From positions 1 to 49,778 of the forward strand of contig CAMVED010000008.1 in NCBI GenBank assembly GCA_947166445.1: DNA of 49,778 nt. Reading direction: 5' to 3'. This document shows, piece by piece, positions 1-49,778 of the stretch; position 1 is the stretch's first letter, and each line of letters starts with the position of its first letter. The notes beneath the pieces were generated by a model. That model did not search any database, was not told the origin of the DNA, and saw only the letters and a program-made list of their open reading frames with translations. The position numbers and the translations under genes are program-made. This DNA comes from an uncultured Mycoplasmatota bacterium. Lineage in GTDB: Bacteria; Bacillota_I; Bacilli_A; RF39; UBA660.

Positions 1-1
1 T

Positions 2-817
2 AATTATATAGTATCAGATAAATCAAATAAAACTATTTTAGAAGAAGGTAAAACTTTAGCGCCTTCAGAAGCTTGCATAAGCCTTAAACTATTTTTAGGA
101 CATGTTAAAAACTTAGAAAACAAATGTAACTTTTTATTTATACCTAGAATAGAAACTATAAAAAAGAATGAAAAGATGTGTACAAATTTTTATTTATTAC
201 CAGATTTAGTAAGAAATCTATTTAATATTAATATTCTTGACTTTAACATAAATATAGATAAAAACAAAACATTTAAAAATGCGTTTACTGAATTAGGTTT
301 GTATTTAGGATTTTCTTATAATAAAACAATGGAAGCTTACAAAAAAGCTATAGAAGAAGCAAAAAAAGAAAAAAATAATTTGTTATTAAAACAAACAACT
401 AAATTAAATGATAATAATAAAAAAATACTAATCGTAGGTCACTCTTATAATATTAATGATGAGCTGATTGGAAAACCTATTAGTAATATGTTAAACAATA
501 GAGGTTTTTCGTTAATATACGCCGATATATGTGATGAAAACAAAGATGATGAATTATCTTCCTCTGTATATTTTTCTTACAACAAAGAGCAAATAAGAGC
601 AATAAACAAATATAAAGAATATGTAAATGGAATAATAATTATTTCTACTTTCCCATGCGGACCAGATTCTATAATTAATGATCTAATTATCAGAAACATA
701 AATAATCTACCAATTATAAGCTTAATAATAGATGAAGTAAATGAAACTACTGGAATAACTACAAGACTTGAAAGCTTTATAGATATAGTAAATAAAGAGG
801 CAGCATATGAAAAATAA
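2..817 (+). CDS. Acyl-CoA dehydratase activase-related protein (COG3580/DUF2229-like), 5' partial
   Basis: The ORF track starts this gene at an internal ATG (176), but the frame is open back to base 2 and reads family-like sequence (GKTLAPSEACISLK, then FLFIPRI), so the true start lies upstream of the window. Later motifs are IIVGHSYNINDEL, STFPCGPDS and a C-terminal IDEVNETTGITTRLESFID. This arrangement is typical of the COG3580 component that accompanies BadF/HgdC-type activases. The conserved cysteines (SEAC, FPCGPD) suggest Fe-S binding, as known for the dehydratase family. It overlaps the next gene by 11 bp and is clearly translationally coupled to it. The substrate is unknown. The family call is fairly secure; any role in amino-acid fermentation or 2-hydroxyacyl-CoA chemistry is inference. 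Confidence 0.7.
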   Translation, partial: NYIVSDKSNKTILEEGKTLAPSEACISLKLFLGHVKNLENKCNFLFIPRIETIKKNEKMCTNFYLLPDLVRNLFNINILDFNINIDKNKTFKNAFTELGLYLGFSYNKTMEAYKKAIEEAKKEKNNLLLKQTTKLNDNNKKILIVGHSYNINDELIGKPISNMLNNRGFSLIYADICDENKDDELSSSVYFSYNKEQIRAINKYKEYVNGIIIISTFPCGPDSIINDLIIRNINNLPIISLIIDEVNETTGITTRLESFIDIVNKEAAYEK

Positions 818-1877
818 AATAATATCATTCCCCCATATTGGTGATTACTGCTATTTTGTAAAACCTTTTTTAGAAAATCTCACAAGTTTAAATGTAAAAT
901 TTGCTCCCCCAATCACAAAAAAAACTATAGAACTAGGAAGCAAATATTCTCCAGATACTATTTGTTTACCATTTAAGTATAATGTTGGAAATTATATTGA
1001 AGCTTTAGAAGAAGGTGCAAATATACTATTTCAGTTTGGAGGTGGATGTAGATATGGTAATTATGCTCCCCTTCAGAAAAAAATTTTAAAAGATTTAAAC
1101 TATGACTTTGAGTTTTATGAACTTATTAAAAATGGAAAAACAAGTTTCTCTCATATTTATAAAACTTTTAAAAGTATAAACCCAGAAATAACAAAAAGTA
1201 AACTCATAAAAGAACTAATACTAGTTTTCATTAAAATAATGCTATATGATCATCTAGAGCACTATAGAAGGAAGAAAATTCCAATAGAACCGGAAAAATT
1301 CAAAAAACTAAAATATAAATTTATTAATAATCTTAAAAGCCAAAAAAACATCTTTAGAATATTAAAAACATATTTTATTTATAGAAAAAAATATAAAAAA
1401 GTAAGATGCAAAAAGCCTAAACTAAAAATAGGTTTAATCGGAGAACTATACACATCTATGGAACCTTTTTCTACTTTTGATTTAGAAGAAGAACTAAAAA
1501 AATATGATGTAAGTATTAAAAGATATACTACTGTATCATATCTATTAATATACAAAAAAATATTTAATAAAATAGCAAAGTATAAAGTTCGTAATTATTT
1601 AAAATATCATATTGGAGCGGATGCAACTTATAATGTATACAGAACTTTAAAGTTAAAGGAAAAAGGTTATGATGGAATCATCCACACTAAACCTTTTGGA
1701 TGTACACCAGAAGTTGGAGTAATACCAATTTTATCAAAAATATCAAATGAAAAGAACATACCAATTATGTTCTTAAGCTTTGATACAGAAACATCAAATA
1801 CAGGAATAAAAACAAGAGTTGAAGCTTTTGTGGATATGTTAATGATGAGAAAGGAAAAGAAAAGTGAAAAAAAATAA
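807..1877 (+). CDS. 2-hydroxyacyl-CoA dehydratase-like / CoA-activase component (COG3581-like)
   Basis: A 356-residue protein opening with KIISFPHIGDYCYFVKPF and carrying DTICLPFKYN and FGGGCRYGNYAP, the cysteine motifs of the COG3581 family related to the HgdB/BcrB dehydratase subunits. These cysteines probably ligate an Fe-S cluster (known for the family, not shown here). The C-terminus (DGIIHTKPFGCTPEVG, then SFDTETSNTGIKTRVEAF) mirrors the end of the upstream protein, which fits a shared ancestral fold. The start at 807 has a purine-rich SD (AAAGAGG) inside the preceding gene, and the end overlaps the next gene by 14 bp. Three consecutive overlaps argue for one operon and probably one complex. 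The middle (residues about 110-200) is Lys-rich and divergent. Substrate not predictable. Confidence 0.72.
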   Translation: MKNKIISFPHIGDYCYFVKPFLENLTSLNVKFAPPITKKTIELGSKYSPDTICLPFKYNVGNYIEALEEGANILFQFGGGCRYGNYAPLQKKILKDLNYDFEFYELIKNGKTSFSHIYKTFKSINPEITKSKLIKELILVFIKIMLYDHLEHYRRKKIPIEPEKFKKLKYKFINNLKSQKNIFRILKTYFIYRKKYKKVRCKKPKLKIGLIGELYTSMEPFSTFDLEEELKKYDVSIKRYTTVSYLLIYKKIFNKIAKYKVRNYLKYHIGADATYNVYRTLKLKEKGYDGIIHTKPFGCTPEVGVIPILSKISNEKNIPIMFLSFDTETSNTGIKTRVEAFVDMLMMRKEKKSEKK

Positions 1878-2811
1878 AGCTTATTTAGGAATAGATATTG
1901 GATCAATTTCTACAAAAGGAGTAATTATTGATGAAAAAAACAATATATTAGCCAGTGAATATATTTGGACAAAAGCTGATCCTATAAATACAGTTAAAAA
2001 ACTTCTTAAAACATTAAAGAATAAAATACCAAAAGAATACAACGTTGTAGCAGTAGGAACAACAGGTAGTGCCAGAAAATTAATAGGAATTATGACAAGA
2101 GCCTCAATTATAAAGAATGAAATAACAGCACATGCTATTGGTACTCTATCAAAATACAAAGACGTAAAAACTATCTTCGAAATTGGAGGACAAGATTCTA
2201 AAATTATTTTAATTGAAAATGGGATAGTAACAGATTATGCCATGAACACAATATGTGCTGCAGGAACCGGATCATTTTTATCAAGCCAAGCAAAAAGACT
2301 TGGAGTAGATGTAAAAGATTTTGGAAAAATTGCAATAAACTCAAAAAATCCTACTAAGATAGCAGCACGTTGCACAGTGTTCGCAGAATCAGATCTTGTT
2401 CATAAAGCCCAAATAGGTCACAAAAAAGAAGACATCATTGCAGGACTATGTGAAAGCGTTGTAAATAATTATTTAAACAACGTAGCAAAAGGTAAAAAAA
2501 TAAAACCCCCCATTGTATTCCAAGGAGGAGTTAGTAAAAATATTGGAGTTGTAAAAGCATTTGAAAAAATAACTAAAGAAAAAATAATAACTGATAAAAA
2601 CGGTCATTTGATGGGAGCACTTGGTGTAGCGATTCTATCAAAAAAAGAAAAAGAAGAATTATTTGATTTTGATATACTTAATCTAAACTTTGAAACAAAA
2701 GGATATGAATGCAAAAAATGCCCCAATCACTGTGAAATAATCGCCATAAAAAAAGATAAACAAATAATAGATGCTTGGGGTAACAGATGTGAAAAAGGTG
2801 CACTTATTTAA
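1864..2811 (+). CDS. BadF/BadG/BcrA/HgdC-type ATPase, dehydratase activase
   Basis: A 315-residue ASKHA-fold ATPase. Visible motifs are the phosphate-1 loop LGIDIGSISTKGV, GTTGSARKLIG, the FEIGGQDSKI signature, NTICAAGTGSFL and AARCTVFAESD (the two cysteines that in HgdC hold a bridging 4Fe-4S cluster at the dimer interface), and FQGGVSKNIGV. In the known family it hydrolyses ATP to inject an electron into the partner dehydratase. A C-terminal Cys set (ECKKCPNHC, then NRCEKG) is an extra likely metal site. The start is GTG, overlapping the previous gene. Its position after the two COG3580/3581-like genes gives the split form of proteins that are fused in many Clostridia. The last codon is followed by the convergent tRNA-Arg gene with no clear terminator hairpin. 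Confidence 0.85.
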   Translation: MKKNKAYLGIDIGSISTKGVIIDEKNNILASEYIWTKADPINTVKKLLKTLKNKIPKEYNVVAVGTTGSARKLIGIMTRASIIKNEITAHAIGTLSKYKDVKTIFEIGGQDSKIILIENGIVTDYAMNTICAAGTGSFLSSQAKRLGVDVKDFGKIAINSKNPTKIAARCTVFAESDLVHKAQIGHKKEDIIAGLCESVVNNYLNNVAKGKKIKPPIVFQGGVSKNIGVVKAFEKITKEKIITDKNGHLMGALGVAILSKKEKEELFDFDILNLNFETKGYECKKCPNHCEIIAIKKDKQIIDAWGNRCEKGALI

Positions 2812-2824
2812 ACAAAATAAAAAA

Positions 2825-2901
2825 TGGCGCGCCCAGAAGGATTTGAACCCTCAACCTCTTGGTCCGTAGCCAAACGCTCTATCCAATTGAGCTATGGGCG
2901 C
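2825..2901 (-). tRNA. tRNA-Arg (anticodon ACG)
   Basis: The minus strand reads acceptor GCGCCCA, a D-arm ending GAGC, anticodon stem TTTGG with loop CTACGGA and stem CCAAG, T-arm GAGGG-TTCAAAT-CCTTC, acceptor TGGGCGC, discriminator G and an encoded CCA. The anticodon is ACG (A34, presumably edited to inosine), so it reads CGN arginine codons. It is 77 nt long and a solitary gene, with a near-consensus promoter just upstream and a T-rich tract directly after CCA. Confidence 0.97.
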
Positions 2902-2926
2902 ATGTATGCCATTTACTAACAAAAAG

Positions 2927-2955
2927 ATTATACTACAATAGTCTTTTTTTTTCAA
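2927..2955 (-). promoter_or_regulatory. Sigma-A promoter of tRNA-Arg
   Basis: On the minus strand TTGAAA, a 17-nt spacer and TATAAT. The predicted transcript would start about 18-20 nt before the mature tRNA 5' end, which fits a monocistronic stable RNA. Confidence 0.75.
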
Positions 2956-2963
2956 GTGTAATT

Positions 2964-2994
2964 TAAAAAAATAGTAGTACACTTAAATACTACT
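2964..2994 (-). terminator. Intrinsic terminator after ftsQ
   Basis: Minus-strand hairpin AGTAGTA, 8-nt loop, TACTACT, followed by ATTTTTTT. It begins at the ftsQ stop codon and separates the murG-murB-ftsQ operon from the tRNA promoter. Confidence 0.8.
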
Positions 2995-3691
2995 ACTTAT
3001 CTATTTCAAAATAATTTCCACTATCTAAATATAGTTTTCCTGTCTTACCTTCAAATTTTATTACCATTTTATCGTAATCGTTAAAATTCTTAAATTTTGG
3101 AAGATTAATATACACCCTATTAGAATCGTTCATATATAATATAAATCTATCATCATCAAACTTATTAGGTTCATATTTAATTTGAGATACTCTTTTTAAT
3201 AAACCATAATCTATTTGCTTTAGTTTCTTAATTAATTCATTATATTTAGTATTAGGAACATAATTTATCAAATATGGCACATCTAATACCTTATTTATAT
3301 CATTAGAAACTTCATTATTTTTATCAAATACAATCTTATTTGTATCCTCCCTTATAAATAATGGTTTGTTTTCAGAAATATAAATATGCAATTGAAACAA
3401 GATATTTCTACTAACTTTTGCATCTTTAATAAAATCATCATTTTTTAATTTTTTTTCAATTTTTTTAATATTTACTGAAAAGAAATTAGGATAATCTACA
3501 ATATCAGCAATTTCTAAAACTTCATTATCGCTAACAATACTATTGCCATCAATAATAACAGCTTTAGTTTTAACATCAAATACGTATGAACACAATAAAA
3601 CTATACTAAGTAAAATAAATATTAACACACTTAGTATAAGAACAAATATTCTAAATTTTTTATTAGTCTTCCTACGTCCCTTTTTACTCAT
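2993..3691 (-). CDS. ftsQ: Cell division protein FtsQ/DivIB
   Basis: A 232-residue single-pass membrane protein: a basic cytoplasmic start (MSKKGRRKTNKKFR), one TM helix (about residues 14-37), then a POTRA-like region (KAVIIDGNSIVSDNEVLEIADI) and a beta domain. This is the FtsQ/DivIB layout; in the known family it links FtsB/FtsL to septal peptidoglycan synthesis. The call also rests on context: it lies 1 bp after murB, itself downstream of murG, the order found in the Bacillus dcw cluster. The SD GGGAGA sits 6 nt before ATG, inside the end of murB. The sequence is poorly conserved, as usual for this family. Confidence 0.88.
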   Translation of the reverse strand: MSKKGRRKTNKKFRIFVLILSVLIFILLSIVLLCSYVFDVKTKAVIIDGNSIVSDNEVLEIADIVDYPNFFSVNIKKIEKKLKNDDFIKDAKVSRNILFQLHIYISENKPLFIREDTNKIVFDKNNEVSNDINKVLDVPYLINYVPNTKYNELIKKLKQIDYGLLKRVSQIKYEPNKFDDDRFILYMNDSNRVYINLPKFKNFNDYDKMVIKFEGKTGKLYLDSGNYFEIDK

Positions 3692-3692
3692 A

Positions 3693-4601
3693 TTATTTCT
3701 CCCAATTAAATAATTCTTGTTCTACACGTAATTTTACACCAAAATTCTTTTCAACCTCTTCTTTAGCTAAATCCATTAAATACTTTATATCTTCTGAAGT
3801 AGCATTATTTTTATTAATTATAAAGTTAGCGTGTTTATCACTAATTTGTCCACCGCCATGTACAAACCCTTTTAGATTTGAATCCTCAATCAATTTACCT
3901 GCATAATTACCTTCAGGATTTCTGAAAACAGATCCTGCAGAAGGATATTCTAATGGTTGTGAAGAAAATCTTCTATTTTTTCGATCTTCTATCAAAGCAA
4001 CTATTTTATCCTTTTCACCCTTCTCTAATTTAAAATATGCTTTTAAAACTATCCAATTCTTTTCCATAAAAATAGAATGTCTATAACTAAAATCTAAATC
4101 TTTATTACCAAGAGTTCTAAATTCAAGATTTTCATCTAAAATATCAACCTTTTCTAAAACCTTAGAAACATCGCTTAAATAAGCACCAGCATTCATATAC
4201 ACTGCTCCTCCAACAGTAGCAGGAATACCACAAGCAAATTCAAGCCCAGAATAACCTTCTCTTGAAATTGTATTAGCAAGAAGCGCAAAATTATAACCAG
4301 CTTCTACTTCTACATACTCTCCCTCTTGTTTTAAACTTTTTAAGTTAGAAAGTTTAATAATAACGCCTTCATAATCTCTACTACTAGCTAATATGTTTGA
4401 GCCATTACCAAACACCTTAAAATCTATATTATTATCTTTTAAATATTTTACTATTTCTCTTAAAGAGTCAACATCATTTGGGTAAACTACAAGTCTAGCA
4501 TTACCTCCAGTTTTATATGTAGTAAGAGTCTTAAAAGAAACGTTTTCTTTATAAGTTCCTAGCGATTTTTCATCTATTATGTTTATTAAGTTTTTCATCA
4601 T
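3693..4601 (-). CDS. murB: UDP-N-acetylenolpyruvoylglucosamine reductase
   Basis: A 302-residue FAD enzyme that reduces UDP-GlcNAc-enolpyruvate to UDP-MurNAc. FAD-binding sequence is seen in KTGGNARLVVYP, FGNGSNILAS and the segment GLEFACGIPATVGGAVYMNAG; SYRHSIF and PSAGSVFRNPEG match the type I/II MurB active-site region (the Ser of AGSVFRNP is the usual proton donor). A C-terminal HANFIINKNNAT is also typical. It overlaps the 3' end of murG by 32 bp; the SD AAAGG stands 7 nt before the first of two adjacent ATGs. The murG-murB-ftsQ order is conserved in Bacilli. Confidence 0.96.
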   Translation of the reverse strand: MMKNLINIIDEKSLGTYKENVSFKTLTTYKTGGNARLVVYPNDVDSLREIVKYLKDNNIDFKVFGNGSNILASSRDYEGVIIKLSNLKSLKQEGEYVEVEAGYNFALLANTISREGYSGLEFACGIPATVGGAVYMNAGAYLSDVSKVLEKVDILDENLEFRTLGNKDLDFSYRHSIFMEKNWIVLKAYFKLEKGEKDKIVALIEDRKNRRFSSQPLEYPSAGSVFRNPEGNYAGKLIEDSNLKGFVHGGGQISDKHANFIINKNNATSEDIKYLMDLAKEEVEKNFGVKLRVEQELFNWEK

Positions 4602-5670
4602 TTAACAACCTTTCTATCTCTTTGTAAATTCTAGTATTGCTATCAGTAATACCCATTTTTTTTGCAGCATTCATCATTTTTTTATAATATTCTTTATCGC
4701 TTAATATTTTATCTATCTCATTAAACAAGTATGTACCATCAAAATCAGTTTCTTTTATTACTACTGAAGCACCAGTTTCACCTAAATCATTAGCATTTAT
4801 CTCTTGATGATTATTAGCAACATATGGACTTGGAATCAAAATTGATGGAATTCCAAGAGAAGTTATTTCAGAAATAATTGTAGCACCAGCTCTAGTAATA
4901 ATTAAATCAGTAAATTTTAATACTTCCCCCATTTTTTCAATATATGGAACAATTTTAACATTCTTAGGAAGTTTTGTTTTAGCAATTTCATCGTAATTAT
5001 CTTTACCAGTAACAAGTAAAACCTCATAAGGTTTATTCTTAAATTCATCAAGCAAATCTACAATTTTCTTGTTTATAGTCGAAGCTCCTAAAGAACCCAT
5101 TGTAATAAGAACTAATTTTTTAGATAGAGAAAGATCATAATCCTTCTTATTCCCTTTTTTAAATTTTTGTATCTCTTCACCGCGAGGATTACCAGTAAGT
5201 ACTACATTTTTGTTTTTAAAATACTTTCTTGATGATTCCATAGAAACACATACAGAATCAGCATATTTACTAAGTATTAAATTAGACTTACCAGGAATAC
5301 TATTTTGTTCGTGTAATAACACTTTTACTTTCAAAGAACGAGCTGCCAAAACCACCGGAACAGTAATATATCCTCCAACTCCAATAACAATATCTGGTTT
5401 AAACTTCTTCATTATTTTTTTACACTTAGCAGTACCTAATAATGTATTTTTTACAAAATTAAACATCATCTTTGGATTTTTAGAAAGACCATTCATCTTG
5501 ATTCCTTCATACTCTATTTGCATATTAGGAACTATATCTTTTTCCATTCTATCAGTAGTACCTATATAAAGTATTTCAGCATCTTTATCTTCTTCTTTTA
5601 TTTTATCTATAATACTAAGAGCAGGATAAATATGTCCACCTGTACCTCCCGCAGAAACTATATATCTCAT
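4570..5670 (-). CDS. murG: UDP-GlcNAc:undecaprenyl-PP-MurNAc-pentapeptide GlcNAc transferase
   Basis: A 366-residue GT-B enzyme converting lipid I to lipid II at the inner membrane face. Visible: N-terminal SAGGTGGHIYPALSI (G-loop 1), GVGGYITVPVVLAA, LHEQNSIPGKSN, LITMGSLGASTIN (G-loop 3) and the donor-binding ITRAGATIISEI near residue 260. Length is normal. The SD AGGAG is 7 nt before ATG. It ends in TGA, one of the codons showing that TGA is a true stop in this genome. First gene of the murG-murB-ftsQ unit, with an extended -10 promoter just upstream. Confidence 0.97.
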   Translation of the reverse strand: MRYIVSAGGTGGHIYPALSIIDKIKEEDKDAEILYIGTTDRMEKDIVPNMQIEYEGIKMNGLSKNPKMMFNFVKNTLLGTAKCKKIMKKFKPDIVIGVGGYITVPVVLAARSLKVKVLLHEQNSIPGKSNLILSKYADSVCVSMESSRKYFKNKNVVLTGNPRGEEIQKFKKGNKKDYDLSLSKKLVLITMGSLGASTINKKIVDLLDEFKNKPYEVLLVTGKDNYDEIAKTKLPKNVKIVPYIEKMGEVLKFTDLIITRAGATIISEITSLGIPSILIPSPYVANNHQEINANDLGETGASVVIKETDFDGTYLFNEIDKILSDKEYYKKMMNAAKKMGITDSNTRIYKEIERLLNDEKLNKHNR

Positions 5671-5688
5671 ATAATCACTCCTATAATA

Positions 5689-5717
5689 ATTATATCATTA
5701 AAATGTGCTATTATTAA
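5689..5717 (-). promoter_or_regulatory. Promoter of murG-murB-ftsQ
   Basis: Minus strand TTAATA, N17, TATAAT with an upstream TG (extended -10, TGATATAAT). It lies in the 56-bp gap between the queH stop and murG ATG, giving a leader of roughly 13 nt that contains the SD. Confidence 0.6.
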
Positions 5718-5726
5718 GCGTTTTTA

Positions 5727-6317
5727 TTAATTTCTAAGTGAATATTCACAACCACAATAGTCTTGTCTATATAAATCATACTCTTTAGAAAGAACAATAC
5801 TTCTTTTATAACCTTCTTTTTTCTTAAAATCAGAGTATAAATAAGGAATACTATATTTTTTTTCTAAAAAATAACCAATTTCATTTATCATTTTACTATT
5901 CTTATGAGGACTAACTGAAAGCGTTGTTGTAAAATAGTCATATCCATTTCCTTTTGCATAACGACATGCTTCTTCCATACGTAAACCTATACACTCTTTA
6001 CAACGAAGTCCACCTTCTCGTTCTTCTTCTAATCCAGAAACTGTTTTTCTATATAAATCATAATCATATTTACCCTCAATAAATCTAATATTAGAATCAA
6101 GTTTTTTTAATAAAGATTCTTGAGTATTACTTCTCTTAACAAATTCAGATTCAGGATATATATTAGGATTATAGTAATATACGTCAACATCAAAATACTT
6201 AACAAGAAGTTCAAGTACTGAACTAGAACATGGTCCACAACAACTATGAAGTAATAATTTAGGTCTATGATCTAATTTTTCTAAAAAAGATTCAAAATCT
6301 TTGTAATTATCTATCAT
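5727..6317 (-). CDS. queH: Epoxyqueuosine reductase QueH
   Basis: 196 residues from the ATG at 6317. Motifs LHSCCGPCSS (about residue 26-30), RCKECIGLRM and the terminal YCGCEY supply the cysteines of the QueH (DUF208) family, which reduces epoxyqueuosine to queuosine in tRNA; PESEFVKR and LSVSPHKNS also match. The ORF track starts 11 codons earlier, but an extended -10 TGGTATAAT lies inside that extension, so only the downstream ATG (SD GGTGG) can be the start. Monocistronic, between its own promoter and the murG promoter. Confidence 0.93.
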   Translation of the reverse strand: MIDNYKDFESFLEKLDHRPKLLLHSCCGPCSSSVLELLVKYFDVDVYYYNPNIYPESEFVKRSNTQESLLKKLDSNIRFIEGKYDYDLYRKTVSGLEEEREGGLRCKECIGLRMEEACRYAKGNGYDYFTTTLSVSPHKNSKMINEIGYFLEKKYSIPYLYSDFKKKEGYKRSIVLSKEYDLYRQDYCGCEYSLRN

Positions 6318-6333
6318 GTCAACCACCAGAAAA

Positions 6334-6342
6334 ATTATACCA
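6334..6342 (-). promoter_or_regulatory. Extended -10 element of queH
   Basis: Minus strand TGGTATAAT; the -35 region is only T-rich. The predicted start point leaves a leader of about 10 nt holding the SD GGTGG, and it decides the start codon. Confidence 0.6.
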
Positions 6343-6350
6343 CAAAACAA

Positions 6351-6384
6351 AGAAAAAAAATACTAAAACATTAGTCTTAGTATT
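6351..6384 (-). terminator. Terminator after pyrH
   Basis: Minus strand AATACTAA, 10-nt loop, TTAGTATT, then a run of eight T. It lies directly upstream of the queH -10 element. Confidence 0.75.
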
Positions 6385-6391
6385 TTATTTT

Positions 6392-7102
6392 TTATATAAA
6401 CTCTTTTGTCACTACTTTGGTTCCCTCTTTGTTATCAAAAACATCTTTTATATTATTTATTTTATTTGAATTATATACATATAAAGGTATTTTATGTTTA
6501 GCAAGACTCGTAAGAGCTTCCAAATCTAAAACCATTAATGAATCAATTCCTTGTTTAAGTGACATGTTAAGTAATTCTTCATGTGAAATTTCTTTTATTT
6601 TTTTAGCGCCTTCTAACTTTGGATCCTTATCATAAATTGCATCAATATTCTTAGACATAAGTATTAAATCAGCTTTATATTCAATTGCTTTAGAAACAGT
6701 AGTCATATCTGTAGATAAATTGGGTATTCCAAGTCCTCCACCGAAAACAACTACTTTGCCTTCTTTTAAATCCTTTTCTACTTCATATGGTTCTGCTTTT
6801 TCTATAATTCCAGTTACATCAAAAGCACTATAAGCGCAAGAAACAATTCCTTGTTCATTTAAATATGAAGATATAGCAAGACTATTCATGACAGTTGCGA
6901 GCATTCCTATATAGTCAGAAGTAACACTATTTATATTTAGTTTGTTTCTACCTCTCCAAAAGTTCCCCCCACCAACTACTAATATTAGTTCGTTATGTTC
7001 TTTTAATTCTTTTATACCACTACATATTTTTTCTATAGCAGTATCAGATAAACCATTTTCACCTTTTAACGCTTCACCGCTTATTTTTATAACTATTCTC
7101 AT
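6392..7102 (-). CDS. pyrH: UMP kinase
   Basis: A 236-residue amino-acid-kinase-fold enzyme that phosphorylates UMP to UDP. Visible: RIVIKISGEALKGENG (phosphate loop), LVVGGGNFWRGR, DYIGMLATVMNSLAI, FGGGLGIPNLSTDMTTV and the nucleotide-contacting KNIDAIYDKDPK. The SD AGGAGG is 5-6 nt from ATG. It follows rubrerythrin by 30 bp and may be cotranscribed with it. The usual partner frr (ribosome recycling factor) is not next to it; pyrH is instead followed by a terminator. Confidence 0.97.
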   Translation of the reverse strand: MRIVIKISGEALKGENGLSDTAIEKICSGIKELKEHNELILVVGGGNFWRGRNKLNINSVTSDYIGMLATVMNSLAISSYLNEQGIVSCAYSAFDVTGIIEKAEPYEVEKDLKEGKVVVFGGGLGIPNLSTDMTTVSKAIEYKADLILMSKNIDAIYDKDPKLEGAKKIKEISHEELLNMSLKQGIDSLMVLDLEALTSLAKHKIPLYVYNSNKINNIKDVFDNKEGTKVVTKEFI

Positions 7103-7132
7103 AAATCCTCCTAGAAAAAAAGACTAAAACTT

Positions 7133-7672
7133 TTAATAATTTTCAGCCTTAACTTCAAAATAACTTTGTGGATGAGCACAAACTGGACAAACCATTGGAG
7201 CCTTCTTACCAATAACTACATGTCCACAATTACGGCAAATCCAAATAGTATCTTCATCTTTAGAAAATACAACTTCATCTTCAATATTCTTAAGAAGTTT
7301 TTTGAATCTTTCTTCGTGATGTTTTTCAATTTCTCCAACCATTCTAAATTTTTTAGCTATTAAATCAAAACCTTCTTCTTCTGCAACTTTAGCAAACTCT
7401 TCATACATATCAGTCCATTCATAGTTTTCACCTTCTGCTGCAGCCTTTAGATTTTCAGTAGTTTCTGGAACAGCACCACCATTTAATTCTTTAAACCACA
7501 TTTTAGCATGTTCTTTTTCATTATTTGCTGTTTCTTCGAAAATAGCTGCTATTTGATTATAACCATCCTTTTTAGCTTTACTAGCAAAATAAGTATACTT
7601 ATTTCTAGCTTGTGATTCTCCTGCAAAAGCAGCCATTAAATTAGCTTCTGTTTTACTTCCTTTTAATTCCAT
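7133..7672 (-). CDS. rbr: Rubrerythrin
   Basis: 179 residues from ATG 7672. A ferritin-like four-helix domain carries the di-iron ligands ([39 protein letters not shown]). The C-terminal rubredoxin domain has CRNCG and CPVCAHP as the Fe(SCys)4 site. In anaerobes rubrerythrin reduces hydrogen peroxide with electrons from rubredoxin/NADH systems. The track's start is a TTG five codons upstream that overlaps the SD (GGAGGT, 7 nt from ATG), so the ATG is chosen. The strong TTGAAA-N17-TATAAT promoter lies so close that the leader is only about 14 nt. Confidence 0.96.
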
Positions 7673-7692
7673 AATTCTTACCTCCAACTATT

Positions 7693-7721
7693 ATTATATA
7701 GTTTTTAAAATATACTTTCAA
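7693..7721 (-). promoter_or_regulatory. Sigma-A promoter of rubrerythrin
   Basis: Minus strand TTGAAA, exactly 17 nt, TATAAT. The start point is predicted near 7686, leaving a very short 5' UTR. No obvious PerR-type operator was seen around it. Confidence 0.8.
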
Positions 7722-7807
7722 GATTTTTTAGATTTTATTGCTTTCTAATAGTTAATTGTAATTTTTTATCTATTATCAATCCTCTACGGGGTTTTGGTTT
7801 AATATAT

Positions 7808-7832
7808 AAAAAAGCCTAACTTGTTGTTAGGC
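7808..7832 (-). terminator. Terminator of the orphan small RNA
   Basis: Minus strand GCCTAAC-AACAA-GTTAGGC followed by TTTTTT. The plus strand has no T-run, so it works for the minus-strand RNA only. Confidence 0.85.
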
Positions 7833-7899
7833 CACCCCAATAAGGTAACGCTTAACACTCAAAAATTAAGTGTTCCTTTTTATAAGAGATTACTCTCCT
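7808..7899 (-). ncRNA. Orphan small RNA of about 92 nt, unknown class
   Basis: The 264-bp gap between rluB and rubrerythrin holds a complete transcription unit without an ORF: promoter TTGAAA-N16-TATAAT, then a transcript that folds into AGGAGA-GUAA-UCUCUU (6 bp closed by a GNRA tetraloop), a long hairpin beginning AACACU and ending AGUGUU, a G-rich stretch (UUGGGGUGG), and a 7-bp terminator GCCUAAC-AACAA-GUUAGGC with six U. Rubrerythrin has its own promoter further downstream, so this is not simply its leader. I do not recognise it: it lacks SRP RNA, tmRNA, 6S, T-box or preQ1 signatures. Function unknown. The rest of the gap (7722-7807) shows nothing I can assign. Confidence 0.65.
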
Positions 7900-7905
7900 A
7901 AGTTA

Positions 7906-7933
7906 ATTATACTAAACAAATATTTTTTTTCAA
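7906..7933 (-). promoter_or_regulatory. Promoter of the orphan small RNA
   Basis: Minus strand TTGAAA, 16 nt, TATAAT, beginning 3 bp after the rluB stop codon and pointing away from rluB. Confidence 0.75.
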
Positions 7934-7936
7934 GTA

Positions 7937-8659
7937 CTATTTAGTATTTTTACCTAAATTATATAATTGTTTGACTTCTTTTACAGTAAGTAATCTATAA
8001 TCTTTAGAAGCAAGTCCATCAAGTGTTAAAAAAGCAAACCTTTCTCTTTTTAGTTTTAATACTTTATGATTAACGCGTTCAAACATTTTCTTAACTTGAT
8101 GGTTTCTTCCTTCGGTAATAGTTAGTTCAATAATACTAGTATCAGTTTTTTTATCATAACTTTTAATCTTTACTCTTGCTTTTTGAGTTTTTATATTATC
8201 TATTATTACTCCCTTTTTTAAAGCCATAAGTTCATTAGGTAAAAGTTTTCCATTTATTTTAGCTATATAAGTTTTTTCAATATTATTCTTTGGGTGAGTT
8301 AATAAATTAGAAAGTTCTCCATCATTAGTTAAAAGAATAATACCAGTAGTATCATAATCAAGTCTACCAACAGGAAATATCCTAAGATTTGTATCAATTA
8401 AAGACGTAATTATCTTTCTATTCTTATCATCATCAGTAGTACATACTACTCCCCTAGGTTTATTAAGTAAATAATATACTTTTTGTTCTTGTTCTATAAG
8501 AATATCATCTACCTTTATTTGATCTTTATCATCCACTTTATGCCCTAATTCGGTAACAATAATATCATTAACTTTCACTTTTCCTTCTTTAATCAATTCT
8601 TCAGCTTTTCTTCTAGAGCAATAACCAGAATTTGCTATTTTCTTTTGCAATCGTTCCAT
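7937..8659 (-). CDS. rluB: 23S rRNA pseudouridine synthase, RsuA/RluB family
   Basis: 240 residues. An N-terminal S4 RNA-binding domain (MERLQKKIANSGYCSRRKAEELIKEG) is followed by the RsuA/RluB/E/F catalytic domain with FPVGRLDYDTTGIILLTNDG, whose Asp is the catalytic nucleophile, and the C-terminal ITEGRNHQVKKMFE. In Bacilli such a protein makes pseudouridine in the 23S rRNA peptidyl-transferase region. SD GAGGTGG. Assignment to RluB rather than RsuA/RluE rests on length and Bacilli precedent. It lies 37 bp downstream of dacA; the orphan RNA promoter follows its stop. Confidence 0.9.
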   Translation of the reverse strand: MERLQKKIANSGYCSRRKAEELIKEGKVKVNDIIVTELGHKVDDKDQIKVDDILIEQEQKVYYLLNKPRGVVCTTDDDKNRKIITSLIDTNLRIFPVGRLDYDTTGIILLTNDGELSNLLTHPKNNIEKTYIAKINGKLLPNELMALKKGVIIDNIKTQKARVKIKSYDKKTDTSIIELTITEGRNHQVKKMFERVNHKVLKLKRERFAFLTLDGLASKDYRLLTVKEVKQLYNLGKNTK

Positions 8660-8696
8660 AAGCCACCTCTAGAAGAATTATAAATTATTTTTTACA

Positions 8697-9746
8697 TTAA
8701 TGCAAACCTAAAAACTTTTTTATTTTTGGGATTATTCCGTCTTTTTTTTCTTTTAAATAAACCTTTTCTTTATAAATCTGTTCGTTATCTAAATAAATAA
8801 TTATATCTCCAACATAACCTCTTTTACTTTTATTATAAATTAATGCTTTCTTTATTCTGTTTCTTTCTTCTTTAGTTAAAGGATATTTAAATGAATTATT
8901 TATATAAAGTTTACCATTTAAATCAGTTTTTTCATCAAAGTTATTCTTATCTAGTATTAGATAATTTTTATATTTTGAAAAAATATCTTCATACATACTT
9001 ATATGACTTTTATAACCATAAGTATTACCACGAGATGCTATTACTATATTTAAATCATTATTTGAAGCACTACTTACAAGTAATCTTCCAGCCTTTGGTG
9101 TATATCCAGTTTTACCTCCCGTAGCTTTATTATACATTTTTAATATTTCAGTTCTATTTCTAAAATAATAACTTTTTTTATCACTGCTAGTATTGTATTC
9201 TTTCGTACCTACTATCTCTCTAAATAATTTATTTTTATATCCATAAGAGTATATAACTGCTAAATCGTTTACTGAAGTCATATTTTTAGTAGTATCATCG
9301 AGTCCAGTAGGATTTTCAAATACTGTTTTTTTTAAATGTAATTGCCTCGCTTTTTCATTCATAAGTCTTACAAAATTATCTATACTACCACCAGAATAAT
9401 TAGCAAGCGCCAAAGCCGCATCATTACCACTTCTAAGTATCATACCATATAATAAATCTTGTAAAAGAATATTCTCACCAACCTCTACATAAATATTAGT
9501 GCCATCTGCTATTAATATTTCATTTCCTACTTTTACAACATCAGCAGAATTAGAATTTTCAATTGCTACAATTAAAGTCATTATTTTAGTGGTGCTTGCA
9601 GGAAGTATACTCTCATCTTTAGCTAATTCTTTTATTACTCTGCCAGAATCCATATCCATAACAACATAATTACTTAAATATTCCTCTGCGTTTACTCTAA
9701 AAGAAATAAGCAATAGTAAAACTATAAACAAAAACACTTTTTTCAA
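8697..9746 (-). CDS. dacA: D-alanyl-D-alanine carboxypeptidase (PBP5/DacA type)
   Basis: A serine peptidase that trims the terminal D-Ala of peptidoglycan stem peptides outside the membrane. The active-site triads are visible: PASTTKIMT (SxxK), LRSGNDAALA (SxN-type SGN) and TGGKTGYT (KTG). The signal peptide is MKKVFLFIVLLLLISFRVNA with likely cleavage after VNA. The ORF track uses GTG at 9755, but the SD AGGTGA overlaps that codon; a TTG three codons later (9746) is correctly spaced and gives a normal signal peptide, so I prefer it. The C-terminal domain after the catalytic part is present but short; the end (KIKKFLGLH) may be the amphipathic membrane anchor. Confidence 0.93.
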   Translation of the reverse strand: MKKVFLFIVLLLLISFRVNAEEYLSNYVVMDMDSGRVIKELAKDESILPASTTKIMTLIVAIENSNSADVVKVGNEILIADGTNIYVEVGENILLQDLLYGMILRSGNDAALALANYSGGSIDNFVRLMNEKARQLHLKKTVFENPTGLDDTTKNMTSVNDLAVIYSYGYKNKLFREIVGTKEYNTSSDKKSYYFRNRTEILKMYNKATGGKTGYTPKAGRLLVSSASNNDLNIVIASRGNTYGYKSHISMYEDIFSKYKNYLILDKNNFDEKTDLNGKLYINNSFKYPLTKEERNRIKKALIYNKSKRGYVGDIIIYLDNEQIYKEKVYLKEKKDGIIPKIKKFLGLH

Positions 9747-9769
9747 ACAAATCACCTAGTTAATAATAT

Positions 9770-9796
9770 GAAAAAAAGAAGTCACTATTAACTTCT
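9770..9796 (-). terminator. Terminator after the hybrid kinase-like gene
   Basis: Minus strand AGAAGT, 8-nt loop, ACTTCT, then TTTTTT. It separates the kinase-like gene from dacA. Confidence 0.7.
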
Positions 9797-11628
9797 TATA
9801 TATATTTTTCAGTAATTCTTTTTACTTCATCTTCTATTTTTTCTTCAAGTATACAATCGGTAAAACCATCTTCTATAAAATGATCTTTAATAAACTCTTT
9901 ATCTTTATTAATTGTAATAATTATTGGAGTATTAAACTTTTTTATCTTTTTTAATTCTTTCATTATTGTAAATGCAGAATCTGGTTTCATTTCATCTTTT
10001 AATATAATTAAATTATATTGATCACCAGAATTAATCTTATCTATTACATCTTGTCCTACTAAAGTACCAACTGTATCTACATCAGATTTTGATATCAAAC
10101 GTCCAAGTTTTTCAAGAGTTTCATTATTATCATCTGCTATTAAAACTCGTTTTTTATTTTTCAAACTTTTACCATACTTTTTAGCATTTTCTATTTGAAC
10201 ATCACTCTTAGTTTTTCCTATTTTTTGATCAATAACTATAACTACTATTGTACCTTTTTCTCCTTCGCTTCTAATACTAATAGAGCCACCTAACATTTTG
10301 ATTATTTTAATTACAATAGGCAATTTCAAATCTAAACTATCAATCTTTTCAAATTCTTCAGCGCTCAATTCTTCATTTGAAGAAAGCAATTTATTTATTT
10401 TAGCAATATCCATACCTTTACCAGAATCTTTAATTGTAAAAATCATTCTGCAAGTATCATATCTAGTAACAGTATCTACTTCAAAATCAATAAATCCTTC
10501 ATCTGTATATTTTATACTATTAGAAATTATAGATAAAAGCACTTGTTTTAATTTTATATAATCACCACATAATTTTTCTGGATAACTATTATGTACTTTA
10601 ATACTAAACTTAATATCGTCTTCTTTCTTAGCAATTGCCAAACTGTTTTTTACATATGCTTCTGTATCTACAAATATCTTCTTAGTAATATACTCATTAT
10701 CTTGCATCTTTATTTTCTTAAAGTCCATTGAAGATACATCAGTTATGTCATTTATTATGAAATAAGCATTATTAGCATCTTGTTCTATTTGTTTGATTAT
10801 TTGTTCTCTTTCAGTTTTATTTTTAGCATCATAATAAGCTTTAGTATTATCTAAAATATCTTTAACAGGCTTTTTCATTTCTTGCGATACTTTAAATAAG
10901 AAATTTGATTTATCATTTACTGTTTCTTCAACAAGTTCTTTATTCCGAAGTAATGTATCAATCATTTGCATATCTGGATTCTCAATGGTATGAAACATTA
11001 TGAATGCTATAAATACAAATACTGGATTTATTATATAGTTAAGTGAAGGATTTAAAATAATAACAAGTACCACTAAAGAACCTAAAACAATAAATAAATA
11101 AAGTGGTATATATTTCTTGTTTTTTAAATTTTTTCTATTCGAAAGTACACATACTATTTGAGTAATAAAACCTATAGCAAACATTGTATAAGTAAATAGT
11201 ATTGCAGGACCTTCCGCTACTGCACCAGAATCAGATATTTCAACTGAAATTGGCAAAACAAGAATAAGTGCTATACTTACAAGTTCTAAAGTATTAAATA
11301 CTTTACTAACTTTAGATTCATTAATTATACCTTTTCTAGAAACGTGAAAAAAGTAGTAAGTTAGGATAGAAATCCAAAGAAGCAAACATATCAAATACAA
11401 TTTATTAAGTATCACAATAAATGTCAAACTATAATGTAATGAAGGAGTTACAGCAAGTCCTAACACTAAACCACTTAACGATATAAAGACATTTACTATT
11501 AAAAAGTTTTTATATGTTTCATCCTCAAACTGTTTAGATCTCTTTTTTCTAAAAAATATTATACATGTAGAAACAATAAGTAAAAATGCATAAATATTAA
11601 TTAATAAAAATCCTAAAATACTACTCAT
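9796..11628 (-). CDS. Seven-TM hybrid histidine-kinase-like protein lacking the phospho-accepting His
   Basis: 610 residues. About seven hydrophobic segments fill residues 1-225. A dimerisation helix follows in which the H-box reads FLFKVSQEMKKPV: the expected SHExxxP histidine is Gln (codon CAA). The ATPase domain is complete in outline, with N-box LLSIISNSIKYTDEG, IKDSGKGMD and LGGSISIRSEGEKGT. A C-terminal receiver-like domain has VLIADDNNE and ILKDEMKP, but the conserved Lys region (DCILEEKI) is altered. It looks like a degenerate kinase acting as a sensor, phosphatase or scaffold (inference). The true ATG (SD GGAGAG) is five codons inside the track ORF. It follows the AMP-ligase gene by 26 bp, so they are probably one operon. 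Confidence 0.75.
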   Translation of the reverse strand: MSSILGFLLINIYAFLLIVSTCIIFFRKKRSKQFEDETYKNFLIVNVFISLSGLVLGLAVTPSLHYSLTFIVILNKLYLICLLLWISILTYYFFHVSRKGIINESKVSKVFNTLELVSIALILVLPISVEISDSGAVAEGPAILFTYTMFAIGFITQIVCVLSNRKNLKNKKYIPLYLFIVLGSLVVLVIILNPSLNYIINPVFVFIAFIMFHTIENPDMQMIDTLLRNKELVEETVNDKSNFLFKVSQEMKKPVKDILDNTKAYYDAKNKTEREQIIKQIEQDANNAYFIINDITDVSSMDFKKIKMQDNEYITKKIFVDTEAYVKNSLAIAKKEDDIKFSIKVHNSYPEKLCGDYIKLKQVLLSIISNSIKYTDEGFIDFEVDTVTRYDTCRMIFTIKDSGKGMDIAKINKLLSSNEELSAEEFEKIDSLDLKLPIVIKIIKMLGGSISIRSEGEKGTIVVIVIDQKIGKTKSDVQIENAKKYGKSLKNKKRVLIADDNNETLEKLGRLISKSDVDTVGTLVGQDVIDKINSGDQYNLIILKDEMKPDSAFTIMKELKKIKKFNTPIIITINKDKEFIKDHFIEDGFTDCILEEKIEDEVKRITEKYI

Positions 11629-11654
11629 ATCATCACTCTCCAATAATAACTATT

Positions 11655-13652
11655 CTATTTTATTTTTCTTACCTTACCCTTTTTATCTTTAAAAATATCA
11701 ATACTTTCAACTGCAACATTTGTTTCGTTTACGACAACGCTTATTTCATCACCAGTTAATCCTTCCGCCTCAAGAGCCTTAAAGTCTACTTTATTTCCTT
11801 TATTTAAAGGGAGACTTTCTCTAATTTTAAACTTTGAAGGAATTTGTCTAGAATTCATATTAGGGTTCCCTATTATATTATTATAAACTATATCTTCAAT
11901 TATTGCAATTTGTTCTTCTTCATTTAAATCATTATTTTCAAGTACCAAATGACAAATTGGCATTTGTCCTCTTATATCCTTATCATAATAAGGAACAATT
12001 CTTGCATATCTAACATTTTCATTTTCTTCAATAGGTTTTTCTATTTCAGAAGGTTTAATCTTAAATCCATCGATTCTTGCAAAAGATCTACCTTTTCTTT
12101 CATCAATAAAGAAACATCCATCTTTATCCATATATCCAATATCTTTTGTTCTAATATAACTGTTACCGTCCATTTCATAATGAGGAACAATTACATCACC
12201 ATGAAGCAATCCATTAGTTACATGATTAGCAGAAACTGCAATTTCTCCTCTCAAAACATCCATACCATCTTCGAAACGAAGAGGGACCAATCTATCTTCT
12301 ATTTCGGGATCAACCATCGTATAAATAGTCTTTGGAGCAGGTATACCAATAGTATTTGGTTTGTTATAATCATCCTTAGCATAAGTTCCGCAACCACAAA
12401 ACTCGCTCATACCATGACCTTTTTCAACTTCTGCATTACTACCATGTTCTCTTAACCATTCACTAATTCGTTCTTCGTCTTCATATGTCATAGCATCCCC
12501 ACCATACACAACTCTTTGAATGTATGATAAATCTTCATTTTTTAATAACTCATATTCAGGAAGAGCTGTTAAAAAAGCAGGTGGAGTCATTATTGCACTT
12601 GGTTTATATTTCTTTATCAAATATCCAAATTCACTTATAACAAATGCAGGAACATCGATATTAATACCTCTGTTATAGAAACTTTGAATATCATTGTTAT
12701 ATCTTCCAAAAGGCGCAAATCCAGGAAGTATATGAAGGGATGTTCCTCCTTCGTTAGGACCTACTCCTGCAATTTGGCATTGAATTACCGAAGCGTTGGC
12801 ATTTCCATTTGATAAAGCAATAGGTTTTGGTCTTGCTCCACTTGTACCAGAAGTATGACCAATATAATTAATAAGATCTGGATCTGATACTATTTCAAAT
12901 CTTGAATTTTGGCATTCTTTTACTAAATCCATATAATTATATACATTTAATGGTGATGTACTTATTGCTGCATTCAAAACTTCTTGTTGCTTTTGAACAT
13001 CCCCCATTAGTTTAGCAGAAACACTTTTTAATATGTCAACAGGAATATTATCACTAATATCAAAATTACCTTGTTTTAATTTATCATAATTAATTACATC
13101 AGTAACATAACTAAGATAAGCTCTTTCATCCATACTATCTGATGCATTAATAATTATAACATCATTAATACCCATTTCCTTAAGTTCATTTTCTATAGGC
13201 TTAATCATTCCCAAATAACACATATCAACTGCTACAATATATTTAGGCTTCTCATATTTAATTATTTCTAAAAGCTTCCTCGAATTAGTTATTGGATCCA
13301 TACTATCTGGTCTAGGATCGATATAATCAGTAATTGCACCAATTTGACTTGCTCCAAACCAAATATCCCTTTCTTCTGGTATATTTGGAACCATACTTAA
13401 AATAATATCACCTTGTTTTACTCCAAGATTAGATAATACTTTTGAGGCGTTATTAGCTCTATCCCATAACTCATCATAACTAATTTTTTTGCCATAATAC
13501 TCAACAGCAACCTTAGATTTTCTCCATTTGTTTCTCTCTTTCAAAAGATCAACCATACCAACTGTAGGTTCACCAAATGGCACATATAAACCATCATAAT
13601 ACTTCATCCACGGTCTATCTATATGTGGATAACCAGTTTTTTTATTTTCCAT
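11655..13652 (-). CDS. AMP-forming acyl/aryl-CoA synthetase-like ligase
   Basis: 665 residues of the ANL adenylating superfamily. Core motifs: IGHTSGTSGARPKPIALS (P-loop A3), GHGMSEFCGCGTYA (A5), RTKDIGYMDKDGCFFIDE (A7), SFARIDGFKIKPSEIE (A8) and LPLNKGNKVDFKAL with the C-terminal catalytic Lys (A10). The substrate would be a carboxylic acid activated as acyl-AMP and probably passed to CoA or a carrier; no carrier gene is visible nearby. The start is ATG 13652 with SD GGGGAGG; the track ORF begins seven codons earlier. A TTGGAA-N17-TATAAT promoter precedes it and the kinase-like gene follows it. The specific substrate is unknown. Confidence 0.82.
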   Translation of the reverse strand: MENKKTGYPHIDRPWMKYYDGLYVPFGEPTVGMVDLLKERNKWRKSKVAVEYYGKKISYDELWDRANNASKVLSNLGVKQGDIILSMVPNIPEERDIWFGASQIGAITDYIDPRPDSMDPITNSRKLLEIIKYEKPKYIVAVDMCYLGMIKPIENELKEMGINDVIIINASDSMDERAYLSYVTDVINYDKLKQGNFDISDNIPVDILKSVSAKLMGDVQKQQEVLNAAISTSPLNVYNYMDLVKECQNSRFEIVSDPDLINYIGHTSGTSGARPKPIALSNGNANASVIQCQIAGVGPNEGGTSLHILPGFAPFGRYNNDIQSFYNRGINIDVPAFVISEFGYLIKKYKPSAIMTPPAFLTALPEYELLKNEDLSYIQRVVYGGDAMTYEDEERISEWLREHGSNAEVEKGHGMSEFCGCGTYAKDDYNKPNTIGIPAPKTIYTMVDPEIEDRLVPLRFEDGMDVLRGEIAVSANHVTNGLLHGDVIVPHYEMDGNSYIRTKDIGYMDKDGCFFIDERKGRSFARIDGFKIKPSEIEKPIEENENVRYARIVPYYDKDIRGQMPICHLVLENNDLNEEEQIAIIEDIVYNNIIGNPNMNSRQIPSKFKIRESLPLNKGNKVDFKALEAEGLTGDEISVVVNETNVAVESIDIFKDKKGKVRKIK

Positions 13653-13687
13653 AATTCCTCCCCTGTATATCATAATATTACAAATTA

Positions 13688-13716
13688 ATTATAACATTGT
13701 ACTTCTACTTTTCCAA
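13688..13716 (-). promoter_or_regulatory. Promoter of the AMP-ligase/kinase-like operon
   Basis: Minus strand TTGGAA, 17 nt, TATAAT. A 15-bp perfect palindrome lies 7 bp upstream of its -35 box (see next entry). Confidence 0.65.
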
Positions 13717-13723
13717 ATTAAAA

Positions 13724-13738
13724 TGTCAACACTTGACA
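13724..13738. promoter_or_regulatory. Palindrome TGTCAA-CAC-TTGACA, possible operator
   Basis: A perfect inverted repeat with 6-bp arms and a 3-bp centre in the divergent ligase/rnhC region. Each arm also spells TTGACA on one strand, so it could be a pair of -35 boxes; neither has a convincing -10 at 16-18 nt. Its position just upstream of the ligase promoter suits a regulator site. Confidence 0.35.
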
Positions 13739-13827
13739 AAAAAAGTAATCCTATCATAAAATCAAACAACAAAAAAAGCAACTATCTAAGCAACATTTGC
13801 GTTTTAAAACAAATTTCATAGCTACAA

Positions 13828-13856
13828 TTGTAAAATTTCAAAATATTTATTATAAT
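13828..13856 (+). promoter_or_regulatory. Promoter of rnhC
   Basis: TTGTAA, 17 nt, TATAAT. The predicted start is only about 10 nt before the ATG at 13873. Confidence 0.65.
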
Positions 13857-13872
13857 AAAAACAGGTGATATT

Positions 13873-14769
13873 ATGAATGTCGTAATAAAAATTGATGAAG
13901 AAACAAAGAAAAAAATGATTGAGTACTACAAGGATAAAGTAAGAGAAAAAACTCCTCCTTATGCTATATTTCAAGCCCAAGAGGAAGATACTATTATTAC
14001 ATTATACGAATCAGGAAAAGCTATGTTTCAAGGAACTAGTGCATTCGTAGATGCAAATATGTGGAAAGCTATAAAAGAAAACGATGAAACAGATGTAGAT
14101 CAAAACGATTATATGAATGTTTCTTCAGTAGGATCTGATGAAGTTGGTACCGGAGACTATTTTGGACCAATTGTTGTTACAAGTACTTATGTAAAAAAAG
14201 AAGATATTGATTTTCTAAAAGATTTAGGAGTTACTGATTCTAAAAAAATAACTGACGACAAAATAAAGAAAATAGCGCCTGAAATAATTAAAAAAATTAA
14301 ATATAAAAGCATTATATTAAAAAATGAAGAATATAACGAAAAGTATTCTAAAGAAAATAACATGAATAAAATAAAAGCTATTATGCACAATAAAGTACTT
14401 TACTCTATTTTAAAAGATATAAATGAAAAACCAGAATTAGTTATTGTAGATGAATTTGCTAGAGAAACAAGATACTATTCATATCTTGAAGATGTTCCAA
14501 ATGTAGTAAAAGGAATTACCTTTGTTACAAAAGCAGAATCAAAAAACCTGGCAGTAGCTGCAGCCTCTATTATAAGCAGATACATATTTTTAAATGAATT
14601 TGATAAAATGTGTGATAATTATCATTTACCATTACCAAAAGGAAGTGGACATGAAGTAGATACTATAGGACAAGAAGCAGTAGAAAAATATGGAAAAGAA
14701 ATACTTGATAAAATAGCTAAAAAGAATTTTTCTAACACCAGTAGAATACTTCGAACTAAAATAATTTAA
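13873..14769 (+). CDS. rnhC: Ribonuclease HIII
   Basis: 298 residues. The N-terminal TBP-like substrate-binding domain (about 1-85, with QGTSAFVDANMW) is followed by the type-2 RNase H fold with SVGSDEVGTGDYFGPIVV (catalytic Asp/Glu of DEVGxGxxxGP), VTDSKK, VIVDEFA and AAASIISRYIF. It cleaves RNA in RNA-DNA hybrids during repair and replication. SD AGGTGA. The length and the N-terminal domain separate HIII from HII. Transcribed alone and ended by a bidirectional terminator shared with the next, convergent gene. Confidence 0.95.
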   Translation: MNVVIKIDEETKKKMIEYYKDKVREKTPPYAIFQAQEEDTIITLYESGKAMFQGTSAFVDANMWKAIKENDETDVDQNDYMNVSSVGSDEVGTGDYFGPIVVTSTYVKKEDIDFLKDLGVTDSKKITDDKIKKIAPEIIKKIKYKSIILKNEEYNEKYSKENNMNKIKAIMHNKVLYSILKDINEKPELVIVDEFARETRYYSYLEDVPNVVKGITFVTKAESKNLAVAAASIISRYIFLNEFDKMCDNYHLPLPKGSGHEVDTIGQEAVEKYGKEILDKIAKKNFSNTSRILRTKII

Positions 14770-14770
14770 A

Positions 14771-14802
14771 AACAAGTAAACTATTTATTTACTTGTTTTT
14801 TT
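14771..14802. terminator. Bidirectional terminator between rnhC and the Mbeg1-like gene
   Basis: A 10-bp stem AACAAGTAAA/TTTACTTGTT with 7-nt loop, followed by T-runs on both sides. The stop codon of the minus-strand gene lies inside it. Confidence 0.85.
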
Positions 14803-15820
14803 CTGGATTAAACATTAGTTTTACTAAATCAATAAATACTTTTTTAGTATTTTCATCTACTCCTTTAATATCAAAAACCATCTTTTTAAAATCGTTAAAA
14901 TTGATATTATTAAAACCTTTTTCATATATATTATTATTTTCTAAAAATACATTTACTTCATCTAATATTTTTAACATATCATCATCTTTTAATTTAATTA
15001 GACTTTTATCAATACTTTCCTTAAACTTTCTAGAAGTAATTATCAAATTAGTTTTTACAAAGAACTGACCAAATACATCCCAGTTAGTAGGATAATGCTG
15101 TTTAAAACCAATACCTTTAGCTTTTATATAAGTATAATTATCATTAAAAAGAAGAACTCCTACTATACTACCTTCTGGAAGTATATTAATTGTTTTATCA
15201 TTAACTTTCTTAAATTCTTTAGAATTATATTGTTCTTTTCTAAAGCCCGGCCCATCAAAATTATAGATCTTTTTTATTCTAGTAAAAATTGAATTCGTAC
15301 ACATCATAGAAGAAGCCATAGCAAGATTACCACCTTTAGAATGACCACATACATATATGTTCTTATCACTATTTTTAATAGTATCATTTAAATACTTAAT
15401 AGCATATTCTTGCGTATTAGTAGGAAACTTACAAGATAACATAAAATTTTCCATCCAACCAGATACAGATGCATTAGTCCCCTCATACACTACATAAGTA
15501 TTATCTTCATCTCTAATAGTAAAAGCACCAAACTGTAATGTATTATTATTAATTTTAGAAATATTTGATACTCTTAAATTTTTATATCTTTTACTACTAT
15601 AAATTATTCTATATATTTCTAATGCTATTGGAGCAATCGCACCATGTTCATACTTATTTATATATTTATTTAAATCTTCTAATAACACATAATCTTTCAT
15701 ACTTTTAAGAGGTAAATATATAAGTATAGAAAAAAGAAGTGCATCCATTACATTAAATAGTATTTCATCAAAACTATAATCTTTATAATAATTTAGATAT
15801 TCATATATATTTTTATTCAT
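14789..15820 (-). CDS. Mbeg1-like alpha/beta hydrolase (DUF2974)
   Basis: 343 residues. The nucleophile elbow VCGHSKGGNLAMASS (Ser of GHSKGG) follows a VVYEGTNASVSGWMENF segment, together characteristic of the DUF2974 lipase-like family common in Firmicutes. YNFDGPGF after the elbow probably leads to the catalytic acid, and a His appears in FKQHYPTN. No signal peptide, so probably cytoplasmic; one hydrophobic stretch (about residues 26-40) could be buried or peripheral. SD GGGAGAT. The family's physiological substrate is not established; phospholipid or ester hydrolysis is inference. Confidence 0.8.
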   Translation of the reverse strand: MNKNIYEYLNYYKDYSFDEILFNVMDALLFSILIYLPLKSMKDYVLLEDLNKYINKYEHGAIAPIALEIYRIIYSSKRYKNLRVSNISKINNNTLQFGAFTIRDEDNTYVVYEGTNASVSGWMENFMLSCKFPTNTQEYAIKYLNDTIKNSDKNIYVCGHSKGGNLAMASSMMCTNSIFTRIKKIYNFDGPGFRKEQYNSKEFKKVNDKTINILPEGSIVGVLLFNDNYTYIKAKGIGFKQHYPTNWDVFGQFFVKTNLIITSRKFKESIDKSLIKLKDDDMLKILDEVNVFLENNNIYEKGFNNINFNDFKKMVFDIKGVDENTKKVFIDLVKLMFNPEKNK

Positions 15821-15886
15821 AATACATCTCCCATAATATAAATATATTATATAAAATCTTATTTAATCTTTTAATAAACCATTAAT

Positions 15887-15915
15887 TTCACAACATATAG
15901 TTATTTGCATATGAT
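15887..15915 (+). promoter_or_regulatory. Promoter of the 84-residue Pro/Gly/Tyr-rich protein
   Basis: TTCACA, 17 nt, TATGAT, followed by SD AGAAAGGAG and the ATG at 15936. Confidence 0.5.
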
Positions 15916-15935
15916 ATATCAGAAAGGAGTTATAT

Positions 15936-16190
15936 ATGCATTACAATAATACTGTGCCCTATTACCCTAACAACATATATTTGGATAATTCCTATAGGCA
16001 AGTAAGACCTAGACCAGGATTTGGCCCAGGACCACGCCCTGGATTTAATAATAATAGATTAGTAGGACCCGGAGGATTCCTACTTCCATTTGCATTAGGA
16101 TTTGTATCATCGCCACTTATTTTCGGAGCAACTCGCCCTAGACCTCCATATTATCCAGTATATGGGCCTGGTTACTTTCCATACTATTAA
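15936..16190 (+). CDS. Small Pro/Gly/Tyr-rich protein, unknown function
   Basis: 84 residues with a strong SD (AAAGGAG, 6-8 nt from ATG). Composition is striking: N-terminal Tyr/Pro/Asn-rich part, a PRPGFGPGPRPGF repeat-like stretch, a single hydrophobic segment (GFLLPFALGFVSSPLIFG) and a Tyr/Pro-rich tail (PPYYPVYGPGYFPYY). It recalls small coat-like or surface-associated proteins of Firmicutes, but I do not recognise a family, and no sporulation genes are present in this window to support a coat role. The aromatic/Pro tails could mediate self-association or carbohydrate contact (inference). It stands alone and ends in a long perfect hairpin shared with the next, convergent gene. Confidence 0.75.
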   Translation: MHYNNTVPYYPNNIYLDNSYRQVRPRPGFGPGPRPGFNNNRLVGPGGFLLPFALGFVSSPLIFGATRPRPPYYPVYGPGYFPYY

Positions 16191-16224
16191 GTAAAAGATT
16201 TACTTTAAAAGTAAATCTTTTACT
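16190..16224. terminator. 16-bp perfect hairpin between convergent genes
   Basis: AGTAAAAGATTTACTT, loop TAA, AAGTAAATCTTTTACT. Neither side has a proper T-run, so it is a weak terminator on sequence alone; it may act as a 3' stabiliser or bidirectional pause. It contains the end of both flanking genes. Confidence 0.5.
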
Positions 16225-17408
16225 TTGCTTTCTGATAATACTTCATTAAACTCATTTATCCTAGATTTAAGAATTATACTTTTATACAAAATATCATTAT
16301 ATATCTTTGTATTTTCCCTAAATATATTAGATAAATTTGCTTTAAATTGTCCATAAAAATCTGAATATTCTTTATCAAATATCTCATTAAACTTATCACG
16401 ATTATGAGCAGAAACATTAAACTCTTTCTTGTAATCTTCGAAAAGTTTATCAAACTTAAGATTAAGCTCATATATATGTGATATTAAATCATTAAATTCT
16501 TTAACCCTCTCTCTCATTTTACCATTTTCTAAAGTAACAGCAAAATTCATCTCATCAAATATATTTTTAGATTTTACTCTTACTGTATTATTAAAACCAT
16601 GTAAATAATCTTTAGTAGAGTTTAATTTAGTACTGTTTTGCTTCTTTATCCCTAAGTTATCCTCAACACTATTTTCAAACTTAACAAAAAAGTTATCTAT
16701 AAGTTTAGAATTATTTTTTGTATACTTTTCAATAACAAAATACTCTTGTTCTTTTAAATATATATAAGTAGTATTTGTGATTACCTTTAAATTCATGTTT
16801 TTAATTTTTTCTAAATCTTCAATAGTTTCTTGAACTATACTATCAATAAAACTCTTATAAGTACTAAGTAACACCTCATTTTTAATTGTTATATTTTTAA
16901 TCATTTCTTCAGTAATTGAATCAACATATTTTTTTACTATATTAGTAATTTTTTTACTGTCATTAACAATACAATTAGTATGAATCTGTTCAAGAAGCAA
17001 ATTACCATTAGAATTTGATAAAATTTTTATTTTTTCATCTATCTTAGTATTTGTGCTTATTTGAGTTTTAAAATTAGTATATATATTACTTAAATTATTA
17101 GCATTTATATATTTATTATAAACACTAACTTTTACAATTTTACAAAACTCGTTTATTAAACTATCAATAGTTTTAGAATAATAATCTTTCATATTACTAA
17201 AAACTAAATTAGTATTACTCTTAAAATTATTACAAACCAAATCATATAACTTATCTTTGTCATAAACCTCATAACTAAGTTCAGTATACATAATTTCATT
17301 CATCTGAATAAAAAAGAATAATGTTTTTTCATCATTTTGATTAAATGAAGTTGTATAATTATTAGCTAACTCCTTTAATTCTTTGTCTATTTTAGATGTA
17401 TCATTCAT
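16200..17408 (-). CDS. Helical cytoplasmic protein of unknown function
   Basis: 402 residues, no signal peptide or TM segment, rich in Asn/Lys/Ile and apparently almost all helix, with likely coiled-coil stretches in the second half (REVK-like and KFDKLFEDYKKEF segments). SD GAGGGGTGAT, ATG start. I do not recognise a family. The 20 or so C-terminal codons are encoded in a perfect 16-bp inverted repeat. Neighbours on both sides are divergent or convergent single genes, so context gives no function. The promoter region (17409-17505) is AT-rich with no consensus pair that I trust. Confidence 0.75.
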   Translation of the reverse strand: MNDTSKIDKELKELANNYTTSFNQNDEKTLFFFIQMNEIMYTELSYEVYDKDKLYDLVCNNFKSNTNLVFSNMKDYYSKTIDSLINEFCKIVKVSVYNKYINANNLSNIYTNFKTQISTNTKIDEKIKILSNSNGNLLLEQIHTNCIVNDSKKITNIVKKYVDSITEEMIKNITIKNEVLLSTYKSFIDSIVQETIEDLEKIKNMNLKVITNTTYIYLKEQEYFVIEKYTKNNSKLIDNFFVKFENSVEDNLGIKKQNSTKLNSTKDYLHGFNNTVRVKSKNIFDEMNFAVTLENGKMRERVKEFNDLISHIYELNLKFDKLFEDYKKEFNVSAHNRDKFNEIFDKEYSDFYGQFKANLSNIFRENTKIYNDILYKSIILKSRINEFNEVLSESKVKDLLLK

Positions 17409-17509
17409 AAGATATCACCCCTCTATTTTTTACTATATTTATATTTTATACTTTTTTAAGACAAAATACTAGTAAATAAATATTTTTTTATTAAAATTAC
17501 TAAGGTTGA

Positions 17510-17538
17510 TTTACATTTTAACTAAAATATTATATAAT
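17510..17538 (+). promoter_or_regulatory. Promoter of the class B-like sortase
   Basis: TTTACA, 17 nt, TATAAT. It lies inside the N-terminal extension of the track ORF (which starts TTG at 17506), so translation cannot begin there on this transcript. The predicted start point is near 17545, leaving SD GGAGGTGG in a leader of about 20 nt. Confidence 0.7.
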
Positions 17539-17565
17539 TGTGCTATAAGATACGGAGGTGGTAGT

Positions 17566-18420
17566 ATTAACAATAATAGTTTTAATGACTTTTTTGAATA
17601 CATTAATGACAATAATGAACAAAACACAATAATACCTCCGAAACCAAATAAGAATTTAAATATGATTGCCACTATGTTTGCCATTGCACTATTACTAAGT
17701 GGTGGCTACGGAGTAAAATATATACTTGATCAAAAGCAAGATATTGAAGATTCTAGAATAAGACAACAAGAATTACTTACAAGCAGTCAGCAAAAAGCAA
17801 GAGAAATAACTGAAAGTATCAAAAAAGAAGAACAACAAAACAAAGATAAAACAAATATTCATCGCAACTTTTCTGAATTAAAAGAAAGAAATGGTGACAC
17901 TGTAGCCTGGTTATATGTGCCAGGTACTGATATAGATATGCCAATCGTTAAAGGAGTAAACAATTCTTATTATTTAACACATGATTTTGATAAAAAAAGT
18001 AACGCCATGGGTTGGGCTTTTGCAGATTCACAAAACACATTCCCTACTCTTAGTACAAATACCATTATGTATGGTCATACATACAAAATGACCACTATAT
18101 TCAGTAAATTAAAAAATGTTTTAGAAAAAAAATGGTTAGATAATGAAAATATGCAAAGAATAACATTAGATACTGAAAAAGAAAGATTAATATTTAAAGT
18201 ATTTAGCGTTTACACAATTAAAGAAACTACTGATTATCTTCAAATAAGTTTTAATAGCAAAGATAAATATCAAAATTATTTAAATACATCATTAGAAAGA
18301 AGTATTAAAGACTTTAAAACTATTCCTACAGTAAATAATAAAATACTTACTTTATCAACTTGTTATCAAGATTCAAACCAAAGACTAATTGTCCAAGCAA
18401 AATTAATAGGCTCTGAATAG
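17566..18420 (+). CDS. srtB: Class B-type sortase, apparent ATT start codon
   Basis: About 284 residues from 17566. A cytoplasmic Asn-rich start leads to one TM helix (NMIATMFAIALLLSGGYGV, type II topology), a charged linker, then the sortase barrel with MYGHTYKMTTIF (catalytic His), LTLSTCYQ (Cys) and NQRLIVQA (Arg). The VAWLYVPGTDIDMPIVKG and long insert fit class B. The promoter and SD (GGAGG) exclude the upstream TTG; the only in-frame codon at correct spacing (7 nt) is ATT, giving MNNNSFNDFF if initiated with Met. The next in-frame ATG would delete the cytoplasmic tail and has no SD. It probably anchors wall proteins; no substrate lies next to it. Confidence 0.85.
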   Translation: MNNNSFNDFFEYINDNNEQNTIIPPKPNKNLNMIATMFAIALLLSGGYGVKYILDQKQDIEDSRIRQQELLTSSQQKAREITESIKKEEQQNKDKTNIHRNFSELKERNGDTVAWLYVPGTDIDMPIVKGVNNSYYLTHDFDKKSNAMGWAFADSQNTFPTLSTNTIMYGHTYKMTTIFSKLKNVLEKKWLDNENMQRITLDTEKERLIFKVFSVYTIKETTDYLQISFNSKDKYQNYLNTSLERSIKDFKTIPTVNNKILTLSTCYQDSNQRLIVQAKLIGSE

Positions 18421-18430
18421 AGCCTGTTTT

Positions 18431-18432
<2 letters not shown>
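18408..18432 (+). terminator. Terminator of the sortase gene
   Basis: AGGCTCT-GAAT-AGAGCCT followed by GTTTTTT; the sortase stop codon lies in the hairpin. It overlaps the 3' end of convergent ligA by a few bases. Confidence 0.88.
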
Positions 18433-20465
<2,033 letters not shown>

Positions 20466-20471
20466 GAAATA

Positions 20472-20500
20472 TTGCCAAAAACAAGTATTTTTCATATATT
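20472..20500 (+). promoter_or_regulatory. Promoter of the small Cys-rich membrane protein
   Basis: TTGCCA, 17 nt, TATATT, divergent from and only 6 bp away from the ligA -35 box. The start point predicted near 20507 favours the ATG at 20517 over the GTG at 20508. Confidence 0.5.
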
Positions 20501-20516
20501 ACTATAGGTGATAAAA

Positions 20517-20723
20517 ATGAAACATAGTTTCTTTTGTTCATGTAATGTCTGTCGTAATAGAAGACGTTCTAGCAAGTTTTATTTAATGTTTTTATGTTTT
20601 TGGATACTGATAATTGTTTATCAATCATTCATAACTATGTTCTTTTGTGTCACTATTAATGCAATAATTCTATTTATAGAAATAATTCTATTTTTCATCT
20701 TCTTGTTAAAAATACTTTGGTAA
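20517..20723 (+). CDS. Small membrane protein with N-terminal Cys motif
   Basis: 68 residues from ATG 20517 (SD AGGTGAT). The N-terminus MKHSFFCSCNVCRNRRRSSK has a compact CxCxxC followed by a basic patch; the rest is two hydrophobic helices (FYLMFLCFWILIIVYQSF and FFCVTINAIILFIEIILFFIFLL). The arrangement suggests a two-TM protein with a cytoplasmic Cys/Arg head that could bind metal (inference). I do not recognise a family. It is supported as a gene by promoter, SD and terminator, all correctly spaced. Confidence 0.65.
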   Translation: MKHSFFCSCNVCRNRRRSSKFYLMFLCFWILIIVYQSFITMFFCVTINAIILFIEIILFFIFLLKILW

Positions 20724-20730
20724 AAAGAAA

Positions 20731-20752
20731 AAAACCGTTATAGGTTTTTTTT
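20731..20752. terminator. Terminator between the small membrane protein and tcdA
   Basis: AAACC-GTTATA-GGTTT with A-run before and T-run after, so usable from both directions. The tcdA 3' end touches it. Confidence 0.7.
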
Positions 20753-21425
20753 ATGAAATAATATCTCTAATTATAAATGAAGCAATAAGTATACCAGCAG
20801 AAGAAGGAACAAAAGTACTAGAAGGAATAACATTACCTTCTTTTTTTATTGGTTCTTCAGCAGAATAACAACACAAAACGTTTTCTTTTATATTCTCATC
20901 TTTTATAAATTTTCTAAGTATTCTAGCTATTGGATCATATTTAGTTTTTCTTATATCACAAATCATAAGTTTAGATGGATCCATTCTTTTACCTGTTCCT
21001 AAACAAGTAATAAATTTAGTGCGCTTTTCTATACATTTTTTAATTACAAGTTTTTTAGTATTAATAGTATCACAAGCATCTATAAAATAATCTATTTCTT
21101 TTGAAAAAATATCATCAATATTGCTTTCATCAATAAAAGAATCGATTTTTCTTACATTCACATTCTTATTTATACTTAGTATTCTTTTTTCAAATTCATC
21201 TATCTTTTTATTGCCAACGCTATCCAAATTAGCAATTATTTGTCTATTTATATTACTTATATCAATAGTATCGTTATCTATTATAGTAATACTTTCTACT
21301 CCAGATCTAACTAGAGATTCAACAACATAACCTCCAACTCCTCCAAGTCCTAAAACTACTATATTTTTTGTTTTTATTTTTTCTAAAGATTCTTTACCAA
21401 TTAATAGTTCTAATCTATCAAACAT
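20751..21425 (-). CDS. tcdA: tRNA threonylcarbamoyladenosine dehydratase (TcdA/CsdL)
   Basis: 224 residues of the ThiF/MoeB/E1 superfamily. Visible: IVVLGLGGVGGYVVESLVRSG (nucleotide loop), DNDTIDISNINRQ (the ATP-contacting Asp and Arg), DACDTINTKKLVI and IPSSTFVPSSAGILIASFI. In the known family it dehydrates t6A37 to cyclic t6A in tRNA. N-terminus FDRLELLIGKESLEKIK matches the normal beginning, so the ATG start seems right although no SD is seen: the base before it belongs to the T-run of the yebC terminator. Expression may depend on readthrough. Length slightly short but complete. Confidence 0.9.
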   Translation of the reverse strand: MFDRLELLIGKESLEKIKTKNIVVLGLGGVGGYVVESLVRSGVESITIIDNDTIDISNINRQIIANLDSVGNKKIDEFEKRILSINKNVNVRKIDSFIDESNIDDIFSKEIDYFIDACDTINTKKLVIKKCIEKRTKFITCLGTGKRMDPSKLMICDIRKTKYDPIARILRKFIKDENIKENVLCCYSAEEPIKKEGNVIPSSTFVPSSAGILIASFIIRDIIS

Positions 21426-21429
21426 AAAA

Positions 21430-21452
21430 CAAAAATAGACTTTAGTCTATTT
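21430..21452 (-). terminator. Terminator after yebC
   Basis: Minus strand AAATAGAC-TAAA-GTCTATTT then TTGTTTT. It begins in the yebC stop codon and ends directly at the tcdA start. Confidence 0.7.
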
Positions 21453-22164
21453 CCATATTATGATACACATCAGACACGTCATCTAGTTCTTCAAGTGCAT
21501 CAATAAGTCCCATTATTTTAGTAGTTTTATCTTCATCTAGAGAAATATAATTTGAAGGAATAAATCTAACCTCATTCATAATAAAATCTGTTACTCCAAA
21601 AGTTTCCAAAGCTTTATTCATTTTTACAAAATCTTCAGGTGTAGTAGATATCTCATAAGAATCATCGTTAGTAGTAAAGTCAAGTGCATCATTTTCAAGA
21701 GCTACTGTCATTATATCATCTTCATTATATGAATTAGGTACAACAATAATACCTTTTCTTTCAAACATATAACTAACTGATCCATCCGTACCTAAATTTC
21801 CACCACGTTTAGTAAATGTACTTCTTACCATTGATGCTGTTCTATTTCTATTATCTGTTAAACAGTCGACCATTATTGCTACACCATTTGGTCCATAACC
21901 TTCATAACGAACAAATTCGTAATCTTCTCCTCCTGAACTTTTAGTAGCTTTATCTATAGCAGAAGCTATTCTATCTTTTGGCATGTTAGCAGCTTTTGCT
22001 TTATCTACAACCATACGAAGTGATGGATTATTATCAATATTACCATCAGTTCCCTTAGCAGCAACATAAATTTCCTTAGCAAGTTTTTGAAAAGCCTTTC
22101 CTCTTTCAGCATCTATTAATCCTTTTTTACGTTTAATGGTAGCCCATTTAGAATGTCCACTCAT
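21442..22164 (-). CDS. yebC: YebC/PmpR (TACO1-like) family protein
   Basis: 240 residues. The N-terminal signature MSGHSKWATIKRKKGLIDAERGKAFQKLAKEI is followed by NNPSLRMVVDKAKAANMPKDRI and VRYEGYGPNGVAIMVDCLTDNRNRT, all hallmark segments. The family has been described both as a transcription regulator and, more recently, as a translation factor that relieves ribosome stalling at proline-rich stretches; which applies here is open. Start at ATG 22164 with SD GAGGTG; the track ORF begins three codons upstream. A TATAAT lies just before the SD. Followed by a hairpin terminator, then tcdA. Confidence 0.95.
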   Translation of the reverse strand: MSGHSKWATIKRKKGLIDAERGKAFQKLAKEIYVAAKGTDGNIDNNPSLRMVVDKAKAANMPKDRIASAIDKATKSSGGEDYEFVRYEGYGPNGVAIMVDCLTDNRNRTASMVRSTFTKRGGNLGTDGSVSYMFERKGIIVVPNSYNEDDIMTVALENDALDFTTNDDSYEISTTPEDFVKMNKALETFGVTDFIMNEVRFIPSNYISLDEDKTTKIMGLIDALEELDDVSDVYHNMEID

Positions 22165-22198
22165 TTTTCTCACCTCAAAAAAATTATACTATAAATAT

Positions 22199-22224
22199 CA
22201 AAAAAAAGAAACACAGTAGTTTCT
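22199..22224 (-). terminator. Terminator after ezrA
   Basis: Minus strand AGAAAC-TACTGT-GTTTCT followed by TTTTTTT. Confidence 0.75.
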
Positions 22225-22227
22225 TTT

Positions 22228-23946
22228 TTATTTATCTTCTTTATATAAATGAAGCATTTTTTTATAAATATCAGGCTCAATTATATTTATTGCCGCAATA
22301 GCAGTCTCTAAAGATTTCTTATAATTGCCTTTCATAAATAGTTGCCCTGCTACATCTAAACCTTGTTCAATATCCTTATCAATAGGTTTGTATCTATTGC
22401 CATACATAATAGCCATTTCACACAGTTTAGCGGTCTTTACCATCTCATTTGTTGTACCATATAATTTAAGTGATAAATCACGAGCTGTGTCTACCCTTAT
22501 ATTTAATGTCTTAATAGTAATAGGACTTTTTTCTAATTCTTTTACTATTTCTTCAATAGCATCATTTGCTTCACTAAGTTCTACAAAGTAACTGTTTGAG
22601 ATAATTGGAAGTGGATTATGTCTAATCTTAGCTCTACATTTCTTTAAAAGTTCTGTCACTTCATCAAGTTGTTCTCTTGCCCTCATTTCATCATCATGCA
22701 TACTTCCAAGAGATTTTAAACAGACATTAAGATCATCTTCAACTTTTCCAAAACCACTTGATAAATGCATTATTTTATCCTTAAGCTTTGAATATGGAAA
22801 TGCTTTGTTTTTCAAATCTCCAATTATATCATTAAAACTATTATTTATTTTAAATAACTCTTTATTTATTTGCTCAAGATCTGCCAAATCTTCAGAATCT
22901 AAATTATACATACTCTTGATATCATCAAGTTGATTATATATATCCGTAACAATACGATTAACTTTTTGAAGTTTAACTTTAAATCCTTTAGCAGTCTCAT
23001 CAAATAACTTCTTACTTTTCTTTTCTATTTCAAAATCAGTAAATAAATTATCTAGATAATCAAGAAAAGTCTTAAGTTCGAACATACTATCTTCCAAATT
23101 AAGAATTTTTATTCTAGTTTTAATATCATTAACTTTATTTTCTATTTGTTCAAGATTATAAGGAACTTTCATATGTTCAAGAGGATAATCTTTAGCCACT
23201 AATTTATCATAAGTATCACGTACCTCTTTTATTCTATTGGGAATTATCTTATCAGTAAGAAGCAAAAGATCAGGAAGTTCTTCAACCACTACTCCCATAT
23301 GAGCAATCATTTCATCAAGTACTTTTACAAGCCCTACAACCTCTTCATACTCGTTTTGTTCCATTACTACTTCAAAGTCTGTAAATTTCTTTTCAATATT
23401 TTCAAATTGAAGTTCAATATTATTGATAACATCACCATATGCAGATCTATTGTTATCAAGAGTTCTTTCAAGTTCTCTAAATCTTGATTTTAATTTAGTT
23501 ACAATAGCACGATTTCTCTCTTCACTCATAGTAACTTCTCGAATCTCATCAAGCAAATTATCTGTGCTAACACGAAGTTTATATATTTCCATTTCTAAAT
23601 TAACTACAGATGTGCGGGCTTCTTTGTAATCATTTTCCTCAAGTAAATTATCTACTTCTAGAAGTTTGTCAGTAATTTCACTATATCTTTCATTTTTAAT
23701 TAATTCATATCTTTTCTTCCAGTCTTTATATTTATTTTCAAGTTCAGAATTATTTATAATAACCTTTACTTTATCAAGTTCAGTCATGACTGGAGTAGCT
23801 ACAATTAAATTACGTTGTCTTTCTAATTCTTCAAGTTTTTCGCGTAATTGCTTGCGTTGTTTACGTTTTATTACAATAAAACCAACAAGGCACATTACTA
23901 TAATAATTATTACTATTCCTATAATATATAACTTCTTAATGTCCAT
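22228..23946 (-). CDS. ezrA: Septation ring formation regulator EzrA
   Basis: 572 residues. One N-terminal TM helix (KKLYIIGIVIIIIVMCLVGFIVI), then a long run of helical spectrin-like segments beginning KRKQRKQLREKLEELERQRN. NPLPIISNSYFVELSEANDAI and LSLKLYGTTNEMVKTAKLCEMAIMYGNRYK match the conserved C-terminal region of EzrA. In Firmicutes EzrA restrains FtsZ ring formation at the poles and links the divisome to wall synthesis. Length is close to the usual 560-570. SD AGGTGG, 4 nt from ATG. Single gene with its own terminator. Confidence 0.93.
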   Translation of the reverse strand: MDIKKLYIIGIVIIIIVMCLVGFIVIKRKQRKQLREKLEELERQRNLIVATPVMTELDKVKVIINNSELENKYKDWKKRYELIKNERYSEITDKLLEVDNLLEENDYKEARTSVVNLEMEIYKLRVSTDNLLDEIREVTMSEERNRAIVTKLKSRFRELERTLDNNRSAYGDVINNIELQFENIEKKFTDFEVVMEQNEYEEVVGLVKVLDEMIAHMGVVVEELPDLLLLTDKIIPNRIKEVRDTYDKLVAKDYPLEHMKVPYNLEQIENKVNDIKTRIKILNLEDSMFELKTFLDYLDNLFTDFEIEKKSKKLFDETAKGFKVKLQKVNRIVTDIYNQLDDIKSMYNLDSEDLADLEQINKELFKINNSFNDIIGDLKNKAFPYSKLKDKIMHLSSGFGKVEDDLNVCLKSLGSMHDDEMRAREQLDEVTELLKKCRAKIRHNPLPIISNSYFVELSEANDAIEEIVKELEKSPITIKTLNIRVDTARDLSLKLYGTTNEMVKTAKLCEMAIMYGNRYKPIDKDIEQGLDVAGQLFMKGNYKKSLETAIAAINIIEPDIYKKMLHLYKEDK

Positions 23947-24013
23947 AGAACCACCTACTATAACAATTTTATCATAAAAACAATTCCAAATAAAGAATAA
24001 AAGTTAACTTTAC

Positions 24014-24042
24014 AAAAAAAAGATACTATTTTACATAGTATC
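24014..24042 (-). terminator. Terminator after the secreted FN3 protein gene
   Basis: Minus strand GATACTA, 7-nt loop, TAGTATC, then TTTTTTTT. Confidence 0.85.
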
Positions 24043-24055
24043 CCTTTATCATTTA

Positions 24056-25870
24056 TTATTGTAATCTAAATGATTTATAATTACTCCATGGACCGTATAC
24101 TTTTGTACCATTTGATAATCTATACGCTCTAACTTTGTAATAATATGTTTTATTAGCTTTTGTATCCAATTTATAACCAATATATTTATTATTAACTGTT
24201 TTTACAACACTATAATTTCTTGTTTTATATACAGATCTTGCTATTTGATATCCTGAAGCACCATCTACTGTTTTCCATTTTACTTGTACCTTAAAATCAT
24301 CATATTTTGTTATTGTTGGTAAATTCATTTTCTTTAAAGTATATATATTAATTAATTTATATTTAGTACTTTCAATATTTTTTACTTTTCCATCAGTACC
24401 ATAGAATCTTAGCAAAGGAACTATTTTGAAGTTGTATTTTACACCTGGTTCTAGATCTGTTTTTGTATAGTATGATTTTAAAGTCCATGTAATTTTTTTC
24501 CAAGTACTTTCTGTTGATTTTTTATAGTAAATGTAACAACCATCAAAATAATTATTATTACTATTATTGTCTCTTGTCCATGAAACTTTTACTGCATTAT
24601 ATTTATCAAGCTTTGCAGCAATTGTTTTTGGTACTGCAGCATATATTACTTTTGTAGTTGTTTTAACAGTTACTGGATATGCTGGCATTATAAATTTGTG
24701 TGTTTTTTTATCATAACCAACCTCTTCAGTTATATCTGAATTATCAGAAGTTTTTAATATTTGTACTTTATCTATTGCATAAGCGTAAGCAAACCAATTG
24801 TCTACTAAAACAGGTTCTCCTTCAAATGCCTCATTTGGCATACCTATTGATGCAGTAGTTGGTTTATTAGTAATCTTATATGTATCAAAATCACCCATTT
24901 TAACAAATGAATAATAAGTGTCAAAGTCTGAATTACTTAATACTTCCGAATTTGTTCCATCAGGTTCAAAACTTCCCATTATTTTTTTGTCATAATTATC
25001 TAAATTCACTCCCCCAGAAAGAGCAGCTGAACTAGCTGATATTGTTATATTACCATCATTTATCCATAATGAACCCCAATCATCATCTCCTCCATCAATA
25101 GTTTCAATACCAGTTTTTACACCCGAAATATTAATATTGGTATCACCATTAATTTCCATTTTTAATGCAAATATACCATGGTTTTCATAACCATCAGGTG
25201 TTGTTGTTGTATTATTAATAATTATTGTAGAGTTATTAATATGTAAGTTTGTAGAATAAAAAGACATACAACCATTTGTTATAGATATATTAGCATTATT
25301 AATTTCTGCATTTGAGAATAAACTATTATCATTTGCGTAATCACCATTTGCCTCTATAGAAGACAAACCTTCACCAGAATTTATATTAATAGTAGCATCG
25401 TTAATTGTTAGATTTCCTACTTCTATGGTTCTGTCATTATCACCATCACTAGTATGCAAATTTATATTTAATGTACCAGTACCTTCTATATCAAGATTTG
25501 CTTCCATGAAAATGGCATAATATTTCGAATTTATTGTATTAATACCATTTAAGACAAGTTTAATATCCCTATAAACAACGTTATGAGAACTATCATAAAT
25601 AGGATTGTGTTCTTCATAGCCAATTCCTGTATCTCCATAATAATTACCAGAATCATAATTAACATCGATAGTTGCGTTATTAAGTGTTAAAGTTTTAGTA
25701 GAATTATCAAATGTAGCAGTACCGCTTCCACAATTTATTATTGTTTTTTCACTTGTAAATTCTTCTCCATTTACCCATAAACCATAACTTTCTGCTGCTT
25801 TTACATTATTTATTCCAACAAATCCTATTAGCATTATTGTTAGCATAAATAATAGATTTTTTATTTTCAT
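24056..25870 (-). CDS. Secreted repeat protein with two C-terminal FN3-like domains
   Basis: 604 residues. Signal peptide MKIKNLLFMLTIMLIGFVGINNVKA, cleaved before AESYG. Residues about 30-330 are rich in Asn/Ile/Thr and look like beta-helix coils (LTLNNATIDVN, LNINLHTSDG, LTINDATININSGEG, ISITNGC). Two fibronectin-III-like domains follow (VPKTIAAKLDKYNAVKVSWT; then LPTITKYDDFKVQVKWKTVDGASGYQIAR, ending WSNYKSFRLQ). There is no LPxTG or TM anchor, so it is probably released or wall-bound. The second SD (AGGAGGT, 6 nt) fixes the ATG at 25870; an in-frame GTG 12 codons upstream has another AGGAGG and could give a longer form. Function unknown; adhesion or glycan binding is inference. Confidence 0.8.
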   Translation of the reverse strand: MKIKNLLFMLTIMLIGFVGINNVKAAESYGLWVNGEEFTSEKTIINCGSGTATFDNSTKTLTLNNATIDVNYDSGNYYGDTGIGYEEHNPIYDSSHNVVYRDIKLVLNGINTINSKYYAIFMEANLDIEGTGTLNINLHTSDGDNDRTIEVGNLTINDATININSGEGLSSIEANGDYANDNSLFSNAEINNANISITNGCMSFYSTNLHINNSTIIINNTTTTPDGYENHGIFALKMEINGDTNINISGVKTGIETIDGGDDDWGSLWINDGNITISASSAALSGGVNLDNYDKKIMGSFEPDGTNSEVLSNSDFDTYYSFVKMGDFDTYKITNKPTTASIGMPNEAFEGEPVLVDNWFAYAYAIDKVQILKTSDNSDITEEVGYDKKTHKFIMPAYPVTVKTTTKVIYAAVPKTIAAKLDKYNAVKVSWTRDNNSNNNYFDGCYIYYKKSTESTWKKITWTLKSYYTKTDLEPGVKYNFKIVPLLRFYGTDGKVKNIESTKYKLINIYTLKKMNLPTITKYDDFKVQVKWKTVDGASGYQIARSVYKTRNYSVVKTVNNKYIGYKLDTKANKTYYYKVRAYRLSNGTKVYGPWSNYKSFRLQ

Positions 25871-25906
25871 TTTTTTACCTCCTTTTTTATTATTCTTTCT
25901 TTTCAC

Positions 25907-25946
25907 TATATTGTTTCTACCTCCTATTCTATATATTAACAATATA
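25907..25946 (-). promoter_or_regulatory. 5' leader stem-loop enclosing an extra Shine-Dalgarno
   Basis: Minus strand TATATTGT...ACAATATA (8 bp) with a 24-nt loop containing AGGAGG, about 50 nt before the real SD of the secreted protein gene. It starts at the predicted transcript 5' end. Confidence 0.45.
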
Positions 25947-25953
25947 CACTTTT

Positions 25954-25982
25954 AATATATAACAGACCCCCCTCTGTGTCAA
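25954..25982 (-). promoter_or_regulatory. Promoter of the secreted FN3 protein, with dyad in the spacer
   Basis: Minus strand TTGACA, 17 nt, TATATT. The spacer reads CAGAGGGGGGTCTGTTA; together with the last A of the -35 box it contains the dyad ACAGA-N6-TCTGT around a G6 tract, unusual in this AT-rich DNA and well placed for a regulator bound between -35 and -10. Confidence 0.65.
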
Positions 25983-26038
25983 CATTTCTTTATTAACATT
26001 TTTATTGATTTACGCTTTTTTACAAAAGAAAGAATGCT

Positions 26039-28156
26039 TTACATAGCATCCTTTCTAGAAAAGTTTAATCTTCCTTTATTATCAGTACCAATGAACTTAA
26101 CCACTATTTCGTCTCCTACTTTTACAACATCTTCTGTCTTTTCAACACGTTCTTTTGCAAGTTTTGAAATATGTACTAATCCTTCACAACCAGGCCATAC
26201 TTCAACGAAACATCCAAAGCTTTCTACTTTTACTACTTTTGCGTTGTATACTTCTCCAACTTCTACTTCACGAACAACATCTTCAATTAATTTCATAGCT
26301 TTATCAATTACATCGTAATCAGTATGGTATAGAATTACTCTACCATCATCTTCAATATCAATCTTAACAGCGTTTTTATCATTTACACTTACTACGTTAC
26401 TTGCTTCTTGAATAATTCTAGTAATAACTTCTCCGCCACGTCCAATAACATCTTTGATCTTTTCTTCTTTAATTTTCATTTGTTTAATTTTTGGAGCATA
26501 AGGAGATAATTCTTTACGTGGTTCAGATATAGCACTACTCATGTTTTCAAGAATTTCAAATCTTGCTTTTTTAGCTTGTTGTAAAGCTTCTCCAAGTATT
26601 TCTTTAGTAATACCTTTAATTTTTATATCCATTTGAAGAGCACATATACCATTTTTAGTACCTGCTACTTTAAAGTCCATATCTCCGAAATGGTCTTCTG
26701 CACCTTGAATATCTGTAAGAATTGTATACTTATCACCTTTAGTAATTAATCCCATAGCAATACCAGCAACCATATCTTTAATTGGAACACCTGCAGCCAT
26801 TAAACTCATACATCCTGCGCAAATAGAAGCTTGTGAAGATGAACCATTACTTTCAAGCACTTCAGATACTACTCTTATTGTATAAGGAAATTCTTCTTCA
26901 CTAGGTATAACTCTAGCAAGCGCTTTTTCACCAAGTGCACCATGTCCAATTTCCCTTCTACCTGGAGCACCATATCTACCTGTTTCTCCAACACTAAATT
27001 GTGGAAAATTATAGTGATGCATAAATCTTTTACCTTCTTCATCAGAAAGTCCATCAAGAATTTGATATTCGTTAATTGATCCAAGTGTAGTTACGCTAAG
27101 AACTTGAGTTTGACCTCTTGTAAACATTGCAGATCCATGTGTACGAGGAAGTAAATCAATTTCTGAAGACAAAGGTCTTATTTCATCAATTGCTCTTCCA
27201 TCAGGTCTTATATGTTCTTCTGTAATAAGTCTTCTTATTTCTTCATATTCGATAGCTTCAAGCACTTCATTTACTTGATTAATAACACCATCTAAATCAT
27301 CAGAATCTTTATACATTTCTCTAAATGTTTCACGAACTTCTTCTTTAAGTTCATCAATTTTTTCTTGACGTTCTAATTTTCCTTCAATTTGAATGGCATT
27401 AACCATTTTTACAGTAATAATATCTCTTACTTTAGAATTTATTTCCTCATCTACTTTAATAATTGGATAATCTTTTTTAGGCTTACCAATTTCTTCTACT
27501 ATTTTTTCTTCAAAAGCAATAAGTTCCTTTATAGCTTCATGACCAAACATCAAAGCATCTAACATATCTTCCTCACTGGCTTCTGCAGCACTTGATTCAA
27601 CCATATTAATTGCATCTTTTGTACCAGCAACAGTAAGATATATATCACTTTTTTCTTGTTCTTCTACAGTAGGATTTATTACAAATTCTCCATCAACTCT
27701 ACCAACAACAACTGATGCAATTGGACCTTCGAATGGTAAATCACTTATAGAAAGTGCAAGTGAAGATCCAAATAAAGCAGTCATTTCAGGACTATTATCT
27801 GTATCAACTGAAAGTACAGTATTTACTATTTGCACCTCATTTTTAAAACCTTCAGGGAAAAGTGGTCTAATAGGTCTATCAATTAATCTTGCAGCAAGTG
27901 TTGCATTTTCCGTAGGTCTTCCTTCTCTTTTAATAAATCCTCCAGGAATTTTACCAACAGAATATTGTTTTTCTTGATATAAAACCATAAGTGGAAAGAA
28001 ATCTCCTGTAGTTGGTTCTTTCTTATTAGTAACTGCAGATAACACTACTGTATCTCCATATCTAACTAAACAAGAACTTGAAGCTTGCTTAGCCATTTTC
28101 CCTATTTCAACTGTTATAGGTCTTCCTCTAAACTCAAAATTATACGTTTTTTCCAT
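26039..28156 (-). CDS. pnp: Polyribonucleotide nucleotidyltransferase (PNPase)
   Basis: 705 residues. Two RNase PH domains (first: [54 protein letters not shown]; second: [44 protein letters not shown]), then KH ([16 protein letters not shown]) and S1 ([31 protein letters not shown]). It degrades RNA 3' to 5' by phosphorolysis. The segment [18 protein letters not shown] carries the catalytic Asp residues. Start ATG with AAAGGAATGAAG upstream. It is 18 bp after an unknown gene and downstream of rpsO, the usual rpsO-pnp neighbourhood with one gene inserted. Confidence 0.98.
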
Positions 28157-28174
28157 TTTTACTTCATTCCTTTC

Positions 28175-28696
28175 TTATCTATTTCTAGATTTAGTACGGT
28201 TTTTCATATTTAAATCTAAGCTTTCGCTTACATCACTCAAAAATCTTTTCATGTTTTCAGGTGTCTCTTCATTGTACTCTTTCATAACTTTATCGATTAT
28301 AATAAAAGCATCCTCTCCAAGTTCTTTTATTAGTTTTAGTAAAATTTCATAAGTTATTCTTCTGTTCTTTATTTTTGTCATATTATAATTATCTTTAAAT
28401 TCTTTTAAATAAATAGCAATTTCTTCTTTACTAAGTTTTAATTTATTAGTAAAGTTATTAAAGCTAAATAAAGTATCCATATCAATATAAAGGTCTCCTA
28501 CTTCTCTACCTGAAGAAAAATAGTTAACTCCAGTTTTAATATCCTTAAAACAAGCAGTATAATAATCGCTTTCATTTTCTACTACTATCCATTTTAAAAA
28601 CCTTTTAGAAATAACCATTTCATCACTATAATACTCTATTCCAGATACAATAAAAAGTCCAACAATATATAATTTATCAGTTTGTATTTTTTGCAT
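28175..28696 (-). CDS. Unknown protein inserted between rpsO and pnp
   Basis: 173 residues, soluble, no signal peptide or TM. The N-terminal half looks beta-rich (LYIVGLFIVSGIEYYSDE, then TACFKDIKTGVNYFSSG) and the C-terminal half helical and charged, ending in a basic tail (NMKNRTKSRNR) that could contact RNA (inference). GGGGG stands close to the ATG as the SD. I do not recognise a family. It sits 18 bp before pnp and would be cotranscribed with it; an intrinsic terminator after rpsO lies in its leader, so it receives readthrough or has a promoter I cannot see. Confidence 0.7.
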   Translation of the reverse strand: MQKIQTDKLYIVGLFIVSGIEYYSDEMVISKRFLKWIVVENESDYYTACFKDIKTGVNYFSSGREVGDLYIDMDTLFSFNNFTNKLKLSKEEIAIYLKEFKDNYNMTKIKNRRITYEILLKLIKELGEDAFIIIDKVMKEYNEETPENMKRFLSDVSESLDLNMKNRTKSRNR

Positions 28697-28713
28697 AAAG
28701 CCCCCATAGAAAA

Positions 28714-28739
28714 TAAAAAGACACTAAAAAATAAGCGCC
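28714..28739 (-). terminator. Terminator after rpsO
   Basis: Minus-strand RNA GGCGCU, 8-nt loop, AGUGUC, then UUUUUA. Two of six pairs are G-U, which supports an RNA-level signal on the minus strand only. Probably partial, since pnp lies downstream. Confidence 0.65.
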
Positions 28740-28742
28740 TAT

Positions 28743-29012
28743 CTATTTTCTTAAACCTAATTTTTTTACAACTTCACGATATCTAGTAACATCTTTATTT
28801 TTTAAATAATTAAGTAAACTTCTTTGTTGACCAACTTTTTTAAGCATTCCTCTTCTTGAATGAAAATCATGCTTGTGTTCTTTTAGATGTTCTGTTAAAG
28901 CCTTGATTTCTTCAGTAAGAATTGCTATTTGAACTTCTGTACTACCAGTATTTTTTTCATCTTTAGCAAATTTCTTAACAATTTCAGCTTTTTTTTCTTT
29001 TGTTAAAGCCAT
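28743..29012 (-). CDS. rpsO: Ribosomal protein S15
   Basis: 89 residues, the standard length. Conserved segments: [54 protein letters not shown], with the [11 protein letters not shown]-type 16S rRNA contact. It binds 16S rRNA helices 20-22 early in 30S assembly. SD AAAGGAGGT, 6 nt from ATG. The leader can fold into a pseudoknot, suggesting autoregulation (see separate entry). Confidence 0.99.
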
Positions 29013-29039
29013 AATTTACCTCCTTTATATATCATTCAC

Positions 29040-29072
29040 CGAAACCAAGATGAATAAGGATTTCGTTCATCT
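29040..29072 (-). promoter_or_regulatory. rpsO leader pseudoknot, probable S15 autoregulatory element
   Basis: In the minus-strand leader, hairpin AGATGAA/TTCATCT has an 11-nt loop beginning CGAAATCC. This loop can pair with GGTTTCG immediately 3' of the hairpin (seven pairs with one bulged nucleotide), forming an H-type pseudoknot about 20 nt upstream of the SD. Autogenous S15 control through leader RNA structure is known in several bacteria; this specific structure is my reading. Confidence 0.55.
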
Positions 29073-29091
29073 GAGTAACGGAAGCAATAAT

Positions 29092-29120
29092 AATATACTA
29101 TAATTTATGTAAAAAAGCAA
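29092..29120 (-). promoter_or_regulatory. Promoter of rpsO
   Basis: Minus strand TTGCTT, 17 nt, TATATT. It gives a leader of about 73 nt, long for this genome, that contains the pseudoknot. Confidence 0.55.
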
Positions 29121-29138
29121 GTAAAATTATAATTTTAT

Positions 29139-29167
29139 TTGACATGATAAAATCAAAACACTATAAT
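29139..29167 (+). promoter_or_regulatory. Perfect consensus sigma-A promoter of the 103-residue membrane protein
   Basis: TTGACA, exactly 17 nt, TATAAT: every base consensus. It drives only the small gene at 29194, which has SD AAGGAG and a terminator right after its stop. Confidence 0.85.
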
Positions 29168-29193
29168 ATCTCTTACATAAGGAGAAAAATAAT

Positions 29194-29505
29194 ATGCAAG
29201 AAAAAGAAAAAGTAAAAAATATTTCAAAAGCAGGATTATTCATTACTAATACAGTTGAAACTTTTGCTTTTAAAACAGCAGAAATTATAGGACTATTAAC
29301 AATACAGATTAGTGCATTGGATTTAGGGCTTGACGGAAACATAGACATTTTTTATAACAATCCAACAAAATACACAGCAGCATTATTATCCCCTATAGCA
29401 GTTGGATATCTAATCAAAAAAATTGATCCTAATAACGAAACCGCTAAAGAAATAGATGAAATAATTGAAGATTTTAAACCCAAAGCCAAAATAAGAAAAA
29501 AATAA
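29194..29505 (+). CDS. Small membrane protein, unknown function
   Basis: 103 residues. A charged start (MQEKEKVKNISK), a moderately hydrophobic helix (LFITNTVETFAFKTAEIIGLLTIQI), a second segment (YTAALLSPIAVGYLIKKI) and a charged, Lys-rich tail. No family recognised. It is one of the few genes here with an entirely consensus promoter, a clean SD and a dedicated terminator, so it is probably abundant. Flanking genes are divergent (rpsO) and convergent (acyl ligase), so no operon context is available. Confidence 0.75.
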   Translation: MQEKEKVKNISKAGLFITNTVETFAFKTAEIIGLLTIQISALDLGLDGNIDIFYNNPTKYTAALLSPIAVGYLIKKIDPNNETAKEIDEIIEDFKPKAKIRKK

Positions 29506-29526
29506 GACAATGTCTTATTTTTTTTG
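29501..29526. terminator. Bidirectional terminator
   Basis: AATAAGAC-AAT-GTCTTATT followed by T6-7; the stop codons of the small membrane protein and the convergent acyl ligase lie in or beside it. Confidence 0.85.
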
Positions 29527-31293
29527 TTCTTTACTACCAATTACTTTATCTTTTAATTTTTCTTCAGTTTCTAAAACAGTATAAGCAACTTTACCCACTA
29601 AAGTTTTAGGAAGTTCTTTTCTAAATTCAAATATTCTAGGCATAGAATACTTAGCAATATTCTTTTCACAATACTCTTTTATTTCTTCTTCAACTTCATC
29701 AGTAAGTTTTACCTCTTTTTTTAGTACAATAAAAGCTTTAGCTATTTGACCACGATATTTATCAGGTACTCCAATTACAGTAGAACTTGATACATATTCA
29801 TGTTTATTAATAACAGTTTCTATATACGATGGATAAATATTATATCCAGAAGAAATAATAATCCTCTTTAAACGGGATTTAAAATAAACGAATCCATCTT
29901 TATCCATACAACCAATATCACCAGTATGAAGCCAAATTTTACCATCACTATGCTTTTTTAAAGTATTATTTGTTTCTTCTTCTTCGTTAATATATCTTTG
30001 CATCACGCTAGGACCATATATACATATTTCTCCATCTTCCATAGGTTTAACTTCTTTAGTAGTACCTATTTTAACAATCTTATAAATGTTATCAGGAAAA
30101 GGTATACCAATAGACCCCTTTCTATGCATTCCCGTAGGAGAAAGACATGTAGCAGCACATGCTTCAGTAAGACCATATCCTATTCTAACCCTAGCTTTAG
30201 AGCCATACTTTTCAAACATATCATTGTATTTATTATAATTTTCTTCATCCATTATATCTCCACCAGATACAATACAATTAATTGAAGCAAAATCATCTTT
30301 TTTAAAACTAGAACTATTATATAAAGCTTCAAATAAAGTAGGAACACCCACAAAAAAGGTAGGTTTTGTTTTTCTAATTAAATTTATAAGTGTTTTAGCC
30401 TTAAAAGTAGGAACAAGTATGCAAGTCATACCAATATGAAGTGGAGCATGAATACAAACACCAAGACCAAATCCATGAAAGATTGGCATAATAGAAAGAA
30501 TAGAATCACCTGCTTTAGATGGGTCACACATAAAATGAGCTCCATGAGCAAGAGCATTAAAATTCAAATTAGAAAGCATAATTCCTTTTGGAGTGCCACT
30601 TGTACCACCACTATAAAGAATAACTGCAGTATCGGTTTTTTTTCTGACAACACTATACTCTTCATAATAGGAACTACCCTTTTTAATAAATTTTTTATAA
30701 GAAATGACTTCTCTATTTTTAAATGCTCTTAAAAATACTTGTCTTATTTTCTTTACTGCCTTTGTTACATCTGTTTTAAATATATTATACATAAACTTTT
30801 TCAAACCTTTTAAGTCATCACCTGCAGAAGAAACAATTATTTTAGTAACACTCGTATTATTAATTATGTTAATTACTTTTTTATAATCTATATCTATTGT
30901 TAAAATATATTTAGATTTTGTCTTATTTAAAAATAGTTCAATCTCTTTTTCACTGGAAAGTGGATGAATCATATTCGATATAGCACCAACCATATTAACA
31001 GCATAAAACATGTATAAAGCAGTTGGAGTATTAGGCATACAAATACTAACAACATCACCTTCAGAAACTCCCAAACTCTTAAGAGATTTTGCACATTCAA
31101 TTATTCTATCCATAAGTTCCTTATAAGTAATCTTGTTATTATAGTATTCAAGTGCATAGTTATTCGGATATTTTAAGGCTGTTTGCATAACAACATCAAC
31201 CATAGATCCATCGGGATATTCGATAGATTTAGGGACATTTTTGTAAAAAGATAACCATGGATATTCTTCTTTATTTAACTTCAATTTTTTCAT
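29515..31293 (-). CDS. AMP-forming acyl-CoA synthetase-like ligase
   Basis: 592 residues of the ANL superfamily. Motifs: VILYSGGTSGTPKGIMLSN (A3), IGYGLTEACAA (A5), LHTGDIGCMDKDGFVYFKSR (A7), KRIIISSGYNIYPSYIE (A8) and ELPKTLVGKVAYTVLE with the catalytic Lys (A10). IMPIFHGFGLGVCIHAPL resembles fatty-acyl ligases. It would form acyl-AMP and acyl-CoA or load a carrier. The start at 31293 is chosen because AAGGA is 7 nt upstream; the track ORF begins at a TTG overlapping that SD. It overlaps the upstream E2-like gene by 23 bp, a tight coupling that suggests the ligase feeds an acyl group to that protein (inference). Confidence 0.82.
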   Translation of the reverse strand: MKKLKLNKEEYPWLSFYKNVPKSIEYPDGSMVDVVMQTALKYPNNYALEYYNNKITYKELMDRIIECAKSLKSLGVSEGDVVSICMPNTPTALYMFYAVNMVGAISNMIHPLSSEKEIELFLNKTKSKYILTIDIDYKKVINIINNTSVTKIIVSSAGDDLKGLKKFMYNIFKTDVTKAVKKIRQVFLRAFKNREVISYKKFIKKGSSYYEEYSVVRKKTDTAVILYSGGTSGTPKGIMLSNLNFNALAHGAHFMCDPSKAGDSILSIMPIFHGFGLGVCIHAPLHIGMTCILVPTFKAKTLINLIRKTKPTFFVGVPTLFEALYNSSSFKKDDFASINCIVSGGDIMDEENYNKYNDMFEKYGSKARVRIGYGLTEACAATCLSPTGMHRKGSIGIPFPDNIYKIVKIGTTKEVKPMEDGEICIYGPSVMQRYINEEEETNNTLKKHSDGKIWLHTGDIGCMDKDGFVYFKSRLKRIIISSGYNIYPSYIETVINKHEYVSSSTVIGVPDKYRGQIAKAFIVLKKEVKLTDEVEEEIKEYCEKNIAKYSMPRIFEFRKELPKTLVGKVAYTVLETEEKLKDKVIGSKEQKK

Positions 31294-32134
31294 TTGCATT
31301 TCCTTCAAGTAATTTTGGATTATTTAATAAATATTGTAAAAGTTGCATTGATTTTATCATATAAAAACCATCAGCAATACCTTCATCAAGTGTTAAACCA
31401 AAATCACAAAAATCTCGTATTTCCTTAGTTCCATCTTCTTTTATTATTTCTTTCTTATATATTTTACCCATAGTTGCCATTATAGAATTAGAGCCAAAAT
31501 CAGTAATATTATGATAAATACCGCCTTGGCAACCAATAGAACCTATATTTGAAAGGATAACAGTACTATAGTATAAAAGTTCTTCTGTTAAAGATTTAGG
31601 TAACAAATCATGCCTATCTAAAAATTTAAAAACTCCTACTATCGATCTTCTTAAAACTTTAGGCATATGTCCTACAGTAGAAACTAGTTTATCACCACCA
31701 GTTTGTGAACTAGTTCTAGCACTCTTAACATTACCAGATATTTTTTTACTAAGTGTAAATATATTATCATCTTCAGCTACTTTTAAAAGTTGCATTAATT
31801 CTTCAGCAGTATCATTAAACTCAGTCTTAGCAACAAAAGATAAAACAACATCATTTCTTTGATAAAACTTACCATTAACTATAAATATATTAAGTTGTGG
31901 TCTATTATATATAACTTTAGCAATAGCAGTTGCAAAAATATGAAAATATGTTAAATGAATATCACTTTTTTTACCAAATTTTTCTTTGTATTTAATTGCT
32001 TCTGTTACATCTACTGGATAATCAATATATACCTCTCTATCTGCTCTTCTTTTCTTTATATCAGTCATAACATACATCATACCGTTTAAGTCTTTTAATT
32101 TTTTTCCATCTCTACGATCTCCAAACTTTTTCAT
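31271..32134 (-). CDS. E2/CAT-fold acyltransferase-like protein without lipoyl domain and without catalytic His
   Basis: 287 residues resembling only the catalytic domain of 2-oxoacid dehydrogenase E2 (chloramphenicol-acetyltransferase fold): FHIFATAIAKVIYNRPQLNIF, VVLSFVAKTEF, TVILSNIGSIG and the C-terminal DFGLTLDEGIADGFYMIKSM. In E2/CAT enzymes that last segment is HxxxDG with a catalytic His; here it reads DEGIADG, so the His position is Glu, while Asp-Gly is kept. No lipoyl or peripheral-subunit-binding domain is present, and no E1/E3 genes are nearby. It starts the two-gene unit with the acyl ligase. It may be a divergent acyltransferase using another mechanism or a non-catalytic trimer scaffold (inference). 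A TATAAT lies about 30 nt before the start. Confidence 0.72.
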   Translation of the reverse strand: MKKFGDRRDGKKLKDLNGMMYVMTDIKKRRADREVYIDYPVDVTEAIKYKEKFGKKSDIHLTYFHIFATAIAKVIYNRPQLNIFIVNGKFYQRNDVVLSFVAKTEFNDTAEELMQLLKVAEDDNIFTLSKKISGNVKSARTSSQTGGDKLVSTVGHMPKVLRRSIVGVFKFLDRHDLLPKSLTEELLYYSTVILSNIGSIGCQGGIYHNITDFGSNSIMATMGKIYKKEIIKEDGTKEIRDFCDFGLTLDEGIADGFYMIKSMQLLQYLLNNPKLLEGNANEKIEVK

Positions 32135-32230
32135 AAAATACCTACTTTCTTAAAATCTCTAAATAAATTATAACATAAACAATAAAAAAACACTAGAAAA
32201 AGATATCCAGTGGATTTACCAAAAACTACC

Positions 32231-32251
32231 AATGTAAAATTAATGTAAAAT
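32231..32251. repeat. Tandem direct repeat AATGTAAAAT, 11-bp period
   Basis: Two copies (32231-32240 and 32242-32251) one helical turn apart, just upstream of the predicted toxin promoter. A possible binding site for a regulator. The neighbouring ATCCA-G-TGGAT dyad (32204-32214) may be part of the same control region. Confidence 0.4.
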
Positions 32252-32275
32252 ATCTTTATTGTTGGTTCTATTTAT

Positions 32276-32281
32276 TATACA
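32276..32281 (+). promoter_or_regulatory. -10 element of the putative toxin mRNA
   Basis: TATACA(AT), with no good -35 box. The start point expected near 32288 coincides with the beginning of the 5' pairing arm (32290), as would be expected if that arm is the extreme 5' end of the mRNA. Confidence 0.45.
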
Positions 32282-32289
32282 ATTTAACA

Positions 32290-32347
32290 GATACGTTTGG
32301 AAATCAGATGTTTTCCTTTTCTTTTTCTGGGGGTTATAAAGAAAAGG
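32290..32347 (+). promoter_or_regulatory. Structured 5' UTR: long-distance pairing arm plus SD-sequestering hairpin
   Basis: Bases 32290-32299 and 32303-32316 can pair with 32511-32520 and 32489-32502 in the 3' part of the same RNA (10 + 14 bp, two G-U). CCTTTTCTTT (32315-32324) pairs perfectly with AAAGAAAAGG (32338-32347), which includes the first bases of the SD AAAGGTGG, so ribosome access is blocked in the folded mRNA. A competing small hairpin GGAAA/TTTCC shares the same bases. Confidence 0.65.
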
Positions 32348-32358
32348 TGGTGATACTT

Positions 32359-32436
32359 ATGACTAAAAGAGAAAAATCTCTATTTATCATAATATTGCTA
32401 TTATTTTTTATAGTAATAACTTTATTATACAAATAA
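32359..32436 (+). CDS. 25-residue membrane peptide, putative type I toxin
   Basis: Too short for the ORF track. The reading frame gives MTKREKSLFIIILLLFFIVITLLYK: a charged start, one TM helix of about 17 hydrophobic residues and a Lys end, the shape of Fst/TxpA/Ldr-type membrane toxins though not recognisably homologous. The SD AAAGGTGG is 8 nt before ATG but locked in a 10-bp hairpin. The gene ends 6 bp before the terminator stem of an antisense RNA on the opposite strand. The combination of tiny hydrophobic ORF, occluded SD, 5'-3' mRNA pairing and overlapping antisense transcript is the known signature of type I toxin-antitoxin loci. Toxicity itself is not demonstrated. Confidence 0.7.
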   Translation: MTKREKSLFIIILLLFFIVITLLYK

Positions 32437-32475
32437 TAAAAAGCATCTGATATCAACCCTTGTTGATTCAGATGC
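32437..32475 (-). terminator. Terminator of the antisense RNA
   Basis: Stem of 8 + 5 bp with one bulge and a 6-nt loop, followed on the minus strand by TTTTTATTATT. No T-run follows on the plus strand. Confidence 0.8.
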
Positions 32476-32499
32476 ATCTCAATGAATTGGGAAACGTCT

Positions 32500-32527
32500 G
32501 ATACCTACTTCAAACGTATCCTTTTTT
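32500..32527 (+). terminator. Likely 3' end of the toxin mRNA
   Basis: GATAC, 11-nt loop, GTATC, then CTTTTTT. The stem overlaps the 3' long-distance pairing arm, so terminator hairpin and 5'-3' pairing are alternatives. Confidence 0.55.
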
Positions 32528-32554
32528 ATTTTATGAAGTTTCCCTCATATATAT

Positions 32555-32583
32555 ACTATATCATAAATATAAATTTATTTCAA
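32555..32583 (-). promoter_or_regulatory. Promoter of the antisense RNA
   Basis: Minus strand TTGAAA, exactly 17 nt, TATAGT, far better than the toxin promoter, as expected for an excess antitoxin RNA. The rest of this gene-poor stretch (32584-32680) holds only the TATAAT (32649-32654) and SD of the ABC transporter operon. Confidence 0.75.
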
Positions 32584-32680
32584 TATTTGTTTCTAATTGC
32601 TTTTCATATTTTGTTAATATTACCCAGTACATTTTATCAATAGTAGAATATAATAAATTGTAACTAAAAGGAGGTAAAAT

Positions 32681-33664
32681 ATGAAAAGAACAATAGTTAT
32701 TATTACTGGAGTAGTAGCCTTTATCCTTTTATGTTTAGGATATAGTTTTTACAGTAGTAATAATAATTCTAATTTAACAAAAGTAAAAGTAGCAGAAGTA
32801 ACTCATAGTGTTTTTTATGCACCCCAATATGTAGCGATTAAAAAAGGATATTTTGAAGATGAAGGACTCGATGTAGAACTTACCCTAACAAGTGGTGCTG
32901 ATAATGTTATGGCAGCAGTTCTATCTGGTGATGCAAACATTGGACTATCTGGATCAGAAGCTACAATATATGTTTATAATAAAGGTGAAAAAGATTATAT
33001 AAAAACATTTGCACAACTTACCCAAAAAGATGGATCATTTTTAATATCTAGAAAAGAAATTAAAAACTTTACTGTAAATGATTTAAAAGGAAAATATGTA
33101 ATTGGAGGCCGCCAAGGTGGTATGCCCGAAATGACTCTTGAATATATCTTAAAAGAAAACGGAATCAATCCAAACAAAGATCTTAATATTGATACAAGTA
33201 TTCAATTTGCAGCCATGGCAGGATCATTTATCGGAGGTACTGGTGATTTTGTAACTCTTTTTGAACCACTTGCAACCCAAGTAGTAAATGAAGGATATGG
33301 TTATAAAGTTGCACAACTTGGTACTCTTACTGATAACGTTCCATATACAGCTTACAACGCAAGGAAAAGCTATATAAATGAAAATAAAGATATAATAGAA
33401 AAATTTACTAAAGCCATTCAAAGAGGACTTAACTTTGTAAATGAAAATGATAGTAGTACTATTGCAAAAGCTATAATGAATCAGTTTCCCGACACTTCTT
33501 ATAATGATATTAAAAACGCCGTAGAAAGTTATAAAAAAAATAATACTTGGCCAAAAACCACAACATTTACCAAAAAATCATTCGATCACTTACAAGAAAT
33601 TATAATTAAAGCAGGTTTCTTAGACAAAAAAGTAAGTTATAAAGATTTAATTCATGAAAACTAA
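32681..33664 (+). CDS. ABC transporter substrate-binding protein (NMT1/SsuA/ThiY type)
   Basis: 327 residues. An N-terminal hydrophobic segment (TIVIITGVVAFILLCLGYSFY) with no lipobox Cys, so it is an uncleaved anchor or signal peptide. The binding fold shows VAEVTHSVFYAPQYVAIKKGYFEDEGLDVELTLTSGADNVMAAVLSGDANIGLSGSEA and later GDFVTLFEPLATQVVNEGYG, typical of the nitrate/sulfonate/taurine/pyrimidine-precursor group. SD AAAGGAGG. It overlaps the ATPase gene by 11 bp and forms a complete three-gene importer. The substrate is not readable from sequence: sulfonates, nitrate/bicarbonate and thiamine pyrimidine precursor are all possible, and no TPP riboswitch precedes it. Confidence 0.88.
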   Translation: MKRTIVIITGVVAFILLCLGYSFYSSNNNSNLTKVKVAEVTHSVFYAPQYVAIKKGYFEDEGLDVELTLTSGADNVMAAVLSGDANIGLSGSEATIYVYNKGEKDYIKTFAQLTQKDGSFLISRKEIKNFTVNDLKGKYVIGGRQGGMPEMTLEYILKENGINPNKDLNIDTSIQFAAMAGSFIGGTGDFVTLFEPLATQVVNEGYGYKVAQLGTLTDNVPYTAYNARKSYINENKDIIEKFTKAIQRGLNFVNENDSSTIAKAIMNQFPDTSYNDIKNAVESYKKNNTWPKTTTFTKKSFDHLQEIIIKAGFLDKKVSYKDLIHEN

Positions 33665-34406
33665 TCTTTTAGAAATAAAAAACTTAAGCAAAATATACCA
33701 TAATGAAAAAGGAGAACTTATTGCCTTAAAAGATATAAGTCTTGAAATTAAACAAGATGAATTCGTTTCTTTAGTAGGCCCATCAGGATGTGGAAAATCA
33801 ACAATTCTTTCAATTATTTCAGGAATGATGAAAAAATCTTCTGGAGAAATAAAATTTAATAAAAAAAAACCTAAAATCGGATATATGCTGCAAGAAGATT
33901 CGTTATTTCCATGGAGAACAGTACTAGATAATGCTTGTTTAGGACTAGAAATAAAAAAAGAATTAAATGATAATACAAAGAAAAATGTAATAAGACTTTT
34001 AAAAAAATATGGATTAGGAGATTTCATAGATAGTTATCCTAATAGTTTATCTGGAGGTTTAAAACAAAGAGTTGCCTTAATTAGAACACTAGCTCTAAAT
34101 CCTGACATACTACTTTTAGATGAACCCTTCTCTGCTCTAGATTATCAAACTAGACTTGCCTTATCTGATGATTTAAAACATATAATCTTAAACGAGAAAA
34201 AAACTGCAATTATGGTTACACATGATATAGCAGAGGCAATCAGTATGTCAGATAAAGTAATTGTTATAACTAATCGCCCTGGAAAAGTTAAAAAAATAAT
34301 AAACATAGAACTAGAAAAAAATGGTGCTCCTACTGAAAATAGAAAAGATAAAAGATTTAATTATTACTATGAAATGATTTGGAAGGAATTGGATCATCAT
34401 GTATAG
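33654..34406 (+). CDS. ABC transporter ATPase (SsuB/TauB/ThiZ type)
   Basis: 250 residues. Walker A SLVGPSGCGKST, Q-loop YMLQEDSLFPWRT (the LFPW element is typical of the taurine/nitrate family), signature LSGGLKQRVALIRTL, Walker B ILLLDEPFSALD and switch MVTHDIAEA. It powers the adjacent permease. Start ATG lies within the end of the binding-protein gene, and the last codons overlap the permease start by 8 bp, so the three genes are coupled translationally. Confidence 0.95.
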   Translation: MKTNLLEIKNLSKIYHNEKGELIALKDISLEIKQDEFVSLVGPSGCGKSTILSIISGMMKKSSGEIKFNKKKPKIGYMLQEDSLFPWRTVLDNACLGLEIKKELNDNTKKNVIRLLKKYGLGDFIDSYPNSLSGGLKQRVALIRTLALNPDILLLDEPFSALDYQTRLALSDDLKHIILNEKKTAIMVTHDIAEAISMSDKVIVITNRPGKVKKIINIELEKNGAPTENRKDKRFNYYYEMIWKELDHHV

Positions 34407-35184
34407 TAATGAACATCAACTCTATTTAAAAAATAAAAAAAGGAACAAAAACATAATATTGTTCTTCAGAATATTTATAGTACTATTTTTTCTAATTGTT
34501 TGGGAGGTGCTAGCTAAAACAGAAATAATAAATCCGTTTCTCACCTCTTCGCCCTCAAAAGTTATAACTACTATTATAGATTTATATAAACAAAATAATT
34601 TATTTAAACATATTTGGACTACTTTTTATGAAACAATCGCAAGTTTCTCAATTGCTAGTATAATTGGCTTAATAGTAGCCAGCATCTTATGGAGTAATAA
34701 CACCATATCTAAAATATTAGACCCCTATTTAACAGTTCTAAACTCACTTCCTAAAGTATCACTAGGACCACTTATTATAATTTGGATAGGCGCAAATACT
34801 AATTCAATTATTTTTATGACGCTTTTAATAACAGTATTTACCGCAATAATCAATATATATAGTGCTTTTATTAATACTGACAAACAAAAAATAATACTAT
34901 TAAAAACATTCGGAGCAAACAAAATACAAATATTTACAAAGCTAGTTCTAAGAGGAAACACAAAAAATTTAGTAAACACTTTAAAAATAAATATAAGTCT
35001 ATCTTTAATTGGAGTAATAATGGGAGAACTTTTAGTATCTAAAAAAGGTCTTGGATACTTAATTACATATGGATCACAAGTATTTAATTTAAACTTAGTC
35101 ATTACTTCAATATTCATGCTGGGCATAATGTCTTATTTACTTTATTTTTGTATTGATTTATTAGAAAAGAAACTAAATAAATAA
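34399..35184 (+). CDS. ABC transporter permease (SsuC/TauC type)
   Basis: 261 residues with about six TM helices. TSSPSKVITTIIDLYKQN near the N-terminus and VLNSLPKVSLGPLIIIWIGAN plus the EAA-loop-like segment FGANKIQIFTKLVLRG are standard for the BPD-transport permease family that partners SsuB-like ATPases. It ends in a perfect bidirectional terminator. SD-like GGAAGGAATTGG within the ATPase gene. Confidence 0.93.
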   Translation: MYSNEHQLYLKNKKRNKNIILFFRIFIVLFFLIVWEVLAKTEIINPFLTSSPSKVITTIIDLYKQNNLFKHIWTTFYETIASFSIASIIGLIVASILWSNNTISKILDPYLTVLNSLPKVSLGPLIIIWIGANTNSIIFMTLLITVFTAIINIYSAFINTDKQKIILLKTFGANKIQIFTKLVLRGNTKNLVNTLKINISLSLIGVIMGELLVSKKGLGYLITYGSQVFNLNLVITSIFMLGIMSYLLYFCIDLLEKKLNK

Positions 35185-35205
35185 CGAAGAAAAATCTTCG
35201 TTATT
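35180..35205. terminator. Bidirectional terminator between permease and sortase genes
   Basis: 11-bp stem AATAACGAAGA/TCTTCGTTATT with AAAA loop. Both stop codons are inside. A weak T-rich tract follows (TATTATTTG). Confidence 0.75.
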
Positions 35206-35791
35206 TATTATTTGAAACTCTAATTAAATGTGCTATATAAATGAGCTGTTTATCAAAAGACTTACAAGTAGTAAGAACTAACTTTTTAGTATAAATATTA
35301 TCTTTTATAGTAATTTCACCATTTTTGTTTTCATAATAATACTTAACTATTTTATATTCATATCTTTTATTATTAAAATAAACATAAACTATATCATCAA
35401 TATCTAACTTATATAATTTTTTAAAATAAGAAACATATGAATTACCACTATGAGCTGCCAAAACAAAAGTACTATTATTTTCATTTGGTAACATAAATGG
35501 TTTTAATATAGTAATATTCTCATTAATGTTATTATGAACAGATAAAGGATGGACAAAACCACCCTTTAAATTTATTTTTGGTATTTCAATAAACCCTATA
35601 AAATCATTATTATCATGTTTAATATTTGATTTAATTAACTTGGTTGTAACTACAGGAGTCTCATTAAAAAACTCATCAATTTTTTTATTATAATTTTTTA
35701 TTGATTTATAATTATATATTAAATCAAAACTCATTAGCATTATTCCAACAAATATAAATAACAAAAAAACTACTCTAATTATACTTCTCAT
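35201..35791 (-). CDS. Sortase next to a sortase substrate; catalytic Arg replaced by Gln
   Basis: About 196 residues. One N-terminal TM helix (IIRVVFLLFIFVGIMLMSFDLI), then a sortase barrel: FIGFIEIPKINLKGGFVHP, VLAAHSGNSYVSYF (catalytic His), LVLTTCKSFDKQLIYIA (Cys). The Arg expected after the Cys (as in NQRLIV of the other sortase here) is Gln (CAG). It probably anchors the thioester adhesin encoded just upstream (VPKTG signal), with which it overlaps by 17 bp. ATG 35791 is chosen; the track start is a TTG without SD. Class assignment (D/E-like) is uncertain. Confidence 0.8.
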   Translation of the reverse strand: MRSIIRVVFLLFIFVGIMLMSFDLIYNYKSIKNYNKKIDEFFNETPVVTTKLIKSNIKHDNNDFIGFIEIPKINLKGGFVHPLSVHNNINENITILKPFMLPNENNSTFVLAAHSGNSYVSYFKKLYKLDIDDIVYVYFNNKRYEYKIVKYYYENKNGEITIKDNIYTKKLVLTTCKSFDKQLIYIAHLIRVSNNK

Positions 35792-37826
35792 ATATAAAAT
35801 AACTAGAACCAATTACTACTAGTATACTTGCTATAATACCAATAATATTAAAAGCACCAGTTTTAGGAACTTTCACTGTGTTTTTATTATTTTTAATTAT
35901 AAGTTTAACATTTTGCTTATCTTCTTTTATTTCAAAACAATGTTTTTCTTTTGAAAGTTTATATCCCTCGGGAGCTTTTGTTTCATAAACGCAGTACTTT
36001 CCGGCAATCATAGTTTTAATAGTTAATTTTCCGTTTTTATTAGTAACACCCTTAAACATTGCTTTGTTATTTTCAACTAGGTATATATCAAATTCTGCTC
36101 CACTTAATAACTCATCTGTTTTACTATCTTTTTTTACTATTGTCAAAGATCCTTCTTTTCTATAATTTTTCATATTTGCTTTTATTATTTTTCCGTTTTC
36201 TATTACTTCAAAAGACATTCTCTCATTATTCAATTTATAATATTTTGGAGCTTCTTTTTCCAAAATATAGTATTTACCTATATCCAAATTAGGTAGAAAA
36301 ATCTTACCGTTTTTATCAGTTCTACCACTGTAAATCAAAGTATTATCCTCTTTATAAATTTCCATTAAACAATTAGGAACAGGTACATCTAAAGAATAAT
36401 CAGTTTTTGAGAATTCTAATACAGATTTTTTTATATCTTTAGCCTTTAATTCGTACATTTTTTCTTTATTTACATTAACAGTGATATCATCAGAAAACAC
36501 ATACCCTTCTTCACCAGTTACTTGTTTCAAGGTATAAACACCATATGGTAAATCAATCATACCAATACCGTCTTGATTAGTAACCAACTCTTCTATCTTA
36601 TTGTTATTTTTGTCAAAAATATCAAATGATGCACCTTTTTCGGGAACATATTTTTCACCTGAACCACCTTTTGTTTTAATAAGCTTTATAGTTCCTTTTA
36701 TTACTTCGTCCTCTACATTAATTGTTATATTATTATCTTTACCACTCAAAGTAAAAGGATACGTTTCTTCATTTATTTTATACCCTTTCGGAGCCTTTAT
36801 TTCTTTCAACAAATAATCACCATAAGGTAAACCAGTTTTAGCTAAACCAAATTCTTTAGTTTTTATTTTCGTTACTAGTTCATTATTTGTATTATATATT
36901 CCATATTCAGCACCTTCAAGAGTAGCATCTCCTGAAGGAACTGACTTTTTCGTTTCGCTATCTACTTTTTGAATATTTACAAAACCATCAGTTACTTCCA
37001 AAAGAAATTTAAAAGATTTCCCTTCCGGTGCACCCATTCTAATAATATCTTGAAAATCACTACTAACAAAAGCTCCAAACTTTTCATTTGTTTTAGGTAC
37101 TATTTTAAAACTGACTTGATAAGGACTACTAAATTCAGAATACACAGTTAACTTATCATTGTTTTGCTCAAGCAAAACTCTTTGAGAAACATTTGACAAA
37201 GTATAATTATGGAAAACTTTATTAGTATCGGTTAACGTCTTTTTTTTGCCAGCTTCTACTATTACAATTTGATTAGCAAAACTTGGAAGCTTACTATAAT
37301 CATTTACTAATTTATTCAACTCAGATACTTCACTTTTATATAACAATGAATCTGGAACAGCATCACGATTCACTTTAAATGTCCAAGTTAAATCAGGTCT
37401 CATTATCCTCCATATCATAACTTGTGTTATTCCATACCATTTTTTATCAGTATGATCAATAAAATTATCTTTATAACCATATCCAAAATAAGCAAGAAGT
37501 TGAACCTTTTTATACTTTTCTTCTGTAAGATCAGTTTTACTAATTATTTCATCTTTATCTGTATAAATATTATGAGAGCCTGAATAAGAACCTACAAGTG
37601 GTGTTGCAGGATCAATACAATAATAAATCTTATCATCTATGGTAGACTTAATCATCCAACTATTATAATCCATGTACCTATTAGATTCTTCTGCAAAAAC
37701 AGTAAAACCTGAATCTGGGTGCCATACCTCATAAAGCTTTCCATTATACACACTAGCATTAACCCAATTTATTCTAATTGCTAATAATGAAATCATCATT
37801 AACAAATAAATCAATATTCTTTTCAT
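35775..37826 (-). CDS. Wall-anchored adhesin: thioester domain plus four SpaA/Cna-B domains, VPKTG signal
   Basis: 683 residues from ATG 37826 (SD GAGGAGGT; the track ORF adds 26 spurious codons). Signal peptide ends WVNA/SVYNG. The N-terminal domain has the thioester pair: Cys in YYCIDPATP (residue 70) and Gln in YGITQVMIWR (residue 135), as in TED adhesins that bind host targets covalently. Four prealbumin-like SpaA domains follow from about residue 280, each with a Lys near its start (IQKVD, LIKTK, FSKTD, IVKKD) and a closing KEIKAPKGY/ETKAPEGY-type motif, so intramolecular isopeptide bonds are likely. The C-terminus is VPKTG, a hydrophobic helix and YEKYN. It overlaps its sortase gene. 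Confidence 0.9.
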   Translation of the reverse strand: MKRILIYLLMMISLLAIRINWVNASVYNGKLYEVWHPDSGFTVFAEESNRYMDYNSWMIKSTIDDKIYYCIDPATPLVGSYSGSHNIYTDKDEIISKTDLTEEKYKKVQLLAYFGYGYKDNFIDHTDKKWYGITQVMIWRIMRPDLTWTFKVNRDAVPDSLLYKSEVSELNKLVNDYSKLPSFANQIVIVEAGKKKTLTDTNKVFHNYTLSNVSQRVLLEQNNDKLTVYSEFSSPYQVSFKIVPKTNEKFGAFVSSDFQDIIRMGAPEGKSFKFLLEVTDGFVNIQKVDSETKKSVPSGDATLEGAEYGIYNTNNELVTKIKTKEFGLAKTGLPYGDYLLKEIKAPKGYKINEETYPFTLSGKDNNITINVEDEVIKGTIKLIKTKGGSGEKYVPEKGASFDIFDKNNNKIEELVTNQDGIGMIDLPYGVYTLKQVTGEEGYVFSDDITVNVNKEKMYELKAKDIKKSVLEFSKTDYSLDVPVPNCLMEIYKEDNTLIYSGRTDKNGKIFLPNLDIGKYYILEKEAPKYYKLNNERMSFEVIENGKIIKANMKNYRKEGSLTIVKKDSKTDELLSGAEFDIYLVENNKAMFKGVTNKNGKLTIKTMIAGKYCVYETKAPEGYKLSKEKHCFEIKEDKQNVKLIIKNNKNTVKVPKTGAFNIIGIIASILVVIGSSYFIYEKYN

Positions 37827-37922
37827 TTTTACCTCCTCATATAAATAATTACTAAAAAAAATGAAAAGACCTAACTTTTCTTTGTTTTTTTTCGATTTTT
37901 TCATAAAAATAGATATTTACAA

Positions 37923-37950
37923 TTCAAAGAATAACAGATTTTCATAAAAT
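37923..37950 (+). promoter_or_regulatory. Possible promoter of the collagen-like gene
   Basis: TTCAAA, 16 nt, TAAAAT, followed after about 20 nt by the ATG at 37971. Confidence 0.45.
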
Positions 37951-37970
37951 AAAATAGAAAGGATGATGAT

Positions 37971-38381
37971 ATGGAAGGACGCAATAATAATGGTTGTGGA
38001 AACAGACCATTTCCACCATTTCCTAATATAAACTTTGTTGGTGTCATTGGACCTACCGGACCTACTGGACCAAGCGGAGGACCTACTGGTGCTACTGGGC
38101 CTACGGGACCTCAAGGTTTAACAGGTGAAACTGGACCAACTGGTGCTACGGGACCTACTGGACCTACTGGACCTGCTGGTCCTGCTGGTGGTGTTGGACC
38201 TGCTGGTCCTGCCGGTGCTACTGGGCCTGCTGGCCCTGCAGGAGTTACTCCAACATTTACTATGGGAACAGTTACTACTGGAGCTCCTGGAACAGAGGCT
38301 TCAGCAACAATGACTGGCACACCTCCTAACTATGTATTAAACTTAACAATACCACAAGGGCCTACCGGACCTGCTGCATAA
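37971..38381 (+). CDS. Collagen-like Gly-X-Y repeat protein
   Basis: 136 residues: a short N-terminal region ([24 protein letters not shown]), about 24 GXY triplets dominated by GPT, GPA and GAT, then a C-terminal region ([20 protein letters not shown], ending [13 protein letters not shown]). The layout resembles BclA-type filaments and bacterial collagen-like surface proteins; the Thr in GPT triplets is a known glycosylation site in such proteins. No signal peptide or anchor is seen, as in BclA. SD AAAGGATG. The repeat DNA is more GC-rich than its surroundings, from Gly/Pro codons. The TPR glycosyltransferase gene follows. No spore genes are nearby, so a vegetative surface role is as likely as an exosporium one. 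Confidence 0.85.
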
Positions 38382-38400
38382 AATTATTATATGGTTAATT

Positions 38401-38437
38401 TAAAAAGTAGGAAAAAACATAATATTCCTACTTTTTT
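38401..38437 (+). terminator. Terminator after the collagen-like gene
   Basis: AAAAAGTAGGAA, 11-nt loop, TTCCTACTTTTTT: 12-bp stem with T-run. Confidence 0.88.
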
Positions 38438-38493
38438 GTGCATACATTATATATTTAATTCATTTTTATTCATAAATTATAATGGTGATACTT

Positions 38494-39588
38494 ATGAATA
38501 AAAACAAATATAAAGTATGTGTTTATGCGATTACTAAAAATGAAGAGAAATTTGCTAAACGATGGTTTAATTCGATGAAAGAAGCTGATAAAATATATAT
38601 ACTTGATACAGGTTCCACTGATAAAACAGTACAAATTCTAAAAAACCTTGGAGCTCATGTTATCACAAAAGAAATAAAACCATGGAGATTTGATATAGCT
38701 AGAAACCTATCATTAGATTTAGTACCAACCGATACTGACATTTGTGTTTGTACTGATTTAGATGAAGTTTTTGAAAAAGGTTGGCGAACAACACTAGAGA
38801 AGATTTGGTCAAAAAACAAAATAACAAGATTAGGATACAACTACAATTGGAGTTTTGATAGCAATAACAATCCAGCGGTTAACTTTTATATATCAAAAAT
38901 ACACAGTAGAAACAATTACATTTGGAAACATCCAGTTCATGAAGTTTTAGTAAACATTAAGAACAATGAAGAATTAATAAACACCAACGAAATAACTTTA
39001 AATCATTATCCAGATAATAAAAAATCAAGATCAAGCTATTTACCACTTTTAGAATTATCAGTACAAGAAGACCCAAACGATGATAGAAACGTACACTATC
39101 TAGGAAGAGAATACATGTATTATCAGCAATGGGAAAAAGCTATAAAAACTTTAAAAAAACATCTATCACTTCCAACTGCAACTTGGAAAGATGAAAGATG
39201 TGCATCAATGAGATTTATTGCTAGATGTTATAGTAATTTAAATAATAAAAATGAAGCAATTAAATGGTATGATAAAGCAATAAAAGAAGCCTCTTACTTA
39301 AGAGATCCCCACGTTGAAAAAGCTCTATTAATGTATAAACTTCAAGATTATAACAAAGTAATATACTTATGTAACAAAGCATTAGATATACCTAAAAATG
39401 AAAAAAGTTATATAAATGAACCATTTAGTTATGACCACACAATATACGATTTATTATCAATGTGCTACTACTATAAAAATGATAAAAACTTAGCACTCTA
39501 TTATATTAATAAAGCAATAGAAATATCTCCAAACATTGAAAGATTAAAAAACAATAAAAAAATATTTGAAAATATGGAAGAGTTTTAA
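38494..39588 (+). CDS. Family 2 glycosyltransferase with C-terminal TPRs
   Basis: 364 residues. N-terminal GT2 domain: VCVYAITKNEEKFAKRWFNSM, YILDTGSTDKTVQIL, a DxD-type CTDLDEVF for metal/nucleotide sugar, and IWKHPVHEVL. C-terminal TPR-like helices (residues about 200-350: YYQQWEKAIKTLKKHL, NNKNEAIKWYDKAIKEA, LALYYINKAIEISPN). This pairing is common in protein or polysaccharide glycosyltransferases; beside a GPT-rich collagen-like protein it plausibly O-glycosylates its Thr residues (inference). The first ATG (38482) lies in a TATAAT/SD stretch; ATG 38494 is correctly spaced after GGTGAT. No signal peptide, so cytoplasmic. Confidence 0.85.
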   Translation: MNKNKYKVCVYAITKNEEKFAKRWFNSMKEADKIYILDTGSTDKTVQILKNLGAHVITKEIKPWRFDIARNLSLDLVPTDTDICVCTDLDEVFEKGWRTTLEKIWSKNKITRLGYNYNWSFDSNNNPAVNFYISKIHSRNNYIWKHPVHEVLVNIKNNEELINTNEITLNHYPDNKKSRSSYLPLLELSVQEDPNDDRNVHYLGREYMYYQQWEKAIKTLKKHLSLPTATWKDERCASMRFIARCYSNLNNKNEAIKWYDKAIKEASYLRDPHVEKALLMYKLQDYNKVIYLCNKALDIPKNEKSYINEPFSYDHTIYDLLSMCYYYKNDKNLALYYINKAIEISPNIERLKNNKKIFENMEEF

Positions 39589-39604
39589 CTCTTCTTTTTA
39601 TTTT
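39577..39604 (+). terminator. Terminator after the glycosyltransferase
   Basis: GAAGAGT-TTTA-ACTCTTC then TTTTTATTTT; the stop codon is within the loop and stem. Confidence 0.8.
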
Positions 39605-39622
39605 ATTAGCATATAATTTAAT

Positions 39623-40420
39623 ATGATAAATTTTATAAAAGGAATAATAGTTGGAATTTTTAACATCATACCAGGTCTTAGTGGCAGCGCTCTATTAGTT
39701 ATTTTTGACTTGTATGAAAAATGTTTAAATTCAATAGGAAACTTTTTTAGAAAACCAAAAGAAAACTTTATTTTTCTCTTACCTATTACTCTTGGAATAA
39801 TACTAGGAACTTACCTTTTTAGCAATATTGTTTTTGTGCTCATAAACAAGTGGCCTATGGAACTATATACAATATTTACTTTTTTTATACTAGGAACAAT
39901 ACCCCATTTGTTTCATGAAGCTACTAAAAAAGGTTTTCAAAAAACATATATAATTTCCTTTTTAACTACTTTTATTTTAGGAATGTCCTTACTATTTTTA
40001 GATACTAAAAACTTAAACTATAGTATTGATTATAGTGCTATAAGTATTATTAAATACTTTATAATTGGTATAACTTTATCATTTTCTACAATAATACCAG
40101 GTATATCTTCAACAGTATTATTATCTTTAATGAATCTATATGGCATATACATATATAGTATATCTTCTATTAATCTATTTGTACTGATTCCTGCATGTCT
40201 AGGATTTGCTATTACTACATTTTTTATATCTAAAATAATAAATTATTTATTAAAAAACTATTATGGCTATACTTATTTTGCTATTCTTGGTTTTTCTTTA
40301 TCTACAATTCCTTGTCTTTTACAAACAAAAATAGTTTTCAACAACAGTTTTGTTATTAGCATAATAATAGGAATAATTGCTTTCTTTATAACTAATTATT
40401 CATTCAGGGTGATAAAATGA
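39623..40420 (+). CDS. DUF368 family membrane protein (PopT-type undecaprenyl-phosphate translocase)
   Basis: 265 residues, about eight TM segments. The family's duplicated motif is present twice: FNIIPGLSGSALLVIFDLYEK near the start and TIIPGISSTVLLSLMNLYG near residue 160. DUF368 proteins have been characterised as C55-phosphate translocases (PopT) returning lipid carrier to the inner face, which would serve wall synthesis here. TATAAT (39612-39617) is only 5 nt before the ATG and there is no SD, so the message may be leaderless. It ends in ATGA overlapping the ZIP gene start, and its TGA supports the standard code. Confidence 0.85.
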   Translation: MINFIKGIIVGIFNIIPGLSGSALLVIFDLYEKCLNSIGNFFRKPKENFIFLLPITLGIILGTYLFSNIVFVLINKWPMELYTIFTFFILGTIPHLFHEATKKGFQKTYIISFLTTFILGMSLLFLDTKNLNYSIDYSAISIIKYFIIGITLSFSTIIPGISSTVLLSLMNLYGIYIYSISSINLFVLIPACLGFAITTFFISKIINYLLKNYYGYTYFAILGFSLSTIPCLLQTKIVFNNSFVISIIIGIIAFFITNYSFRVIK

Positions 40421-41157
40421 ATACAACTATCGCCTTTGTTTTATCTTCTCTAGCAGGTCTCTCAACTTTAATAGGATCTTTTATAATATTTTTATCTAAA
40501 AAAAAGAGTTTAAACTTCCTAATCGGAGGAATTTCCTTTGCTTCTTCTGTAATGCTATTTCTATCATTATTTGACTTAATACCAGAAAGTATTCATTTTT
40601 TTAAATACACTTACACATCTTTTATAAGCATTATTATATCCTTAATATTTTTATGTATTGGTATGTGTATATCCTTGATAGTAGATAAACTTTTTCCGAA
40701 TACATTTAACGAAAAATCATTATATAAACTAGGATTAATTACAATGATTGGTATTATGATTCATAATATTCCTGAAGGCATTGCTACATTTATAACAACT
40801 AGCGAAAACATAAAACTAGGCTTATCTATCACTATTGCTATTGCAATGCATAATATCCCCGAAGGAATAAGTATATCCCTTCCTATTTACTACTACTCAA
40901 GAAGTTATAAAAAATCCTTTTTTTACACATTTATATGTGCTATTTCTGAACCTTTCGGAGCATTAATAGCTTATTTGTTTTTAAAACCATCCTATCACAC
41001 ATTTGGAATAATCTACTCACTAATCGCAGGAATCATGATCCATATCTCAATTTATGAATTATTGCCAGAAGTCACTAAATATAAAAGGCATAGAATAACT
41101 TATATATTCTATGCCTTAGGAATAATACTAGTACTAATAAATCTATTATTATTTTAA
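40417..41157 (+). CDS. ZIP family divalent metal transporter (ZupT-like)
   Basis: 246 residues, about eight TM helices. The two metal-binding motifs are seen: MIGIMIHNIPEGIATF (TM4) and IAIAMHNIPEGISISLP (TM5), with SEPFGALIAYLF later. It would import Zn2+ (perhaps also Fe2+/Mn2+, as known for ZupT). Translationally coupled to the DUF368 gene by a 4-bp ATGA overlap. The His-rich loop common between TM3 and TM4 is short (KLFPNTFNEKSLYK). A 12-bp inverted repeat lies within its 3' coding end. Confidence 0.92.
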   Translation: MNTTIAFVLSSLAGLSTLIGSFIIFLSKKKSLNFLIGGISFASSVMLFLSLFDLIPESIHFFKYTYTSFISIIISLIFLCIGMCISLIVDKLFPNTFNEKSLYKLGLITMIGIMIHNIPEGIATFITTSENIKLGLSITIAIAMHNIPEGISISLPIYYYSRSYKKSFFYTFICAISEPFGALIAYLFLKPSYHTFGIIYSLIAGIMIHISIYELLPEVTKYKRHRITYIFYALGIILVLINLLLF

Positions 41158-42375
41158 ATTACTATTATACTTTTGTACTATAGTACTATAATCATAACCA
41201 TTTATTTTATATTCTTTTAACTTACTATTAGAATATCCCAAAACGTAAATATTCTTATCTTTTAAATATATACTACTATAAAAATCATTTTTATTACCTT
41301 TTAAAATATTAGAATCTTTTTCATATAAATTTTTATCATATTTAACTATTACTGCATCACTTGCTAAAGATTTATCTTTAGGTTTTCCAACGTAACCACA
41401 AACAATGATATTTCCATCACTATCGATATCTATATCATTAAAATAATTTATATTGTAATTAGTATACTTTGTATTATCTATTTCATTTAGTTTTGAATCA
41501 AATTTTACAAGAGCAGCACTATAATTACTTAACTCTTTTGGATTAACTACCTTAGTAGTAGCAACATAATAACTATTTCCATCTTTTACAACAGCATTAA
41601 TACCACTTTTATCAGTATATCCAAATGAACCAGATTCTAATTTTTTACCATTTTTATCATATCTTACTATAATTCCAGAATTAGCTTTTCCAAGCCCTAC
41701 AACTACATAAGAATCTTTTTCAACTATAATATCGTTAAATGATCCAGTATAAGGTCCTCCGTTATTGACTCTTAATTTTTCTTTACCATTTTGATCATAT
41801 TTTAAAAGAATTCCGCCACCAGTAGTATGATTTCCAATATAACCATCACTATAAATAGAAGTACCTACTACAACAATATCATCACCATCTAATTTAACTT
41901 TTTTAAATTCTGTTTTTTCTAGTATACTTAAATTTTTTCTCCATACTATTTTAAAATTTTTATCATATTTAGATATTATTCCCTCAGACATACCCTCATC
42001 ATGCTGTTCTTTAGTCATTTCAACTTTTCCAACAGCAATATAACCATCTGAAACTTTAACTACATCATTATAACGTCCATTGTATCCCTTTAAAAAACCT
42101 ACTTCTTTTATAGTTTTTCCATCTTTAACTTCAATAATAGTAGCTTTTTCATAACCATCGTCGTATTTGTTAATCTTACTATATCTATAATCACTAGCTC
42201 CTACTCCAATATAATTATTCTCATCATTAAGTACTAAATTGCTAACAACATTATAAAAAGTTGAAGCTTTTCTGTTCTTATAAATCTTAACACTAAAAAA
42301 TATAATTTCTCCCACTAGAAAAACTACCAAAGCAATTATTATAATTCTATATATTTTCTTTTGTTTTTCTGTCAT
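41149..42375 (-). CDS. Membrane-anchored repeat protein, beta-propeller-like
   Basis: 408 residues from ATG 42375 (SD AGGAG; the track ORF starts 10 codons earlier). One N-terminal TM helix (IYRIIIIALVVFLVGEIIFFSV), then an outside domain with repeats of the form DGYIAVG, DDIVVVGTS, DSYVVVGLG, NSYYVATTK, GNIIVCGYVG, KNIYVLGYS, each followed by a segment such as IVRYDKNGK or VIVKYDKNLY. This looks like six to seven propeller blades of the type seen in Ig-like/lipoprotein neighbours of Firmicutes. No catalytic motif recognised. Its end overlaps the convergent ZIP gene by 9 bp. Function unknown; extracytoplasmic sensing or binding is inference. Confidence 0.78.
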   Translation of the reverse strand: MTEKQKKIYRIIIIALVVFLVGEIIFFSVKIYKNRKASTFYNVVSNLVLNDENNYIGVGASDYRYSKINKYDDGYEKATIIEVKDGKTIKEVGFLKGYNGRYNDVVKVSDGYIAVGKVEMTKEQHDEGMSEGIISKYDKNFKIVWRKNLSILEKTEFKKVKLDGDDIVVVGTSIYSDGYIGNHTTGGGILLKYDQNGKEKLRVNNGGPYTGSFNDIIVEKDSYVVVGLGKANSGIIVRYDKNGKKLESGSFGYTDKSGINAVVKDGNSYYVATTKVVNPKELSNYSAALVKFDSKLNEIDNTKYTNYNINYFNDIDIDSDGNIIVCGYVGKPKDKSLASDAVIVKYDKNLYEKDSNILKGNKNDFYSSIYLKDKNIYVLGYSNSKLKEYKINGYDYSTIVQKYNSNLK

Positions 42376-42393
42376 ATTATCAACTCCTAAATA

Positions 42394-42436
42394 AAAATAG
42401 TGCATTACACATATAATATGTTAACACACTATTTTT
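42394..42436 (-). terminator. Stem-loop after the trmB-ytxH operon
   Basis: Minus strand AAAATAGTG...CACTATTTTT with an inner ACATAT/ATATGT stem and T-rich 3' side. It ends in the leader of the next gene, so partial readthrough or attenuation is possible. Confidence 0.6.
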
Positions 42437-42463
42437 AAAGTTTCAATTCATAAAACCAAATAA

Positions 42464-42883
42464 TTATTTTTCTGCTTTTTTAGTAGTTTTTTTATCTTTA
42501 GCTTCAAGTTTTTTAGTTATTTCTTTAGTAGCTTTAATAGCAGATTTTCTAAGTTCTTCAATTGAAGAATTAACTACTGGAGTAGCTTTGTCTTTAGCAA
42601 TTTTTGCAAGTTCTTCGGTTTTTTTCTTAATAACTTCAGCTTTTTCCTTAGCAATATCTAAAGCTTTTTCTTTATCTAAATCTTTAAGTTCAGCACTTAT
42701 TTCACCAATCTTAGCTTCGATATCATTCTTAACTTCTCCATAGTCAACTTCTTTTAGTTTCTTAACCATTTCATCAAATTTCTTAGATAAATCCTTTCTC
42801 ATTTCTTCTCCAGATTTTGGTGCTACCAATAAACCAATTCCTAAACCTGCTAAAGCTCCTGCTAATAAACTTCCTTTTTTCAT
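42464..42883 (-). CDS. ytxH: YtxH-domain protein
   Basis: 139 residues from ATG 42883 (SD AAGGAGGG; the track ORF adds 14 codons). The N-terminus MKKGSLLAGALAGLGIGLLVAPKSGEEMRKDL is the YtxH (GvpP-like) signature: a glycine-rich TM helix followed by APKSGxxxR. The rest is a Lys/Glu/Ala-rich helix likely to form a long coiled coil, ending in a Lys-rich tail. YtxH/YtxG-type proteins are general-stress envelope-associated proteins in Bacillus; their biochemical role is unclear. Last gene of the trmB operon, 13 bp after the YtxG-like gene. Confidence 0.82.
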   Translation of the reverse strand: MKKGSLLAGALAGLGIGLLVAPKSGEEMRKDLSKKFDEMVKKLKEVDYGEVKNDIEAKIGEISAELKDLDKEKALDIAKEKAEVIKKKTEELAKIAKDKATPVVNSSIEELRKSAIKATKEITKKLEAKDKKTTKKAEK

Positions 42884-42896
42884 TTTATTTCCCTCC

Positions 42897-43163
42897 TTAT
42901 TTTTCCTTCTTAAATAATTTATCAATTACTAAAAGTGCTTTTCCTACTACTGTTTCACTAACACTAGTAACTGCATCAGATACAGTATCAATTGCATTAA
43001 AAACACCATCAACACTTTTTAATTTTTTGTATGCATCATCTAGTATCATATTAAGTTTGTCTGTAGTATTAATTAATTTTACGCTAGCAACTATTAAAAA
43101 TACCACCAACACTGAACAAAGTGTCAATAAAATTGTTAATAATACTGCATTTGCTCCTACCAT
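42897..43163 (-). CDS. DUF948/YtxG-like membrane protein
   Basis: 88 residues: an N-terminal TM helix (VLLTILLTLCSVLVVFLIVASVKLI), then an amphipathic segment with KLKSVDGVFNAIDTVSDAVTSVSETVVGKALLVIDKLF, typical of DUF948 proteins that precede ytxH in Firmicutes. SD AAGGAGG, 6-7 nt from ATG. Position immediately before ytxH supports the call. Role unknown; probably partners YtxH at the membrane. Confidence 0.78.
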   Translation of the reverse strand: MVGANAVLLTILLTLCSVLVVFLIVASVKLINTTDKLNMILDDAYKKLKSVDGVFNAIDTVSDAVTSVSETVVGKALLVIDKLFKKEK

Positions 43164-43179
43164 TTTTATTCCTCCTTAC

Positions 43180-44136
43180 TTATTCCCTAGTTTCATACAT
43201 CATATCGATTAAATCATATAAATTCTTTTCATCAGGTTCTTCTGTATCATCCTCTACTACATCCAAATCTTTGATATTTTTCACTTTTTTGATTTCACTA
43301 GCAGTTTTTGGTCTCAATTGTTCTTTTGTTATTTCAAGTTCTTGAGTAGATTGTAATTCTTTTTCAGGTGCTTCTTCCAACTGATCTTTAATTTCATTAC
43401 TTAAATTATTATTTTTAATAGTACGTGTAGCACTAGATTTTGTTTTAACTTTTGCACTATCTTTATAATCAACGTTATATTCAAGTCCTAAATCATCAAA
43501 ATACTCTTCTGCATCTCCAAGCGTGATTTTTGATATTGCAGGTGGTTCCTCTTGTTTCATATCATACAAAAGTCCTAAATCATCGTCTTCCTCTTCACTA
43601 CTAACAGGAGTTACCCCATAAGCTTTTTGTCTGACAGTATCAAGTGTAACAGCCTCTCTCTTTTCTTTTGCAAACATTTCATTAAAAGATGACAAATCAT
43701 CATTTCTAGGTTGCTCTAAAACAGGACTTACTCCTACAAAACCATATACTGGAGAAATAATTGGTGAAGGTTTAAACTTCTCTTTTTGTCTATCATCTTT
43801 GTACCCAGAATACAATGGTTTCTTAACTTCTTCCCTTATAATTTCCTTCTTAGGCACAACAACAGGCTCATCTTCCATAATAATATCTTCTTCATCAAAA
43901 ATCATCGGTGTAACACGATGTTCCCTCTTTGGAAGTACTGGTTTTTTTTCTTCAATTTCTTCCTTTGGAAGTTCTATTTTCTTTGGTATAGTTTTTTCTA
44001 TATCAATTTTTTTAACCACTTCATCATCAAAATTATTGATTTTAACTGGTGATTTTTTAGTTTCCTCCACAACTTCTGTATCTTCTAGTTCATCTTCTTC
44101 AAATATTGCATTTTTTATTTTATCCAATAGTTTCAT
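43180..44136 (-). CDS. Acidic, largely disordered protein with PSPIISPVYG motif
   Basis: 318 residues, very rich in Glu/Asp/Lys/Pro/Ser, without TM or signal peptide; an amphipathic start (MKLLDKIKNAIF) is followed by low-complexity acidic sequence. A short conserved-looking island, KFKPSPIISPVYGFVGVSP, stands in the middle and DDDLGLLYDMK and NLYDLIDMMYE look like short binding helices. The name of the family, if any, I do not know. Placement between a lipoprotein and YtxG/YtxH suggests a cytoplasmic adaptor for membrane proteins (inference). SD AGAGGTG, ATG start. Confidence 0.72.
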   Translation of the reverse strand: MKLLDKIKNAIFEEDELEDTEVVEETKKSPVKINNFDDEVVKKIDIEKTIPKKIELPKEEIEEKKPVLPKREHRVTPMIFDEEDIIMEDEPVVVPKKEIIREEVKKPLYSGYKDDRQKEKFKPSPIISPVYGFVGVSPVLEQPRNDDLSSFNEMFAKEKREAVTLDTVRQKAYGVTPVSSEEEDDDLGLLYDMKQEEPPAISKITLGDAEEYFDDLGLEYNVDYKDSAKVKTKSSATRTIKNNNLSNEIKDQLEEAPEKELQSTQELEITKEQLRPKTASEIKKVKNIKDLDVVEDDTEEPDEKNLYDLIDMMYETRE

Positions 44137-44148
44137 ATTAACACCTCT

Positions 44149-44802
44149 TTAATCTGAAGATTCCATATTAATAATATCTTCATCATTATTAGATTTACTT
44201 TCTTTATAATCCCCATATTCTTCTACATATTCTAAGAAATTATTGCCTTTCTTTTTAGGTCCAAGAAGTTCAAATAATTCAGAATCATATACTAAAGCAT
44301 TTGAGCCTATCATACTATCAATTATTTTATAATTATAATTTATACTTTTTAAAACCAATAAACTATTAGCAATAGCCCTTTTAACATCTTTAGTAACTAC
44401 TTCTATTTTAGCATAATTATACATAACTTCAACTAAATATCCACCTTTAGAATTACTAACTGTTACATATCCTTCTAAATCATTATAATCTATACTCTTA
44501 CTATACTTATAATCGTCTACAACTATATTATACTTATTTTGTTTTTTATTATAGTAACTTATTAAATCAACGTATAAATAGTATTTATCTCCATATGAGT
44601 ACAAAATATCATTACCTTTTAAATCACCAATTAATGTCATATGACTAGGTAAATATAATTTATATCCTTCCATATAAGTATTATATTTATGTACTTTCTC
44701 ATTTAATACCCTATCTACAATACCATCGTAATTCGTATTACTTATGTTAGTGCATCCAGTAAGTATAAAGAAAGTAGCCACTATTAGCAAATACTTTTTC
44801 AA
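44149..44802 (-). CDS. Lipoprotein of unknown function
   Basis: 217 residues. Signal peptide MKKYLLIVATFFILTGC with lipobox LTGC, so lipidated at Cys17. The mature part is a compact domain with many Tyr (YLPSHMTLIGDLKGNDILYSYGDKYYLYVDLISYY) and a charged acidic tail. Translation starts at TTG with SD GAGGTG 6 nt upstream. It lies in the five-gene operon trmB - lipoprotein - acidic protein - YtxG - YtxH. No family recognised. Confidence 0.8.
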   Translation of the reverse strand: MKKYLLIVATFFILTGCTNISNTNYDGIVDRVLNEKVHKYNTYMEGYKLYLPSHMTLIGDLKGNDILYSYGDKYYLYVDLISYYNKKQNKYNIVVDDYKYSKSIDYNDLEGYVTVSNSKGGYLVEVMYNYAKIEVVTKDVKRAIANSLLVLKSINYNYKIIDSMIGSNALVYDSELFELLGPKKKGNNFLEYVEEYGDYKESKSNNDEDIINMESSD

Positions 44803-44838
44803 TTATTTCACCTCTTTTATTATATCAAATTAAAAACA

Positions 44839-45480
44839 TTATTCATTCTTTTTAACTGCATTTAACATATAAATTTGACAACCTTTTCTTGAAAATTTTT
44901 CCTCATATTCAGTCACAATATTATTATAGTCTTCTTTTTTATGTAAGTCTAGTGATAAATCAGTTATTTTATAACCATAATTTGAAAGTGAAACAACAGA
45001 ATACTCAAATAAATCTCTGTTATCAGTCTTCATAATTATTTTATTATCACCTAAAAATATTATATCATACTTTTCTAAAAATCTAAAGTTTGTTAATCTT
45101 CTTTTCTCATGTCTTGCCTTTGGCCAAGGATCTGAAAAATTTAAATATAAAGTATCAATTTCTTTAGAAAAAATATCATCAATTTTTAAAGCATCATAAT
45201 TTATTAAATGTAAATTGTTTAAAAAAGGTTTATTTTCAAGATCTTTAACACCATAAGCAAGAACTGTATCAATTCTTTCAATACCTATATAATTAATATC
45301 AGGATTTTGTCTTGCTATTTCATATATAAAAGAACATTTACCTGTACCTATTTCTAAACAAATTCTATTATTGTTTTCAAATAAACTATTCCATTTTCCT
45401 TTATAAAAAGAAGGATTAGATATAACATACTTACTATTTTCTAATATTTCTTTCTTATTTTTGATATTTCTAACGCGCAT
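44839..45480 (-). CDS. trmB: tRNA (guanine-N7-)-methyltransferase
   Basis: 213 residues from ATG 45480. SAM-binding ICLEIGTGKCSFI, NYIGIERIDTVLAYGV, LYLNFSDPWPKARHEKRRLTNFRFLEKY (the conserved DPWPKxRHxKRR motif) and the C-terminal VTEYEEKFSRKGCQIYMLNA. It makes m7G46 in tRNA. Start chosen by SD GGTGG and by the promoter; the track ORF starts four codons upstream. First gene of the operon ending in ytxH. Confidence 0.96.
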   Translation of the reverse strand: MRVRNIKNKKEILENSKYVISNPSFYKGKWNSLFENNNRICLEIGTGKCSFIYEIARQNPDINYIGIERIDTVLAYGVKDLENKPFLNNLHLINYDALKIDDIFSKEIDTLYLNFSDPWPKARHEKRRLTNFRFLEKYDIIFLGDNKIIMKTDNRDLFEYSVVSLSNYGYKITDLSLDLHKKEDYNNIVTEYEEKFSRKGCQIYMLNAVKKNE

Positions 45481-45497
45481 ACTAACCACCACATATT

Positions 45498-45525
45498 ATT
45501 ATACAATAGCCTAATCAAAAAACAA
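45498..45525 (-). promoter_or_regulatory. Promoter of the trmB operon
   Basis: Minus strand TTGTTT, 16 nt, TATAAT. The leader would be about 11 nt and begin just before the SD. Confidence 0.65.
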
Positions 45526-45566
45526 ATATATATCATAAAATAAAAATAGAAAAAGGAGGAATACTA

Positions 45567-45782
45567 ATGCCTAATATGCCATTTTTTGGATATCAAAATC
45601 CTTACAATCAAATGCCTACTTCTAATCAAAATAATTTAACTCTTAATGCCTATTTAGAAATTCAAAATAAAATAACAATACTAGAAAACAAAGTAAATGA
45701 ATTAGAAAAGCGTCTAGAGTTGTTAGAAAATCAAAAAAACAACAAAAGCTTTGAATATCAAACTAGTATGAACATGATGTAA
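45567..45782 (+). CDS. Small coiled-coil protein
   Basis: 71 residues, SD AAAAGGAGG. The N-terminal third is Pro/Asn/Phe-rich (MPNMPFFGYQNPYNQMPT); the middle is a heptad-patterned helix (LEIQNKITILENKVNELEKRLELLENQ) that should form a short parallel coiled coil. The tail is SFEYQTSMNMM. Its pattern recalls small coat- or filament-associated proteins of Firmicutes, but I recognise no family. It ends 1 bp before murE, so the two are probably cotranscribed. Confidence 0.7.
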   Translation: MPNMPFFGYQNPYNQMPTSNQNNLTLNAYLEIQNKITILENKVNELEKRLELLENQKNNKSFEYQTSMNMM

Positions 45783-45783
45783 T

Positions 45784-47148
45784 ATGAACATAAAAAACAA
45801 TTCAAAATATGTCAAAAAACACGATATATTTATTTGTACTCATGATGAAGAAAATAACAGGCATAATTACATAGATAATATTAAAAAAGCAAGTGCAATT
45901 ATCGTAGACCAAGATATAAATAAAAACATTAAAATTCCCTTAATAAAGGTAAACAATACCAATGATACAATGTTTCAAATATATAATGACTATTACAATA
46001 GACCAACAGAAGGTTTAAATATAATTGGTATAACAGGTACAGATGGAAAAACAACTACTGCTTATATAATAAAAGAAATATTAGATAACTTATATGACAC
46101 TGCCTACTTAGGTACATTAGGACTAATCTACAAAGATAAAAAACTAGCTACACAAAATACTACAGTAGGAATAGATAAATTTTTAGAATATGCAAACATT
46201 CTAAAAAAAGAAAAAATAAACAACTTAGTAATGGAAATATCAAGTGAAGGATTATTACATAACAGATGTAATAATATAAAACTAAAAAGAGCTATTATAA
46301 CCAATATAACCAGTGACCATTTAAACGTTCACAAAACATTTGAAAACTACTTAAATTCAAAATTAAAAATCATAAATCTTTTAGATCAAGATGGAATAGT
46401 TATAGTAAATACAGAAGATATATCATATAAGTATATAAAGAATAATAAGAAAAAAATAAAAATATTAACATACGGGTTTAATAAAAAAGCAGATTATAGA
46501 ATTAAAAACTATAGATTAACAAATCAAAAAACAGAATTTACTTTAAAACACAAAAACAAAAAATATAAAATTGAAAGTCCTTTACTTGGAAAATTCAATA
46601 TATATAATTTAACTGCTGCTGTTGCAACAATTAATTCATTAGGAATTGAAATAGAAAAAGTATCAGAAATAATAAAAACTCTAAAACCTATTCCTGGAAG
46701 ATTAAATGTATTTAAAACAAAAAACAAAGCAAATCTGATACTTGATTACGCACACACTATAAACGCAACCCAAAAAATATTAGAATTTTCAAATAGTACA
46801 AAACGAGGAAACATTATAACAGTAGTAGGATGTGCTGGAGGTAGAGAAAAAGAAAAAAGAAAAGATATAGGCAAAATAGTTACAGAACTTTCAGATAAAG
46901 TTATTTTTACTATGGATGACCCTAGATATGAAAAAGTAAAAGATATAGTAAACGATATGCTAAAAGAAGTAAATAAAGACAATTTCATATATATAAAAAA
47001 CAGAAAAAAAGCTATAAAAAAAGCTATAAATATAGCAAAAGAAAATGATACAATTCTAATATTAGGAAAAGGAACAGATAACTATATGGCAATTAAAAAC
47101 AAATATAAAAAATACAATGATTTAAAAGAAATAAAAAAATACATTTAA
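45784..47148 (+). CDS. murE: UDP-N-acetylmuramyl-tripeptide synthetase (MurE-type Mur ligase)
   Basis: 454 residues. Central ATP-binding domain with IIGITGTDGKTTTAYI, TTVGIDKFLEY, MEISSEGLLHNRC and NITSDHLNVH; then IPGRLNVF, LDYAHT and VVGCAGGREKEKRKDIG of the C-terminal domain. It adds the third residue to UDP-MurNAc-dipeptide. The specificity segment reads TMDDPRYE; DNPR at this place is known in meso-DAP enzymes, so the DDPR here hints at DAP rather than Lys, but it is not proof. The N-terminal domain is short. It stands apart from the murG-murB-ftsQ cluster of this window. Confidence 0.9.
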   Translation: MNIKNNSKYVKKHDIFICTHDEENNRHNYIDNIKKASAIIVDQDINKNIKIPLIKVNNTNDTMFQIYNDYYNRPTEGLNIIGITGTDGKTTTAYIIKEILDNLYDTAYLGTLGLIYKDKKLATQNTTVGIDKFLEYANILKKEKINNLVMEISSEGLLHNRCNNIKLKRAIITNITSDHLNVHKTFENYLNSKLKIINLLDQDGIVIVNTEDISYKYIKNNKKKIKILTYGFNKKADYRIKNYRLTNQKTEFTLKHKNKKYKIESPLLGKFNIYNLTAAVATINSLGIEIEKVSEIIKTLKPIPGRLNVFKTKNKANLILDYAHTINATQKILEFSNSTKRGNIITVVGCAGGREKEKRKDIGKIVTELSDKVIFTMDDPRYEKVKDIVNDMLKEVNKDNFIYIKNRKKAIKKAINIAKENDTILILGKGTDNYMAIKNKYKKYNDLKEIKKYI

Positions 47149-47160
47149 AAAATGTATTTT
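47136..47160. terminator. Terminator between murE and trmL
   Basis: AAAATACATT-TAAAA-AATGTATTTT with A- and T-rich flanks; the murE stop codon falls in it. Usable in both directions. Confidence 0.65.
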
Positions 47161-47164
47161 TATT

Positions 47165-47680
47165 CTATATATCTAAATCTTCTAAAAAGTTTTCTCCTTT
47201 TTGTACTTCATGTCTTATTAAATCATTATAATTTTGTTGTCTCAATGCTTCATATACAACTATTGCTACACAATTAGATAGATTTAAACTTCTTACATCT
47301 TCAGTCATTGGTATTCTCATACAATGATCTAAATTATCTTTTAATATTTTTTTATCTATTCCACTAGATTCTTTTCCGAAAATAAGATAAATATTTTCAT
47401 CTTTATTACTATAGTCAAAATCACTATGAGGTTTCTTACCATATCTAGTAAAGAAATAATATGTACCTTTATTTTTGCTTTTAAAGTCTTCATAGTTTTC
47501 ATAAACTTCATAATTTAATTTATCTATATAATTAGCACCACTTCTTTTTATACTTTTTTCATCAAGAGAAAAACCAAGTGGTTTAATAAGGTGTAATTTA
47601 GAACCCGTTGCCACACAAGTTCTCATAATATTTCCAGTATTTTGAGGTATCTCAGGTTCATATAAAACTACATTAATCAT
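47165..47680 (-). CDS. trmL: tRNA (cytidine/uridine-34-2'-O)-methyltransferase
   Basis: 171 residues of the SPOUT superfamily. Motifs VLYEPEIPQNTGNIMRTCVAT (N-terminal), YLIFGKESSGID and IPMTEDVRSLNLSNCVAIVVYEALRQ, which form the trefoil-knot SAM site of the TrmL group. It methylates the wobble nucleotide of tRNA-Leu isoacceptors in the known family. Overlaps the upstream gene by 4 bp (ATGA) and has no strong SD of its own, so translation is coupled. Confidence 0.94.
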   Translation of the reverse strand: MINVVLYEPEIPQNTGNIMRTCVATGSKLHLIKPLGFSLDEKSIKRSGANYIDKLNYEVYENYEDFKSKNKGTYYFFTRYGKKPHSDFDYSNKDENIYLIFGKESSGIDKKILKDNLDHCMRIPMTEDVRSLNLSNCVAIVVYEALRQQNYNDLIRHEVQKGENFLEDLDI

Positions 47681-48210
47681 AATTCATAGCCATCCAAAAA
47701 CAAATCTACATCATCAATAGTTAATTTGTTTTTACCGTTAGAACTTAAAACATCAATTATCTTACCTTCATTAAATATCAAAAGTGTCGGATACTCATAA
47801 ACTTTTTTAACTAACTTATCACTTTTGTATTGATTATAAACTTTGTTTAAAAGATTGTTTTCATCCCTATCATAACCTAAATTAAGATATATGATATCTT
47901 CAGATAAATTGTTATCTTTTATATATTTTACAAATTTTTTCTCAAAACTTCTACATACAGATTCATCAGTAGTACACATATACATAATAAGCACATCTCT
48001 CTCCTGAAGAACAGTATCTATATTATTATATTCTACTTCTCTTAAAGTTGATGTAATAATTGGAGTATTAATCTTTGAGTCATTATACTGTTTAAACCAA
48101 GATAACAAATAAACAAAAGCAAGTAATGTAATTACAACAATAATACCTAACACTAAATAATTCTTTACAGGTATTTCTTTTGTTTCTTCCTTTGTTTTTT
48201 TATTAGCCAT
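47677..48210 (-). CDS. Membrane-anchored thioredoxin-fold-like protein without CxxC
   Basis: 177 residues from ATG 48210 (SD GAGGTGG). A short charged N-terminus, one TM helix (NYLVLGIIVVITLLAFVYLLSWF), then an extracytoplasmic domain reading VLIMYMCTTDESVCRSFEKKFVKYI, IIYLNLGYD and EYPTLLIFNEGKIIDVL. The last resembles the cis-Pro strand of thioredoxins. The active site has CTTDESVC (two Cys six residues apart) in place of CxxC. It may be a redox protein with unusual spacing or a non-redox thioredoxin-like domain. It ends in TGA overlapping trmL. Confidence 0.72.
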   Translation of the reverse strand: MANKKTKEETKEIPVKNYLVLGIIVVITLLAFVYLLSWFKQYNDSKINTPIITSTLREVEYNNIDTVLQERDVLIMYMCTTDESVCRSFEKKFVKYIKDNNLSEDIIYLNLGYDRDENNLLNKVYNQYKSDKLVKKVYEYPTLLIFNEGKIIDVLSSNGKNKLTIDDVDLFLDGYEL

Positions 48211-48270
48211 ATTTACCACCTCATTTTAATTATATTCTAACATATTAAATTTACTTAAGTAAAGGATTTT

Positions 48271-48294
48271 AAAAAAGAAATAGTTACTCTATTC
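48271..48294 (-). terminator. Terminator after thrS
   Basis: Minus strand GAATAG, 5-nt loop, CTATTTC (one bulge), then TTTTTT. Confidence 0.6.
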
Positions 48295-49778
48295 CTTTTG
48301 TTTTTATTTCATTATTAATCTTTTCTATAAACTTATCTGTTCCTAGTGTCACAGTTTCTTCACTTCCATGAAGTCTATAACTAACACTATTAGAATCTAC
48401 TTCTTTTTGACCCAAAATTAAATTATATGGATACTTTTTAATTTGAGCTTCTCTCATTTTGTAACTTAATTTTTCATCTCGATCATCCAGATTTACTCTA
48501 ACACCATTTTCTTTTAGTTTAGATACAATTTCTTTAGCATAGTCTAAATGATAATTGTTATTTACTGGTATTACATTTATTTGTAATGGTGCAAGCCAAA
48601 GTGGTAAATTACCTTTAGTTTCTTCAAGTAAAAATGCTATGAATCTATCAAGAGATCCAAGAATAGCTCTATGAATTACAATTGGAGTCTTTTTACTACC
48701 ATCTTGATCTATATAAGTTAAGTCAAAATTCTTTGGAAGTAAGAAATCTAATTGAATTGTAGGAATAGCTACTTCATTACCTACTGCAGGTTTAATAAGA
48801 ATATCAAGTTTAGGTCCATAGAAAGCAGCTTCTCCTTCAGCCTCAAAATAATCTACTCCAATTTCATTTAATACGTCTCTTAATGCAGATTCTGCAGTAT
48901 CCCACATTTCATCATCTTGATAATATTTTACTTTATCCTCTTTATCTCTCAAAGATAATCTGAATTTATGCTTTGTAATATCTATTCCAAAATCCTTATA
49001 AACATCTATTATTAAGTCAAGTACTCCTTTAAACTCTTCTCCAATTTGTTCTGGTGTTACAAAAATATGAGAATCGTTTTGAGTAAAACATCTAGCACGT
49101 TCTATCCCTTTAACTGCTCCAGCTGCTTCGTATCTAAAATCATTTGCTACTTCTGCAATCTTCAAAGGTAAATCTCTATATGAATGAAGCTTATTTCCAT
49201 AAATAACCATATGATGAGGACAATTCATAGGCCTTAAAACATATTCTTCATCATCCAATTTCATAGATGGAAACATATCATCTTTATAGTGATCCCAGTG
49301 TCCACTTGTCTTATATAGTTCTACATTACCCAAATCAGGAGTATGAACGTGTAAATAACCATTAGATACTTCTTTTTCAGTTATATAGTTTTGAATAATT
49401 CTCCAAAGAGTATATCCGTTAGGAAGCCAAATAGGAAGACCTTTTCCTACTAAATCATTAAGCATAAATATTTCAAGATCTTTACCTATCTTACGGTGAT
49501 CTCTTTCTTTTGCTTCTTCAAGTTCTTTAAGATGAGCTTCCAAATCTTCTGGATTTTCAAAACAAATACCATATATTCTTTGAAGCATTTTATTATTTGA
49601 ATCACCTTTCCAATATGCTCCACTTACTTTTAAAAGTTTAAAGTTTTTCAAAAGCTTTGTAGATTCAACATGTGGTCCGCGACAAAGGTCAGTAAAATCT
49701 CCTTGAGTGTACATAGAAATAACAGTATCATCTTCATCCATTCTAGATATTAAATCTACTTTGTATGGATCATCTTTA
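48284..49778 (-). CDS. thrS: Threonyl-tRNA synthetase, 5' partial
   Basis: The frame is open through the window edge beyond the track's ATG (49741), reading [12 protein letters not shown], so the start and N-terminal TGS region lie outside. Visible: [13 protein letters not shown] (editing/linker), [15 protein letters not shown] (motif with zinc Cys), [27 protein letters not shown] (motif 2 and zinc His), [27 protein letters not shown] (motif 3 and zinc His), and the C-terminal anticodon domain with [19 protein letters not shown] and NLILGQKEV. It charges tRNA-Thr. A T-box leader, common upstream of thrS, cannot be checked here. Confidence 0.97.

Follow-up and report, generated by a model that had tools for sequence, protein, structure and literature searches.

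The rpsO locus and its leader

The window, by which we mean the whole 49,778-nt stretch of DNA analysed here, carries rpsO on its minus strand, followed directly by a terminator-like site and further downstream by pnp (Table 1). A 173-aa open reading frame (ORF) without an NCBIfam match lies between rpsO and pnp (28175-28696, minus strand). On the other side, the neighbour of rpsO is a divergent ORF of 103 aa (29194-29505, plus strand) for which no NCBIfam family matched, and ahead of it stands a perfect sigma-70 consensus promoter, TTGACA-17-TATAAT, at 29139-29167 (+). The rpsO leader with the conserved RNA element described below occupies 29085-29013 on the minus strand, and the sequence up to and including the start codon reads GCUUCCGUUACUCAGAUGAACGAAAUCCUUAUUCAUCUUGGUUUCGGUGAAUGAUAUAUAAAGGAGGUAAAUU-AUG (29085-29010). 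In 124 family leaders, a -10-like hexamer stands upstream of the outer helix P1, with a median distance of 7 nt (interquartile range 7-8) between its end and the helix; from the position of this box, the transcript probably starts at or just before P1. P1 is weak in this genome, and single-sequence folding of the window leader was not exceptional (z = -1.14, with 34 of 200 shuffled sequences as stable) and is uninformative alone.

Table 1 Features of the rpsO leader and surrounding genes in the window
Feature	Position	Strand	Remarks
-10-like promoter element, TATATTAT	29090..29097	-	read from the sequence
P1, 5' strand, CCGUUA	29076..29081	-	outer helix, covarying; two U-U mismatches in this genome
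Internal motif, 5' strand, CUCAG	29071..29075	-	first C and last G invariant in 36/36 aligned leaders
P2, 5' strand, AUGAA	29066..29070	-	inner helix, covarying
Apical loop, CGAAAUCCUUA, 11 nt	29055..29065	-	coincides with the pyrimidine-rich loop conserved in the family alignment
Anti-Shine-Dalgarno stretch, UCCUU, in apical loop	29056..29060	-	complementary to Shine-Dalgarno AAGGA; predicted 5' strand of pseudoknot helix P3
P2, 3' strand, UUCAU	29050..29054	-	covarying
Internal motif, 3' strand, CUUGG	29045..29049	-	with CUCAG, places a U-G pair beside a C-G pair (GU/GC step)
P1, 3' strand, UUUCGG	29039..29044	-	covarying; most of the GGUUUCG tail (see text)
A/U-rich spacer, 13 nt	29038-29026	-	between P1 and Shine-Dalgarno sequence
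Shine-Dalgarno sequence, AAGGAGG	29019..29025	-	AAGGA (29025-29021) complementary to loop UCCUU; predicted 3' strand of P3
rpsO start codon, AUG	29010..29012	-	match of covariance model R1 ends at this AUG
rpsO, ribosomal protein S15, 89 aa	28743..29012	-	TIGR00952 equivalog, 127.5 bits (cut-off 63.65)
Terminator-like site	28740-28719	-	directly after rpsO
pnp	26039-28156	-	further downstream of rpsO

A conserved, covarying hairpin precedes rpsO

The rpsO gene was present in 113 of the 117 relative genomes. The leaders comprised 30 obtained as loci, others added to them, and 80 further named loci from GTDB genomes. Most of the named relatives are metagenome-assembled genomes labelled as Bacilli, Tenericutes or Mycoplasmatota, and many come from animal guts. 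An initial motif finder with a shuffle null placed only 70 of 159 leaders above 99% of the null, and a covariance model was used instead. Set side by side, the leaders share one architecture, consisting of the outer helix P1, an internal motif of five bases per strand, the inner helix P2 and, at the apex, a loop that contains a pyrimidine tract. The 5' strand of the internal motif varies within the family among CUUGG, CGUGG, CUCAG and CUAGG; the commonest pair of strands is CUUGG/CUAGG, and CGUGG/CUAGG, CUAGG/CUUGG, CUUGG/CUCAG and CUCAG/CUUAG also occur. Of 125 family leaders, 100 have the GU/GC step that the motif can form and 25 lack it; it is also missing in all seven parsed leaders of family f4, which comprises Mycoplasma-like genomes.

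Covariation within this hairpin was high. In an alignment of 36 leaders the covariation score was 0.478, compared with 0.214 ± 0.017 after shuffling (0/500 shuffles reached the observed value), while slid controls did not exceed 0.143, and double, compensating changes occurred at 12 of 17 pairs; RNAalifold recovered the same helix from the alignment alone, with no structure supplied. Among 84 model-aligned matches, covariation was 0.464 against 0.213 ± 0.010 for shuffled alignments, with double changes at 15 of 17 pairs, although this second alignment is biased towards the structure to which it was fitted. The rpsO leader element is thus a real and conserved RNA, and the proposal in the initial annotation that rpsO has a structured S15 leader is borne out.

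The covariance model, R1, was built from 36 leaders and is a nested model that does not contain the helix between loop and Shine-Dalgarno sequence discussed below. Of 66 leaders sampled from the window's family, 65 were matched at E < 0.01; those other than the 36 had no part in building the model. In whole-genome searches of 60 genomes, 41 gave a match, never more than one apiece, and all 41 matches abut rpsO, at positions that coincide with the rpsO starts. Within the window, R1 scored 59.8 bits at 29085-29010, and the next-best match reached 16.6 bits.

The conserved partner of the apical loop

The apical loop and the Shine-Dalgarno sequence are complementary in the window (UCCUU and AAGGA; Table 1), and this complementarity is maintained by co-changes among relatives: CUCC with GGAG, UUCC with GGAAG, UUCCUC with GAGGAA, UACCUC with GAGGUA (L072), CUCCCG with CGGGAG (L206), CCC with GGG in the f4 genomes, CACC with GGUG in Bacillus, Listeria and Enterococcus, and, by eye, UUCCCAA with UUGGGAG in L089. 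Because MAFFT aligned the Shine-Dalgarno sequence poorly, pairing was scored on unaligned pieces. In 54 non-redundant leaders, cognate loop and Shine-Dalgarno sequences scored 13.55, compared with 12.57 ± 0.24 for permuted partners (0/2000 permutations reached the cognate score), a modest excess of about one unit given that Shine-Dalgarno sequences are alike everywhere and any anti-Shine-Dalgarno loop scores well. Shuffled loops scored 10.2 ± 0.3 against the Shine-Dalgarno sequence (0/500 reached the cognate score), while control pairings of the loop with upstream and coding sequence scored 8.8 and 9.0, respectively. When one leader was drawn from each of 22 groups, cognate pairing beat cross-group pairing in 98.7% of draws, and in the non-redundant set UUCC loops were associated with GGAA Shine-Dalgarno sequences (Fisher P = 1e-4). 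Relatedness is only partly controlled in these statistics; a tree-based independent-pairs test of UUCC/GGAA, which has low power, gave one supported independent pair, or eight on all branches. On these sequence comparisons, the Shine-Dalgarno sequence is well supported as the predicted conserved partner of the apical loop.

A different partner had been put forward in the initial annotation, which paired the loop CGAAATCC with GGTTTCG just beyond the 3' end of the stem. All the sequence features behind this proposal are present: the hairpin AGAUGAA...UUCAUCU (29072-29066/29054-29048, minus strand) is followed closely by GGUUUCG at 29046-29040, and the match CGAAAUC:GGUUUCG comprises seven contiguous pairs. 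In this genome its computed duplex (-7.5 kcal/mol) is stronger than that of loop and Shine-Dalgarno sequence (-5.4 kcal/mol). Nevertheless, matches as good as this occur in 0.4% of unrelated loop-tail pairs and in only 2 of the 141 leaders, the best matches in four leaders of the same genus (L002-L005) are 3-5 nt long, and the loop-tail score over the 54 non-redundant leaders (8.95) equals that of permuted partners (8.88 ± 0.26; 796/2000 permutations reach it). In relatives the partner of the tail is the 5' strand (CCGUUAC in the window), with which it forms the covarying helix P1. Moreover, about 1 nt would have to span the 7-bp stem, and such a crossing is sterically unlikely in an H-type pseudoknot. 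We therefore reject the loop-tail pseudoknot, which is equal to permuted partners and is not kept in close relatives, an outcome that the initial annotation had named as refuting it, and regard it as very improbable that an H-type pseudoknot of this kind right after the stem is the S15 site. The suggestion of a pseudoknot-like leader consequently survives in part: pairing through the loop is well supported, but the conserved partner is the predicted one at the Shine-Dalgarno sequence rather than the tail beside the stem. Likewise, the covariation that the annotation proposed seeking in relatives was found in P1 and P2 and not between loop and tail.

Variation across families

The spacer between motif and Shine-Dalgarno sequence has a median length of 19 nt in family f1, and by its geometry the spacer is long enough for the Shine-Dalgarno sequence to reach the loop. 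Several leaders of family f15 (Metamycoplasmataceae-like) keep the motif and have no anti-Shine-Dalgarno loop. Three of them (L195, L196 and L202) retain CUUGG(CUCGG)/CUAGG(CUGGG) without a CC-containing anti-Shine-Dalgarno loop and have the Shine-Dalgarno sequence just 5-6 nt past the motif, a closeness that suggests direct occlusion in these leaders. Mesomycoplasma hyorhinis (L241) retains UUCUC/GAGAA.

Other leaders depart from the common pattern in other ways. In a diverged set (L071, L081 and L171-L181 of f10; L088, L182 and L183 of f14), most loops contain GCC within UGCC (L088 has UGUC), and their complement is the start-codon region, AUGGCN (AUGACA in L088), instead of the Shine-Dalgarno sequence. 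In L129, L133, L138, L145, L149, L151, L152 and L155, other sequences such as CAAAG/CCUUG stand in place of CUUGG/CUAGG; this subgroup mostly lacks the GU/GC step and keeps a UUCCUC/GAGGAA match between loop and Shine-Dalgarno sequence.

Relation to known S15 leaders

Autoregulation of rpsO by S15 has been described in Geobacillus, Escherichia coli, Thermus, Rhizobium and mycobacteria (PMC4684408, PMC8470358); in several of these cases a second site accompanies a GU/GC motif. The Bacilli leader is known experimentally from Geobacillus, in which a GU/GC motif is combined with a three-way junction (PMC4684408), and the Firmicutes rpsO RNA was counted among the known ones by Slinger 2014 (PMC4137082). 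R1, built from window-class leaders alone, recovered the rpsO leaders of Bacillus velezensis (24.7 bits), Listeria (29.1 bits) and Enterococcus (38.7 bits); in the set from Bacillus, Listeria and Enterococcus (L234, L232 and L231), each leader was the best R1 match in its record and lay at the exact place. These leaders were taken from plasmid- or phage-labelled records carrying chromosomal DNA. Such records (NZ_CP083716.1, NZ_LR134403.1, OR846588.1 and OR848672.1) contain chromosomal rpsO, with ribF and pnp where annotated, and seem to be mislabelled or contaminated. A Geobacillus leader was sought in IMG/VR and none was found there.

The B. velezensis, Listeria and Enterococcus leaders share with the window class CUUGG/CUAGG or CUCAG and an anti-Shine-Dalgarno loop, which in these three takes the form CACC/GGUG, and the window leader is homologous to these Bacilli leaders. 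The Geobacillus/Firmicutes leader (Gk-mRNA, the B. stearothermophilus rpsO operator) similarly lies upstream of rpsO in Bacilli and has a GU/GC step in a helix, and the window leader resembles this type in lying in the rpsO 5' untranslated region (UTR) and reaching the ribosome-binding site. The Geobacillus S15 RNA is very likely the same as the Bacillus/Listeria/Enterococcus element. The idea that the window leader may be a new class thus lost ground to the R1 matches, and the element appears best described, from sequence and predicted structure, as a compact form of the Bacilli S15 leader that has diverged. Its compactness has a visible counterpart in the hairpin that stands immediately upstream of P1 in Listeria, Enterococcus and Acetoanaerobium, which is absent from the window leader, and from the window-family transcript because transcription appears to start at P1. 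The three-way junction published for Gk-mRNA (PMC4684408) may accordingly be missing or formed differently in the window leader, and the helix between loop and Shine-Dalgarno sequence could supply the third helix of a junction like that of 16S h20/21/22.

More distant S15 leaders offer partial likenesses. The E. coli leader (RF00114) also has a hairpin-loop pseudoknot near the rpsO start and a U-G/C-G step in its stem; unlike it, the window loop is predicted to pair with the Shine-Dalgarno sequence itself, and there is no structural match to the Rfam model. None of the Rfam 15 leader families matched the window element at threshold. RF00114 gave a sub-threshold match (27.4 bits, E = 6e-5), yet this lies below the gathering score of 39.5, its alignment breaks the helices, and much of it falls in the start codon and coding region; we rejected membership on the score and the broken helices, and there is next to no chance that the window leader belongs to this E. 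coli-type family. As described, the mycobacterial and actinobacterial rpsO leader resembles the window leader in having a 5' UTR pseudoknot needed for repression by S15, a U-G/C-G motif and proposed hiding of the Shine-Dalgarno sequence (PMC8470358), but the kissing-loop arrangement proposed there is unlike that of the window leader.

Proposed autoregulation and its alternatives

We propose that the leader is a cis-acting autoregulatory RNA in which excess S15 binds the hairpin, locks the pseudoknot between loop and Shine-Dalgarno sequence, hides the latter and represses rpsO, a reading to which we assign a probability of roughly 0.74. The leader would fold into one long hairpin of P1, a CUUGG/CUAGG-type motif with its GU/GC step, and P2, and the apical anti-Shine-Dalgarno loop would pair with the Shine-Dalgarno sequence 13 nt 3' of P1 to form an H-type pseudoknot. 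Unassembled S15 would bind the hairpin, with the GU/GC step, about one helical turn away from the loop, as the probable point of contact; binding would stabilize the pseudoknot, so that the Shine-Dalgarno sequence would be hidden and rpsO translation would fall. Once 16S rRNA has taken up the available S15, the weak helix between loop and Shine-Dalgarno sequence (mostly 4-7 bp) would yield to the ribosome. By analogy with the regulated leaders above, S15 is most likely the ligand, repression the most likely outcome and this the most likely order of events.

Two other readings of the same element deserve weighing. S15 bound to the hairpin might occlude the nearby Shine-Dalgarno sequence directly, with the anti-Shine-Dalgarno loop being secondary or tuning basal translation. 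Selected RNAs can regulate merely by binding S15 near the Shine-Dalgarno sequence (PMC5100602), and some f15 leaders hold CUUGG/CUAGG beside it without an anti-Shine-Dalgarno loop, but as a general account we consider this unlikely because loop and Shine-Dalgarno sequence co-change across families and none of the 141 leaders parsed in the main sample has a pairing score below 10, although shuffled loops average 10.2. Less probable still is that the pseudoknot acts on rpsO translation independently of S15, as a brake or a thermosensor, under the control of another factor or of none: sequestration of the Shine-Dalgarno sequence could by itself set expression, but the element is exclusively associated with rpsO, is homologous to rpsO leaders of Bacilli, their counterpart in Geobacillus being under S15 control, and carries a GU/GC step known from other S15 sites. 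Autoregulation by S15 through a locked pseudoknot therefore remains our preferred reading.

Evolutionary implications

S15 leaders are a standard case for how one protein reads different RNAs (PMC4684408, PMC5100602), and the Firmicutes leader, with its three-way junction, has been treated in the literature as a separate class. Alignment places mycoplasmas and classical Bacilli together with uncultured gut Bacilli in a single leader family that can be traced through visible evolutionary steps, namely loss of the upstream hairpin, joint change of loop and Shine-Dalgarno sequence, and loss of the anti-Shine-Dalgarno loop in some mycoplasmas. One tentative scenario, which we hold at somewhat less than even odds, is that the pseudoknot between loop and Shine-Dalgarno sequence is the switching core shared by rpsO leaders across Bacilli and Mycoplasmatota; S15 recognition in the Mycoplasmatota-like lineages would have moved from the three-way junction to the GU/GC step and the pseudoknot, converging on the mode of E. 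coli and mycobacteria, and some reduced mycoplasmas would later have lost the pseudoknot. The evolution of one regulator thereby becomes testable by compensatory mutation, and an Rfam-quality model of the family would be possible.
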